Source of the DNA: Chthoniobacter flavus
GTDB lineage: Bacteria; Verrucomicrobiota; Verrucomicrobiia; Chthoniobacterales; JACTMZ01
NCBI GenBank assembly: GCA_945878135.1
Contig: CAMDUL010000009.1
Coordinates: forward strand, 1 to 64,000
Reading direction: 5' to 3'
DNA: 64,000 nt
Below, piece after piece: positions 1-64,000 of this stretch. The position numbers and the translations under genes were made by a program. Position 1 is the first letter of the stretch, and each line of letters starts with the position of its first letter. The notes beneath the pieces were generated by a model. The model did not search any database, was not told the DNA's origin, and saw only the letters and a list, made by a program, of their open reading frames with translations.

Positions 1-990
1 CCGGATGGCGACGGCGATCCGTCCGATGGCATCGACGGTTGGCGCCTCGACGTGGCGTTCTGCGTGGCCCATCCGTTCTGGAAGAAGTGGCGGAAGGTGG
101 TCAAAGGGGTGAACCCCGAGGCCTACATCACGGCCGAGTTGATCGACCCGGTGCCGCAGCTGAAGCCCTACCTCCAGGGCGACGAGTTCGATGCGGTGAT
201 GAATTACAATTTCGCTTTCGCCTGCTCGGATTATTTCGCCGACGAGAAAACGCGCATCAGCACGACCGAATTCGACCGCCGCCTGCGGGAATTGCGCGAG
301 GCATTTCCGGCCGGGGTGGCCGAGGTGCAGCAGAATCTTTTCGGCAGCCACGACACCGACCGCATTGGCTCGCACATCGTCAACCGCGACCGCGAACACG
401 CCGGCGACTGGGGAGCCTACTTCAATTTCTCCAAGGTCGAGAACGGGCAATACGACCCGCGCAAACCGACCACGGAGGAACTGGAGTCGCAGAAACTTTT
501 CGCCGTTTTCCAGATGACCTATGTCGGCGCGCCCATGATTTACTACGGCGACGAGGTGGGTATGTGGGGCGCGAACGATCCCGACTGCCGCAAGCCCATG
601 GTGTGGGAAGACCTGGCCTACGATGACGAGGCGACGTTGCCGGACGGTTCCATCAAGAAGTCTCCGGACAAGGTCGGGGTGAACAGGGAGTTGCGGGCGC
701 ACTACCGCAAGTTGATCGGTTTGCGCGGCGAACTCCCGGCGCTGCGTCGCGGGTCCTTCGAGACCGTCTTGACCGATGACGAGCGGCAACTTTATGGATT
801 CCGTCGCCGGATGGGGGAGGAAGAGATCTTGGTCGTGCTGAACAATTCCGGCGAAAGGCAGGAAGCATCGCTCGAGGCGGGTGGCGTGTGGGAGGACCGT
901 TGGAACGGAGGACAGGTTGCCTCATCCGCCGGGCGTTTGCCGCTGTCCGTGCCGCCGCGGGGTGCGCTCATTCTGGTGCGCGGCGACTAG
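1..990 (+). CDS. GH13 alpha-amylase family protein (cyclomaltodextrinase/neopullulanase-like), 5' truncated by window edge
   Basis: Frame open from base 1; GWRLDVA, AELID and GSHDTDR motifs typical of the GH13 catalytic triad; C-terminal beta domain. Confidence 0.9.
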   Translation, partial: PDGDGDPSDGIDGWRLDVAFCVAHPFWKKWRKVVKGVNPEAYITAELIDPVPQLKPYLQGDEFDAVMNYNFAFACSDYFADEKTRISTTEFDRRLRELREAFPAGVAEVQQNLFGSHDTDRIGSHIVNRDREHAGDWGAYFNFSKVENGQYDPRKPTTEELESQKLFAVFQMTYVGAPMIYYGDEVGMWGANDPDCRKPMVWEDLAYDDEATLPDGSIKKSPDKVGVNRELRAHYRKLIGLRGELPALRRGSFETVLTDDERQLYGFRRRMGEEEILVVLNNSGERQEASLEAGGVWEDRWNGGQVASSAGRLPLSVPPRGALILVRGD

Positions 991-1766
991 AACACGAAGG
1001 GAATGCCCTGCGCCTCGAAGGCCGCCTTTTCCTCGGCGAGGTAGCGGTCGGCCAGCTTGGTGAATCCGCCGTCGGCGCGGAACCGGGCAAGGAAGGCGTT
1101 CACCCCGGCGAGCAACTCGGTGTCGGCCGGCCGCAGGGCGATGGCCCAAGACTCCTTTTGCAGCGGCGCGAGGAGGGCGCGGACCTTGCCCGGGTGACGT
1201 TTGGCGTTCTGGAAGACGGACATCTGATCGTAAATGAAGGCATCGGCCTTGCCTTGCGCGACCTCGAGCACGCAGGCGCTTTCCTTTTCAAGGTTGAGAA
1301 TGGCCGCCTGTCGCACGTTGGCGCGGGCGAACACTTCGCCGGTGGTGCCTTGGCGCACCACTATGGTGCGTCCGGACTGGTCGAGCGTGGCCAGATCCGG
1401 TGCCGCGCTCGCGGCCGGCACGAGGGCGGCCAGACCGGTGGTGAGATAGGGTTCGGAGAAGGCAACCGCCCGGGCCCGCTCCGGGGTGGCGGTCATCGAC
1501 GAGATGATGAGGTCGATTTTGCCGGACTGCAGCGCGGGGATCAGTCCGGTGAAAGGCATGTTCTCGATCTGCACGGGACGCCCGAGGGCCGCCCCGAGGG
1601 CCCCGGCGAGGTCCACACTGATCCCGGCCGGGCGTCCGTCCGGACCGATCGTCTCGAACGGTGGATAAGACAGATCCATGCCAACCCGCATCGGGGCCGG
1701 TTCGGCGCGGAGCAGGGCGGCGGAGAGGAAAAAAAAGAGGACCCAGCGTGTCATCATGCCCGGCAT
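987..1766 (-). CDS. Amino-acid-type ABC transporter substrate-binding protein (SBP family 3)
   Basis: Signal peptide [21 protein letters not shown] then [33 protein letters not shown]. Confidence 0.88.
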
Positions 1767-1846
1767 GGGACCACCCGCGCAGGGCAGCGTCAACAACAGC
1801 GTTTGGGCTCGCCAGCGGGGCGGACAAGGGGCAAAACCCATTTCCC

Positions 1847-2257
1847 ATGTTACAAGAATTCAAAACCTTCATCGCCAAGGGCAACGCCATCGATCTCGCC
1901 GTGGGCGTGGTTATCGGTGCGGCCTTCGGGAAAATTGTCTCCTCCGTGGTCGACGACCTCATTATGCCGCCGCTCGGCCTGCTCCTCGGCAAAGTCGACT
2001 TCAGCCAATTGTTCGTCAGTCTCGACGGCAAGAGCTATCCGACCCTGGCTGCCGCGCAGGAAGCCGCCGCGCCGACGCTGAACTACGGCAACTTCATCAC
2101 CGTGCTCATCCAGTTCATCATCATCGCGTGGGCCATCTTCCTCGTGGTCAAAGCGATCAACACCCTCAAGAAGGGCGAAGAGGCGGCCCCGGCCGGGCCG
2201 TCCGACGAGGTCAAACTCCTCACCGAGATCCGCGACAGCCTCAAGCAGCGTTCCTAA
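1847..2257 (+). CDS. mscL: Large-conductance mechanosensitive channel MscL
   Basis: [52 protein letters not shown] is a typical MscL N-terminus. Confidence 0.96.
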
Positions 2258-3042
2258 CCGGGAGCGGCAAAGCCGGTCACGCGCAGCGGTTCGTCCTCGC
2301 GCGCCGCGACCACCTCGACGCCGGTGAAGGCGTCGAGGGCGGAGCGGACCACGGATACCGCGAGTTCCGGTTCGTTGCAGTCGCGGCTCAGGTGGCCCAG
2401 CACGACCCGGCGCAGCGCGCCCGTGGCCGCCCGGGACGCCAAGTCGGCGGCGTTGCGGTTCGAGAGGTGGCCGTGGGGGGAACGGATGCGTTGTTTGATC
2501 GAAAACGGACGCCGTGTGTCGCGCTGGAGAAGGTCTTCGTCGTGGTTGGCTTCGATGAAGAGGCAATTGACGCCCGTGGCGTGGTGCACGACCGAGTGGT
2601 TGACGTGACCGAGGTCGGTGAGGATGGCCACGGCGGCGCCGGAGGAGCGGATGGTGAAGCCGACCGGGTCGGCGGCGTCGTGCGGCACGGAGAAGGCGGT
2701 GACCTCGAGCGACCCCACGGCAAAAGTGGTGCCCGACCCGAAAATCCGCCACGAGGCGCCCCCGTTGCGCGGGTCCTGTCCGCGCACCTCCTCCGCGGTC
2801 AGGCGCGTGGCATAGACCGGACATTGCACGGTCCGGAGCAGCGCGGGCAGTCCCCCGGCATGGTCACCGTGTTCGTGGGTGAGGAGGATGGCTTCGATCC
2901 GTGTGGGATCCAATCCGGCGGCCGCGAGGCGGGCCATCATTTTGCGCGGACCCAGCCCCGCGTCGATCAGCACCATCGAGTCACCGGCGCAGAGGACGGC
3001 CGCGTTGCCGCTGCTTCCGCTGCCGAGCACGATGAGTTCCAC
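2254..3042 (-). CDS. MBL-fold metallo-hydrolase (YycJ/WalJ-like)
   Basis: GTG start; [32 protein letters not shown] motifs. Confidence 0.88.
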
Positions 3043-3133
3043 GCGGCGGATGCTAACGGGGAAGCGGCGGCACGGCAAATATCCGCTCTTTCCGGGTTGG
3101 CCAAAAGGCGCGGCACGGTCTAGTTTCCGCGCC

Positions 3134-3928
3134 GTGCAGGAATACCATCGTTTGCTCGAACACGTGCTGAGCCACGGCCGGCCGCGCACGGACCGCACTG
3201 GCACGGGAACCATCGGGATCTTCGGGGCGCAGGCGCGATTCGATCTGCGGGAGACCTTTCCCGTGGTCACAACCAAGAAGCTGCACCTGCGCTCGATCAT
3301 CCATGAACTGCTCTGGTTTCTCCGCGGCGAGACCAATGTCGCCTATTTGCACGAGCACGGTGTGACGATCTGGGACGAGTGGGCCCGCCCGGACGGCGAC
3401 CTCGGACCGATTTACGGAGCCCAGTGGCGCAGTTGGCGCGGGGCCGACGGGCGCACGGTCGACCAGATCGCCGAAGCGGTGCGTCTCATCCGCGAGCAAC
3501 CGGACAGCCGGCGCATCATCGTCTCGGCTTGGAATCCTGCCGATTTGCCGCGGATGGCCCTGCCGGCCTGCCACGCACTTTTCCAGTTCCATGTCGCGGA
3601 CGGCGAGCTGAGTTGCCAGTTGTACCAGCGCAGCGCGGACCTCTTTCTCGGTGTCCCCTTCAACATCGCGTCCTACGCTTTGCTCACCCGGATGATGGCG
3701 CAGGTGACCGGTTTGCGTCCGGGAGAATTCATCCACACCTTCGGCGACCTGCATCTTTATTCGAACCATCTCGAGCAGGCCCGCGAGCAATTGCGCCGCG
3801 AACCGCGTCCGCTGCCCCGCATGAAGCTCAACCCGGCGCGCACGAGGTTGGAGGACTTCGTTTACGAGGATTTCGTCCTCGAGGGCTACGATCCGCATCC
3901 GGCGATCAAGGCGCCGGTCGCGGTATGA
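3134..3928 (+). CDS. thyA: Thymidylate synthase
   Basis: GTG start; [58 protein letters not shown] active-site Cys motif. Confidence 0.97.
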
Positions 3929-4422
3929 TCGCCGTGGCGGCCATGGCGGCCAACCGCGTGATCGGCGACCGTGGAAAAATCCCGTGGCATCTGCCGGAGG
4001 ACCTGCGGTGGTTCAAGGAGCTGACCATGGGCGGGACACTGCTCATGGGGCGGGTGACCTACGATTCGATCGGGAAACCATTGCCCGGACGGGAGACGGT
4101 CGTGATGAGCCGTCAGGACGGGCTGGAAATTCCCGGGGTGCGCGTCATCCGTGATTTGAGCGGACTGGCCGCACTGTCCCTGCCGGGGGAGGTCTTTGTC
4201 GTGGGCGGATCGGAAGTCTACCGCGTGGCGCTGCCCTATTGCCGCGACCTTTATCTCACCGAAGTGCAGCGCGCGGCGGAGGGCGACCGGAAGTTTCCCC
4301 TGTTCGAGGAAATTTTCCGCTTTTCGGCCGTGCTGCGCGAAACGCCGGAGATGCGCATCGTGCACTATGTGAGTGACGAGGTCCGTCCGTTGCCGCGCAC
4401 GCGCCTCGAGGCGCCGCCCTGA
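3925..4422 (+). CDS. folA: Dihydrofolate reductase
   Basis: [40 protein letters not shown] overlap with thyA. Confidence 0.96.
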
Positions 4423-5241
4423 TCAGCGGGCCGGAGGGGCGCCTTGGCCGCGGTAGGAATCTTTATACCAGAGTACGCCGTGGCGGCGGACATTGGAAAG
4501 AATGGCGCGCAGGTTGGCGGCGGCTTCGCGGTCGTTGATCAGCATGGGAAGGGGACCCGGGCCGCTGCGGGCGGAGGAGATGAACTTGCGAGCATCGCCG
4601 GCCACGGCCTCGAGGTCCTTGGTCGCTTTGCTGATTTCCTTCCCGGCCCCGGTGAATCCCTCGCTCCCCTTTTTGAGGTTGGCAAACGTCGCGCGCAAAT
4701 CCTCGAGGGACTCTTTGCTCAGGGCCGTCTCGTTGAGGCGGTCCAGCGCCGTGTTCAGGGTGGTCACGGCTTTGCGCACGTCGGCCAGCATTTCTTGTCC
4801 GTCCCGGGTGAGGTCCTCGAAACCGGTTTCGCGCAGGCCCTGGACAACCGAGCGCGGCTCGAGGCGCTTTTGCAGGTCGGCCTTGGGATCGACGATCACG
4901 TCGACGAAGCGGTTGCCGAGCAGTCCCGAGCTGCCGATGATGAATTTCGACGCCTCGGGCAGGATGACCTCCTCGCGGATTTTCAAGGGGACGGCGACAC
5001 CCTGCATGGCGGGCAGGACCCGCGGGTTCTCGGCCACGTAGCCGATCTGGGCCCCGCCGAGAAGGACGTCCGCGCCGGCGAGCAACCCGCTGGCATTGGG
5101 GAAGTCGACCTGGACGTCGTAAAACTTCTGCAAGCCCTGCCCGAGGCGGCCGAAGTAGACGACAAGGAAAGCCACCACGGCCAGGCCGAGCAGGACAAAG
5201 AGGCCGACGCGGGTTTCGATGCGGGGATCGCGGTTATACAT
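4423..5241 (-). CDS. MlaD family (MCE domain) protein
   Basis: N-terminal TM segment then MCE domain; GLLAGADVLLGGAQIGYV. Confidence 0.88.
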   Translation of the reverse strand: MYNRDPRIETRVGLFVLLGLAVVAFLVVYFGRLGQGLQKFYDVQVDFPNASGLLAGADVLLGGAQIGYVAENPRVLPAMQGVAVPLKIREEVILPEASKFIIGSSGLLGNRFVDVIVDPKADLQKRLEPRSVVQGLRETGFEDLTRDGQEMLADVRKAVTTLNTALDRLNETALSKESLEDLRATFANLKKGSEGFTGAGKEISKATKDLEAVAGDARKFISSARSGPGPLPMLINDREAAANLRAILSNVRRHGVLWYKDSYRGQGAPPAR

Positions 5242-5244
5242 GGT

Positions 5245-6009
5245 TCAGGGTTCCTCGTGGGACCTTCCTTCCACGAAATCACGAATCACGGGATCCGTCG
5301 AGGCGCGCAATTGGTCGCAGGTGCCGTAGAAGTAGCACCGTCCCTCGTGGAGCAGGGCCACATGGTCGGCGATGGCGAAGGCGCTCTTCATGTCGTGGGT
5401 CACCACGATCGAGGTGACGCCGAGGCGGCGCTGCAGGCGGCGGATCAGCACGTCGATGCTGTCGGCCACGATGGGATCGAGTCCGGCGGTGGGTTCGTCG
5501 TAAAGCATGCAGCGGGGTTCGTTGATCAGGGCGCGGGCCAAGGCCACCCGCTTGCGCATGCCGCCGCTCAGATTGACCGGCATCTTCTGCTGCTGTCCGT
5601 GCAGGTTGACCATCTGCAGAGCCTTGTCGACTTTCCCCGCGATGAGACCTTCGTCGGTTTCCCCGCGCTCGCGCAGGGGAAAGGCGACATTGTCGGCCAC
5701 AGTCATGGAATCGAAAAGCGCACCGTTCTGGAACAGCATGCCCATGCAGCGGCGGACTTTGGCCAGGTCGCGCTCTTTCAAGTCGGTGATATTCAAACCG
5801 TCGACCGTGATCGTGCCGCCGACCGGCTGCATGAGGCCGATAAGGTGCCGCAAAAAAACGCTTTTGCCGCCGCCGCTGCGTCCGAGCAGGACGAGGGTCT
5901 CTCCCTCGTAAACCTTCAGGCTGAAACCGCGGAGGATTTCCTGTCCGCCGAGGGTTTGCACTAGGTTGTCGACGGCGATGACCTCGCGCGGTCTGGCGTG
6001 TTCGGTCAT
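5245..6009 (-). CDS. ABC transporter ATP-binding protein, MlaF-like
   Basis: Walker A GRSGGGKS, signature LSGGMRKRVALARAL, Walker B CMLYDEPTAGLDP. Confidence 0.93.
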   Translation of the reverse strand: MTEHARPREVIAVDNLVQTLGGQEILRGFSLKVYEGETLVLLGRSGGGKSVFLRHLIGLMQPVGGTITVDGLNITDLKERDLAKVRRCMGMLFQNGALFDSMTVADNVAFPLRERGETDEGLIAGKVDKALQMVNLHGQQQKMPVNLSGGMRKRVALARALINEPRCMLYDEPTAGLDPIVADSIDVLIRRLQRRLGVTSIVVTHDMKSAFAIADHVALLHEGRCYFYGTCDQLRASTDPVIRDFVEGRSHEEP

Positions 6010-6794
6010 TTGCCGGCCGGAAAGAAAATGTTGAGGGTCATGGTCAGGAAAAAATTGACCACGAGGATGAAGAGCGACCCGATGACCACGGCCTCGGTCG
6101 TGGCGCGCCCGACGCCCACCGCGCCCTCGCGGGCGTTGAGGCCCTGGTGGCAACTGACGAACACGATGACCACCCCGAAGACCATACCCTTGATCAGCCC
6201 CATGGCCACGTCGCGGCCCCCGGTGAAATAGAGCATGTTGTGGAGATAGTAGGCTTCCGAGACACCGAGCACTTTGGTGGTGAGCAGGTAGGCGGCGAAA
6301 ATGCCGATGCCGATGCACTCCGCGACCAGCAGGGGCATGGAGACCAGCATGGCGAGGAAGCGCGGGACGACGAGGTAGTCGATGGGATGGACGGCAAGGG
6401 CGCGCAATGCGTCGATCTGCTCGGTCACCTTCATGGTGCCCAGCTCGGCCGACATCGACGCGCCGACGCGACCGGCGACCATCAGGCCGCAGAGCACGGG
6501 GCCAAGTTCGCGGAACATGGAAACACTGACCACGGGGCCCACGGCGGTGTCCATTTGCAGCCTGCTGAATTGGAAGAAGGTCTGGGTGGCGAAGACCGCG
6601 CCGGTGAAGGCGCCGGTGATGAGGACGACCAGTTGCGAACGGTAGCCGATTTCGTAAATTTGCCGCGTGACCAGCCGCCAGTGGATTTTGCCCTGGAAGA
6701 CGCCGCGGATCGTCTCCACCGCCAGCAGGGAGAGGTCCCCGAGGTAGCGCGTGAACGAGAGCAGAATTTCTCCGACGTAGCGGGCCAAAGCCAT
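6006..6794 (-). CDS. MlaE family ABC transporter permease
   Basis: VVSVSMFRELGPVLCGLMVAGRVGASMSAELGTMKVTEQIDALRALAVHPIDYLVVPR. Confidence 0.95.
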   Translation of the reverse strand: MALARYVGEILLSFTRYLGDLSLLAVETIRGVFQGKIHWRLVTRQIYEIGYRSQLVVLITGAFTGAVFATQTFFQFSRLQMDTAVGPVVSVSMFRELGPVLCGLMVAGRVGASMSAELGTMKVTEQIDALRALAVHPIDYLVVPRFLAMLVSMPLLVAECIGIGIFAAYLLTTKVLGVSEAYYLHNMLYFTGGRDVAMGLIKGMVFGVVIVFVSCHQGLNAREGAVGVGRATTEAVVIGSLFILVVNFFLTMTLNIFFPAGK

Positions 6795-6806
6795 GGCGGG
6801 GGCCGG

Positions 6807-7070
6807 TCAGGGGCGGATCAGCTGGGTGGCCGACTGGGACGGGGCCAGCGAGTGGGCCGGCCCGACGAAACGCGCGGTGAGGTCGAGCTTGTTGAAGATG
6901 CTGCGGATGTCCTCGAGCGAGAGAGCCGCATCCTCGGATTCGAGGAAGATGACGTCGTGGAGCGTGTCGACTTTGTAGTGCAAACCGGGAATGGCGCCCA
7001 ATTCGAGATCAAGTCCCATCAGCTTGTCCGGCGCGCGCACCCCGGCCGCGTAGATCTCCAGTTCGGTCAT
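6807..7070 (-). CDS. Conserved hypothetical small protein, probably co-transcribed with the mlaE-like gene
   Basis: 87 aa ORF 12 bp upstream of mlaE; acidic, no recognised domain. Confidence 0.65.
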
Positions 7071-7180
7071 GGCGTGTTATTTTCGCGGAGCCGGTGCCCC
7101 GCGGCAAGTTCCAAGTGCCGCCGCAAAGGGCGCATTGCACTGGAGTGGGCGGCCCGCTAAACAGGACAGCCGACGTCGCC

Positions 7181-10405
<3,225 letters not shown>

Positions 10406-10415
10406 GGTCCCCGGC

Positions 10416-11150
10416 TCACTCCCACGCCCGGCGCTGCAGCGCGTCGGCGGCGGCGTTGATTTCCGCCTGCTTCTTGCTCTGGCCGTCACCGCGCCCGAGT
10501 TCCCGGCCCTCCCACGACACGCGGCAGATAAACTGCTTCTGATGATCGGGACCGGTTTCCGAGAGAACATCGTAGGAGGGACTCTGCAGCGAGACGGCCT
10601 GCAGCAACTCCTGCAGCTCGCCCTTCGGATTGTGCTCGGACGGTTCGCGGGCCAGTGCGCTCAACTCGTCCCCGGCCACGCGGAGGATGAAACGGCGCAC
10701 GGTGGCGATGTCGCTGTCGAGGTAGACGGCGCCGACGAGGGCCTCGAAGGCATCGGCCAGGGTGGAGGCGCGTTCCCGTCCGCCACTGCCTTCCTCCCCG
10801 CGTCCGAGCATGAGGTAATCGCCGAGCCCGAGCGCGGAGGCGTGCTTCTTGAGTCCCTCGCGGGAAACAATCCGGGAGCGCAGCTTGGTCAATTGGCCCT
10901 CGCTGAAGGCGGGAAAAAGCCGGTAGAGGTGGTGCGTCACGACGAGTTGGAGCACGGCGTCGCCGAGGAACTCGAGGCGCTGGTTGTCGAAGTGGAAAGT
11001 TTTGCGCTCGAACGAGAGGCTCGGGTGGGTGAGGGCTTCGGCCAGGAGGAGGGAATTGCGGAACTTGTAACCGATACGGCCCTCGAGCGGGTTCATGTGC
11101 GCGGCGAGATCGGCGGCATTGAGCTCAGGCGCTGCTGCTTCAGGTTGCAT
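10416..11150 (-). CDS. rnc: Ribonuclease III
   Basis: NQRLEFLGDAVLQLVV, LADAFEALVGAVYLD, C-terminal dsRBD. Confidence 0.96.
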   Translation of the reverse strand: MQPEAAAPELNAADLAAHMNPLEGRIGYKFRNSLLLAEALTHPSLSFERKTFHFDNQRLEFLGDAVLQLVVTHHLYRLFPAFSEGQLTKLRSRIVSREGLKKHASALGLGDYLMLGRGEEGSGGRERASTLADAFEALVGAVYLDSDIATVRRFILRVAGDELSALAREPSEHNPKGELQELLQAVSLQSPSYDVLSETGPDHQKQFICRVSWEGRELGRGDGQSKKQAEINAAADALQRRAWE

Positions 11151-11183
11151 CGGGATGGTGGAAGACCTTTGTCCCGCTTCGCT

Positions 11184-12512
11184 TCAGCGCAGGCCGCCGA
11201 GGAGCAGCTCGGCATTGCTTTTGGTGCGGTGCAGGTTGCGCACGAGGGTTTCCATGGCCTCGACGGCGGGAAGTTCGTTGAGTTGCTTGCGCAGGACGAT
11301 AACGCGGTCCAGTTCGTCGGGATGGTAGAGGTTCTCCTCCCGTCGGGTGGCGGACTTGGTGACGTGGACGGCCGGGAAGACGCGCTGCTCAGCGATGGTC
11401 CGGTCGAGATGGATCTCCATGTTGCCCGTGCCTTTGAATTCCTCGAAGATGAGATCGTCCATGCGGCTCTGCGTCTCGACCAGTGCGGTGGCCACGATGG
11501 TCAAACTGCCGCCTTCCTCCGTGTTGCGCGCCGCGCCGAAGAATTTTTTCGGCTTCATGAGGGCCTTGGCATCGACGCCGCCTGACATGATGCGGCCTTT
11601 GCCCGGTTGGAGATTGTTGTAGCCACGGGCGAGGCGGGTGATGCTGTCGAGCAAGATGACCACGTCCTGCCCGAGTTCCACCAGGCGCTTGGCACGCTCG
11701 CCGACGAATTCGGCAAGCTGGGTGTGGCGCTGCGGCGATTCGTCGAAGGTGGAGCTGTAGATATCGGCATCGATCGAACGCCGCAAGTCCGTGACTTCCT
11801 CGGGGCGTTCGTCGACCAGCAGCAGGATGAGGCGGACGTCCGGTGAGTTCGCCCGGATGGCCTGCGCGATGTGCTTCATCAGGATGGTCTTTCCCGTGCG
11901 CGGCGGGGCGACGATGAGGGCGCGCTGGCCTTTGCCCAGCGGGGCGATCAGATCGACTGCACGGGTGCTGAGGGTCGGTTCTTTGACCGACTCCAAGATG
12001 ATGCGTTCCTGGGGAAAGAGGGGTGTCAGCTTGTCAAACGGGGTGACGGGCTGCCACTCCGCGGCGGGGATCCCCTCGATCGACGTGATGCTCTCCAAGC
12101 CGCAATACCGGTCCCGCTCACCCGGTCCACGAACGGCGCCGCAGATTTGCAGCCCGGTCTGGAGTCCGAACTGCCGCACCAGGCTGATAGAGACAAAGAG
12201 GTCGTCCGGGCCGGCGGCGAAGTTGTAGCTCGGCCAGCGGACCATGGCGTGGTCCCCGAGATCCTCGATCATGCCGCCCTGTGCGATGATTTCCGCGCCC
12301 GCGGAGAGCAGAAAGCGGGCGAGGTCGAAGACGAGATGGCGCTTGGTGCCGTCGGGCCGGACGCGCAGGCGGTAACGCTCCAGCAGTCCGCTCAGCTCGG
12401 CATGGTTCAAAGCCTGCAGGGTCTCCATGCTGACACGGAATCCGTCCACGGCGGTTTCCGCCGGAAAGGCATCGGCACCCTCGGGAGGCTTGGTCGTGGC
12501 TGATTCCGTCAT
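11184..12512 (-). CDS. rho: Transcription termination factor Rho
   Basis: [15 protein letters not shown]-like P-loop ([22 protein letters not shown]), [37 protein letters not shown]. Confidence 0.96.
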
Positions 12513-13108
12513 GGCTGAGGCGAAAGGCAAAGACGTTCGAGCAGAAGGTCGGCTTGGCGGGCGAGAGCCCCCAGAGTGCCGTTGTTCCAGACAACGGAAC
12601 CGGCACGACTCAGTTTTTCGTCCATCGGGAGCTGGCTGGCAAGCAAACCTTCGATGGTGGCCTGATCCAGGCCGCGCTCCTGCAAGCGCCTTCGTTGGAC
12701 GTCTGCCGAGGCGGCCACGGCCAAGGTGGCGTCGAAAAAGCGGTCGGCTCCCGTCTCGAAGAGCAGCGGGATATCGGCGAGGAAATCCCGGCCCGCATCC
12801 CGGCATCGCCCGGCCTGGTCCAACCAGCGGTGGCGCACTGCGGGGTGAAGGATAGCCTCAAGGCGGCGACGGGCGGCGGGGTCTGAGAAGACGAGGGCCC
12901 GCAGGGCCGGACGATGGACCGCGCCCGCCGGATCGAGCACACCGGGGCCGAACTCTGTGACCACCGCGGCGATGATTCCGGGATCCGCCGCGAGCAATTC
13001 GTGCACGCAGGCGTCCGCGTCGAAGGCTTCGAAGGCGTGGCGCCCGGCCAGGAGGCCGGCCAAGGTGGACTTGCCCGTGGCAGGACCGCCGGTCAGCGCG
13101 AGAAGCAT
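12509..13108 (-). CDS. coaE: Dephospho-CoA kinase
   Basis: MLLALTGGPATGKSTLAGLL, FDADACVHELL; ATGA overlap with rho. Confidence 0.93.
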   Translation of the reverse strand: MLLALTGGPATGKSTLAGLLAGRHAFEAFDADACVHELLAADPGIIAAVVTEFGPGVLDPAGAVHRPALRALVFSDPAARRRLEAILHPAVRHRWLDQAGRCRDAGRDFLADIPLLFETGADRFFDATLAVAASADVQRRRLQERGLDQATIEGLLASQLPMDEKLSRAGSVVWNNGTLGALARQADLLLERLCLSPQP

Positions 13109-13156
13109 GGCGAATCGTGGGCCCGTGGCGGGCGGTGGAGCGCGGGACGCGCGGGT

Positions 13157-15799
13157 TTATTTCTGGCGGAATCCTTTGGCCGACATCGTGCCCGGCGGGG
13201 ACAGCTCGGGCGGCAAACCAAGGGGTTCGACGATCTCTTCCTGGTCGGAGTCATCTTCCGGGCGCAGCAATTGCCCGGCGGCATCCATGAGGCGCGCGGT
13301 GACAAAGACGATCAGGTTGCTCTTGATTTTCTGCTCAACCTCGGAGCGGAAGAGTCCGCCCGCGACCGGGATATCCCCGAGGATGGGGACCTTGTCGTTC
13401 ACCTTCTGGACGTCCTCGCGGATCAGGCCGCCCAAAGCCACGGTCTGGCCGTCCCAGATGCTGACATTGGTCGTGACTTTGCGCGTGCTGAAGATGGGTT
13501 GGTTGATGACGTTCTCGGTGAGGATGCGGGGGGTGGTGGGGGTGAAAATGTCCAGCAAGCTGGCAACTTCGTTGGCGGTGCCCGCGCCGGTGACAGCGAA
13601 ACTTTGGCCAAGAAACTGACGGCTCGGCACGCTGATGGGAGATCCGTAGTTGATGAAACCGTCGAAGTCGACTACTTCGGGGCTCAGCGTGAGGTCGATG
13701 GTGTAGCCGTCCGGACCGATCTGCGGTTCGACCTCCAAGGTGACCCCGAGGTTGCGCGTGGTGAAGTCGGTGGGGAAGCTTGGGGTGACCACCGGATCGC
13801 TCGCCACGGCATTGCCCGTGACCACCGCGGAGCCGCCACCGCTGTCTTGCGGCACCTGAGGCGGTTCGAATTCCTGCGGGTAAGGGAACTCGCGGCTGAT
13901 GCTGATGGTGGCCTTCTGCCCGCTCTTGGTTGTGACCTTCGGTGCGGCCATCAAGTCGAAGCCCTTTTTCTGGTTGAGGGCGCGGATCACGAGTTGGAAC
14001 TGCGGGTTGGTGAAGACACCCGCGATGGAGAAGATGCCCGGTGCCGGGCCGCCGGTGGCGGCCACGCCCAGGTTTCTCGAGATGAGGCCGTTGAGACTGT
14101 TGACGGAGAGAGCCGAGTTTGCAGCGGTGCCACTGCCGGTGCGGAGGCCGGAGGTGAGGGCGGTTCCGCCCACAGCGGCGCCGGTGGCGGGATTGACGAA
14201 GGGGTAGGCACTGGGGTCCCCGATAATTTCGCCACCTCCGCCGTAAACGCCCGAGCCTCCGATGGAAAAGGGACCGAGCGACCAGTCAAAGCCGAGCTCC
14301 TTCAGGTTGTCCTGGGTCACCTCGACAAATTTGGCCTCGATTTCCACTTGGGTGGGTTGCTCGCCCATGGCGGCGTCGACGAGAGACTCAATCAGGTCGA
14401 GATTGGATGCGGTATTGCGCACGACCAAGCGGCTGCTGCCCGCGCTGAAGTTGGCGCTGGCTCCGGGAGGAAATTCGACGCCCTGCGACTCGAGAAAGTC
14501 CCTCGCGTTCTGTCGAGCGGCCAGTTTCGGGCCACCTGCTTCTTCCCCGCCCCGGCCTGCCACCGCGACCGGTTCAGCAGTCGCACCTCCACCTGTGCCC
14601 GTGATGAAGCCGGGGGGCACCTTGAATTCGCGCTGCTCGAGGGTGTCGGTCGGTTCGGACAACGGGACGATGGACACGGCGAAGGGCTCGACCTTGACCT
14701 TGAGTCCGGCCAGCGTGGCAACGTAGCGGAGCGCTTCGTAGAGCGGGACATTGGTCAGGTTGAGCGTGACTCGGGCGTCGGCCGGGGCGGCTGCCGCGGC
14801 CACCGGTTGTCCGAACTCATCGGTCTCCGCCGCCGCGGCGGGGGCCCCGGCCGGCAGTTTGAGGACGATGTTGATGCCCGTCTGTTCGCCTTCGGTGTCG
14901 CCGGGCGTGTCCAAGGCGCGGCTTTGCTGCTGGAGGAAACTGACGGCTTGCCGGATGGAGGCGTCGCGCAGGTCGATTTTCGGCACGATGATCCGGTTGA
15001 GCCGGGCAATCATCATCTCGGTGCCGCGGCGTTCGTCCTGCAGGGCCGAGGAGTCTGTGGTGCGGGCCTCGACGAAACGGCGTTTGGGCCGTTCCCAGGC
15101 CTTCTCGACCTGCCAGAGCATGCGCGAACGGGTCTCGTTGTAGGCGCTGTCATAATAGCGCTGCTTGCCCAGTTCGACCTGCTCCATGCCGCGAAAAGCA
15201 GCTGCGTTGTATTTGTCGACGGCCAGAACCTGCTGGTAACGCTTTTGCGCCAAATCGAAGCGTCCCGAATCGTAGAATCCCGTTGCTTCGTTGAGCAGGC
15301 GCTCGACCTCGGACTGGTCGGCGGCGAACTCCGGGGTGATCGTTTTGTTGAAGTAGTCGGGCTGGTCGAGGCGGTCGAGAAAGACCGCGGCGGGGCGGTA
15401 GCCGGGATTGTAGCGCGGCTCGAGGACCTCGCGGGCCACGGCGGCGGCCCGGGCATACTCGCCTTGGCTGACGAGGTATTCCGCGTAGCGCACCGAGAGT
15501 GAGGAGAAGCGTGAAATGGCGCGTGACCGCAAACCGCGGGCCGTCGATCCATCGGGCACAAGGTCAGCCGCCCTCTTGGCCGACTCGTAGGCTCCCTCGA
15601 TATTGTTCTGGCGCAGCTGCGCTTCGCTGGCTTGGAGGGCCTCCTGGGCGAGGACGACGTCTTCCTGTCGCCGGGTGATTTCGCGGTCGGCCTGCGACTC
15701 GAGCGGACCGGCGTACGAATCGCCTCCGGACCCCGCGGTCAGAACGGGAGCCGAAGCAATGGCGAGGTGGAGGGCCAGCAGGGGCGCGCGAAAGTTCAT
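13157..15799 (-). CDS. Amuc_1098-like pilus secretin (second, promoter-distal copy)
   Basis: Signal peptide, TPR-like N-terminus, PDYFNKTITPEF block, C-terminal secretin domain (SIWDGQTVALGGLIREDVQKVNDKVPILGDIPVAGGLFRS). Confidence 0.9.
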   Translation of the reverse strand: MNFRAPLLALHLAIASAPVLTAGSGGDSYAGPLESQADREITRRQEDVVLAQEALQASEAQLRQNNIEGAYESAKRAADLVPDGSTARGLRSRAISRFSSLSVRYAEYLVSQGEYARAAAVAREVLEPRYNPGYRPAAVFLDRLDQPDYFNKTITPEFAADQSEVERLLNEATGFYDSGRFDLAQKRYQQVLAVDKYNAAAFRGMEQVELGKQRYYDSAYNETRSRMLWQVEKAWERPKRRFVEARTTDSSALQDERRGTEMMIARLNRIIVPKIDLRDASIRQAVSFLQQQSRALDTPGDTEGEQTGINIVLKLPAGAPAAAAETDEFGQPVAAAAAPADARVTLNLTNVPLYEALRYVATLAGLKVKVEPFAVSIVPLSEPTDTLEQREFKVPPGFITGTGGGATAEPVAVAGRGGEEAGGPKLAARQNARDFLESQGVEFPPGASANFSAGSSRLVVRNTASNLDLIESLVDAAMGEQPTQVEIEAKFVEVTQDNLKELGFDWSLGPFSIGGSGVYGGGGEIIGDPSAYPFVNPATGAAVGGTALTSGLRTGSGTAANSALSVNSLNGLISRNLGVAATGGPAPGIFSIAGVFTNPQFQLVIRALNQKKGFDLMAAPKVTTKSGQKATISISREFPYPQEFEPPQVPQDSGGGSAVVTGNAVASDPVVTPSFPTDFTTRNLGVTLEVEPQIGPDGYTIDLTLSPEVVDFDGFINYGSPISVPSRQFLGQSFAVTGAGTANEVASLLDIFTPTTPRILTENVINQPIFSTRKVTTNVSIWDGQTVALGGLIREDVQKVNDKVPILGDIPVAGGLFRSEVEQKIKSNLIVFVTARLMDAAGQLLRPEDDSDQEEIVEPLGLPPELSPPGTMSAKGFRQK

Positions 15800-15803
15800 G
15801 GTG

Positions 15804-18266
15804 TCAGGGGAGCGGAGGCTCGATCGGGGCGGCGTCGGGAACATCAAGGGGCAGTTCGTCCATGGTCTCCGCCGCGAAGTCCTGTTGGGCGAGGGCCATG
15901 GGTTGGCCGGCGGGGTCCATCAGCGTGGCGGTGACGAAAATGATCAGGTTTCGCTTGATATGCTGGTCGGCCTGCGACCGGAAAAGGCCTCCGACCAGCG
16001 GGACGTCGCCGAGGAGCGGGGTCTTGTCGTTCACCTTCTGCACATCCTCGCGCATGAGCCCGCCGAGGGCGACCGTCTGGCCGTCATAGATGCTGACGGA
16101 AGTCTCGACCTTGCGCTGGCTGAAGACGGGATAGTTGATGACGTTTTCGGTGACGACGACACCTTGGTTGAAGATGGGGCTGCCGTAGTTGATGAAGCCT
16201 TCGAATTCCGTGACCTCGGGCAGAAGGCGCAGGTCGATCGTGTAGTTGTCCGCGCCGACTGTCGGTTCGACCTCGAGCCGGACGCCGACCGGCTTCATGG
16301 TGAAGGACGTGGGGGTGGCCGGGGTGATCGGCTGGGTGCCGAAACCGGTTTCCTGCGGAATCTGCGGCGGTTCGTATTCCTCGGGATAGCGGAACTCCCT
16401 GATCACTTCCACGGTGGCCGAAGAGCCGCTTTTGGTCGTGACTTTCGGGGCGGAGAGCACGTCGATGCCCTTTTTCTGGTTGAGGGCGCGCAGGACGACT
16501 TGGAACTGCGGGTTGGTGAAAATGCCGGCCATGGACAGGATGCCGGCGGCGGGCGCCGTGAGGGGGTTGCCGAGGAGGAGGGCATCGAGGGCGTTTGCCG
16601 CGATGGCGGTGCCGCCCGTGCGGTTGCCGGCCGTGAGCGGTCCGCCGAAAGGCGGACCAGCCACCGGCGTGGTGGTGCCGGGATAGAGGAAAGGGTAGTA
16701 GCCTGAGTTGCCCGCGGCGGGGGTCAAGGCATTGAACTGGTTTCCCACCGTGCCGCCGCCGGCGTAGACGCCGGAGCCGCCGCCGAGGGCCAACTGGCCG
16801 AGCAACCAGTCGAAGCCGAGTTCTTTGAGATTGCGTTGCGAGACCTCGACAAACTTCGACTCGATCTCGACTTGCGAGGGGACGGCGCCGGTGGCGTTTT
16901 CCACCAGGGCATCGACCAGGTCGAGATTCTCCTGGGTGTTGCGGACGATGAGACGGCTGCTGCTGGCCAGGAAGTTGGCGCTGGCGCCGACCGGGAACTG
17001 CACGCCTTGTCCTTCGAGGAAGTCTTTGGCGCCGCTGCTGACCACGGTGTCGCCGCCGGTGTCGGCACCGGCCCCGCCGCCGGCGGGCAGGCTGGTGATG
17101 AAGCCCGGGGGCACGCGGTATTCCTTGGTGATGAGCGTGTCGGTCGGTTCGCTGATCGGCACGATGAGAACGGCGTAGGGCTCGACCTTGATTTTGAGGT
17201 TGGCCAAGCGGGTGATGTAGTCGAGCGCTTCGCGCAGCGGGATATTGGCGAGGTCGATGGTGATGGTCTGCGAAGCGGCCGCGGAGTCCAGTTTCAGCAC
17301 GATGTTGACCCCGCGGTCGCCGTCCGCCGGGTTTCTATCCTGCTGGGCGGAGACATTGCGCAGGTATTCGATGGCCTCGCGCACGGTGGCGTCGGTGAAG
17401 TTGAGCCGAGGGATGAGGATCTCGTCGAGTTTGCGGTTGACCGACTGCGTGCCGCGGCTGGTCAGGACGGGCTGCTCGAGCACGGCGGCGGGGCCGAGAT
17501 CGGCGCGTTTGACCGGAGTTTCCCACGCCTTGTCGACCTCGGTGATCATGGCCGCCCGCGTGTCATTGTAGGCGGCGTCAGCCACGCGGGTGCGGGCCAA
17601 GTTGACCTGTTCCATGCCCCGTCGAGCCGCGATGTTGTAGCGGTCGAGGCGCAAGACTTCCTCGTATTTGCGGAAGGCTTCGTCGAACCGCGCGGAATCG
17701 TAAAGACCTTGGGCGTCGAGGAGCAGCTTTTTGACTTCCTCGACTTTGCTGACGAAGCCCGGAGTGACCGTCTTGTTGAAGTAGTCGGGCGCCTCGAGGC
17801 GGGCGAGGAGGCGCTGGGCGGGCTTGTAATTCGGGTTGTATTGCGGCTGGAGCAGCACCTGGACGGTGGTCTCGGCGTCTTCCCAGCGACCTTCGGCGAT
17901 GCGTTGCTCGGCCAGTCCCATGACCGCTTTGGAGAAACCGTCGAGGGCGATGGCGCGCAGGTGGCGGACATTGGGCGCATCGGGCAGGGAGTCGACGGCC
18001 GCCTTGTATTGCGCGTAGGCCGTTTCGTATTCGCGGCGCATCAGCGCTTCCGAGCCCCGTGCCATGGCTTGGGGCGCGTATTCCTCGGCCAGGCGCATGC
18101 GCTTGGCGATTTCAAACTCGGCCTGCGCTTCGACCCCGGACATGGCCGCGGCACCGCCACCGGGCCCGGCGGTGAGGTGGGAAAAGGGGAGGCCAAGGGC
18201 CAGAGAGGACAGGGCGGCCTGCCGCCAGCGGGGCGGCAGAGAGCGGGTGGTTCGCAGGGGATGCAT
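15804..18266 (-). CDS. Amuc_1098-like pilus secretin (first copy)
   Basis: Same architecture: PDYFNKTVTPGF and SIYDGQTVALGGLMREDVQKVNDKTPLLGDVPLVGGLFRS. Confidence 0.9.
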   Translation of the reverse strand: MHPLRTTRSLPPRWRQAALSSLALGLPFSHLTAGPGGGAAAMSGVEAQAEFEIAKRMRLAEEYAPQAMARGSEALMRREYETAYAQYKAAVDSLPDAPNVRHLRAIALDGFSKAVMGLAEQRIAEGRWEDAETTVQVLLQPQYNPNYKPAQRLLARLEAPDYFNKTVTPGFVSKVEEVKKLLLDAQGLYDSARFDEAFRKYEEVLRLDRYNIAARRGMEQVNLARTRVADAAYNDTRAAMITEVDKAWETPVKRADLGPAAVLEQPVLTSRGTQSVNRKLDEILIPRLNFTDATVREAIEYLRNVSAQQDRNPADGDRGVNIVLKLDSAAASQTITIDLANIPLREALDYITRLANLKIKVEPYAVLIVPISEPTDTLITKEYRVPPGFITSLPAGGGAGADTGGDTVVSSGAKDFLEGQGVQFPVGASANFLASSSRLIVRNTQENLDLVDALVENATGAVPSQVEIESKFVEVSQRNLKELGFDWLLGQLALGGGSGVYAGGGTVGNQFNALTPAAGNSGYYPFLYPGTTTPVAGPPFGGPLTAGNRTGGTAIAANALDALLLGNPLTAPAAGILSMAGIFTNPQFQVVLRALNQKKGIDVLSAPKVTTKSGSSATVEVIREFRYPEEYEPPQIPQETGFGTQPITPATPTSFTMKPVGVRLEVEPTVGADNYTIDLRLLPEVTEFEGFINYGSPIFNQGVVVTENVINYPVFSQRKVETSVSIYDGQTVALGGLMREDVQKVNDKTPLLGDVPLVGGLFRSQADQHIKRNLIIFVTATLMDPAGQPMALAQQDFAAETMDELPLDVPDAAPIEPPLP

Positions 18267-19306
18267 TACTGGATGGTAGGTTCAGACGGCACCTCGGCAG
18301 CTGATGCGGCGCCTTGGAAGGGAACCTCGTGCTGCTCGGCAGTTTGCAGGTTTTCGATGATGGCTTTTTCCTCTGTGACGTCAACCAGTTTGTAGGAGTC
18401 CGCATCGCCGACTTTGAAGGTCTCCCCGGAGCGCACTTGGTAGGTCGTCCCGCCGCTGCGGGTGTCGAGCAAAGTGGCGAGCGAATAGGGCGAATCTTTG
18501 ACCTCGCCTTTGCGCAATTCGATTTCCTTGCCGTCGGCCGTATTGCGCAAAAAGGCGACCGGGACCTCCTCCTCGACATTGGTGGTCGGATTGAATTGCT
18601 TGCGCAGTTCGGCGCGCTCGAATTTGAGCGGCGTCGGTTGCTCGGATTCTTTGCCGTCCGCCCCGCGGTCGGCAAGGACGATGGCATCTCCTTGGCGGTA
18701 GAAGCGGGTTGATCCGGACAATTCCGACGGATTTCCTTCGCTGATCGTGTTGATCGAGACCTCCTCCACGGAACCGGTGGGCAAGCTCATGAATTTGACC
18801 CTGAGTTGGTCGATCTTGGTGGCGGTGAGCCGCAATTTCGTCCAGAGGGCGGGCTTGGAGGCGGGGTCGCGCGGATTGGTTTTGGCCCGGAATTCCTCGA
18901 GGTTGGAAAAACCATCGCCGTCGGCGTCCGCATCGGGCAGGCGGGGGTCGGTGTAGTCGAGATTGTTTTCCAGAATCCACGCGTTGGCGATGCCGGGGAA
19001 AAGTTCCTCCCCGCTCTCCAGAATGTCGACGAGGCGGCCTTCGCGCAGGAGGTAGATCCGGCTGATGAAGAGGGGATGACCGGCATCTTGCCACGTCGGT
19101 TGCTTTTCTTTCCCGCCGTGGTCGGCGCGTAGCAGGGTGATTTTTTCGTCTGCGGCGAACGGTTCGCCCGTGGTGGGGATCTCGGGTGGCGTGAACTTTT
19201 CGCCGAGTCCGGCCGCATTGAGCGCGGCGAAGACCGCCACGCCGGCCAAGAGCAACCCGGCGGCAGCGAGCAGGTAGCGATCGTAGTGGGCTTTGATTTG
19301 GTCCAT
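18266..19306 (-). CDS. Amuc_1099-like pilus-system protein with Ca-binding-type (DxDxDG) repeat
   Basis: Position in the operon, N-terminal TM helix, DPRLPDADADGDGFSNLEEFRAKTNPRDPASKP. Confidence 0.78.
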   Translation of the reverse strand: MDQIKAHYDRYLLAAAGLLLAGVAVFAALNAAGLGEKFTPPEIPTTGEPFAADEKITLLRADHGGKEKQPTWQDAGHPLFISRIYLLREGRLVDILESGEELFPGIANAWILENNLDYTDPRLPDADADGDGFSNLEEFRAKTNPRDPASKPALWTKLRLTATKIDQLRVKFMSLPTGSVEEVSINTISEGNPSELSGSTRFYRQGDAIVLADRGADGKESEQPTPLKFERAELRKQFNPTTNVEEEVPVAFLRNTADGKEIELRKGEVKDSPYSLATLLDTRSGGTTYQVRSGETFKVGDADSYKLVDVTEEKAIIENLQTAEQHEVPFQGAASAAEVPSEPTIQ

Positions 19307-19311
19307 GGGCG

Positions 19312-20205
19312 TCAGTGGCCGGCGGAAACCGAGGCCAGTTGGAGGTTGACCACGGCCAACTCGCGGCCGAGCACGGGTTTGATCGCGCCGCTGACCTCCG
19401 GTTCACCGGCTTCGGCCACGGGTTCTTCCCCGCTGGCCGGTTCGCCCTCGGCGGTCTTCGACGGGCCGGCGGGAGCGGAGTTGGTCACGGCGAGCTGGCG
19501 GATGAAAACCGGAGGCTCGACCTCGAGCAGGCGGTTGAAGGCGGTCCGGAAGGAGGCCTGATCGGCGGAGAAGTTCACGTCAAAGGGAGCCAGCACCAAG
19601 TCGGGCAAGGGCTTGTCCTTGCCCTTGGATCCGTCCTTCTTCTTTTTGTCGCTTCCCCCGTCGTCCGGGGCTGGGTTCTCGGCCGCAAGAGGTTGACGAA
19701 CGATGGAGGTGATCTCGCGGGCCTTGGCCTCGACCAGAATCGAAGCGACGGCATGGATCGACTTGAGTTGCAGCGCGAGCGGTCCGGCGGCCGCCGCGGC
19801 GGGCGGTTGCGCCTCGTATGACTCGAAGCCGAGATAAAAATCCTCACCCAAGGTCACGCCGCCGGCTGCGGCGCGGGAGACAATGTCGTTGACCATTTCC
19901 CGCAATTGATCCTGGAACTCCTGGGGCGTCACCGTGGGCATTTCCGTGGCGAAGCCCTTGCCGATTTCCCCGAGGATGGTGCGGGCCTGCTCGAGTTCCT
20001 CGCGGACAAGACGCACGTTTTCCTCGTTGGGGAAAGGTTTGTCCGCCTGCAGCGATTCGAGGGCCATTTTCTGCTCTTCGAATCTGGCTTCTTCCGCCGC
20101 GAAACGGCCCTGTGCGCCGTAAAGGTAGTAGCCTGCGGCGGCGGCCAGGACCGCGGTGATCGCGGCGAGGGCGCCGGTGAATGGGTTGCGTTTGAACCAG
20201 TCCAT
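19312..20205 (-). CDS. Amuc_1100-like pilus protein (PilO-like architecture)
   Basis: N-terminal TM, coiled coil, TPQEFQDQLREM, C-terminal IKPVLGRELAVVNLQL; position between 1099-like and PilM-like genes. Confidence 0.82.
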   Translation of the reverse strand: MDWFKRNPFTGALAAITAVLAAAAGYYLYGAQGRFAAEEARFEEQKMALESLQADKPFPNEENVRLVREELEQARTILGEIGKGFATEMPTVTPQEFQDQLREMVNDIVSRAAAGGVTLGEDFYLGFESYEAQPPAAAAAGPLALQLKSIHAVASILVEAKAREITSIVRQPLAAENPAPDDGGSDKKKKDGSKGKDKPLPDLVLAPFDVNFSADQASFRTAFNRLLEVEPPVFIRQLAVTNSAPAGPSKTAEGEPASGEEPVAEAGEPEVSGAIKPVLGRELAVVNLQLASVSAGH

Positions 20206-21962
20206 CAGAGTGGGATCGGCCGCGCGAGCGGCAGCAGGAGTTTGAAGTCGTAGGCCCAGGCCTCGCCACTTTGGGTCGCGCGCATTTGGACCACGTCCGC
20301 TTTGTTCTCGGGATTGATGCCGAAAACCGGTGACCCCGCCAGGGCTTCGACAAACTCGTCGACCACGGCGGGACCGTCGTCATTTTCCAGATAAAGACCG
20401 TCGATCATCAGCGCCGAGACTTCCGCCGGGGCCGGTCCCTTTTCCCCGTCCCCTTCGCCGCCGGAGGTCTTCTCCGCACCCGTCCAAGCGGCTCCGCCCT
20501 TCTCGGACGGTTCGAGCGGTTGGCCCCCGACGACGGGACGCAAACGGGTGAGCCAGATATTGCGGGCGGGCAGTTTGCCGCCCAGTTCGTTGACCACCGC
20601 GGCCCACGCCGTGCGCAGGGCCGGGGCGGCCGCCAGATCGGAGGCCTCTTCCATCAGTTGCCGACGCTCCGAGGCCAATTGATCGAGTTCCGCCTTGTGG
20701 CCCTCCAGAGTGGCTGCCTGCCCGGCGGTCTCTTCGTTGAGTGCGGCGACCCGCTGGGCCGCCCGGTCGTAATAGAGACCGGCGACGGCCAGGGCGCCGA
20801 CCAAAGCGGCGGCGGCCGCGGCGAGGAAGGGGCGGCGGCGTTGATCGGCTTCGGCCCGCTCGAGGGAAGGGGCCTTGAGGCCGATTTCCAGCGGGCAATC
20901 CCCCAGCAGGAGATGCAAGGCGGCTCCGGTGCACTCCCCGAGGGAGTGCGCCTCGGAGGGCAGGCGGGCGGTATCGACGCCGGGGCCGATGCCGACGCGG
21001 CGCAACGGATTGAAAAACTCGACCGGAAGGGACAGCTTCTCGTTGAAGAATTCCAGCGTGTAGGGCAGCGACACGCCGCCGCCGGCGAGGTAAACGCGCA
21101 TGGGCGCGGCGCCCTGCTGGCTCGTGCGGTAGAAAGTGATGGAGCGCGTGATTTCGTTGTGCACGCGTGTCATGACGGTCCGTGCGATCTTGGCCGCCTC
21201 GGCGGCTTCGGCATCCTTCGCGCCCGCGTAGTTGCCCGGGGGAGGGATCACCGCTTCGGAGCACTTGTATGCCTCGACCTCCATGAAGCTGCGGCCCTCG
21301 AACTTTTTCTGCAGGGCCGCGCTGATCGAATTGCCACCCACCGGGAGGGTCCGGATGAAGAACTGGTCGCCCTCGACAAAGATAAGGTTGGTGGCCCTGG
21401 CGCCAATGTCGATCAGCAACGAGCAACCCTCGGCTTCCGGGTAATTGAACCGGAAGGCGTTGTAGAGTGCGACCGGGGAGGTTTCGATCAAGGACGGGGT
21501 CAGTCCGGCGCCCGACAAGGCCTCGACGGTGGCCTCGAGTTGGTCCCGTTTGGTGGCAAGAATGACGGCGCCCATCGTTTCGCCGTCGCCGTCGGGCAGC
21601 ACTTGGTAGCCCCAGGAGACTTCTTCGATCGGGTAAGGCACGTTCTGCTGAGCCTCGAAATGCAGGACCCCGGCGACTTGTCCGGCATCGACCCGCGGAA
21701 TCCGGACAAAGCGTGTGAAGACGCCCTGCGAGGGAATGGCGCAAGCCACCGCACCGTTTTTCCAACCGGCAGCAGACTTGAGCTCGGTCAGGGCGATCTT
21801 CAGTTGTCCCGGACGGCTGCCATCCGCCGCCGGGTCGGCCAGCAGACCGTTGCGGGCGTAACCGGTGAGGGTCAGCCCGTCGGCCCCGGCACGCTCGAAG
21901 ACGGCCAAGGTGACCGTTTGCATGCCGAGATTGATGGCGGCGACGCGGGTGGGTGCGCTCAT
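20205..21962 (-). CDS. PilM-like (Amuc_1101-like) actin-fold ATPase with C-terminal PilN-like TM region
   Basis: AAINLGMQTVTLAVFE, PYPIEEVSWGYQVL, LLIDIGARATNLIFVEG, YLAGGGVSLPYTLEFF. Confidence 0.9.
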   Translation of the reverse strand: MSAPTRVAAINLGMQTVTLAVFERAGADGLTLTGYARNGLLADPAADGSRPGQLKIALTELKSAAGWKNGAVACAIPSQGVFTRFVRIPRVDAGQVAGVLHFEAQQNVPYPIEEVSWGYQVLPDGDGETMGAVILATKRDQLEATVEALSGAGLTPSLIETSPVALYNAFRFNYPEAEGCSLLIDIGARATNLIFVEGDQFFIRTLPVGGNSISAALQKKFEGRSFMEVEAYKCSEAVIPPPGNYAGAKDAEAAEAAKIARTVMTRVHNEITRSITFYRTSQQGAAPMRVYLAGGGVSLPYTLEFFNEKLSLPVEFFNPLRRVGIGPGVDTARLPSEAHSLGECTGAALHLLLGDCPLEIGLKAPSLERAEADQRRRPFLAAAAAALVGALAVAGLYYDRAAQRVAALNEETAGQAATLEGHKAELDQLASERRQLMEEASDLAAAPALRTAWAAVVNELGGKLPARNIWLTRLRPVVGGQPLEPSEKGGAAWTGAEKTSGGEGDGEKGPAPAEVSALMIDGLYLENDDGPAVVDEFVEALAGSPVFGINPENKADVVQMRATQSGEAWAYDFKLLLPLARPIPL

Positions 21963-21996
21963 GGGGAAACGGGCAGGGAAAGAAGAAACAGCCGGG

Positions 21997-22617
21997 CTAC
22001 ATTCCGCCGGGGCGTGCTTTGATGGCCTCGTAGTAGTCCCAGGCCAGCGGGGCGAAAGGGGTTTCGTTCTTGTTCAGCACGTAGCCGTTGACCTGCTGCA
22101 TCGTGCTCCACCATTGCCCTTTGCCCTTCCAGCTGCCTTCGGCCACGAGTTGCCCCTGCTTGGTGATGGTCACACCGACATCAACCACCGCCGCGGAGGC
22201 GTTGGCCGGCGCTTTGCCTGCAAAGAAACGTTCGAGGGTCCGCGGGCTGACATACATGACGGAGTTCATGCCCTTGCCCACGGGGATGGCGGCATGGGTC
22301 ACCGAACCGGTGAGGAGAGTGCCTTTCGGGTTCTCCCGGTCCTTGTTGTTGAGGAGGATGTAGTAGTTGAAGGTGAGCTCATCAAGGAACTCGGTCCGCT
22401 TGTCCCGCGGGCTCCAGTCGAACGAAGCCTCGACTTCAAGGAAGTCCTTGTTCTTGGCGACCTTCTTGTTCTTGGGCCCGAAACTGAAATTGTATTCCGG
22501 CGTGGTCACCATGTCGGGCACGATCTTGGTGATTTGGAACTCGCTGTTGGCCGGTTGGGCGCAGGCGCTGGCCGCGGCCAGAAGGGCGGGCACGAAGTGA
22601 AGGAGGTGTTTTTTCAT
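21997..22617 (-). CDS. Amuc_1102-like pilus-system secreted protein
   Basis: Signal peptide MKKHLLHFVPALLAAASACAQ; first gene of the Amuc_1098-1102-like operon. Confidence 0.8.
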   Translation of the reverse strand: MKKHLLHFVPALLAAASACAQPANSEFQITKIVPDMVTTPEYNFSFGPKNKKVAKNKDFLEVEASFDWSPRDKRTEFLDELTFNYYILLNNKDRENPKGTLLTGSVTHAAIPVGKGMNSVMYVSPRTLERFFAGKAPANASAAVVDVGVTITKQGQLVAEGSWKGKGQWWSTMQQVNGYVLNKNETPFAPLAWDYYEAIKARPGGM

Positions 22618-22703
22618 GGTTCTGGTTGCCGATGGATGAATGCGGGTTGAGGAATGGACGGAATTTCTACCATGACTCCGGGCCGGAATGAAGAACTTCC
22701 GTC

Positions 22704-24095
22704 TCAATGGGCGCCTTTCCCGAAAAGAACGACGGGCACGGTGCGGAGGAGGATGCCCAAGTCCAAGCCGAGCGACCAATTGTCAATGTATTGCACGTCG
22801 AGTTTCACCCAGTCTTCGAAGTCGCGCACCGCATTGCGTCCGCTCACTTGCCAGAGGCAAGTCAGACCGGGTTTCATGCTCAAGCGGCGGCGGTGCGCGG
22901 TGAGCTCGAAGTTGTCCACTTCGTAAACGGGCAAGGGGCGGGGTCCGACCAGGCTCATGTGTCCGAGCAGCACGTTGAAGAGTTGCGGGAACTCGTCGAG
23001 GCTCGTCCGCCGCAGCCATGCGCCAAAGGGCGTGATACGCGGGTCTTTCTCGATCTTGAAAACCGGTCCCTTCATCTGGTTGAAGGCCTGCAGGTCCGCC
23101 TGCTCGGTTTCCGCGCCCGTGCGCATCGAACGGAATTTGTACATGGTGAAAGGCCGTCCGTGGCGTCCGGCACGCTGCTGCCGGAAGATGACCGGCCCCG
23201 GCGAGGTCAGCTTGATGACCGCGGCAATGATAAGGAGCAGCGGGGAAAGAAGAACGAGGCCGAGGAAGGCGCCGGTCCGGTCGATGACCTCCTTGACCAG
23301 CAACGCCCACGAGAGGTCGGGAGTGACCCGGAAGACAAGCATGGGCGCGCTGCCCAGCGAGTCGTAGGTCGGACGCGCAATGGAAGCGCGGACAAAATCC
23401 GCCGCCACCCAAGCTTCGACCCCCTCGGTTTCGCAGGCGCCGATCGCGCCCTGGAGGTTGTCCGCATGGCGCGAGCCGAAGGACAGCACCACGCGCCCCA
23501 CGCTGTGGCGGTGCATGGCTTCGACCAAGTCGTCGACGGGTCGTTCGACGAGATTGATGCGCTCGACGACATTGATCTCGAGCCGCTGGGCGGGTGAAAG
23601 CGCCGCGACCAATTCGTCCATGCGCTCGGGCGCTCCGGCCAGAATGACGCTTTCGCCGTGCGCGCCGCGGCGCAAGCGGCCCAGACGGATGTCGCGGTAG
23701 ACGGACTCGCGCAGGAGGAGGCCGAGGGGAGCAAGGACGATGAAAAGAAAAAAGACCGAGCGGCTCGGGATGCTCAGTTTGAAGAAAACCACGCAGGCGC
23801 CGAGCATCAGGCCGATCCAGACGCCGGCGTAGGCGATCTGGCGCAGCGAGCGCCGCAGGGATTTTTCCAGCGGGTAGTGGTAAAATCCCTGCATTTCGAG
23901 CAGGAGCGGCCCGAACAGCACGACGATGATAAACATCCAGAGGAAGTCCCGAAGCGGGGGAATTTCCGGCAGGACATCGAAATCGATGATCTGGTAACGG
24001 CGCAGCGCGTAGGCAAGGTAAAGAACGCCAGCCAGAATGATGCCATCGGCAATCTGGTTGAGTTGCAAGGACAGTTCCTGTTTGCGCGAGATCAT
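22704..24095 (-). CDS. Exopolysaccharide biosynthesis polyprenyl glycosylphosphotransferase (bacterial sugar transferase)
   Basis: Five TM segments; C-terminal SPGPVIFRQQRAGRHGRPFTMYKFRSM ... RRTSLDEFPQLFNVLLGHMSLVGPRP. Confidence 0.95.
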   Translation of the reverse strand: MISRKQELSLQLNQIADGIILAGVLYLAYALRRYQIIDFDVLPEIPPLRDFLWMFIIVVLFGPLLLEMQGFYHYPLEKSLRRSLRQIAYAGVWIGLMLGACVVFFKLSIPSRSVFFLFIVLAPLGLLLRESVYRDIRLGRLRRGAHGESVILAGAPERMDELVAALSPAQRLEINVVERINLVERPVDDLVEAMHRHSVGRVVLSFGSRHADNLQGAIGACETEGVEAWVAADFVRASIARPTYDSLGSAPMLVFRVTPDLSWALLVKEVIDRTGAFLGLVLLSPLLLIIAAVIKLTSPGPVIFRQQRAGRHGRPFTMYKFRSMRTGAETEQADLQAFNQMKGPVFKIEKDPRITPFGAWLRRTSLDEFPQLFNVLLGHMSLVGPRPLPVYEVDNFELTAHRRRLSMKPGLTCLWQVSGRNAVRDFEDWVKLDVQYIDNWSLGLDLGILLRTVPVVLFGKGAH

Positions 24096-24169
24096 GAGCG
24101 GGCGGAGAGCAGGGTCACTTCCGCATGGCGGAAATAATTCCGACCCTCTACTCTAACCGAGATCTTGCC

Positions 24170-24859
24170 ATGAAGCAGCAGCAAAAATCCGGCCGCCCGC
24201 CTTTGGTTGTCGCCACTGCCCACACGGTCCGGGGATTGGCCCAAGCGGCGACTCGGCGCCATGGAGGAGCGGATCTGGTCGAAGTGCGTCTCGACTTCCT
24301 GCGCCGCCGCCGCGGCTTGCTGGACCGCGAACTGCCGCCCGCCCCTGTCCCTTGGCTCCTCACCGCCCGCCATCCGGCCGAAGGAGGAGCACCGGGCCTG
24401 CGGGCCGCGGAACGCCGCGCGCTCCTCGAGCGCTACCTTCCTTGGGCGGCGGCGATCGACGTCGAACTGCGCTCGGCCGCCGCGTGGGACGACCTGCTCG
24501 AGCAGTCCCGGGCAGCCCGCGTCCGGCGTATTGTTTCCTACCACGACTTCTCCGGAACGCCCCCGCTCGCCGCGCTGCGGAAGGTCGTCCGCCGTGCCGC
24601 GGCGGCCGGGGCCGATGTCGTGAAAATTGCCACGCTCCTGCGCAGCCCCGATGATCTTTGCACCCTGCTGCGACTCCAGGCCTCCACGACGGCCGTGCCA
24701 CTCGCCACGATGGGCATGGGGCCGCTGGGCAAGGTTTCGCGGCTGGTCCTGGGTGCTGCGGGGTCGTGTCTCAACTACGGCTACCTCGACAAACCGCAAG
24801 TGCCCGGTCAATGGCCGGCAGCCGAGCTGGCCCAACGCCTCCGGGAGGTCGCGCCATGA
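24170..24859 (+). CDS. aroD: Type I 3-dehydroquinate dehydratase
   Basis: DLVEVRLDFL, VSYHDFSGTPP, GADVVKIATL motifs. Confidence 0.9.
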   Translation: MKQQQKSGRPPLVVATAHTVRGLAQAATRRHGGADLVEVRLDFLRRRRGLLDRELPPAPVPWLLTARHPAEGGAPGLRAAERRALLERYLPWAAAIDVELRSAAAWDDLLEQSRAARVRRIVSYHDFSGTPPLAALRKVVRRAAAAGADVVKIATLLRSPDDLCTLLRLQASTTAVPLATMGMGPLGKVSRLVLGAAGSCLNYGYLDKPQVPGQWPAAELAQRLREVAP

Positions 24860-25893
24860 GCGATTGGGCTGCGGCGGCCGGGGCCGGAGAGATGTCCGCG
24901 GAGCAGATCGACCGTGCCGCGCGGTGGTTGCTCGACGAGAGCGTCCCCGCGGACGCCAAGGCATCCTTCCTCGAGATCTGGCACCGCCGGGGCGAAGCGC
25001 CGGAGGAGGTGGTCGCCCTCGCGGGCACCGTGCTCACGCACGCGCAGCCATTCGAAGTGCCCGCCGGACTGCGGCCCGTGATCGACGTCTGCGGCACCGG
25101 GGGGGACAAGCTGGGACTGTTCAACATCTCGACGGCCGTGATGTTCGTGGCCGCCGGGGCGGGGGCCCGCGTGGTCAAGCACGGCAACCGCGGCATCACC
25201 TCCAAAAGCGGAGGAGCCGATGTGCTCGAGACGCTGGGTGTGCCGGTCGATCTTCCCATCCCGCAGCTTTATGACATGCTGGAGGAAGCCGGTGCGGTGT
25301 TTCTCTTCGCCCCGGCCTTTCATCCGGCTTTCAAGGCCGTCGCGCCGGCGCGGAAAATTCTCGCGGAACGCGGGCAGCCGTCCGTCTTCAACATGATCGG
25401 CCCGCTCCTAAATCCCGCGCGACCGGAGGGACAACTGGCCGGCGTTTTCAGCGAGGCCCTGATCTCGCTTTATGCCGATGTCCTGCCGCACCTCGGACGC
25501 GAGCGCGCCTGGGTGGTGCACGGCAAAGCGGTCCCGGACGGCGTGATGGACGAAATTTCCACGCTCGGCCCGACCTTGATCGCGAAGCTTTCGCCGGCCG
25601 GTCCGGTCCGCGAAACGGTGCAACCCGGGGATCTCGGCGTGCCTGCGGCCGTCCTTGCGGAATTGCGCGGGGGAGACGCGGCCGAGAACGCGCGTCTCCT
25701 CGCCGAAATCCTGCGCGGCGAACGCCGCGGGGCGGCGCGCGACATCGTTGTGGTCAACGCCGCGGCGGCGATCGTCGTGGCCGGACTGACCGGCGACTGG
25801 TCCGAGGCGCGGGAGAGGGCCGTGGCCGCGCTCGACAGCGGGGCCGCAGATGATGTCCTCCGGCGGATGCGCCGGGTCGCCGGGATGCGTTAA
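24856..25893 (+). CDS. trpD: Anthranilate phosphoribosyltransferase
   Basis: DVCGTGGDKLGLFNISTAVMFVAAGAGARVVKHGNRGITSKSGGADVLE; ATGA overlap with aroD. Confidence 0.96.
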   Translation: MSDWAAAAGAGEMSAEQIDRAARWLLDESVPADAKASFLEIWHRRGEAPEEVVALAGTVLTHAQPFEVPAGLRPVIDVCGTGGDKLGLFNISTAVMFVAAGAGARVVKHGNRGITSKSGGADVLETLGVPVDLPIPQLYDMLEEAGAVFLFAPAFHPAFKAVAPARKILAERGQPSVFNMIGPLLNPARPEGQLAGVFSEALISLYADVLPHLGRERAWVVHGKAVPDGVMDEISTLGPTLIAKLSPAGPVRETVQPGDLGVPAAVLAELRGGDAAENARLLAEILRGERRGAARDIVVVNAAAAIVVAGLTGDWSEARERAVAALDSGAADDVLRRMRRVAGMR

Positions 25894-27830
25894 CGCTCCG
25901 CGTTTTCCGCCATCATGATGGCCGCCCACACGGGCAGGGCCAAGGTGGCTCCGTAGCCGCGGTCGACAATGCGCTTCGGCTGGTCGAATCCGACCCAGAC
26001 CCCGCAGGTCGTGTCGTCGTCGAAGCCGATGAACCAAGCATCCTTGTAGTCGTTGGTCGTGCCGGTTTTCCCGCCGGCCTCGCCGCGGTAACCGAAGGCG
26101 GCGGCGATGGCGCCCGTGCCCCGGGTCATCGTCTCGCGCATGACCGCCGCCACGGCGCGTGCCGCGGATGCCGGCAACAAACGTTGCACGCTCCCGCGGT
26201 AACGGTAGAGCGTGCGGCCCTGCGCGTCTTCCACGCGGTCGAGAAGATGCGGCGAGGCTGCCATGCCGTCATTGGCCAGCGCGGCGTAGGCGGTGGTCAG
26301 ACCTTTGAGCGTGCCGCTGAACGAGCCGAGAAAGATGGACGGAAAAAGCGGGACGTCCTCCCCCACGCCGCAGGCCACGATCGTCTCGCGCACGCGTTCG
26401 AGCCCGGCCATGGCGCCGATGCGCACACTCATGGTGTTGCGCGAAAAAATAAGACCGTCTTTGGCCGGCAGGAGTCCGCGGTAGGTGTCGTCGCTGTTGG
26501 ACGGATTGTAGTTCCCGAAAGCTTTGGGCAACTCCCCGGGACGGAGACGGTCGTCGCTGACCGGCGTCGCCGGGTCGAGACCGGAGGCGAAAGCCACCGC
26601 GTAGACGAAAGGCTTCACGGCCGATCCGACCTGGCGCTCGGCGAAATACGCGCGGTTGTATTTGCTCGCGGCAAAGTCGCGCCCGCCGGCCAGCACGCGA
26701 ATGGCGCCCGTGCGGTTGTCCACCGCCATGGCCGCGGCCTGCAGATAGGGCGTGCCGCCGCGGCTTTGCGGATCGACGAAAGCGGTGTCCGCTTTCTTCG
26801 CGTGCGGGTAGCCCTTGCGTCCTTCGACCGCCGCGAGCTGCGCCTCGATCGCGCCGGTGGCCGCGCGTTGCATCGTGCCATCGAGCGTGGTGTGGATTTT
26901 CAAGCCGGCCCCGTCGAGGACGTTCTGCGGCAGGACCCGTTCGAGTTCACGCCAGAGCAGTTCCATGGCCCAGTCCTCTTGCGGGGGACGCGGTTTCTCG
27001 GCCGTGAGCATCAGCGGTTCGGCCTGCGCTTCGGCGCGCTGCCGCGCCGTGATGAAGCCCTGTTCCTCCATTTGCCGCAGCACGAGGTTGCGCTGGGCGA
27101 GGGCGGCATCGGGGTCGCGGAAGGGCGAGAGGCGGTTCGGACTGCGGATCAGGCCGGCTAGCAGGGCGGACTCCGGCAGCGTCAGATCGGCGGCCGGCTT
27201 GGCGAAGTAGGCACGGCTCGCGGTCTCGATGCCGAAGAGGCCGGCGCCGAAGTAAATCCGGTTCATGTAGTGCCCGAGGATCTCGTCTTTGCTCAAAACC
27301 GACTCGATACGCAGGGCAAGGGCGGCCTCGAGGATCTTGCGGTGCGCATTCTGCCCGCCGAGCGGGAAGGTGTTGCGCGCCAGTTGCTGCGTCAGCGTGC
27401 TCCCGCCCTGCCGGATGCCACCGGCGGCGAGGTTGCGCAGGGCCGCGCGGACAATCCCGACCGGGTCGACGCCGAAATGCCGCAGGAAACGGGCATCCTC
27501 GCGCGCAATCACGGCGCGGACAAACCACGGGCTGACCCGGTCCAGCGGCACGGTGCGGCGATTCTCGCCCGAAAGGCGCGTGTAGAGCTGACCGTCACGA
27601 TCGATGACGAGCGAACTTTCCGGAATACGCGCCACCTCTTGCAGGTCGAAGGTCCAGGCCCAGGCGGCGTAAAAGGCGCCGATCAATCCCCAGAGCAGAA
27701 GGCAGGCCAGCACGAGACGACCCAGCTTGCGGGTGCGCTGACGGCGCACGCGACGCTTGCGGGCGCGCGGGCGCAAGAGGCGGATACGATGCGCGGCGGG
27801 ATGCCGAGTCTGGCGCTTCTTCGCGGACAT
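25890..27830 (-). CDS. Penicillin-binding protein 1A (transglycosylase/transpeptidase)
   Basis: EDARFLRHFGVDPVGIVRA, GGSTLTQQLARN, transpeptidase GSAVKPFVYAVA and GKTGTTNDYKDAWFIGF. Confidence 0.95.
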   Translation of the reverse strand: MSAKKRQTRHPAAHRIRLLRPRARKRRVRRQRTRKLGRLVLACLLLWGLIGAFYAAWAWTFDLQEVARIPESSLVIDRDGQLYTRLSGENRRTVPLDRVSPWFVRAVIAREDARFLRHFGVDPVGIVRAALRNLAAGGIRQGGSTLTQQLARNTFPLGGQNAHRKILEAALALRIESVLSKDEILGHYMNRIYFGAGLFGIETASRAYFAKPAADLTLPESALLAGLIRSPNRLSPFRDPDAALAQRNLVLRQMEEQGFITARQRAEAQAEPLMLTAEKPRPPQEDWAMELLWRELERVLPQNVLDGAGLKIHTTLDGTMQRAATGAIEAQLAAVEGRKGYPHAKKADTAFVDPQSRGGTPYLQAAAMAVDNRTGAIRVLAGGRDFAASKYNRAYFAERQVGSAVKPFVYAVAFASGLDPATPVSDDRLRPGELPKAFGNYNPSNSDDTYRGLLPAKDGLIFSRNTMSVRIGAMAGLERVRETIVACGVGEDVPLFPSIFLGSFSGTLKGLTTAYAALANDGMAASPHLLDRVEDAQGRTLYRYRGSVQRLLPASAARAVAAVMRETMTRGTGAIAAAFGYRGEAGGKTGTTNDYKDAWFIGFDDDTTCGVWVGFDQPKRIVDRGYGATLALPVWAAIMMAENAER

Positions 27831-27920
27831 GAAGATGCCGGACTCTACCACCGAAGGTGCCGGCGTCCCCCGAAAAATGCGCTTTCCACCCGCGCGCCGG
27901 CCGGACAACTTGGGCGCGCT

Positions 27921-28463
27921 ATGACTGACGCAAACCATCATAAATCACCCGGCTGGACTTTGTTCCAGGGAATCCTCCTCATCGTCCTCGGCGGCTTGGC
28001 CATCGCCTTCCCGCTTTTCGGCACGATCGTGGTCGAGCAACTCTTCGCCGCGCTCCTGCTCATCGCGGGCGGCTACGCGCTGGCGGCCGCCCTTGGTCGC
28101 AAAGAGTCCGGCACCGCTTCCCGAGTCGTCTCGGGTCTGTGGGCTGTGCTCACCCTCGTTACCGGCCTGCTTCTCATGTTCCAAGTCGGCGCGGGCATTC
28201 TGACTCTTACCATCCTGCTCGCCGCTTACTTTGCGGCGCAGGGGATCGTGACGATCATCGCCGCTTTCAAGTTCAGCGGAACCGGCACCATGTGGCTCAT
28301 GCTTTTGAGCGGCATCGTCTCGCTCGTGCTGGCCTGGATGATCTTCAGCGGCTTCCCCGGCTCCGCGGCCTGGATGCTCGGACTCCTCTTCGGGATCAAT
28401 CTCATCTTCACCGGGTTTTTCTTCCTCTCCATGTCCTCGACCCTGAAAGCGCAGAAGGCCTGA
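27921..28463 (+). CDS. HdeD family (DUF308) membrane protein
   Basis: Six predicted TM segments; GILLIVLGGLAIAFPLFGTIVVEQLFAALLLIAGGY. Confidence 0.85.
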   Translation: MTDANHHKSPGWTLFQGILLIVLGGLAIAFPLFGTIVVEQLFAALLLIAGGYALAAALGRKESGTASRVVSGLWAVLTLVTGLLLMFQVGAGILTLTILLAAYFAAQGIVTIIAAFKFSGTGTMWLMLLSGIVSLVLAWMIFSGFPGSAAWMLGLLFGINLIFTGFFFLSMSSTLKAQKA

Positions 28464-28485
28464 GGCGAAAGACAGAAATCGACGG

Positions 28486-28511
28486 AGCCCCGCGGAGAAA
28501 TCCGCGGGGTT
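28486..28511. terminator. Bidirectional hairpin terminator candidate between convergent genes
   Basis: CCCCGCGG-AGAAAT-CCGCGGGG, perfect 8-bp stem (28488..28509) followed by TTCTTATTT, between stops at 28463 (+) and 28513 (-). Confidence 0.7.
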
Positions 28512-28512
28512 C

Positions 28513-30342
28513 TTATTTGTGGAAGGGCCAGACCAGCGGGATGATGATCATCGCGCCGACGAAGTAGAGGAGATTGAGAGGCAGACCGAAGCGGGTGAAG
28601 TCGGTGAAGCGGTAGCCACCGGCCGAGTAGACGTAGGTGTTGGTCTGGTAGCCGATCGGGGTGGAAAAGCAGGCGCTGGCCGCGATGGTCGTGGCGATGG
28701 CGAAAGGTCGGGGATCCAAACCGAGTTCGGCCGCCGCCCCCAAGGCGATGGGCATCATCAGGACCACAGTGGCGTTGTTGGAAAGCAACTCGGTCACCGC
28801 CATGGTCAGAATGAACACCACGGCGAGGAGAATGAAAGGCTTCCAATCGGCCGGCGCGACTTCCGTAGCCCACAAGGCGAAATTCCCCGCGATGTATTCC
28901 GCCGCGCCGGTCTGCTGCATGGCCAGCCCGAGGGCCAGCGTGCTGTAGATGAGGAAGAGAAGACCCCAGTCGACCGAGCGGTATGCCTGACGCGGCTTGA
29001 GCGCTCCCGTGACCATGAGAAAGACGCACCCGACAAGCGCGGCGACCGCGATGGGAACAAGGTCGAAGGTGGCCGCCACGATCACGGCGGCCAGCGTGGC
29101 GAGCACCACCGGGGTGCGGGCGCGTTGGCCGGTGGTGGGGACGCGCGGACGGTCGAGAAGCAGCAGGTCAGCGTTGGCGCGAAGCGCTTTGATCGCGCCG
29201 CCGGGCCCGAGGAGGAGGAGGGTGTCGCCCGGTTGAAGGGGGATGTTTTCGAAACCGCGGCTGAGATTGGTGCCGCGGCGGTGGATAGCCAGGACAACCA
29301 CGCCGAAGCGCTGCCGGAAGTTCAACTCACGCACGCTTCGCCCGATCACTTCGGACAGCGGACCGACAATGGCTTCGGCCAGACGTCCCTCGTGGGTGAC
29401 GACACCTTCGCCGCTTTCGGCCAGATCCTTTTCCGCGTCCAACTGCACGCCGGGCATGGCAATGACCGCGGCCACGGCCTCGGGCGGGCCGGCCACGACG
29501 ATCCGGTCACCGCCGCGCAGACGGAGCGTGTCGAGGGGTTCGAAATACGGCTCGCCGCGGCGAAGGACCTCGAGTACGCGCAGGCCGGCCCGTGGGCCGA
29601 GGTTGGCTTCGGCCAGACTCTTGCCCACGGCCATCGAACCGTCCTGCACCGAGGCCTCGACGACATACTCGGAAAATCCGCCCTCGGTCAGGTCCTGCGC
29701 GAGGGTTTTCCGCTCGGGCAGCAGGCGGGGGGCCATAAGGACAACGTACGCCGTGCCGATCAGGAGGAGGGGCAAGCCGACCGCGGCCGTTTCGAACATG
29801 CCGAACGGCGCGTGATTGGTGTCGGCCAACAAACCGCTGGCCAGAATGTTGGTGCTGGTTCCGACGAGCGTGCACGTGCCGCCGAAAATCGACGCGTAGG
29901 ACAACGGAATGAGGAAAATGGAGGCCGAGACACCGGCGCGGTTAGCCAGATGAATGGCGATGGGCAGACCGACAACAACCACCGGCGTATTGTTGATGAA
30001 GGCCGAAACAAGCGCCGTTCCGAGCATCATGGCCAAAAGCAGCCCGCGTGGTCCGAGGTTGCCGATGTTTTCCAAACGTCCGAGCACGCGGGTCAGGGCA
30101 CCCGTGCGTTCCAGCGCGTTGCTGAGAATGAACATCGCGGCGACGGTGAGCGGTGCCGGGTTGGCGAAAACGGCCAGCAGGTCGCGGGTCTCGGGGAAAG
30201 CGGTCTCAAAGGGCAATTGCGAGAGAACGAGCAGCGCCGCGAAGACGGTGAGCCCGGTCAAATCGGTCGGCCAGCGCTCGCGCATGAACTGCACGAGGGC
30301 GAACGCGACGAGCGCGAGGATAACGGCGATTTCCCAAGTCAT
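28513..30342 (-). CDS. SLC13 family permease with two TrkA-C (RCK_C) domains
   Basis: NNTPVVVVGLPIAIHLA, two RCK_C-like regions, C-terminal NNATVVLMMPIALGAA. Confidence 0.92.
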   Translation of the reverse strand: MTWEIAVILALVAFALVQFMRERWPTDLTGLTVFAALLVLSQLPFETAFPETRDLLAVFANPAPLTVAAMFILSNALERTGALTRVLGRLENIGNLGPRGLLLAMMLGTALVSAFINNTPVVVVGLPIAIHLANRAGVSASIFLIPLSYASIFGGTCTLVGTSTNILASGLLADTNHAPFGMFETAAVGLPLLLIGTAYVVLMAPRLLPERKTLAQDLTEGGFSEYVVEASVQDGSMAVGKSLAEANLGPRAGLRVLEVLRRGEPYFEPLDTLRLRGGDRIVVAGPPEAVAAVIAMPGVQLDAEKDLAESGEGVVTHEGRLAEAIVGPLSEVIGRSVRELNFRQRFGVVVLAIHRRGTNLSRGFENIPLQPGDTLLLLGPGGAIKALRANADLLLLDRPRVPTTGQRARTPVVLATLAAVIVAATFDLVPIAVAALVGCVFLMVTGALKPRQAYRSVDWGLLFLIYSTLALGLAMQQTGAAEYIAGNFALWATEVAPADWKPFILLAVVFILTMAVTELLSNNATVVLMMPIALGAAAELGLDPRPFAIATTIAASACFSTPIGYQTNTYVYSAGGYRFTDFTRFGLPLNLLYFVGAMIIIPLVWPFHK

Positions 30343-30440
30343 GACCGCGCGGAAGATGACCCGATCGGCGCGGGGAGGCCAGCGGGAAACGCCGCGCTTT
30401 GGCCTTGCGGGCGGGGGGATCATGGCGGAGGGTCCGCCGC

Positions 30441-31508
30441 GTGAAATGGTCGTTCCAACTGGCGCGCATCGCGGGCATCGACGTGCGCATCCATGCCACC
30501 TTTTTCCTCCTGCTGGCCTGGTTCGGCGTGGTCTACTTCCTCGAGGGCGGCTACGGCGCGATGATCATCGGCCTGTCGTTCATCATCCTGCTTTTTGTCT
30601 GCGTGATCCTGCATGAATTCGGCCACGCCCTGGCCGCCCGGGCCTACGGGATCAACACGCCGGACATCACGCTGCTGCCCATCGGCGGCATCGCCCGGTT
30701 GGAGCGCATGCCGGACAAGCCTTGGCAGGAGTTGGTCGTCGCTTTGGCCGGACCGGCGGTCAATGTGGTCATCGCTTTCGGTCTCTACATCGTGATCGGA
30801 CGCTTCTTCGGGCTGGGCGACCTGCAGGAATTGGCCGAGGGGCGGGGGAATCTCCTGACGCAGCTGCTGGCCCTCAATGTCATCCTCGTTGTTTTCAATC
30901 TCCTGCCCGCTTTTCCCATGGACGGCGGACGCGTCCTGCGGTCGCTGCTGGCCATGCGTCTCAGTCATGCCCGTGCCACCCGGATCGCGGCCGCGGTCGG
31001 ACAAGTCGTGGCCGTGCTCTTCGGCTTGCTCGGTTTGTTCGGCGGCAACCCGTTCCTGCTCTTCATTGCAGTGTTTGTTTTCTTCGGCGCCCGCGCCGAG
31101 GCCAACTTCGCCACGTTCAAGGAAACTGCGGAGGGCACGCATGTTGCCGCCGTCATGCATCCGATGGGCCCGGTGCTGATGACCGGAATGACGGTCTCCG
31201 ACGCGGTGCAGGCGGCCATGCAGGGGCACGATGGCGTCCTGCCCGTGGCCGACCAGTCACTGCGTCTGGTCGGCATGATCCCCGCCGACACCTTGGCCCG
31301 CGCGCTGCGCTGGGATCCGTCGGGCAAGATCGACCAAATGGTTCGGCACGATCATGCCGCCATCATCTCGGATGCCTCGCTCTCGCAGGCCGTGGCTGTG
31401 ATGCGCGAAACGGCGCAGGTTGTTTTTCCGGTGGTCAATGCCGGGGGACAACTGGTCGGCATGCTCAAGCGGGAGGACGTCGAGCGTGCTTTCGCCGACG
31501 CTGCTTGA
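30441..31508 (+). CDS. Site-2 protease family (M50) zinc metalloprotease with C-terminal CBS domains
   Basis: HEFGHALAARAYGI (HEXXH), NLLPAFPMDGGRVLRSLLA; GTG start. Confidence 0.93.
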   Translation: MKWSFQLARIAGIDVRIHATFFLLLAWFGVVYFLEGGYGAMIIGLSFIILLFVCVILHEFGHALAARAYGINTPDITLLPIGGIARLERMPDKPWQELVVALAGPAVNVVIAFGLYIVIGRFFGLGDLQELAEGRGNLLTQLLALNVILVVFNLLPAFPMDGGRVLRSLLAMRLSHARATRIAAAVGQVVAVLFGLLGLFGGNPFLLFIAVFVFFGARAEANFATFKETAEGTHVAAVMHPMGPVLMTGMTVSDAVQAAMQGHDGVLPVADQSLRLVGMIPADTLARALRWDPSGKIDQMVRHDHAAIISDASLSQAVAVMRETAQVVFPVVNAGGQLVGMLKREDVERAFADAA

Positions 31509-31607
31509 GCCTCGCTCATTTCGGGTTGCCACCGCGGACAGGGCGTCCTTTAATTCTTTCTTGAGCCCCCGGAACCGTGCTGGTCACGGCGCGGGGCTCT
31601 TATCATT

Positions 31608-33104
31608 ATGATTGCCGGATTCCCCGAATTGACCGCGGCCGAAGCCGCGTCTCTGATCAAGGACAACGAGAACATCGGTTTCGGCGGGTTCACCCCCGCG
31701 GGATCGCCCAAGGCGGTCTCGCGCGAGATTGCCCGGCGCGCCATCGAGGAACACGAGGCGGGCCGGCCGTTTTCCGTCGGTGTGATCACCGGGGCGAGCA
31801 CGGGCCCTTCGCTCGACGGAGTGCTGGCGGCGAGTGATGCGATCAAGTTCCGCACGCCCTACCAAAGCGATCCGGAGCTGCGCAAACGGATCAACACGGG
31901 CAAGACGCAGTTCTTCGACATGCATCTCTCGCAACTGCCGCAGGCCGTGCGCTACGGGTTCCTCGGCGATGTCGACTGGGCCATTGTCGAGGTCTGCGAC
32001 ATCAAACCCGGCGGCGAAGTGGTTCTGACCAGCAGCGTCGGGGCTTCGCCGACTTTTCTGCACAAAGCGAAGCGGGTCATTCTCGAGTTGAACAAACGCC
32101 ATCCGGCGGCCTTGCGCGGATTCCACGACATTTACGAGCCGGATGACCCGCCGACGCGCACCCATATCCCGATCTATCATCCGTCCGACCGCATCGGCTC
32201 GGAGACCGTGATGATCGACCCCGCGAAGATCGCCGGTGTGGTTGCCACCGACCTCGACGACGAAGTGAGCGCCTTCGACGAACCGAACGACGTGACGAAA
32301 AAGATCGGCGAGAACGTGGCCGATTTCCTGGCCGGTGAACTGCGCGCCGGGCGCATTGCCCCGGACTTCCTGCCCATCCAAAGCGGGGTGGGCAATGTGG
32401 CCAACGCCGTCCTTTTCGCCATGGGCGGACACCCCGATATCCCGGCCTTCAGCATGTATACCGAGGTGATCCAAGACTCGGTCATCGCGCTGATGCGCCA
32501 GAACCGCATCAAATTCGCCAGCGGCTCCTCCCTGACCATCAGCCCCGAGGTGCTGGATGGTCTTTACCGCGATCTCGAGTCCTTCCGCGGGCGCCTCCTG
32601 CTCCGCCCGCAGGAAATCTCCAACCATCCGGAAGTCGTCCGCCGCCTCGGCATCATCTCGATCAATACCGCGCTGGAGCTCGATCTCTACGGCAACGTCA
32701 ACAGCACACACGTCATGGGCCGTCAAATGATGAACGGCATCGGCGGCTCGGGCGACTTCACCCGCAACGCCTTCATCTCGGTCTTCACATGTCCATCGAC
32801 GGTCAAGGGCGGCAAAATCAGCCCGATTGTCCCGATGGTCTCGCACCTCGACCACAGCGAGCACAGCGTGCAGGTCATCGTGACCGAACACGGCGTGGCC
32901 GACCTGCGCGGCAAATCGCCGCATGAACGCGCGCGGCTCATCATCGAGAAGTGCGCGGACCCATCCTACCGGCCTTTGCTCGAAGCCTACCTCGCGCTGG
33001 GCGGGGAGGCGCACACGCCGCAGTCGTTCGACAATGCCTATGCCCTGCACCGCGCGTTTCTCGCGGCGGGCGACATGCGCACCGCGGTCATCGCCGGCTC
33101 CTGA
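31608..33104 (+). CDS. Acetyl-CoA hydrolase/transferase (succinate CoA-transferase family)
   Basis: GFGGFTPAGSPKAV, GVITGASTGPSLDG, C-terminal VTEHGVADLRGKSPHERARLIIEKCADP. Confidence 0.92.
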   Translation: MIAGFPELTAAEAASLIKDNENIGFGGFTPAGSPKAVSREIARRAIEEHEAGRPFSVGVITGASTGPSLDGVLAASDAIKFRTPYQSDPELRKRINTGKTQFFDMHLSQLPQAVRYGFLGDVDWAIVEVCDIKPGGEVVLTSSVGASPTFLHKAKRVILELNKRHPAALRGFHDIYEPDDPPTRTHIPIYHPSDRIGSETVMIDPAKIAGVVATDLDDEVSAFDEPNDVTKKIGENVADFLAGELRAGRIAPDFLPIQSGVGNVANAVLFAMGGHPDIPAFSMYTEVIQDSVIALMRQNRIKFASGSSLTISPEVLDGLYRDLESFRGRLLLRPQEISNHPEVVRRLGIISINTALELDLYGNVNSTHVMGRQMMNGIGGSGDFTRNAFISVFTCPSTVKGGKISPIVPMVSHLDHSEHSVQVIVTEHGVADLRGKSPHERARLIIEKCADPSYRPLLEAYLALGGEAHTPQSFDNAYALHRAFLAAGDMRTAVIAGS

Positions 33105-33184
33105 CACGCTCAACGGAAAAATCGCGCGGACGGGGTCCCTTTTGTTTGCCAGCCCCCTCGCGCCGCGGTTAGGCTACCGCGATT

Positions 33185-34501
33185 TTGAGCACCGCATCCA
33201 CCACCAACGACAAGGCCAAGCTCTCGCTGCCCGGCGGCCGCGAGGTCGACTTACCCGTTGTCATCGGCACCGAAAACGAACACGCCGTGGACGTGCGCAC
33301 GCTGCGGGACCAGACCGGCTACATCACTTACGACGACGGCTACGCCAACACCGGTTCCTGCCGCAGCAATATCACTTTTATCGACGGGGAGAAGGGCATC
33401 CTCCGGCACCGCGGGTATCGCATCGAGGACCTGGCGGACGAGTCGATTTTCCTCGAGACCGCTTACCTCATCATTTACGGCGAGCTGCCGGCGTCCAAAC
33501 AACTCGCCAAATTCCGCGGCCGTATCGCCTCCAGCGCCTCGGTGCACGAAAGCATGCGTCATTTCTTCGAGGGCTTCCCGGACAGCTCGCATCCCATGGC
33601 CATCCTTTCGGCCATGCTCAACTCGCTCGGTTGCTACTATCCGGAAATGACTTCGCACAAGAAGCAGCTCGACGAGGACCACTTCGACTGGGCCGCGGCG
33701 CTGCTCATTTCGAAGGTGCGCACGCTCGCCGCCATGTCCTACCGCACGAAGCGCGGGCTGCCTTTCGTCTACCCGCGTTGGGACCTCCGCTACGCCGCCA
33801 ATTTCCTGCACATGATGTTTTCCGAGCCCTACCGGGACTACAACCCGAAGCCGGAAGTGACCGATGCGCTCGACCTCATCCTCCTGCTCCACGCCGACCA
33901 CGAACAAAATTGCAGCACCTCGACCGTGCGCATGGTCGCCTCGAGCGGGGCCAATCTTTTCGCCAGCGTCTCGGCCGGCGTCAGTGCCCTCTGGGGTCCT
34001 CTGCACGGCGGGGCCAATGCCGCCGTGATCGAAATGCTCGAGGAAATCAGCGCCTCGGGTGACGACGGACACCGCGCCATCGAGGCGGCCAAGAAGGGCG
34101 AGCGCCGCCTCATGGGTTTCGGGCACCGCGTCTACAAGAACTATGACCCGCGCGCCCGCATTCTCGGGGAGGCGGCCAAGCGGGTGCTCACGGCCATGGG
34201 CATCCAGGATCCTCTCCTCGACATCGCGCAGCACCTCGAACAGGCGGCGCTGAGCGACGACTATTTCGTTTCCCGCAAACTTTACCCCAATGTCGATTTC
34301 TACAGCGGGATCATCCTCCGGGCCATCGGCATCCCGGTGGACATGTTCCCGGTCATGTTCGCCATCGGCCGCATGCCGGGGTGGATCGCCAACTGGCGCG
34401 AGGTCGCCTCGACGCCGAAAATGAAGATCCACCGTCCCCGGCAGGTTTACAGCGGAGCGACCGAGCGTGATTACGTGCCGGTCGAGGAACGTCCGGAATA
34501 G
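33185..34501 (+). CDS. gltA: Citrate synthase
   Basis: TTG start; [49 protein letters not shown]. Confidence 0.96.
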
Positions 34502-34530
34502 GCCGCGGCTTGTGCCCGGTCCCTGCCGCG

Positions 34531-36081
34531 TCAACCTTTCGCCGCGCGCGGCTTCTTCAGGATCCAGTCGTCGTCTGCGATGACGAACTGCAGTTTGCCC
34601 CGGTGCAGGGCGAATTCACCGACAAACTCGAAGGTCGACGACTTCGGATAGGATCGAAGTTTCTGCCGGAGATCCTCGTCGAAAGAGTGCAGGAGGTATT
34701 CATCCCCGTCGACTTCGACGGCGAGCGGGCGGAGAGAGGTGATTTTTCCGCGCGCCCGGTAAATTTGGCCGATGTGCTCGCCGGGATCCGCGGCATAAGC
34801 CGGCTTGAACGGCGGGACGCTCTCGGGGTCGAGGTCGTCGATCCCGCTTTCGATCAGATCCTCGGGAGCGTCGTCCTTGCCCGGGTTGGACAACGCCATG
34901 CGCTTGGCGGCATCGCCGTCCGCCACCGTGCGGAATCGCGCGACCACCGGGAAATGGTCGCTCCATCCGGCCCCGCGGCCCGCATTGGTCCAGCGGCGCG
35001 GCAAGTTGAGCGGACCGACGGTGTTGACCCCCTCGATGATCACCGCACCGAAGGAGTTGTCGACGTATTGCACGCCACGGTGGTCGTAAAGACCCGGGGT
35101 GATCATGGTCTGCATGAGCGTGCCCCACTCGCCGTCATAGTGGTCCGCGAAACGTCGCTCCGGGGGCTGTTCGTGCCAGAGATTATACAGCGAGTACCCG
35201 GTGGCCGCGGCGGTGGCCTCCTCGTCGCCTTGGGAGCCGAGCACATCGTTGACCGCTGTCTTGCCCAGGTGCGGGTTGACCTCCGACTGGTTGTAGTGGC
35301 TGTTGAAGTCACCCGTGACAATGACATCGACGGCCGGGTCCTCCGCAAAAAGCGCGTCGAGCCGGTCGCGCACGGTGCGGGCATTGAGGCGGCGGGCCTG
35401 CTCGGCGCCCACGTCGCCGGCGCGGGATTTCCAGTGGTTGACCAAAACGGTGAGCGGATGTCCGTCGACGTCGAGGGTGACTTCGAGGATATCGCGTGCA
35501 TCGGGGGTGGCATGGCTGCGCGTGTCCTTGACCGGGAATTTGCTGAACACGGCGTTTTTGTGCGCCTTGCGGTGCACCTTGCTGTCCTTGCTGTCCAAAG
35601 CCGCGAGCTCCGGCTGGTCCCGACCGATGACCACTTGGTAACCCTTCAGACCGCGGTCTTCCAGGTGCTTGAGCAGCAACACTTCGACCGGCAGGCCGCG
35701 GATGTCGTCGTCGAGGTCATCGGTCAGCATGCGCTCGACCGTCGTGTCGCCGTATTTCGCGAGGACCGCCGCGTAGTCCGTGCCGCCGGTCTCCGGGGTG
35801 AAATCGATCTCGAATTCATTGAAGCAGACCACCTCCGGTCCGGCGCCGTCGTTGAATGTCTCGAGCACCCGGCCGACGTTCTGCAGCTTGACCAGCAGCT
35901 TGGCCGGCGAGTAGGCGTGCGCGGCATCGGACTCCGCGTAGTCGTCGAAAATGGCCGCGCCGTCCGCGTCGAAGAGGTTCTCCACATTGTAGGTCAGCAC
36001 GCTGAATTCTTTGGCCGACGAGGGCAGGGGAGCGGACAGGGCGGCGGCGAGGACGAGCCGGCCCGCGAGGGTGAACTTCAT
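34531..36081 (-). CDS. Endonuclease/exonuclease/phosphatase family protein, secreted
   Basis: Signal peptide; VLTYNVENLFD, VIVTGDFNSHYNQSEV, SDHFPVVA. Confidence 0.88.
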   Translation of the reverse strand: MKFTLAGRLVLAAALSAPLPSSAKEFSVLTYNVENLFDADGAAIFDDYAESDAAHAYSPAKLLVKLQNVGRVLETFNDGAGPEVVCFNEFEIDFTPETGGTDYAAVLAKYGDTTVERMLTDDLDDDIRGLPVEVLLLKHLEDRGLKGYQVVIGRDQPELAALDSKDSKVHRKAHKNAVFSKFPVKDTRSHATPDARDILEVTLDVDGHPLTVLVNHWKSRAGDVGAEQARRLNARTVRDRLDALFAEDPAVDVIVTGDFNSHYNQSEVNPHLGKTAVNDVLGSQGDEEATAAATGYSLYNLWHEQPPERRFADHYDGEWGTLMQTMITPGLYDHRGVQYVDNSFGAVIIEGVNTVGPLNLPRRWTNAGRGAGWSDHFPVVARFRTVADGDAAKRMALSNPGKDDAPEDLIESGIDDLDPESVPPFKPAYAADPGEHIGQIYRARGKITSLRPLAVEVDGDEYLLHSFDEDLRQKLRSYPKSSTFEFVGEFALHRGKLQFVIADDDWILKKPRAAKG

Positions 36082-36116
36082 AGATCCTCACCATGGGCCT
36101 CGCGGCCCTTCTCGCG

Positions 36117-36154
36117 CAAATAAAAATCCCGCCCCGCGCGGACGCGGGACGGGA
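36117..36154 (-). terminator. Intrinsic terminator downstream of ppdK
   Basis: Minus strand: TCCCGTCCCGCG-TCCG-CGCGGGGCGGGA (12-bp arms, one mismatch) then TTTTTATTT. Confidence 0.85.
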
Positions 36155-36181
36155 CGACGGGAGGGAAATTCCCGGAGGTTT

Positions 36182-38941
<2,760 letters not shown>

Positions 38942-39002
38942 GAGTGTGGGTAAAATTTGGTTGAGAAAGAACGGAGAGAATTATCCGGCGGGGCGGGCGG
39001 TG

Positions 39003-40301
39003 TCAATTTCCACCGCAGATTTCGCGGATACCGGCCCGCAGAGCCGCCACCGATCGATCCAGTTCCGGTCCGGTGAAGCAGAGCGGCGGCATCAAAACCA
39101 GGGTGTCACGGATCGGCCGGGTGAGGAGTCCGTGCCGCCGAGCAGCCATGCAGATCCTGGCCCCGGTTTCGTCCTGCCAAGGAAACGGCGTGCCGTCGGA
39201 TCCGGCCACATCGATGCCCGCGATGAATCCGCACTGGCGGATGGCGGACACGTTCGGCTCCGTGCCGAGTTCAGCGAGCAATTCGGTCAGATGCGCGATC
39301 TTCGGCTGAAGTTGCTCCAGCGTCCCTTCCTCCTCGAAGACTTCCAAGTTGGCCAATGCCGCGGCGCAGCCCAGCGGATTGCCACAGTAGCTGTGCCCGT
39401 AAAACAGCGTCTTCATTTCCGCGTAGTCGCCGAGGAATGCTTGAAACACTTTCTCCTTGGTCAGCGTGGCAGCCAGCGGCATGGTCCCGCCGCTCAGGCC
39501 TTTGGCCAGGGCGATGAAGTCGGGGACAACACCCTCGTGCTCGCAGGCGAACATCTTCCCGGTGCGTCCGAATCCGGTCATGACTTCGTCGAGAAGGAGA
39601 AAAACCCCTTCGCGGTCGCACCACGCCCGCAGATCGCGCAACAACCCCGGCGGCCAAGTGCGCATGCCGCCCGCGCCCTGGATCATGGGCTCGATGACTA
39701 TCCCGGCCAAGGGAGCTTTGGTCACTGCGTCGAGCGCGTTCAACGCGGCCATATCGGCCACCCGGGCGACCGGGAAACTCAGCGGAGCGAAGCGGTCCTG
39801 GAACGCCGCGATCCCGCCGAGGCTGGCCGCCCCGGCCGTGTCGCCGTGGTAGGCATGATCGAAGGCCGCGAAGCGGCAACGCTCCGGATGACCGGTCAGT
39901 TGATGGAATTGCACCGCCATCTTCAGCGCCACCTCGATGGCCGTGGACCCGTCATCGGAATAGAAAACGCGGGTCAGCGTTTCCCGAGGAAAGAGGGCCA
40001 CGAGCTTCTCGGCCAGCCGGATGGCCGGTTCGTTGGTCGTCCCGAGAAAAGAACTGTGCGCCAGTTTTCCCGCCTGGGCGCGGATGGCCGCGATGATTTT
40101 CGGATGCGAGTGCCCGTGGATATTCGTCCAGATGGAGCTGTTGCCGTCCAAGTATTCGCGTCCGTCGCTGTCGATGAGCACGCTTCCGCGCCCCCCGGAA
40201 AGGACGAGCGGATCAGATCCGGGCGCACACCAGTCGCGCATCTGGGTGAACGGGTGCCAGAGGTGCTGCTTGTCGGCGGCCTGCAATTCGCTGGTGCGCA
40301 T
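39003..40301 (-). CDS. bioA: Adenosylmethionine-8-amino-7-oxononanoate aminotransferase
   Basis: DKQHLWHPFTQMRDW, DGNSSIWTNIHGHSHP, LLLDEVMTGFGRTGKMFACEH, FYGHSYCGNPLGCAAALANL. Confidence 0.95.
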   Translation of the reverse strand: MRTSELQAADKQHLWHPFTQMRDWCAPGSDPLVLSGGRGSVLIDSDGREYLDGNSSIWTNIHGHSHPKIIAAIRAQAGKLAHSSFLGTTNEPAIRLAEKLVALFPRETLTRVFYSDDGSTAIEVALKMAVQFHQLTGHPERCRFAAFDHAYHGDTAGAASLGGIAAFQDRFAPLSFPVARVADMAALNALDAVTKAPLAGIVIEPMIQGAGGMRTWPPGLLRDLRAWCDREGVFLLLDEVMTGFGRTGKMFACEHEGVVPDFIALAKGLSGGTMPLAATLTKEKVFQAFLGDYAEMKTLFYGHSYCGNPLGCAAALANLEVFEEEGTLEQLQPKIAHLTELLAELGTEPNVSAIRQCGFIAGIDVAGSDGTPFPWQDETGARICMAARRHGLLTRPIRDTLVLMPPLCFTGPELDRSVAALRAGIREICGGN

Positions 40302-40447
40302 TGCGCGCCAGCATAGTCCGGGACAAGCCGGTGGAAAGCGCTTCCGCGGCGACACGGGATGCGAGGTGTGTTGGCGGCAGGTGACCGGGGACCAGCGCAC
40401 GGAACGGTCTTTCCATGACCGGCTCCCTTGTGCCATAGCCATGGGAC

Positions 40448-41224
40448 GTGGTCGCGAGTCTTGGCAGTTACACCATCGGGCGGGTGAGGGGATTGGGCGG
40501 CTTCGCTCTCTTCATCGCCCGTTCCCTTGGCGCCGTCTTCTCCACGCGGCGACTTCCCGCGCGGATCGGCCGCGCCGTCTACGAGCAGGGCTTCCGCTGC
40601 CTGCCGGTCATTCTCATCGTCGGCATGTTCACCGGACTGGTTCTCGGCCTGCAGGGCTACTACGTGCTCAACCGCTTCGGATCGGAGGGCCTGCTCGGCG
40701 CCTTGGTTTCCTTGAGTCTGGTCCGGGAAATGGCGCCCGTCCTCGCCGCACTGATGCTCGTCGGGCAGGCCGGTTCCGCTCTCGCCGCGGAGTTGGGAAT
40801 CCAGCGCAACTCCGAGCAGATTGTCGCCCTTGATACAATGGGCATCGACAGCCACGGCTATCTTGTCACCCCGCGCCTGCTCGCCGCTCTTTTTGTCTTT
40901 CCGGCGCAGACCGCGCTGTTCGTCGCGGTCGGCCTGTGGGGCGGCAGCCTTTCCGGCTCGCTGCTTCTCGGAGTCGACCCGGGTATCTACTGGTCATCGG
41001 TCCACCGCGCCGTGGAGGCCGAGGATGTGCGCGAGTGCCTGATCAAAGCGCTGACCTTCGGCGCCCTGACCATCGGCATCTGCGCGTATCAGGGATTCCA
41101 TGCCCACCGCATCCGTCGGGCCACCGGGGCGCGCGCGGTCAGCGCGGCCACGACCAAGGCAGTGGTCATCTCCAGCATCGCGGTGCTGGCCGCGGATTAT
41201 GTCATCACTTCGTTCCTGGTCTGA
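40448..41224 (+). CDS. MlaE family permease (second locus)
   Basis: SLVREMAPVLAALMLVGQAGSALAAELGIQRNSEQIVALDTMGID; GTG start. Confidence 0.94.
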   Translation: MVASLGSYTIGRVRGLGGFALFIARSLGAVFSTRRLPARIGRAVYEQGFRCLPVILIVGMFTGLVLGLQGYYVLNRFGSEGLLGALVSLSLVREMAPVLAALMLVGQAGSALAAELGIQRNSEQIVALDTMGIDSHGYLVTPRLLAALFVFPAQTALFVAVGLWGGSLSGSLLLGVDPGIYWSSVHRAVEAEDVRECLIKALTFGALTIGICAYQGFHAHRIRRATGARAVSAATTKAVVISSIAVLAADYVITSFLV

Positions 41225-41228
41225 CGCG

Positions 41229-42038
41229 ATGACGAGCCCGAAGACAGGACCGCTTTTGCGGGTCGGGGGATTGCGCAAGGCATTCGACGAACGTGTTGTC
41301 CTCCGCGACGTGGGCTTCGCCGTCGAGCGCGGGAGTATTTTCACCGTGCTCGGTCCGAGTGGCGCGGGAAAATCGGTTCTTTTGAAGTGTCTCGCCGGCG
41401 TGGAGCAACCGGACGGCGGCACGGTCTTGTTCGAAAGCCAGCCGCTCGATTTCCGCGACCGCGCCATGCGCGAATCGTTCCGTCGCCGGTGCAGCTTTCT
41501 TTTCCAGGGCAACGCGCTTTTCGATTCCCTGACCGCTCTGCAGAATGTGGCCTTGCCGCTCGAGCAGACCACGCCGCTTTCGCGCGGCGAAATCAACCGG
41601 CGCGCCATGGAGGCGTTGCGGCAGCTGGAATTGGATGATCATGCGGACCGCTTCCCCGGGATGCTTTCCGGCGGGATGCAAAAGCGGCTCGCGCTGGCCC
41701 GGGCCATTGTCACCCATCCGGAAATGGTTTTCTTCGATGAGCCCACGGCCGGGCTCGACCCTCTGCGGCGCAACGCGGTTTTCGCCATGATCGCCAAATA
41801 CCAGGCGGTGTTCGGGTTCACCGCCTTGATTGTCACCCACGATGTGGTCGAAGCGCTGGCCGCCAGCTCCGTGGTCGCCCTGCTCCACGAGGGAGAAATC
41901 TGCTTTGCCGGCCGTCCGGAAGAGTTTGCCGCCTCCGGCCATCCGGTGGTTCAATCTTTCCGCGACAGCCCCGCGGCCTTGCGTTCGACCCTGGATGCCA
42001 TGCGCAGGGGCGGTGCTTTGACGGAGGAAAAAGAATGA
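41229..42038 (+). CDS. MlaF-like ABC ATPase (second locus)
   Basis: GPSGAGKS, LSGGMQKRLALARAI, VFFDEPTAGLDP. Confidence 0.94.
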   Translation: MTSPKTGPLLRVGGLRKAFDERVVLRDVGFAVERGSIFTVLGPSGAGKSVLLKCLAGVEQPDGGTVLFESQPLDFRDRAMRESFRRRCSFLFQGNALFDSLTALQNVALPLEQTTPLSRGEINRRAMEALRQLELDDHADRFPGMLSGGMQKRLALARAIVTHPEMVFFDEPTAGLDPLRRNAVFAMIAKYQAVFGFTALIVTHDVVEALAASSVVALLHEGEICFAGRPEEFAASGHPVVQSFRDSPAALRSTLDAMRRGGALTEEKE

Positions 42039-42538
42039 GAGACAAGAAACTCGAACTCGGCGTGGGGGCCTTCATGCTCCTCGGCTTGGCCGCGCTCGTT
42101 TACCTCACGGTGAAACTCGGGGCGGGGGAATTCGTCGGTGGCGATACCTACCGGGTCGAGGCGCGCTTCGCCAACACCGGCGGTCTCAGCCAAGGGGCCA
42201 CCGTCATGCTGGCCGGGGTCATTGTCGGGCGCGTGGAGGGGATCCGGCTCGACGAGGCCGACTACAGCGCAATCGTCGACCTGCGCATCCGTTCGGAGGT
42301 GCGGCTGCCGTCGGACACCATGGCCTCGATCAAGACGTCGGGTCTCATCGGCGACAAATACATTGCGCTTGCGCCGGGGGCGGAAGAGGAGTTTCTTGAA
42401 CCCTCCGCCCGCATCATCATGACCGAGTCTGCCGTCGAACTTGAGTCCCTGATCAGCAAGATGGCGTTCGGCAGCGTGAACGAAGCCGAGGCCGGCTCTC
42501 CGCAGGAGGCGGCGGCAACTCCCGTCCCTGCACCATGA
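42035..42538 (+). CDS. MlaD-like MCE-domain protein (second locus)
   Basis: N-terminal TM; NTGGLSQGATVMLAGVIVGRVEGIRL, SSGLIGDKYI-type motif; GGAGG 8 nt before ATG. Confidence 0.93.
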   Translation: MRDKKLELGVGAFMLLGLAALVYLTVKLGAGEFVGGDTYRVEARFANTGGLSQGATVMLAGVIVGRVEGIRLDEADYSAIVDLRIRSEVRLPSDTMASIKTSGLIGDKYIALAPGAEEEFLEPSARIIMTESAVELESLISKMAFGSVNEAEAGSPQEAAATPVPAP

Positions 42539-43107
42539 AACTCCTGTCCCTCCTCCTCGGCTCCGCCATGGTGCTGGGCGCGCCGGCGCGGGCCGCGGGC
42601 GATGCCGAGTCCAGCCTGCGCGAGGGAATGAGTGAGGTCCTTGCGGTGGCCGAAGGGGCGAAGGGCGGGCGTACGATGGCCGACCGGCTCCAGCCGATCC
42701 TCGAAAAGCGTATTTGCTTCGAGTCAATGACCCGCCGCGCCGTCGGCCCCGGTTGGCGTCAGTTCACCCCCTCGCAGCAAGAAGAAGCCACCAAGCTGTT
42801 CACCAAGCTGATCATCCGCAGCTACAGCAGCAAGTTCACTCCCGGACAGCGGCCCGAGGTGAATTATTTGAAGGGCACATCGCCGGCGCCGGGCAAGATC
42901 GAGATCCCCACCACGATACTCTACAAGGGCAGTCGCTACAGCATCGTCTACCGCATGGAAAACCGCGGACGCTGGCTGGTCACCGACATCCTGGCCGAAG
43001 GCGTCAGTCTCGTGGCCAACTACCGCGCCCAATTCGACGGGCTCTACAAAAAAGGCGGCGCCACGGCCGTGCTCGACTCGCTCCGGCAATCCGTGGCCCG
43101 GACTTGA
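42535..43107 (+). CDS. MlaC/Ttg2D-like ABC transporter substrate-binding protein
   Basis: Signal peptide; FESMTRRAVGPGWRQFTPSQQEEATKLFTKLIIRSYSSKF. Confidence 0.93.
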   Translation: MKLLSLLLGSAMVLGAPARAAGDAESSLREGMSEVLAVAEGAKGGRTMADRLQPILEKRICFESMTRRAVGPGWRQFTPSQQEEATKLFTKLIIRSYSSKFTPGQRPEVNYLKGTSPAPGKIEIPTTILYKGSRYSIVYRMENRGRWLVTDILAEGVSLVANYRAQFDGLYKKGGATAVLDSLRQSVART

Positions 43108-43883
43108 TGAAACTTTTTCTTCCCACCCTGGCTTGCGCCGCGCTGGTGTTCTCCGCCGGTTGCGCGGGGCAAGCCGGGGAAAACGCACCCGGCGCCGCTG
43201 CGCCGACGGGCAAAGCAGTCGCGTCCGGCGGGGCCGATGCCGATTGGGACGAGGTGGCCGAGGTCAAGGTCCACGATCCCATCGAACCGGTGAATCGCGG
43301 CTTATTCTGGTTCAATCACCAACTCTACACTTACGTGGCCAAGCCTTTCTCCAAGGCCTACAAGTTTGTTTTCCCGCAGCCGGTGCGCCATGGCATCCGC
43401 AATGCTTATGACAATATCCGTTTCCCGGTTCGCCTGGTGAATCACACCCTGCAGGGGCGCCTCGACCGCAGTGCCAAGGAAACCGGCAAGTTCTTGGTCA
43501 ACACCACCGCGGGCGTGGGTGGAATCATGAAGCCCTCCGAAAAAATCCCCGCGCTGGCCGACTTGCCGTCGGCCGACACCGGCCAGACCTTCGCCAAATG
43601 GGGCGTGCCGCACGGCCCCTATGTCGTTTTGCCGGTCCTCGGCCCGAGCAGTTGCCGCGATGCAGTCGGCACCGCCGGCGACACCGCGCTCAATCCCATT
43701 TCCTGGCTCACCTTCGTGTTCGGCGGCGCGGCCTGGACCACGGGGGTCTCGGCGCCTTCCGGGACGCACAGTTTGCCCGACCGGATGGACACCTACGATC
43801 TGGCCACCAAGGACGCCGTTGATCCCTACGTCTCCGCGCGCACCGGCTACATCCAATACCGCAACGCCGCGGCCCGGCGCTAA
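43107..43883 (+). CDS. MlaA (VacJ) family lipoprotein
   Basis: Lipobox LVFSAGC; DPIEPVNRGLFWFNHQLYTYVAKPFSKAY; GPYVVLPVLGPSS. Confidence 0.95.
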   Translation: MKLFLPTLACAALVFSAGCAGQAGENAPGAAAPTGKAVASGGADADWDEVAEVKVHDPIEPVNRGLFWFNHQLYTYVAKPFSKAYKFVFPQPVRHGIRNAYDNIRFPVRLVNHTLQGRLDRSAKETGKFLVNTTAGVGGIMKPSEKIPALADLPSADTGQTFAKWGVPHGPYVVLPVLGPSSCRDAVGTAGDTALNPISWLTFVFGGAAWTTGVSAPSGTHSLPDRMDTYDLATKDAVDPYVSARTGYIQYRNAAARR

Positions 43884-44137
43884 CCCGCGGACGGTTCAGC
43901 CAGCATCCGGTCGGCCAGCAGGACATCCTCGTGCGAAGCGCGCCGGCGCTGGTATTTGCGCCAGAGAATCTCCCTCAATTCCTCGAGATCCGGACGCTCC
44001 GGGGTTTCGTGATAGGTCCACTCGGCCTCGTGTTTCAACTTCGACTGCAATTTCCACCGCCCCTGGTTTTTGACCGCACGCACCTCGCGCTTCTCGCCAT
44101 CCTCCGTGCGGCGGGTCCAAGCGTGCAGATTGCGCAT
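43880..44137 (-). CDS. Conserved hypothetical small protein
   Basis: 85 aa ORF; coherent basic/acidic composition, stop overlaps mlaA-like stop. Confidence 0.55.
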   Translation of the reverse strand: MRNLHAWTRRTEDGEKREVRAVKNQGRWKLQSKLKHEAEWTYHETPERPDLEELREILWRKYQRRRASHEDVLLADRMLAEPSAG

Positions 44138-44178
44138 GAGCAGATTGAGGAGAGGGCGCGGATTTTTGGCAAGGAGGA

Positions 44179-44207
44179 TTGACGGATTTCTCCAACGACA
44201 TTATCAC
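44179..44207 (+). promoter_or_regulatory. Sigma-70-type promoter for the riboswitch transcript
   Basis: TTGACG - 17 nt - TATCAC; predicted start ~7 nt downstream, just ahead of the aptamer. Confidence 0.6.
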
Positions 44208-44235
44208 GGAATCGCGTTCTTTTGCATGACAAGCA

Positions 44236-44372
44236 TCCGGATCCGTCCGGGTGAGACCGATGGGCAGACCAAGGGAAGGCCGTGAGATCCGGCCACAGTT
44301 GCGCTGCGGTATCCGGTAACAATCCTTCATCCCGCGTCAGCGGGAGCAAAGCCAGTCCGACCCGTGTCGGGC
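44236..44372 (+). ncRNA. Cobalamin (AdoCbl-type) riboswitch
   Basis: AAGGGAA - GGCCGTGAGATCCGGCC - ACAGTTGCGCTGCGGTA - CCCGC/GCGGG hairpin - AGCCAGTCCGACCCG; matches the ordered conserved blocks of the family; 5' CGGGT (44248-44252) can pair with 3' ACCCG (44360-44364). Confidence 0.78.
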
Positions 44373-44583
44373 GAAGGCGAGGGGAGAGGCGAGCGCCACG
44401 GCGCTCACAGACCGGGAGTCCGAATATCTTCCTGCCCATCCTCGACGCGCACGCGGCCGGGTGGCCGCGGGCGAAAAATCTTCATCGCAAGAAATGAAGC
44501 GTGCGGGAGTGGTCTTTGCTGATCGTTTCCACGCGGAACGCCTCATCAAGGTCTCTCTTGCCACCAAAACAAGAAGACAACTG

Positions 44584-45432
44584 ATGAAAAAATGGTTCGT
44601 GGCGCTGCTCGCGCTGCCAATGCCGGGTTTGCCGGCGCAGCCCCGGGTCGACAACTTCGACCAGATCCAATACTGGGTCGGCTCGGGCCAAAACCGCGCC
44701 GCGCTTGTTCTCCAGTGGAATGACGGACGGAATCCCGTTTCGCTCGCTTGGGGTTACCGGTGGGATGGTGCCGCCACCGGGCTCGACATGCTTCGCGCCG
44801 TCGCCGGGAGCACGCAAACCGATGATCCGGCCGGGGACCCGGTGGATTCCGGGGCGGGAGCCGACAGCCGCTTGAGACTCGGCTTGGTGCAATACAGCTT
44901 CGGGCTCTCCGTTTTGTCCCTCGAGTATTCCCCGGGCGAAGGCGCCGTGCGGACCCAAAGCGATTGGTTCAACGGTTACTGGGAGTATCTCCTCCGCGGA
45001 GGCAACTTCGAGTATTACGACTGGTCGGCGGGCGACATGGCTCTCTATGACGTTGCCGGTTCGAGCAGCTATTCTCCGGACGCTTGGACCTCGGCCCCGA
45101 TTGGCGCGGGCGATCGGCCGTTGATCGACGGCGCATGGGACGCCTACAGCTTTGCTTCCGATTTCGATACCCGGCCCGTCGGGCAACCCGTCGCCGCCGG
45201 GTTGCCGTTGCCCGCCACGTCTTGCCTCATGGACGGGGGCAAGCCCGCGGTTTCGGTTCTCACCCAAACCAACTTCCTCTACCGGCTGGAATACAGTGAC
45301 AGTCCGGGAGGCCCGTGGGCCCCCGTGGGAGACAGCGAGCCCGGCACGGGCGGGGAAATGATCTTTGTCGACGAAACCGCGGAACTCCCGCCGCAGCGAT
45401 TCTACCGCATCGCGGTGAGCCAGGCCCCATGA
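44584..45432 (+). CDS. Secreted protein of unknown function downstream of cobalamin riboswitch
   Basis: Signal peptide; IQYWVGSGQNRAALVLQWNDGRNPVSLAWGYRWDGAATGLDML; C-terminal TNFLYRLEYSDSPGGPWAPVGDSEPGTGGEMIFVDETAELPPQRFYRI. Confidence 0.85.
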   Translation: MKKWFVALLALPMPGLPAQPRVDNFDQIQYWVGSGQNRAALVLQWNDGRNPVSLAWGYRWDGAATGLDMLRAVAGSTQTDDPAGDPVDSGAGADSRLRLGLVQYSFGLSVLSLEYSPGEGAVRTQSDWFNGYWEYLLRGGNFEYYDWSAGDMALYDVAGSSSYSPDAWTSAPIGAGDRPLIDGAWDAYSFASDFDTRPVGQPVAAGLPLPATSCLMDGGKPAVSVLTQTNFLYRLEYSDSPGGPWAPVGDSEPGTGGEMIFVDETAELPPQRFYRIAVSQAP

Positions 45433-46193
45433 GGAAAAATCACGCTTTCACCCTCGTCGAACTGCTCGTGGTCATCACGACCGTTGTCGTGCTTTGCGCC
45501 GTGGCGGCGCCGGCTGTCTGGGGCGCCTACAAGACCTCCTCGCTTGCCGTCTCGGCCAACAACATCCGTCAGCTCGCCGCGGGCGGCGCCGCTTATCTCG
45601 GCGACAACAACTATCGCTTCTGGCCCTACCGCCGCGACGGGGAAATCGGGGGCGTGAAAGGTGCCATCTGGTGGTTCGGCTTCGAGCCCGGCAAAAGTTT
45701 GGGCAAGCCCGAGGGACAGCGCACCATCGACATGGACAACGGACCGCTCGGGCCCTACGTGCCGCGCAACATCACGCCCGATCCGAGCTTCGGCTTCGCC
45801 GGCACGCCCTTCAAACCGAAATACAAACACGGCTACATCGGCATCGGTTACAACGTCCTGCTCGCCGGCCGGAACGGCTGGACGACCGGGGGCGGCCCGC
45901 CGCTGCGGTATTGGGACCTGCCGAATCCCGGCCGGACCGTCGTTTTCGCCACCGCCGCGCAGGTCAACACCTTCCAAAAGCCGGCCAGCCCGCGCAAGCC
46001 GATGATCGAGGAATTTTACGGCTTCGACGACGACCGCGGAAAGATTCCATCCGTCCACTTCCGCCACAACGGACGCGCCATGGTGGCCTATGCCACGGGG
46101 GCGGCCGGACTGGTTCCGATGGACGAATCCGGCAAGGACCGCCGCGCTCCCGAGGCCAATGTCGGCCGGCTTGCCCCGGAGGCGCTGCGCTGA
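45429..46193 (+). CDS. Type IV pilin-like / type II secretion pseudopilin-like protein
   Basis: Prepilin motif KNHAFTLVELLVVITTVVVLCAVAAPAVW; ATGA overlap with preceding gene. Confidence 0.88.
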   Translation: MRKNHAFTLVELLVVITTVVVLCAVAAPAVWGAYKTSSLAVSANNIRQLAAGGAAYLGDNNYRFWPYRRDGEIGGVKGAIWWFGFEPGKSLGKPEGQRTIDMDNGPLGPYVPRNITPDPSFGFAGTPFKPKYKHGYIGIGYNVLLAGRNGWTTGGGPPLRYWDLPNPGRTVVFATAAQVNTFQKPASPRKPMIEEFYGFDDDRGKIPSVHFRHNGRAMVAYATGAAGLVPMDESGKDRRAPEANVGRLAPEALR

Positions 46194-46218
46194 CCGCGCG
46201 TCATACCCGCCTTTGCGG

Positions 46219-46246
46219 TTGACTTGACCGGCGGAGGCGAAACTAT
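46219..46246 (+). promoter_or_regulatory. Candidate promoter for metY-metX
   Basis: TTGACT - 16 nt - AACTAT, ~30 nt ahead of metY ATG. Confidence 0.4.
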
Positions 46247-46276
46247 CTCCCTTCCACTCCCACCATCCGACCAGCC

Positions 46277-47563
46277 ATGAGATTCGACACCCTTTGCCTC
46301 CACGGCGGACAGCAACCCGATCCGACCACCCTTTCACGCGCGGTGCCCGTTTACCGCACCAGTTCCTTTGTCTTCAAGAGCACCGAGCACGCCGCGAACC
46401 TTTTTGCGCTCAAGGAGTTGGGCAATATCTACACGCGGCTGATGAACCCCACGACCGACGTGCTGGAAAAGCGGGTTGCCCTGCTCGAAGGCGCTCCGGA
46501 AATGGGCGGACTCGGCGTCGCCTCCGGCACCGCGGGCGTTTTCTACTCGATCATCAATCTGGCCTCGGCCGGCGACAATATCGTCAGCGCCCGCAACCTC
46601 TACGGCGGCACCTACACCCAGTTCAACGACATCCTGCCGTCCCTCGGCATCAAAGTGAAATTCGTCGATTCGAACGATCCGCAGAATTTCGCCAAAGCGA
46701 TCGATGACAAAACCCGCGCGCTGTTCGTCGAAACCGTTTCGAATCCCGCGCTGGAAGTCGTTGACCTGGAAAAAGTGGCCAAGGTCGCACACGACCACGG
46801 CATCCCCCTCATTGTCGATGCCACCTTTTCCACACCCTACCTGACCAAGCCGCTCGATTTCGGGGCGGACATTGTCATTCACTCCCTGACCAAATGGTTC
46901 GGCGGTCACGGCACCGGCATCGGCGGGGTGGTGGTGGACAGCGGACGATTCAACTGGGGCGCGGGCAGGCATCCGCTCTATGACAATCCGGACAACAGCT
47001 ACCACGGACTCCGCTGGGGCCACGACCTGCCGGCGCCGCTGGCCCCTCTCGCCTTCATCCTGCGCATGCGCACCGTCCCGCTCCGCAACCTCGGCGCCTG
47101 CATCGCGCCGGACAACTCTTGGTTCTTCCTGCAGGGCATCGAGACGCTGCCTCTGCGCATGGAAAAACACTGCGCCAATGCCTTGGTCGTGGCCGAGCAT
47201 CTCAAAAAACACCAGGACGTCGAATGGGTCCGTTTCCCGGGCCTGAAGGACGATCCGTATTTCGACCTGAACAAGAAGTATCTCCATGGAAAAGGCGGTT
47301 CCATGGTCGTGTTCGGGATCAAAGGCGGCGCGCCGGCCGGCAAAAAGTTCATCGAATCGCTCAAGATCTTCTCGCACCTGGCCAACGTGGGTGACGCCAA
47401 GAGTTTGGCCATTCATCCCGCCACCACCACGCACTCGCAACTCAACGAGGACCAGCAACGCGGGGCCGGTATCACGCCGGAACTCATCCGTCTCTCCATC
47501 GGCATCGAAGACCCGGCCGACCTGATCGAGGATATCGACCAGGCTCTGGCCGCGGCGAAATAG
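46277..47563 (+). CDS. metY: O-acetylhomoserine aminocarboxypropyltransferase/cysteine synthase family PLP enzyme
   Basis: MRFDTLCLHGGQQPDPTTLSRAVPVYRTSSFVF; SLTKWFGGHGTGIGG PLP-lysine motif. Confidence 0.94.
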   Translation: MRFDTLCLHGGQQPDPTTLSRAVPVYRTSSFVFKSTEHAANLFALKELGNIYTRLMNPTTDVLEKRVALLEGAPEMGGLGVASGTAGVFYSIINLASAGDNIVSARNLYGGTYTQFNDILPSLGIKVKFVDSNDPQNFAKAIDDKTRALFVETVSNPALEVVDLEKVAKVAHDHGIPLIVDATFSTPYLTKPLDFGADIVIHSLTKWFGGHGTGIGGVVVDSGRFNWGAGRHPLYDNPDNSYHGLRWGHDLPAPLAPLAFILRMRTVPLRNLGACIAPDNSWFFLQGIETLPLRMEKHCANALVVAEHLKKHQDVEWVRFPGLKDDPYFDLNKKYLHGKGGSMVVFGIKGGAPAGKKFIESLKIFSHLANVGDAKSLAIHPATTTHSQLNEDQQRGAGITPELIRLSIGIEDPADLIEDIDQALAAAK

Positions 47564-47573
47564 GCACCACGAC

Positions 47574-48728
47574 ATGAGCAAAGGCGTCGGCGAGGTCGAA
47601 ACACAGTTTCTGACCTTCGGCAGCGCGGACGATCCGTTCGTCACCGCGGGCGGCGATCGTCTGCCCGGGGTGACCATTGCCTACGAGACTTACGGCGAAC
47701 TCAACGCCGACCGCAGCAACGCCATCCTGCTCTTCCACGCGCTCAGCGGCAGCCAGCATGCCGCGGGCACGAACAACGCGGTGCCGGGGACCGATCACCG
47801 GTGGACCGAGGAAATGCACACCGGTTGGTGGGACGGCTTCATCGGGGCGGGACGCGCCCTCGACACGGACAAATATTTTATCATCTGTGCGAACTACCTG
47901 GGCGGCTGCTACGGGTCGACCGGTCCGTGTTCGGTCAATCCGTCCACCGGCCAAGTCTACGGCGGCAACTTCCCGCGCGTGACGGTCCATGACATCGTCC
48001 GCGCGCAACTCCCGCTGCTCGACCATCTCGGCATCGGGAAGTTGCAGGCCGTGGTCGGCACCTCGCTGGGCGGCATGATGGCTCTCGACTTCGCCGTGCA
48101 CTGGCCCGACCGCGTGACCAACGTCGTCACCATCGGCACCGGCCTCCGCTCGCACGGCCTGCAGCAAATGCACAACCTCGAGCAAATCATCGCCATCACC
48201 CGCGACCCGGATTTCCGCGGAGGTGACTACTACGGCACACCGGGGCCCGTCCACGGCCTCGCCCTGGCCCGCATGATCAGCCACAAAACGTTCCTCTATG
48301 CCGACGTCATCGAGGAGCGGGCCCGTGTGGACATTGTCAAACCCGAGACGGATTTGCCGTGGTATGAAATCTCCAGCGTCCTCGAGAGCTACATGCTCTA
48401 CCAGGGCCAGAAGTTCGTGAAACGCTTCGACGCGAATTCCTACCTCCGCATCATCGACGCCTGGCAGCAGTTCGACCTTTACGGCGACGCGAAAAAGGCC
48501 GGATGGCAGCCGCTTTTCGGGCGCTGTCGGGACCAGCACTACCTCGTCTTCACTATCGACAGCGATTGTTGCTTCTATCCCGATTACCAGACCGAGATCT
48601 GCGGGGAGTTGAAAAAAGCGGGCGTCCCGCATCTCCGCCTCACCGTGCATTCGGAAAAGGGCCACGACAGCTTCCTTCTCGAGCCCAAGCTCTACACTCC
48701 TCATCTGGCCTACGCGCTGGGGCATTGA
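47574..48728 (+). CDS. metX: Homoserine O-acetyltransferase
   Basis: ILLFHALSGSQHAAG, VVGTSLGGMMALDFAVHWP nucleophile elbow, C-terminal GHDSFLLE. Confidence 0.95.
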   Translation: MSKGVGEVETQFLTFGSADDPFVTAGGDRLPGVTIAYETYGELNADRSNAILLFHALSGSQHAAGTNNAVPGTDHRWTEEMHTGWWDGFIGAGRALDTDKYFIICANYLGGCYGSTGPCSVNPSTGQVYGGNFPRVTVHDIVRAQLPLLDHLGIGKLQAVVGTSLGGMMALDFAVHWPDRVTNVVTIGTGLRSHGLQQMHNLEQIIAITRDPDFRGGDYYGTPGPVHGLALARMISHKTFLYADVIEERARVDIVKPETDLPWYEISSVLESYMLYQGQKFVKRFDANSYLRIIDAWQQFDLYGDAKKAGWQPLFGRCRDQHYLVFTIDSDCCFYPDYQTEICGELKKAGVPHLRLTVHSEKGHDSFLLEPKLYTPHLAYALGH

Positions 48729-48785
48729 GGGGCGGGGACGAGCCGCCCGCTCGACCGGCCCGTGCATCAGCCGCCATCTCCCCGG

Positions 48786-50129
48786 CTACACGTTTGGCCG
48801 GTCCGCCCGCGTCTTGCCGACAAACCGCAACACGAGCAGGACCGCCGCGAAGACCAATCCCCAGGCCAGCCCGACCCACATCCCCGCCGCGCCCTGGCCG
48901 CGTCCAAAGGCCAGCCAACTTCCCAAGGGCAGCGCGATCAACCAGTATGCGGCCACCGTGATCCACATCGGCGCCTTCGTATCGCGCAAGCCGCGGAGCA
49001 ACCCGGACCCCACCACTTGCACGCCGTCCACCAGCTGGAAGATCCCGGCAATGACCAGCAGCTGCACGGCGATGACAATAACCGCGGGATCTTCGACAAA
49101 GCCCCGCGCAATGGAGGGTCCGGCCACGACGAGGACGACGGTGAAAACGCTCATCACGACAAGTCCGACGAACCACGCCCCGGCCCCGATCGGACGGAGC
49201 AAATCCTGACGTCCGGCCCCAAGGGCCTGGGCGATCCGCACCGTCGAGGCCATGGCCACTCCCAACGGGAACATGAACGTGGTCGACGCGCAGGTGATGG
49301 CGATCTGGTGCGCGGCCAGGGGCACCGCCCCGAGACGCCCGATGAGCAAGGCGGCCGCGGCGAATGCCCCGACCTCGCTGAGCAACTGCAACCCGGTGGG
49401 GGTGCCCAGTCGCAGCAACGCCGCCTGCTCCCGCCACCACGCCCGGTCGGGCTTCCATCGCTCCACGGGTGCGCTGCTTCCGGCCAGAACGAACCACGTC
49501 AGCGCCGCGAAGGTCACCACGCGGCTGATCAGCGTGGCCCAGCCCGCACCGGCCAGGCCCAGGGCCGGTGCGCCGAGGTTGCCGAAGATGAGGATCCAGT
49601 TGAGCCCGACATTGAGCAACACCCCGCCGAACATGATCCAAAAAGCCGGCCACGGACGGTTCTGGCTCTCGAGATAACTGCGCGCCGTGGCGGTAAGCCA
49701 CGCCGGAATGAGCGACCAGGCGACAATGAGCGTGTAGGCCGTGGCCTCCTCGACCACGCCCGGCGCCTGACCGAGGTGGTGGAACAGGGGATAAAGCAAA
49801 TGCATCCCCGCGGCGCAGAGCACACCGCCGATCACCGAGAGCCCGACCCCGCCGTAGTAAGCCCGTGCCATGGTATGGACCATGCCGGCGCCGTGCGCGT
49901 GGGAGACGCGGACCGAGACCGCGGTGAGCACGCCGAATCCGGCAATGGCCACCACCATGAGCACATTGTTGCCGAAGGCGCAGGCCGCGAGAGCCAAGGT
50001 GCCGACATGTCCGACCATCACCGTGTCGGCCACGCCCATGAGCATTTGCCCGACCTGCCCCGCCGTGATCGGCGCGGCCAGACGCAGCGTCGGCCGTAAT
50101 TCACGGAGCGTGGTGCGGGCAAAACTCAT
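48786..50129 (-). CDS. MATE family efflux transporter
   Basis: LRLAAPITAGQVGQMLMGVADTVMVGHVGTLALAACAFGNN; 12 TM pattern. Confidence 0.95.
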   Translation of the reverse strand: MSFARTTLRELRPTLRLAAPITAGQVGQMLMGVADTVMVGHVGTLALAACAFGNNVLMVVAIAGFGVLTAVSVRVSHAHGAGMVHTMARAYYGGVGLSVIGGVLCAAGMHLLYPLFHHLGQAPGVVEEATAYTLIVAWSLIPAWLTATARSYLESQNRPWPAFWIMFGGVLLNVGLNWILIFGNLGAPALGLAGAGWATLISRVVTFAALTWFVLAGSSAPVERWKPDRAWWREQAALLRLGTPTGLQLLSEVGAFAAAALLIGRLGAVPLAAHQIAITCASTTFMFPLGVAMASTVRIAQALGAGRQDLLRPIGAGAWFVGLVVMSVFTVVLVVAGPSIARGFVEDPAVIVIAVQLLVIAGIFQLVDGVQVVGSGLLRGLRDTKAPMWITVAAYWLIALPLGSWLAFGRGQGAAGMWVGLAWGLVFAAVLLVLRFVGKTRADRPNV

Positions 50130-50132
50130 CGG

Positions 50133-50159
50133 AAAAACGTATCGTGACCGAACGTTTTT
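50133..50159. promoter_or_regulatory. 27-bp near-perfect palindrome in the MATE/M42 divergent region
   Basis: AAAAACGT-a-TCG-tgac-CGA-ACGTTTTT. Confidence 0.55.
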
Positions 50160-50208
50160 GCCCCGTCGAGGTCTTGCCCCCGCCGTCCGCGATCCGCATA
50201 GTGCCCCC

Positions 50209-51276
50209 GTGGAAAAGGCCCCGCTCACATTCCTCGAGAACCTCATTGCCACGCCTTCGCCGTCCGGGTTCGAGACCGGGGCGCAGCGCGTCTTCGCGGA
50301 CTACGTCAAACCGCATTGCGACCAATTCACCACCGATGCTTACGGCAACGCCTTCGCGCGCCTGGGCAACGCGGACCGGAAACCGCACATCGTCCTGGCC
50401 GGGCACATCGACGAACTGGGGTTCATGGTTTCGCACATCAACGACGACGGATTCCTTTTCGTCCAGGGCATCGGCGGTATCGACCGCGCGCTGTTCCGCG
50501 GACAACGCGTGCATGTGCACGGACCCAAAGGAACCATCGCGGGCGTGACCGGCTCGCTGGCCATCCATTTGCAGGAACCCGACGACCGCAAAAAAGTCCC
50601 CGAACTTCACGAAATGTATATCGACATCGGCGCGGGTTCGAAGGCCGAGGCCGGAAAGCTCGTGCGGGTGGGGGACTCGATCACCTACGCCGACGGCTTC
50701 GAGCGTCTGCAAAACAACCGCGTGGCCGCCCGCGGATGCGACAACCGCATCGGCGTCTGGTCCGCCGGCGAAGCCCTGCGACAGCTCTCGGCCAAACCGC
50801 CGAAGGTCTGCGTCACCGCTGTTTCCACCGTGCAGGAAGAGAACGGCCTCTACGGCGCGACCATGGCCGCCTACTCGCTGCAACCGGACGTCGCCCTGGT
50901 GGTCGACGTGACCCACGGCACGGATATCCCGAATTGTTCCAAGCCGAAGCACGGCGATGTGCGTCTGGGACAAGGGCCGGTCATTTCATTCGGCAGCTCG
51001 AACCATCCCCTGGTCGTGCAACGCCTGCTCGACGTGGCCGCGAAGGAAAAAATTCCCGTCCAGCGCGAAGCCAACCCGCGCCGCACCGGCACCGATGCGG
51101 ACGCCTTCTTCCTCCAGCGCGGCGGCATCCCCACGGCTTCGCTCGGACTGCCCAACCGCTACATGCATTCGCCGGTCGAAGTAATCGACCTTGACGACCT
51201 CGACGCCATGGCCCGGTTGCTCGCCGCCTTCTGCCGCTCGGTCAAACCGGGCGAATCCTTCCACGTGAAAATCTGA
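50209..51276 (+). CDS. M42 family metallopeptidase
   Basis: GTG start; LAGHIDELGFMVSHI, GCDNRIGVWSAGEAL, STVQEENGLYGA. Confidence 0.93.
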   Translation: MEKAPLTFLENLIATPSPSGFETGAQRVFADYVKPHCDQFTTDAYGNAFARLGNADRKPHIVLAGHIDELGFMVSHINDDGFLFVQGIGGIDRALFRGQRVHVHGPKGTIAGVTGSLAIHLQEPDDRKKVPELHEMYIDIGAGSKAEAGKLVRVGDSITYADGFERLQNNRVAARGCDNRIGVWSAGEALRQLSAKPPKVCVTAVSTVQEENGLYGATMAAYSLQPDVALVVDVTHGTDIPNCSKPKHGDVRLGQGPVISFGSSNHPLVVQRLLDVAAKEKIPVQREANPRRTGTDADAFFLQRGGIPTASLGLPNRYMHSPVEVIDLDDLDAMARLLAAFCRSVKPGESFHVKI

Positions 51277-51280
51277 TCCT

Positions 51281-52252
51281 ATGAGCCAACCCGTCTCCGA
51301 CTTCATCCGTCATCACTACCGCCACTTCAACGCCGCCGCGCTCGTCGATGCGGCCGACGGCTACAGCCGGCTCGTCGACGGCGGCGGTAAAATGCTCGTC
51401 TCGCTGGCCGGCGCGATGAGCACCGGTGAACTCGGTCTCTCCCTGGCCGAAATGATCCGGCGCGACAAGGTCGGCATCATTTCCTGCACCGGGGCGAATC
51501 TCGAGGAAGACATCTTCAATCTCGTGGCGCACGATTATTACGAGCGCGTGCCGCATTACCGCGATCTGACCCCGGCCGACGAGCAGGCCCTGCTCGACCG
51601 GCACATGAACCGCGTGACCGACACCTGCATCCCGGAGATGGAGGCGATGCGGCGGTTGGAAAAAGCCGTGCTCGAGGAATGGATGGCGGCCGACGCCGCG
51701 GGCGAACGCTATTTCCCGCACGAATTCATGTGGCGCACGGTCAAGTCGGGCAAGCTGAAGCAATACTACCAGATCGACCCGAAGGATTCGTGGGTCATCG
51801 CCGCGATGGAAAAAAACATCCCGATCATCGTGCCCGGGTGGGAGGACTCCACCATGGGCAACATGTATGCCTCGCACGTCATCACCGGCGAAATCAAAAA
51901 CGTCCATACCGTCCGCACCGGCATCGAATACATGACCTTCCTCGCCGACTGGTATCAAAAGACGTCTCCGACACCGATCGGCTTCTTCCAGATTGGCGGC
52001 GGCATCGCCGGCGATTTCCCCATTTGCGTCGTGCCCATGCTCCATCAGGACCTGCAGTTGGAGAACATCCCCGTCTGGGCCTACTTCTGCCAGATCAGCG
52101 ATTCGACCACGAGCTACGGCTCCTACTCCGGCGCCGTGCCCAACGAAAAGATCACCTGGGGCAAGCTCGAGGCGCACACCCCGAAATACATCATCGAGTC
52201 GGACGCCACCATCGTCGCCCCGCTCGTCTTCGCGCTGATTCTGGGGTGGTAA
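51281..52252 (+). CDS. Deoxyhypusine synthase-like protein
   Basis: LVSLAGAMSTGELGLSLAEMIRRDKVGIISCTGANLEEDIFNL; ISDSTTSYGSYSGAVPNEKITWGKL retains the WGK motif of the catalytic lysine. Confidence 0.93.
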   Translation: MSQPVSDFIRHHYRHFNAAALVDAADGYSRLVDGGGKMLVSLAGAMSTGELGLSLAEMIRRDKVGIISCTGANLEEDIFNLVAHDYYERVPHYRDLTPADEQALLDRHMNRVTDTCIPEMEAMRRLEKAVLEEWMAADAAGERYFPHEFMWRTVKSGKLKQYYQIDPKDSWVIAAMEKNIPIIVPGWEDSTMGNMYASHVITGEIKNVHTVRTGIEYMTFLADWYQKTSPTPIGFFQIGGGIAGDFPICVVPMLHQDLQLENIPVWAYFCQISDSTTSYGSYSGAVPNEKITWGKLEAHTPKYIIESDATIVAPLVFALILGW

Positions 52253-52253
52253 C

Positions 52254-52646
52254 ATGATCAGCGACCTCGAGCAGGGTGAGGGGAGCAAGAAGGCTCGCAA
52301 TGTGCTGGGCGGACCGCTCCAGCCCTGCAGCTTCGATCCGGCCACCGGCTTTTTCCGGGACGGCCACTGCCACACCTGCGCGCAGGATCACGGTTCGCAT
52401 ACCGTATGCGCGGTGATGACCTCCGAATTCCTCGCCTTTTCCAAGTCCCGCGGCAACGACCTGACCACCCCGATGCCGCAGTATGATTTTCCCGGACTCC
52501 AACCCGGTGACCACTGGTGCCTCTGCGCCGGCCGCTGGCTCGAGGCCCACGCCGCCGGTCACGCCCCGCGGGTCAGCCTCGAGGCGACCAACGAAGCCGC
52601 CCTGACCATCATCCCGCTCGAGGTGCTTCAGCAGCACGCCCTTTGA
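52254..52646 (+). CDS. DUF2237 family protein
   Basis: NVLGGPLQPCSFDPATGFFRDGHCHTCAQDHGSHTVCAVMTSEFLAFSKSRGNDLTTP. Confidence 0.9.
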   Translation: MISDLEQGEGSKKARNVLGGPLQPCSFDPATGFFRDGHCHTCAQDHGSHTVCAVMTSEFLAFSKSRGNDLTTPMPQYDFPGLQPGDHWCLCAGRWLEAHAAGHAPRVSLEATNEAALTIIPLEVLQQHAL

Positions 52647-52664
52647 GCCGCGGAAAATAGAGCC

Positions 52665-53243
52665 TCAGCGCTTGTCGAGGATGGCGTTCCACTCCTCGAG
52701 GCGCTTGGACTGCGCGGCGAAGAGGTCGTCGGTCGGATCGAGGATTTCGATCGACTTGATTTTCTCGCCTTGGGCCACGGCGTTGACGATGTCTTGGCCT
52801 TTGGTCACGGAGCCGAAGACGGTGTGTTTGCCGTCGAGCCACGGGGTGGGGACGTGGGTGATAAAGAATTGGCTGCCATTGGTGCCGGGGCCGGCGTTGG
52901 CCATGGAGAAGATGCCGGGTTTGTCATGCTTCAACTCGGGCGTGCATTCGTCGTCGAAGCGGTAGCCGGGACCGCCGCTGCCCGTGCCGGTCGGGTCACC
53001 GCCCTGGATCATGAAGTCGGGGATGACACGGTGGAAAGTGAGACCGTCGTAGTAGCCGCGCTTGGCCAGGTTGAGGAAATTGGCCACGGTGACGGGGGCC
53101 TTGCCGGGATAAAGGACGCCTTCGATGTCGCCCTTGTCGGTTTTGACGATGATGCGGATGTCTTTCATGGATTCTTCACTTTGCGCGGGGAGCGCGGCGA
53201 TGGCGAGGGCGAAAGCGGTGGAGAGGATGGTTCTTTTGTTCAT
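52665..53243 (-). CDS. Peptidylprolyl isomerase (cyclophilin type), secreted
   Basis: Signal peptide; [53 protein letters not shown]. Confidence 0.96.
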
Positions 53244-53269
53244 GACCGTAATTTCGTTATCCACATTTC

Positions 53270-54031
53270 GTGGCAAGGCAATCCGAAAGCGCCGCGCACC
53301 TGCGGGCCCATGATTACGCGTGGCTGGTCAAACGCTGGCGGGCGCTGGCGCAGCGCATGGGCTGGCAAATGGGGAAGTTCGCCGAAGCGGACGGATTTCC
53401 GGTCTACGCAATCAGGTCGGCACGGCAGGCGGGACCGCGGTTGTATTTGTCCGCCGGCATCCACGGCGACGAACCGGCCTCGACCGAGGCGCTCATTGCT
53501 TGGTGCACGCGGCGGGCGCGGGCGCTGAAAAGTTGCCAGCTGCTGATTTTCCCCTGCCTCAACCCTTGGGGCTTGCAGCACAACAACCGGAACGATGCGC
53601 GGGGGCGCGATCTCAACCGCGGTTATCACCGGCAAGATGTTCCGGTCATCGAGGCGCAGAAGAAGATCTTGCGCGGACGGTTCTTCGATGCGGCGGTCAT
53701 GCTGCACGAGGATTACGACGCGCACGGGGTCTATCTCTACGAGATCCCGGGCGAGCGTCCGTTCTGGGGCGAGCACTTGCTCGCTGCGGCGGCGCGGCAT
53801 GTGCGGCGCGAACCGCGCGCCACGGTCGAAGGGCGGCGGTGCCGGCGGGGTTTGATCCGCACGCGGATCACGCCGGAAACCTTGCCGGAGCACCCGGAGG
53901 CGTTTTGTCTGCGGTTCGGCCACACCAAGCGCAGCCTCACCTTCGAGACGCCTTCGGAATTTTCCCTCACCGCGCGGGTGCGGGCCCACGGGGCGGTGCT
54001 TGATGAGGTCCTGCGGTTACTGCGGAAATAG
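53270..54031 (+). CDS. M14-type metallocarboxypeptidase family protein
   Basis: [18 protein letters not shown] (HxxE zinc motif), [37 protein letters not shown]. Confidence 0.88.
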
Positions 54032-54067
54032 TTTGGCTCGCTTCGCGACCCGTGCGAGACAGACATC

Positions 54068-54811
54068 ATGTCGTTCCTCGCCGTGGCTTTCGGTATATTC
54101 GCCGGCTTGGTCGCCGGTGCGGTCTTGTTCCGGTTCTGGTATGCGGTTTTTCCCCGCCTGACCCAAGCGCCTTGGCTCGACTTGGTGGTGAGTTATTTCA
54201 TCTGGATTCCCTGGGTGGCGGGCTACTCGCTCGGGTCCTGGCCGGGCGTCGCGGCGGCCTTGCTGGCGCAGTTTGTCTTTCTGCATGCCTTCTGTGCTCT
54301 AGACCGCGCTTGGCGCGGGAAGGGCGGCCGGACCCTGGAGGGGGCGCATGCCAGGAAGCTCGGCTGGGTGCGCAACGAGATCGCGCTTCTCCTCACCGTG
54401 CCGGCCGTCGTGGTCTTTTTCCTCGTGCGGGCGGCGGAGATCCTTTTTTACCCGCCGATGGCGTGGATGGCCAAAATGCCGCGCTACAAGACGTCCGAGT
54501 GGATCAACTTGTCGCGCCACAAGTTCGACGGTCTGGTCGGCCATGACCTCGTCTGGTGCTGGTATTGCGACTGGATGACCGGCGTGTGGTCGCTCGGCAG
54601 CGAGATGCTGCGCAATGTGGAATCGTTCTGGTGCCCGATCCGCTTTTGCGAGGACTGCAAAAACTGCCACGTGGCCACCGATTTCCCCGATGTGCAGAAA
54701 TGGTGCGCGGCCCAAGGCACGATCGAGGACGCCGTGAAGGTCTTCGACGAGCAATACGGGGACCGCGAAGAAAACAGCTGGTTCGGGCATCCGAACCGCC
54801 GGAAGCCCTGA
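54068..54811 (+). CDS. Hypothetical membrane protein with Cys-rich C-terminal region
   Basis: Three to four N-terminal TM segments; CWYCDW...FWCPIRFCEDCKNCHVATDFPDVQKWC. Confidence 0.8.
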   Translation: MSFLAVAFGIFAGLVAGAVLFRFWYAVFPRLTQAPWLDLVVSYFIWIPWVAGYSLGSWPGVAAALLAQFVFLHAFCALDRAWRGKGGRTLEGAHARKLGWVRNEIALLLTVPAVVVFFLVRAAEILFYPPMAWMAKMPRYKTSEWINLSRHKFDGLVGHDLVWCWYCDWMTGVWSLGSEMLRNVESFWCPIRFCEDCKNCHVATDFPDVQKWCAAQGTIEDAVKVFDEQYGDREENSWFGHPNRRKP

Positions 54812-54866
54812 TTCTGTTTGTCCGCGGTCGCGGGGAGAGCTAATGTGAGCGCTCTTTGTGCCCATC

Positions 54867-56180
54867 ATGGAAATCTTCCTCGAAAAACAGCCCAACTGCC
54901 TCGCCACCCTCCGCGCCACCGTGCCGGCCGGAACGGTGCAGAAGAAAATCGAAAAACTGGCCGCCGAATACCAGAGAGCCGCGAAGCTTCCGGGGTTCCG
55001 TCCGGGCAAAGCCCCCGTCGCCGTGGTGGCCCGCAAATACAAAGAGTCGATCTCCGGAGACGCAGTGAAGGATCTGCTGCGCGAGGCGGTCGACCAGGCG
55101 GCCAAGGACAACAACCTGACTGTGCTCAACGCCTTCGATCTGCAACACGGCGAGGTTGGCGGGCAGGATTTGGATTTGTCGGTCAAACTGACCCTCGAGC
55201 CCGATTTCGCCATGCCCGATGTCGGGGCGCTCGGCGTCGAGGTGCTGGAGGAGGTTGTCACCGACGAGCATGTCAGCGGCAACATCAACATGCTGCTCGA
55301 GCGCATGGCGGAATTCACCGACATCACAGACCGCGCCCTGCAGATGGGCGATTACGCGGTGCTCGATTATGATGCCACGGTGGAGGGCCGTCCGTTGGCG
55401 GAGGTTTGCCCCGAAGCGCCTTCCACCATGAAGGGTGGCGAGGGCCTTTGGGTCATCATGGAAGAGGAGAGCATGTGGCCGGGCTTCTGCGCGGGGTTGG
55501 TCGGCGCGAAGGACGGGGAGCAGCGCGCGGTGGAAGTCGCGGTGCCGGAGGATTTCGGCGTGCCGGCGCTGCGCGGCAAAAAGATCACGCACCAAGCGAC
55601 GCTCAAAGGGATCAAGGCGAAGAAGCTGCCCGAACTGACCGATGAAGTGGCGCAGAAAATCGCCGGACGTCCGGCCGAGGAATTGCGACGGACATTCCGC
55701 GAACGACTCGAAGCGGCGGCCGTCGAACAGACCGAGCGCAGGAAGCGGGCGGCTGCGGTCGAGCACCTGGTCAAAAGCGTGGAATTCGAAGTTCCCGCCT
55801 CGATGGTCATGGGCGAGGCCCGTCGCGTGGTCCGGGAAATCGTCGAAGCCGAGCAGAGCCGCGGGCTGAGCGACGAGGACCTGCTGAGCAAGAAGGACGA
55901 AATTTTCCAGCACGCGCAGATGGGCGCACAGTTCCGGGTCAAAGCGGACTTCATCCTCACGCGTCTCGCCCGGGAGCAAAAGATCGAGGCCTCGCGCGAG
56001 GAATTGGCCGAGCATATCGCCCGCATGGCCCAGCGGCTGGGCATGCCGATGGACAAATTGGTCAAGCAGCTGGTCAAACGCGAGGCCCTCGGTTCGGTCG
56101 AGGGCGAGGTGGTCCGGGACAAGGCCCTTGATTTCCTTGCCTCCAAAGTTAAGGTGAAGACCGCCGAGGCCAAGGCCTGA
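54867..56180 (+). CDS. tig: Trigger factor
   Basis: YQRAAKLPGFRPGKAPVAVVARKYKESI ribosome-binding motif; FKBP-like and C-terminal domains. Confidence 0.93.
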   Translation: MEIFLEKQPNCLATLRATVPAGTVQKKIEKLAAEYQRAAKLPGFRPGKAPVAVVARKYKESISGDAVKDLLREAVDQAAKDNNLTVLNAFDLQHGEVGGQDLDLSVKLTLEPDFAMPDVGALGVEVLEEVVTDEHVSGNINMLLERMAEFTDITDRALQMGDYAVLDYDATVEGRPLAEVCPEAPSTMKGGEGLWVIMEEESMWPGFCAGLVGAKDGEQRAVEVAVPEDFGVPALRGKKITHQATLKGIKAKKLPELTDEVAQKIAGRPAEELRRTFRERLEAAAVEQTERRKRAAAVEHLVKSVEFEVPASMVMGEARRVVREIVEAEQSRGLSDEDLLSKKDEIFQHAQMGAQFRVKADFILTRLAREQKIEASREELAEHIARMAQRLGMPMDKLVKQLVKREALGSVEGEVVRDKALDFLASKVKVKTAEAKA

Positions 56181-56205
56181 AGCCAAGCGCCGCGGCTCTT
56201 AATTT

Positions 56206-56856
56206 ATGAGTCATATTGTCACTTCCGGGGCTTCCGCACCGCGCAATTCCATCCTTGTCCCCATGGTCGTCGAGCAGACCGGCCGGGGGGAGCGCAGTTA
56301 CGACATCTATTCGCGACTGCTCAAGGACCGCATCATTTTCATCGGCACGCCGATTGACGACCACATTGCCAACCTGGTCATCGCCCAGATGCTCTTCCTC
56401 CAGATGGAAGACTCGAAGAAGGACATGCACATTTACATCAATTCGCCCGGCGGCTCGGTCACGGCAGGATTGGCCATTTACGACACCATGCAATTCGTCA
56501 CCTGCGACGTGAACACCTACTGCATGGGCATGGCCGCCAGCATGGGCGCGGTGCTGCTTTGCGCCGGGACGAAGGGCAAGCGTTACGCCCTGCCGAACTC
56601 GGACATCATGATCCATCAAGTGAGCGGCGGCGCGCAGGGTCAGGCCAGCGACGTCGAGCGTCAGGTCGAGTTCATGTTCAAGCTCAAGCGCCGGCTCGAG
56701 TCCATCATCGCGCAGCACACCGGCAAGCCGGTCGAGCAGGTGCACAACGATGCCGACCGTGACTACTACATGAGCGCCAACGAGGCGAAGGACTACGGCC
56801 TGGTCGACGAGGTGGTCAAATCCCGCAAGGAAATCCCGGGCGCCGTGCCCGCCTGA
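56206..56856 (+). CDS. clpP: ATP-dependent Clp protease proteolytic subunit
   Basis: [53 protein letters not shown]. Confidence 0.98.
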
Positions 56857-56860
56857 TTTT

Positions 56861-58138
56861 ATGGCCCGCGCGACGAACCTGACCATGTGCTCTTTCTGCG
56901 GGAAGAGCCACAGCGAGGTGCGCAAGCTCATCGCCGGGCCCGGGGTCTACATCTGCGACAGTTGCGTCAGCCTTTGCAAAGGCATCCTCGACAAAGAACT
57001 CAAGGAGGAATCGAAGAAACAGGGGGGCAACGTGCGCGTGCCCAGACCGGCCGAGATCATGGCCGAGTTGGACCAGTTCGTCATCGGCCAGGAACTGGCC
57101 AAGAAGACGCTCTCGGTCGCGGTGCACAACCACTACAAGCGCATCCTGCACCAGGCCTCGTCGCGCGAAATCGCGCTGCCGGGCAGCGAGGACGTGGAAC
57201 TGGAAAAGAGCAACATCCTGCTCATCGGCCCGACCGGATCGGGCAAGACCCTCCTGGCCCGCACTCTGGCCCGCATCCTCGACGTGCCCTTCTGCATTGC
57301 CGACGCCACCACGCTGACCGAGGCCGGTTACGTCGGCGAGGACGTGGAAAACATCGTCCTGCGGCTTTTGCAGGCCTCCGATTACGATGTCAAACGCGCG
57401 GAGATCGGCATCGTTTACATCGACGAGATCGACAAGATCGGGCGCAAGACGGACAACGTGAGCATCACCCGCGATGTGTCCGGCGAAGGGGTGCAGCAGG
57501 CGCTCCTGAAGATTCTCGAGGGCACGACCTGCAATGTGCCGCCGCAGGGCGGACGCAAGCACCCGCAGCAGGAATACATCCAGGTCAACACGGACAAGAT
57601 CCTTTTCATCTGCGGCGGCGCCTTCGTCGGGCTGGAGAAACTCATCCAGCGGCGCCTCGGCAACCGCGTGCTTGGTTTCCACGCGCACGGTTCCGGCGGA
57701 AGCAGGGATCCGGTCGCCGCGTCGACCGCCACGATCCACCAGGTCGAGCCCGAGGACTTGCTCGCCTTCGGTCTCATTCCGGAGTTTGTCGGACGCCTCC
57801 CGGTGGCCACCGCATTGGACCAGCTGACCGAGGACGAACTGGTCACGATCTTGACCGAGCCGAGGAACGCGATGGTCAAGCAATACGCCAAGCTGATGTC
57901 CATGGAGGGCGTCGATCTCAATATCACGAAGGACGGTCTCCGCGCCTTGGCCGAGCGGGCGGTGACCAAAGGCACCGGGGCGCGCGCCCTGCGTTCCATG
58001 ATGGAGAAAATCATGCTCGATGTGATGTTCGACGTGCCGGGCCGGGACGACATCGCGGAAGTGACGATCAACCGCGCGGTGGTGGAAGGCCGCAAACCGC
58101 CGCTTCTGCGCCGGAAGCAGGAAAAGGACGCGGCTTGA
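56861..58138 (+). CDS. clpX: ATP-dependent Clp protease ATP-binding subunit
   Basis: Zinc-binding [45 protein letters not shown]. Confidence 0.98.
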
Positions 58139-58143
58139 GTTTT

Positions 58144-58713
58144 ATGGCGTCCTCGAGCGGCGCCGGAACCCGCACGACCGTCGCCGGGGGCGGCGACATC
58201 ACTTTCTCGCGGAGCGCGCCGCTGGTTTTGGACCTCGGGTGCGGCAATGGTGTCTTTCTCGCGGCCTTGGCCGCGGCCCAGCCCGGATGGAACGTGCTCG
58301 GCATCGAGAAGAAGGACTACCGCGTGCGGCAGGCGCGGCGGCAGGCGCAGGATCTGGACAACGCGCGGGTGGTGCACGGGGAAGTGGTCGAGGTGGTGTC
58401 CGGACTGCCGGAAGCTTCCGTCACGCGGGTCTACCTGCTTTTCAGCGATCCGTGGCCCAAGCGGCGCCACGCGGTGCGGCGCCTCGTGCAAAAGCCCTTC
58501 GCTTCCCTGCTGGCGGACCGCCTCGCCCCGGACGGATCGGTTTTTTTCGCCTCGGATTCCGCCGCCTATGCGGACTGGGCGGTGAATGTTTTCCGGGAGG
58601 ACGGATGGAAGGTGGGGCCTTGGCAGACCCCTGGCGACTGGCCGCCGACTGAATTCGAGCAACGATTCGGCTCGGCCGGGGTTGAAATCCGGAGATTCGA
58701 GGCTACCCGGTGA
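58144..58713 (+). CDS. trmB: tRNA (guanine-N7-)-methyltransferase
   Basis: LDLGCGNGVFLAALA, LGIEKKDYRVRQARR, FSDPWPKRRHAVRRLV. Confidence 0.93.
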   Translation: MASSSGAGTRTTVAGGGDITFSRSAPLVLDLGCGNGVFLAALAAAQPGWNVLGIEKKDYRVRQARRQAQDLDNARVVHGEVVEVVSGLPEASVTRVYLLFSDPWPKRRHAVRRLVQKPFASLLADRLAPDGSVFFASDSAAYADWAVNVFREDGWKVGPWQTPGDWPPTEFEQRFGSAGVEIRRFEATR

Positions 58714-59324
58714 CGCACGCGCCAAATCAAAGCGAAGAGGGATTCGGGGAGACGGTCTCCCGGACGGACGAAGACGCGCACTTGGTCGCCTTGATGCGGC
58801 GGACGAGGGATGATGACGATACGGCTTTCCGGGAATTGGTCGAGGCGACCGAGGACCGGGTCTATGGGACCATCGTGAAGATGCTCGGCGGGACGGAGGG
58901 CGCGGAGGATCTCGCCCAGAGGGTCTATGTGCGGATCTGGCAGGCGCGCGGACGCTACGAGCCGACGGCCAAATTCAGCACATGGATGTTTTCCATCGTC
59001 CGGCGCTTGGTGCTCAACGAGCGCCGCGGTCGGGCCCGACGCGGTGCCGTTTTTCACGAGCCCGCGGCCGAGGAATCCTTCCGCGAGCCGGCGGGAGGCG
59101 TCTCGCCGTCAGCGGAAGCCGCGGCCGGCGAGTTGGCCGGCGCCATCGAGGCGGCCCTGGCCGAACTGCCGGAGGAGCAGCGCACGGCCATGACCCTGCG
59201 GCGCTATGACGAAATGCCTTACGAGGACATTGCCGCGGTGCTCGGGACGACGGTGCCGGCAGTTAAGAGTCTTTTGTTCCGGGCGCGGGAGACGTTGCGG
59301 ACAAAGCTGTCGGCTTGGTTGTGA
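58710..59324 (+). CDS. ECF-type sigma-70 family RNA polymerase sigma factor
   Basis: Sigma2 FRELVEATEDRVYGTIVKMLGGTEGAEDLAQRVYVRIWQARGRYEP; sigma4 LPEEQRTAMTLRRYDEMPYEDIAAVLGTTVPAVKSLLFRARETLR; GTGA overlap with trmB. Confidence 0.95.
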   Translation: MTHAPNQSEEGFGETVSRTDEDAHLVALMRRTRDDDDTAFRELVEATEDRVYGTIVKMLGGTEGAEDLAQRVYVRIWQARGRYEPTAKFSTWMFSIVRRLVLNERRGRARRGAVFHEPAAEESFREPAGGVSPSAEAAAGELAGAIEAALAELPEEQRTAMTLRRYDEMPYEDIAAVLGTTVPAVKSLLFRARETLRTKLSAWL

Positions 59325-59681
59325 TCAGGGGATGAGGCGCGCGGGGTCGGAGAGGCGGCCGTCGGTGAACGTGACGCCTTCGGAACGGAGGAGACGGAGC
59401 TTCTTGGCGAGGACCGGACCGTTGATCTTTCCTTGGAAGCCGCCGGGCGTGAGATCGGAGGAGATGACCCGGTGGCAGGGAACCTCGGGGGCGAAAGGGT
59501 TGGTCCGGAGGGCTTGGCCGATGGCCCGGGGAGAGCGGCAGTTGATGCGACGGGCGAGGGCAGCGTAGGTGATGACTCGACCGACCGGGATGCGGCGGAG
59601 CGCGGTGTAGACCTTGTCGGCGAAGGGGGTGGCCCCGGTGGGGGATGGCAAATCTGAAATTCGAGCTTTCAGGGCAGACAC
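59325..59681 (-). CDS. Methylated-DNA--[protein]-cysteine S-methyltransferase (MGMT family)
   Basis: ALRRIPVGRVITYAALA, NPFAPEVPCHRVI active-site Cys. Confidence 0.93.
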   Translation of the reverse strand: MSALKARISDLPSPTGATPFADKVYTALRRIPVGRVITYAALARRINCRSPRAIGQALRTNPFAPEVPCHRVISSDLTPGGFQGKINGPVLAKKLRLLRSEGVTFTDGRLSDPARLIP

Positions 59682-59684
59682 ATG

Positions 59685-60242
59685 TCAGTTCCGGGAGGGG
59701 TCCTCGGGGGCATCGGCCAGAACACTATACATCGGACCGAGGCCGCCCATGATGCGGCGCCAGGTGTTGTCATCGGCATCGGCACGGATGAGTTCCGGAT
59801 GGGGCTTGATCACGAGCCACGAGCTGAGGGCGATCTCGCGTTCGAGCTGGTTTTTCGACCAACCGGCGTAGCCGAGGAAGACGCGCAATTTGTCATCGAG
59901 ACCGGAGGGCAGGGAAAGGTCCCCGGCGGGTTTCTCCATCGGCTCGAACTTGCAGCCTCCCGCCGACGCATCCCACTCGAGAGTGGCGACGATCACCTGG
60001 TTGCGCTGGACAGGACCGCCTTCGTAAATCGGCACGTGCGGAATCTGGTCCAAGGCGTCGCCGATTTCCAGGTCACCGGCATTCTGGCCGAGCGGACGGT
60101 TGATGATGAAACCGAGCGCACCGTCATCCGCACTGTGATGCGAGAGGTAGAGAATGGCATGACGGAAATTCGGATCGGCCATCATGGGATGCGCGACGAG
60201 CAGCGATCCGGAAAGATCCCCCGCTTTGGGCAGACGCTTCAT
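59685..60242 (-). CDS. YqgE/AlgH family protein
   Basis: GSLLVAHPMMADPNFRHAILYLSHHSADDGALGFIINRPL; GGAG upstream of ATG. Confidence 0.95.
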   Translation of the reverse strand: MKRLPKAGDLSGSLLVAHPMMADPNFRHAILYLSHHSADDGALGFIINRPLGQNAGDLEIGDALDQIPHVPIYEGGPVQRNQVIVATLEWDASAGGCKFEPMEKPAGDLSLPSGLDDKLRVFLGYAGWSKNQLEREIALSSWLVIKPHPELIRADADDNTWRRIMGGLGPMYSVLADAPEDPSRN

Positions 60243-60254
60243 TATGACTCCAAG

Positions 60255-61868
60255 TTAGCTTTCCTTGCCGGGCGAAGCAACTGCGCGGCGCGCCCGGACA
60301 AACAACGACCCGAGGGCGAAAAAAGTCACGGCGAGGCAGGCGGCGGAAAAAATGTCGCCATGGCGCATGTAGAAAGTGACCGGCGGGCTTTGCGGCACCC
60401 GGATTTCCGCGAGCATGACACCCTCGCCGAAAGTGTCGCCGTCCGGGGCTTCCAGCCTCTGCACGACCCGCCCGAGATGGTCGATGACGCAGGTGATGCC
60501 GGTGTTGGCGCAGCGGACCATGGGACGCCTGGTCTCGGCGCTGCGGAAGACCGCATGGGCGGCGTGCTGGCGGGCGCCGGCACTGCGCTTGAACCAGCCG
60601 TCATTGGTCAGATTGACGAACAATTGCGCCCCGGCATTGGCTCCGGCGCGGCCGAGGTATCCGAGGGAGTCCTCGAAGCAGATGAGCGGCACCATGGCCA
60701 CAGGCGGATCCGCCAGATGGAAGAGCACGGGGCCGGGGCCGGCATCGAAGTCCGCCGGCACGAGGTCGCCGACCACGATGGCGAAGAGCGGGAAACTTTC
60801 GCGCAGCGGGACATACTCCCCGAACATGACAAGATGGGACTTGGGGTAGACCTGCGCTTCGCCTGACGGGCCGGACAGCATCACGGCGGCATTGTAGTCG
60901 GCCTCGTGGCTGAGGATGAGCGTGCCGAGCATGAGAGCGTGGTCGCCTTTGCCGGCATACTCTTTGACAAACGCGTTGGCCGCCGCGTCCTCGAAGAATC
61001 CGCGCGGGGTGGCCGCCTCGGGCCAGAGAACGAGCTGCGGTTGCATGGCCAGCGCGCTCTCGGTCAGACGCGAGAGCGTGTCATAAATACGCTGCTCGAA
61101 AGCAGGGTTCCATTTCTCGTCCTGCGGGATAGACGGCTGGACCGCGGCGACCCGCAGGCCGGCGGTCTCCACGGGGACGGCCAGCTGACGGAGCCCGTAA
61201 CCGAACGCGGCGACGATGAGGGCAACGGTCAGGGTGAAATCAAAGTGGGCGCGGATTTTCCCGCCGCGCGCCTCGATCATGAGGCGGCGGACCGTGGCGA
61301 CGGCGATGGCGGAGGTCAGGACGGGGAGGAAGGAAAGTCCGCCCACGCCGGTCAGGGAAGAAAGCTGGATGAGCGGGATATTCCCGTGCAGGGCAATGCC
61401 GAGCGCGTTCCAACCGAAGCCGGTGAACACATGGCCGCGGAGGAATTCCAGTCCGACCCAAGCGGCCGCAGCGAGCAAACCGGTGGCGAGATTGCGCCAC
61501 GAGCTGAGCCAGACCGAACGGAAGGAGAAGGGGTCCTCCCGCGGGGTGGCGACAAGAAAGACGATGCCGGCCCATACGGCGGGATAGAGCGCAAGGTAAA
61601 GGCAGAGCATGAACCAACCGAGTGTGGTCACGGTGGTGAGCCAGGAGAGGGAACCGAGAAAGTAGACCAGGCCGGTGATGTAGCCGAGTTCCACTTTGCG
61701 CAGGAGCGGGTAGCGCGGGTGGTCGGGACCAAACCAGATGGCGGCGAGAAGTGGGGCGAGGGCGATCCAGACGAGCCACGCTTGGTCGAAGGGCGCAAAA
61801 GACAGGGTGAGCAGAAGCCCACTGAGGGCGGCAGCGAGCCAAGGCCAGAGGTTGCCGATGAACTTCAT
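60255..61868 (-). CDS. lnt: Apolipoprotein N-acyltransferase
   Basis: LVLWPEAATPRGFF, MVPLICFEDSLGYLGR, NLTNDGWFKRSAGARQHAAHAVFRSAETRRPMVRCANTGIT. Confidence 0.95.
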   Translation of the reverse strand: MKFIGNLWPWLAAALSGLLLTLSFAPFDQAWLVWIALAPLLAAIWFGPDHPRYPLLRKVELGYITGLVYFLGSLSWLTTVTTLGWFMLCLYLALYPAVWAGIVFLVATPREDPFSFRSVWLSSWRNLATGLLAAAAWVGLEFLRGHVFTGFGWNALGIALHGNIPLIQLSSLTGVGGLSFLPVLTSAIAVATVRRLMIEARGGKIRAHFDFTLTVALIVAAFGYGLRQLAVPVETAGLRVAAVQPSIPQDEKWNPAFEQRIYDTLSRLTESALAMQPQLVLWPEAATPRGFFEDAAANAFVKEYAGKGDHALMLGTLILSHEADYNAAVMLSGPSGEAQVYPKSHLVMFGEYVPLRESFPLFAIVVGDLVPADFDAGPGPVLFHLADPPVAMVPLICFEDSLGYLGRAGANAGAQLFVNLTNDGWFKRSAGARQHAAHAVFRSAETRRPMVRCANTGITCVIDHLGRVVQRLEAPDGDTFGEGVMLAEIRVPQSPPVTFYMRHGDIFSAACLAVTFFALGSLFVRARRAVASPGKES

Positions 61869-62074
61869 TGCGCGGAGAGCAGAGCGAAACTAGCGGCCAA
61901 GGGAGCGGAGAGCACGGACAAAGGAGTGGCAGGCCCGTGGAGCCGGCGCGGGTGGGTGGGGGGTATTGTCCCCATGGGCCTTTGCGGCTGCCCGGGGCAC
62001 ACTGTGCTTATGCAATCAGGTGGCTATCGGGTCCGGACGATTGGGTGTCAGCCTCTTGGCCAGGGCGGGGCTTC

Positions 62075-62248
62075 TCAGCTGCCAAAGTCTTCCGATTCCT
62101 CCAGATGCCTCTCGATAATATCCGACGCCTCGGCCGATGAATCACGACCATTGGCTTGCGCGCGAAGCGTCAACTGCTGCTCCAGTTCCGCGGAAATGTC
62201 ATGGAGGAAAATGGTTTCGTATTTCGAGCCGGAATTCCGAGAGGTCAT
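62075..62248 (-). CDS. Small FitA-like ribbon-helix-helix protein (57 aa; not in supplied ORF track)
   Basis: MTSRNSGSKYETIFLHDISAELEQQLTLRAQANGRDSSAEASDIIERHLEESEDFGS, a beta-strand-helix-helix pattern. Confidence 0.7.
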   Translation of the reverse strand: MTSRNSGSKYETIFLHDISAELEQQLTLRAQANGRDSSAEASDIIERHLEESEDFGS

Positions 62249-62263
62249 GACGAAGCGGTTTTA

Positions 62264-62276
62264 TATCACAATGATA
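62264..62276. promoter_or_regulatory. Palindromic operator candidate between divergent RHH genes
   Basis: TATCA-CAA-TGATA perfect inverted repeat overlapping a minus-strand promoter candidate (TTCTCA-16-TATAAA). Confidence 0.5.
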
Positions 62277-62362
62277 GGCCGTGAGAACGCTTTAAATGAC
62301 AGCCGGGCGGAGTCTCCATGCTTGCGCCCGACACATCCTTGGGGAATTATTTGGGATAGGTT

Positions 62363-62551
62363 GTGACAACAGAAAGAAAAACGCGCGCCATCGCGGTGCA
62401 GTTGACGCCCCAGACGATCAAGCGGCTGGATGAATTGGCGGCCGAGTCAGGGATCTCGCGCCACCGCTACATGATCCTCATCCTTGAGCGGGCGGTGGCT
62501 GCCAGTGTGACGGTGCGCGAGCAAGTGGCCTTCTCCAACGAGCGTCCTTGA
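62363..62551 (+). CDS. CopG/Arc-type ribbon-helix-helix protein (62 aa)
   Basis: KTRAIAVQLTPQTIKRLDELAAESGISRHRYMILILERAVA; promoter candidate TTGCGC-17-AATTAT upstream. Confidence 0.75.
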   Translation: MTTERKTRAIAVQLTPQTIKRLDELAAESGISRHRYMILILERAVAASVTVREQVAFSNERP

Positions 62552-62612
62552 GCCTCGGGCAGAGCCTGCCGCCGGGCCGGGCGAATCGGGCGCCGTCTCT
62601 GGGCGCGGAACC

Positions 62613-62645
62613 AAAAAGGCCCACGATGCCGGGCACCGCGGGCCT
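62613..62645 (-). terminator. Intrinsic terminator for the small lipoprotein gene
   Basis: Minus strand AGGCCCGCGGTGC-CCG-GCATCGTGGGCCT, 13-bp stem with GU pairs, followed by TTTT. Confidence 0.85.
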
Positions 62646-62667
62646 GTAGTTTTCCTGGTCGGCCGTA

Positions 62668-62814
62668 TTACCAGCCGCGATTTTCCATGCGGTGCTCGGT
62701 GCGCTCTTGCACGCGGGTGCTCTGCCGGGTCTGCGAGCGCTGGGCGGGGCTGAGGCAGGCGGTGAGGATGGAGGTGACGAGCAGGAGTGATCCGATACGG
62801 ATGATGTTTTTCAT
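62668..62814 (-). CDS. Very small predicted lipoprotein (48 aa; not in supplied ORF track)
   Basis: MKNIIRIGSLLLVTSILTACLSPAQRSQTRQSTRVQERTEHRMENRGW; lipobox LTAC; own terminator downstream. Confidence 0.75.
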   Translation of the reverse strand: MKNIIRIGSLLLVTSILTACLSPAQRSQTRQSTRVQERTEHRMENRGW

Positions 62815-62932
62815 ATGGGTTTTGTTTGGTTTGGTTGGATCCGGAACGGGCCGGAGCGTGGCAAGATCGGCGAGAGCCCGCGTGGAGGACTATGCAAAAT
62901 CCGCAGAATCGTGCGGCCCGGGCTGTCAACTC

Positions 62933-63967
62933 TCAGCGGGCGGCCGGTGCGTCCATGGCGCAGCGGAAGCCGACGTGGCTGCTGCCGGTGTCGGGCGGCG
63001 TGCCGCGGCGGGCGGCCGGGCGGTAACTTTCGCAATAGGAAGGATGACAGAGAAATGAACCACCTTTGGTCACGCGGCGTTCCGCCCCGGGGACGCCCGG
63101 AGGCGAGGGGTCGCCGGGAACAACGGTCTCGTTGTCGGCGGTGAGGGGCCCGCGCGGATCACAGCAGGCGGGCGCATCGCCGGCGCGCAGGGCGAAGGTG
63201 TCGGCACGGTAGAGGTCGCTGCACCAGTTCCAAACATTGCCGGCCATGTCATAAAGCCCGTAGCCATTGGGCGGGAAAGCACCGGCGGGCGAGGTGCCGG
63301 CATAGCCGTCGGCGCGGTCGTTGCGATGGGGGAAGTCGCCGGTCCAGCGGTTGAGCATGAACGCACCGTCCGGATTTTCGTCGTCGCCCCACGGGTAGCG
63401 GGCCTTCTCGAGTCCGCCGCGCGCGGCGAATTCCCACTCCGCTTCGGTGGGCAGGCGTTTGCCGGCCCATCGGGCGTAAGCTTGGGCGTCGGCGAAGGCG
63501 ACCTGGACAACGGGATGATTCCCGCGTCCTCCGATCGAGCTGCCCGGTCCTTCCGGATGACGCCACGAGGCGCCGGGGGTCCAGACCCACCATTGCGCCA
63601 TGTTGCGCAGGTCGACAGGTCCGGGAGTGTGACGGAAGACAAGGGAGCCGGGGGCGAGCATTTCGTCGGGGGGCTTCGGGGTGCCCGGCGGGACTTGCTT
63701 TCTGAGTTCCTCCCAATCAACCGGGCGCTCGGCAATGGTGACATAGCCGGTGGCCTCGACGAATTTGGCAAAGTCCGCGTTGGTCACCGGTTGGGCGTCG
63801 AGCAGGAAAGGCGCGACGGTAACACGGTGGGGCGGGCGTTCGTTGGGAAACGCGTAGTCCGCGTCCGATCCCATGGTGAACTCGCCGCCGGGGATGAGCA
63901 CCATGCCCGACGGCGGACGCGGTCCGCAGGAAGCGAGGCTCAGGGTGAGAAGCGCTAGGAGCCGCAT
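62933..63967 (-). CDS. Formylglycine-generating enzyme (SUMF1) family protein, predicted lipoprotein
   Basis: LLALLTLSLASC lipobox; MVLIPGGEFTMGSD; RLPTEAEWEFAARGG; GGSFLCHPSYCESYRPAARRGTPPDTGSSHVGFRCA. Confidence 0.93.
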   Translation of the reverse strand: MRLLALLTLSLASCGPRPPSGMVLIPGGEFTMGSDADYAFPNERPPHRVTVAPFLLDAQPVTNADFAKFVEATGYVTIAERPVDWEELRKQVPPGTPKPPDEMLAPGSLVFRHTPGPVDLRNMAQWWVWTPGASWRHPEGPGSSIGGRGNHPVVQVAFADAQAYARWAGKRLPTEAEWEFAARGGLEKARYPWGDDENPDGAFMLNRWTGDFPHRNDRADGYAGTSPAGAFPPNGYGLYDMAGNVWNWCSDLYRADTFALRAGDAPACCDPRGPLTADNETVVPGDPSPPGVPGAERRVTKGGSFLCHPSYCESYRPAARRGTPPDTGSSHVGFRCAMDAPAAR

Positions 63968-64000
63968 GGACAAGATACGGACCGTAACATTACGGCCGTC

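Follow-up and report, generated by a model that had tools for sequence, protein, structure and literature searches.

What is controlled by a cobalamin riboswitch when the genes behind it resemble no established vitamin B12 gene? The question is raised by a locus of Chthoniobacter flavus in the window (the whole stretch of 64,000 nucleotides that was analysed), in which the riboswitch is followed by a gene for a secreted protein (gene A, product P0001) and a gene for a pseudopilin-like protein (gene C). The reading favoured here, with a probability of roughly 0.85, is that gene A encodes a secreted, transcobalamin-like corrinoid-binding protein that is made when B12 is scarce and belongs to a B12-capture unit. 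The locus comprises the following features:

44179-44207, forward strand: promoter-like sequence TTGACG-17-TATCAC, from direct reading and plausible only
44221-44449, forward strand: cobalamin riboswitch aptamer, full-length (RF00174, 46.4 bits)
44480-44499, forward strand: conserved hairpin CTTCAT-loop-ATGAAG, nearly invariant in eight congeneric leaders and folding in the window
44544-44586, forward strand: hairpin over the ribosome-binding region and start codon, in which GGTCTCTCTT pairs with the purine-rich ribosome-binding region and CATCA with TGATG
44584-45432, forward strand: gene A, secreted protein of 282 amino acids with a transcobalamin-beta-like domain (residues ~20-205) and a separate C-terminal domain (residues ~207-282)
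45429-46193, forward strand: gene C, pseudopilin-like protein of 254 amino acids with a degenerate H-X9-DG motif (H-X9-TG)

The cobalamin riboswitch had been recognised in an earlier reading of the letters (hereafter the sequence-only reading) and was confirmed by covariance search against Rfam, in which RF00174 matched positions 44221-44449 of the forward strand at 46.4 bits (gathering score 31.5, E = 1.8e-08). The match spans the full model (1-189) above the curated cutoff; no other Rfam family exceeded its cutoff in the 64-kb window, and this is the sole RF00174 match in the whole C. flavus assembly that was searched (2.64 Mb, 56 contigs, 90.7% complete). RF00174 also precedes gene A in the congeneric loci L003, L004, L005, L006, L007, L011 and L012. 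The element itself is ordinary, whereas the genes under its control are not, and with a single element of ~230 nt in 2.64 Mb, and its placement before gene A repeated in several phyla, the arrangement of riboswitch and gene A is beyond chance. The promoter that had been read in front of the aptamer is present in the letters as written (TTGACG at 44179-44184, 17 nt, TATCAC at 44202-44207), and TAT-rich sequence occupies the columns aligned to it in some related species, but it was not listed by the consensus promoter scan, because the scan requires T as the last letter of the -10 hexamer, which is lacking here.

The end of the aptamer is separated from the ATG of gene A (44584) by 134 nt, and not by the expression platform of ~210 nt originally described. 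A terminator-like site was sought in this leader and not found. In eight congeneric leaders, an invariant GGTCTCTCTTG pairs with the purine-rich stretch 5' of the start codon, and in most of them the CATCA-TGATG pairing lies over the start codon itself; the pairing of the ribosome-binding region folds in 8 of 8 species, and both helices fold in the full leader of the window. When the hairpin pairing was placed on the alignment, 84% of the cells were paired, compared with at most 58% when it was slid, and three cells were changed on both sides. This pattern of conservation suggests that the hairpin at 44544-44586 is the likely translational expression platform and that control is translational. 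By analogy with B12 riboswitches in general, low intracellular cobalamin would leave the ribosome-binding site open and allow translation of gene A, and at high cobalamin the conserved hairpin would shut the ribosome-binding site and start codon.

Homologs of gene A were searched for in 57 related genomes and in 84,980 species genomes, and matches to the C-terminal part of P0001 (residues 207-282), which occur in many large unrelated proteins, were left out of the family. Relatives were identified in Verrucomicrobiota, Planctomycetota, Armatimonadota, Kiritimatiellia and Flavobacteriia, and additionally in one metagenome genome each with the label Neomarinimicrobiota or Paceibacterota, both possibly misbinned. 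The family shares the conserved core WxGxGxNxAALVxxWNDG...LAWGYRWDG...DML...(YW)...G.S.R.L.DG.WD. An association of homologs with cobalamin riboswitches, put forward as a check in the sequence-only reading, was found. Outside Bacteroidota 43 distinct copies were counted, two of which have too little upstream sequence, leaving 41 that could be assessed. A cobalamin-class match (RF00174 or AdoCbl-II RF01689) lies upstream on the same strand in 40 of these 41, at or above the Rfam cutoff in 35 and, in the right place, below it in five (L062, L073, L075, L082 and L083). Alone among the testable homologs, L043:10001-10669 has no such match in its vicinity; it lacks an adjoining pseudopilin gene as well. 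The AdoCbl-II class stands in place of RF00174 before gene A in L009, L015, L017, L075, L080 and L083, and the presence of two riboswitch classes before one gene family argues that B12 control has been selected for and not simply inherited. Nineteen genomes contain a single RF00174 match, and in all of them it is located upstream of gene A; by arithmetic, a random site would fall within 500 nt and in the correct orientation in about one of ten thousand genomes of 3 Mb. The homologs are related and the trials therefore not independent, but phyla are spanned nonetheless.

In Flavobacterium/Chryseobacterium-type loci (16 of 16), the riboswitch lies 4.6-5.9 kb upstream of gene A. In the four annotated loci of this type, a gene for a TonB receptor is followed by one for a DUF5074 propeller protein and by that of a third protein; gene A, fused to a BtuG-family propeller, closes this BtuB-BtuG-BtuH operon. 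At L044, the receptor matched Plug PF07715 and the B12-receptor model TIGR01779 (E = 5e-21, below cutoff), the third protein is a BtuH homolog (7biz, E = 7.7e-43; 8blw, E = 3.9e-68), and gene A encodes a single polypeptide in which a P0001-like domain is joined to a DUF5074 (BtuG-family) propeller (E = 1.9e-119) and a type IX secretion tail. The fusion and the operon are the strongest non-structural link to a putative role in B12 capture.

Searches of Pfam and NCBIfam with P0001 and of PDB sequences with gene A yielded no match. Pfam DUF4430 was not matched by any of 51 family members at E-values of up to 10, and BtuG, BtuH and DUF4465 (BtuJ) gave no match in P0001, in the scanned family members or in PDB sequences. 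Neither gene A nor gene C product matches a corrinoid enzyme or BtuB, BtuF, BtuC or BtuD, in agreement with what had been stated from the letters, and no description of the gene A family was found in the open-licence literature. The AlphaFold model of P0001 (pLDDT 82.5, with the transcobalamin-like domain mostly above 90) was compared with the PDB using Foldseek and matched transcobalamin at a probability of 0.96; low-probability immunoglobulin-type matches had slightly better E-values and apparently come from the C-terminal domain. Because of this immunoglobulin-fold crowding in the full P0001 search, a domain-only model of the divergent homolog L032 was used, which is 47% identical to the domain in the window (AlphaFold pLDDT 96.0, pTM 0.92). 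Its top 19 PDB matches are all haptocorrin, transcobalamin, intrinsic factor or Ruminococcus gnavus 3u7z, a DUF4430-like protein, at probabilities of 0.72-1.00 and with a TM of 0.74 on the isolated transcobalamin beta-domain; the next match stands at 0.02 and all others listed at 0.04 or less. The Foldseek E-values for this model are 0.05-0.3; the result draws its strength from the drop in probability after these matches and from how uniform they are. As these E-values are modest and sequence methods detect nothing, the likeness of the predicted domain to the animal B12 carriers is a remote structural resemblance, and gene A is described as transcobalamin-like by fold and not as a DUF4430 member. 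A profile-profile comparison of gene A with DUF4430 gave the expected register (probability 1-1.5%, E = 0.035-0.05), an unrelated profile scoring as well; being not significant and no better than the unrelated comparison, it was set aside as evidence.

The transcobalamin-like clade of the SLBB beta-grasp superfamily, which includes animal TC, IF and HC as well as DUF4430, was defined by a hairpin after the helix, and B12 scavenging was predicted for its bacterial members, with planctomycete members also mentioned (Burroughs et al., 2007, PMC1796856). Gene A is alike in its secreted state, and the hairpin after the helix is present in the predicted L032 model (helix 45-55, then strands 59-66 and 69-77). 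However, it differs from this clade in being undetected by Pfam DUF4430, in having no alpha-barrel partner domain, in its PEP-CTERM, type IX or other C-termini, and in its cobalamin riboswitch control and pseudopilin partner. The DUF4430 genes fetched for comparison adjoin nrdJ, a cobalamin adenosyltransferase or ECF transporter genes. Riboswitch-controlled extracellular B12 capture, proposed for gene A, is also the function of BtuG, BtuH, BtuJ and BtuK, the surface B12 lipoproteins of Bacteroides (PMC6143338, PMC8941943, PMC12751083, PMC13398666), and homologs of BtuB, BtuG and BtuH share an operon with flavobacterial gene A. Unlike these lipoproteins, gene A is no lipoprotein, is predicted to adopt a beta-grasp and not a propeller, BtuH fold or DUF4465 jelly roll, and is found in genomes without a TonB receptor match.

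Gene A would be exported by means of its signal peptide, and in most of its homologs retention at the surface would rely on PEP-CTERM or type IX sorting. PEP-CTERM was matched in 25 of 51 family members and is absent from gene A of C. flavus. Residues 207-282 of P0001 (window 45202-45429) form a domain common to many large secreted proteins of the group; this domain type takes the place of PEP-CTERM in four species and is possibly another sorting or anchoring domain. The beta-grasp domain very probably binds corrinoids outside the cell. As counterpoints, beta-grasp relatives can bind other ligands, and animal carriers clasp B12 between two domains, whereas gene A has the beta-domain only. The earlier proposal of a surface corrinoid-binding or uptake factor nevertheless gains support from the riboswitch link, the BtuB-BtuG-BtuH operons and the predicted beta-domain fold. 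If true, this would provide a function for a widespread family without a Pfam domain, and the fold with which animals carry B12 would be found also in capture proteins under riboswitch control from at least five named bacterial groups (Verrucomicrobiota, Planctomycetota, Armatimonadota, Kiritimatiellia and Bacteroidota).

The two-gene unit that had been described stands, as the stop of gene A (44584-45432) and the start of gene C (45429-46193) overlap by ATGA and gene C carries the prepilin N_methyl motif (PF07963, 25.6 bits against a cutoff of 21.2, E = 8.6e-06). In NCBIfam, gene C matched TIGR02596 weakly (29 bits against a cutoff of 70). Although the C. flavus genome holds 32 N_methyl matches, the C-terminal part of gene C is far from the other pilins of the genome (195 versus at most 31 bits). 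The N-terminal prepilin motif is common to gene C and the Verru_Chthon cassette / H-X9-DG pseudopilins of PVC bacteria, from which gene C differs in being a lineage particular to this locus that accompanies gene A, and in having T for the D of H-X9-DG. Of 40 testable loci, 34 have a pseudopilin gene adjoining gene A; two loci of Armatimonadota have it 5' of gene A, directly after the riboswitch. Gene C is also present in genomes with TonB receptors, and secretins are present in the C. flavus genome; two secretin genes lie in the window at 13286-16487 on the reverse strand. Export or display is the more likely role of the pseudopilin, although it might also serve for import, which would be a novelty. 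Most likely, the pseudopilin would be a component of type II secretion or type IV pilus-like machinery by which gene A reaches the surface; the support for this part of the sequence-only reading is the conserved adjacency. In several loci a further gene, gene B, is found between A and C, and a gene B-type domain is fused to one or two A-type domains (L067:9779-12259; L081:1487-3271). Gene B bears a faint resemblance to BtuH (E = 0.0016, probability 16%) and has no PDB match.

Some of these observations could also be accommodated if gene A were a surface-matrix or adhesion protein tied to B12 status that captures no corrinoid, given that PEP-CTERM is a sorting signal common to many unrelated extracellular proteins and that gene C is of a general pseudopilin type abundant in the genome. 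The fusion to a BtuG-family propeller, the placement in BtuB-BtuG-BtuH operons and the predicted transcobalamin-beta fold make such a function highly unlikely. Gene A could alternatively bind corrinoid in sensing, in storage or as a periplasmic chaperone and have no part in surface capture, in line with the replacement of the homologs' PEP-CTERM by another C-terminal domain in C. flavus; this appears unlikely in view of the homologs with PEP-CTERM or a type IX tail, which are the usual marks of surface or released proteins.

The riboswitch might, moreover, mainly serve metY (46277-47563) and metX (47574-48728), with genes A and C as passengers, as these genes begin ~84 nt after gene C and recur as neighbours in several congeneric loci. 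In distant loci, however, no met genes were seen beside gene A, and it is gene A that the riboswitch accompanies from phylum to phylum; the products MetY and MetX serve to make homocysteine and are no B12-independent substitutes for MetH, which is itself present in the genome, so that this explanation is considered very improbable. As an observation in its own right, the position of metY and metX (46277-48728) beside gene C is a link between B12 and methionine synthesis.

Under the preferred reading of gene A as an extracellular corrinoid-capture protein, the captured corrinoid would cross the outer membrane, via BtuB in Flavobacteria, and a BtuF-like/FecCD ABC system would take it further into the cell to supply MetH and methylmalonyl-CoA mutase. 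The C. flavus genome encodes both of these enzymes, a BtuF-like binding protein (NCBIfam BtuF, 64 bits, below cutoff) and two FecCD permeases; neither CbiC, which is needed for de novo corrin synthesis, nor a TonB receptor plug was found in this 90.7% complete genome. Of the 39 genomes outside Bacteroidota that carry gene A and were searched, 22 likewise gave no Plug match, among them an assembly of 4.8 Mb in 3 contigs and one of 20 contigs. Missing contigs can explain single absences, but not the pattern. A testable question is thereby posed, namely how B12-needing diderm bacteria without a detected TonB receptor bring B12 across the outer membrane. One speculative and unlikely answer would be that, where TonB-dependent receptors are lacking, gene A and its dedicated pseudopilin constitute a TonB-independent outer-membrane route for B12, in which corrinoid caught by the surface beta-domain is carried or gated into the periplasm by a machine of the pseudopilus type. 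Heme would then be handled in the same manner by the parallel pseudopilin cassette that adjoins heme oxygenase and a FecCD transporter.

Two further arrangements were noted in the same genome. The locus is preceded in the window by a complete mla lipid-transport operon (MlaE, ATPase, MlaD, MlaC and MlaA; 40448-43883). On contig C4, a heme-type operon with a layout like that of the gene A locus (L092:4470-10431) contains, in order, genes for a PEP-CTERM protein, a secreted protein with a C-terminal domain of the P0001 type, a pseudopilin (with an ATGA overlap), heme oxygenase, a periplasmic binding protein, FecCD and an ABC ATPase.
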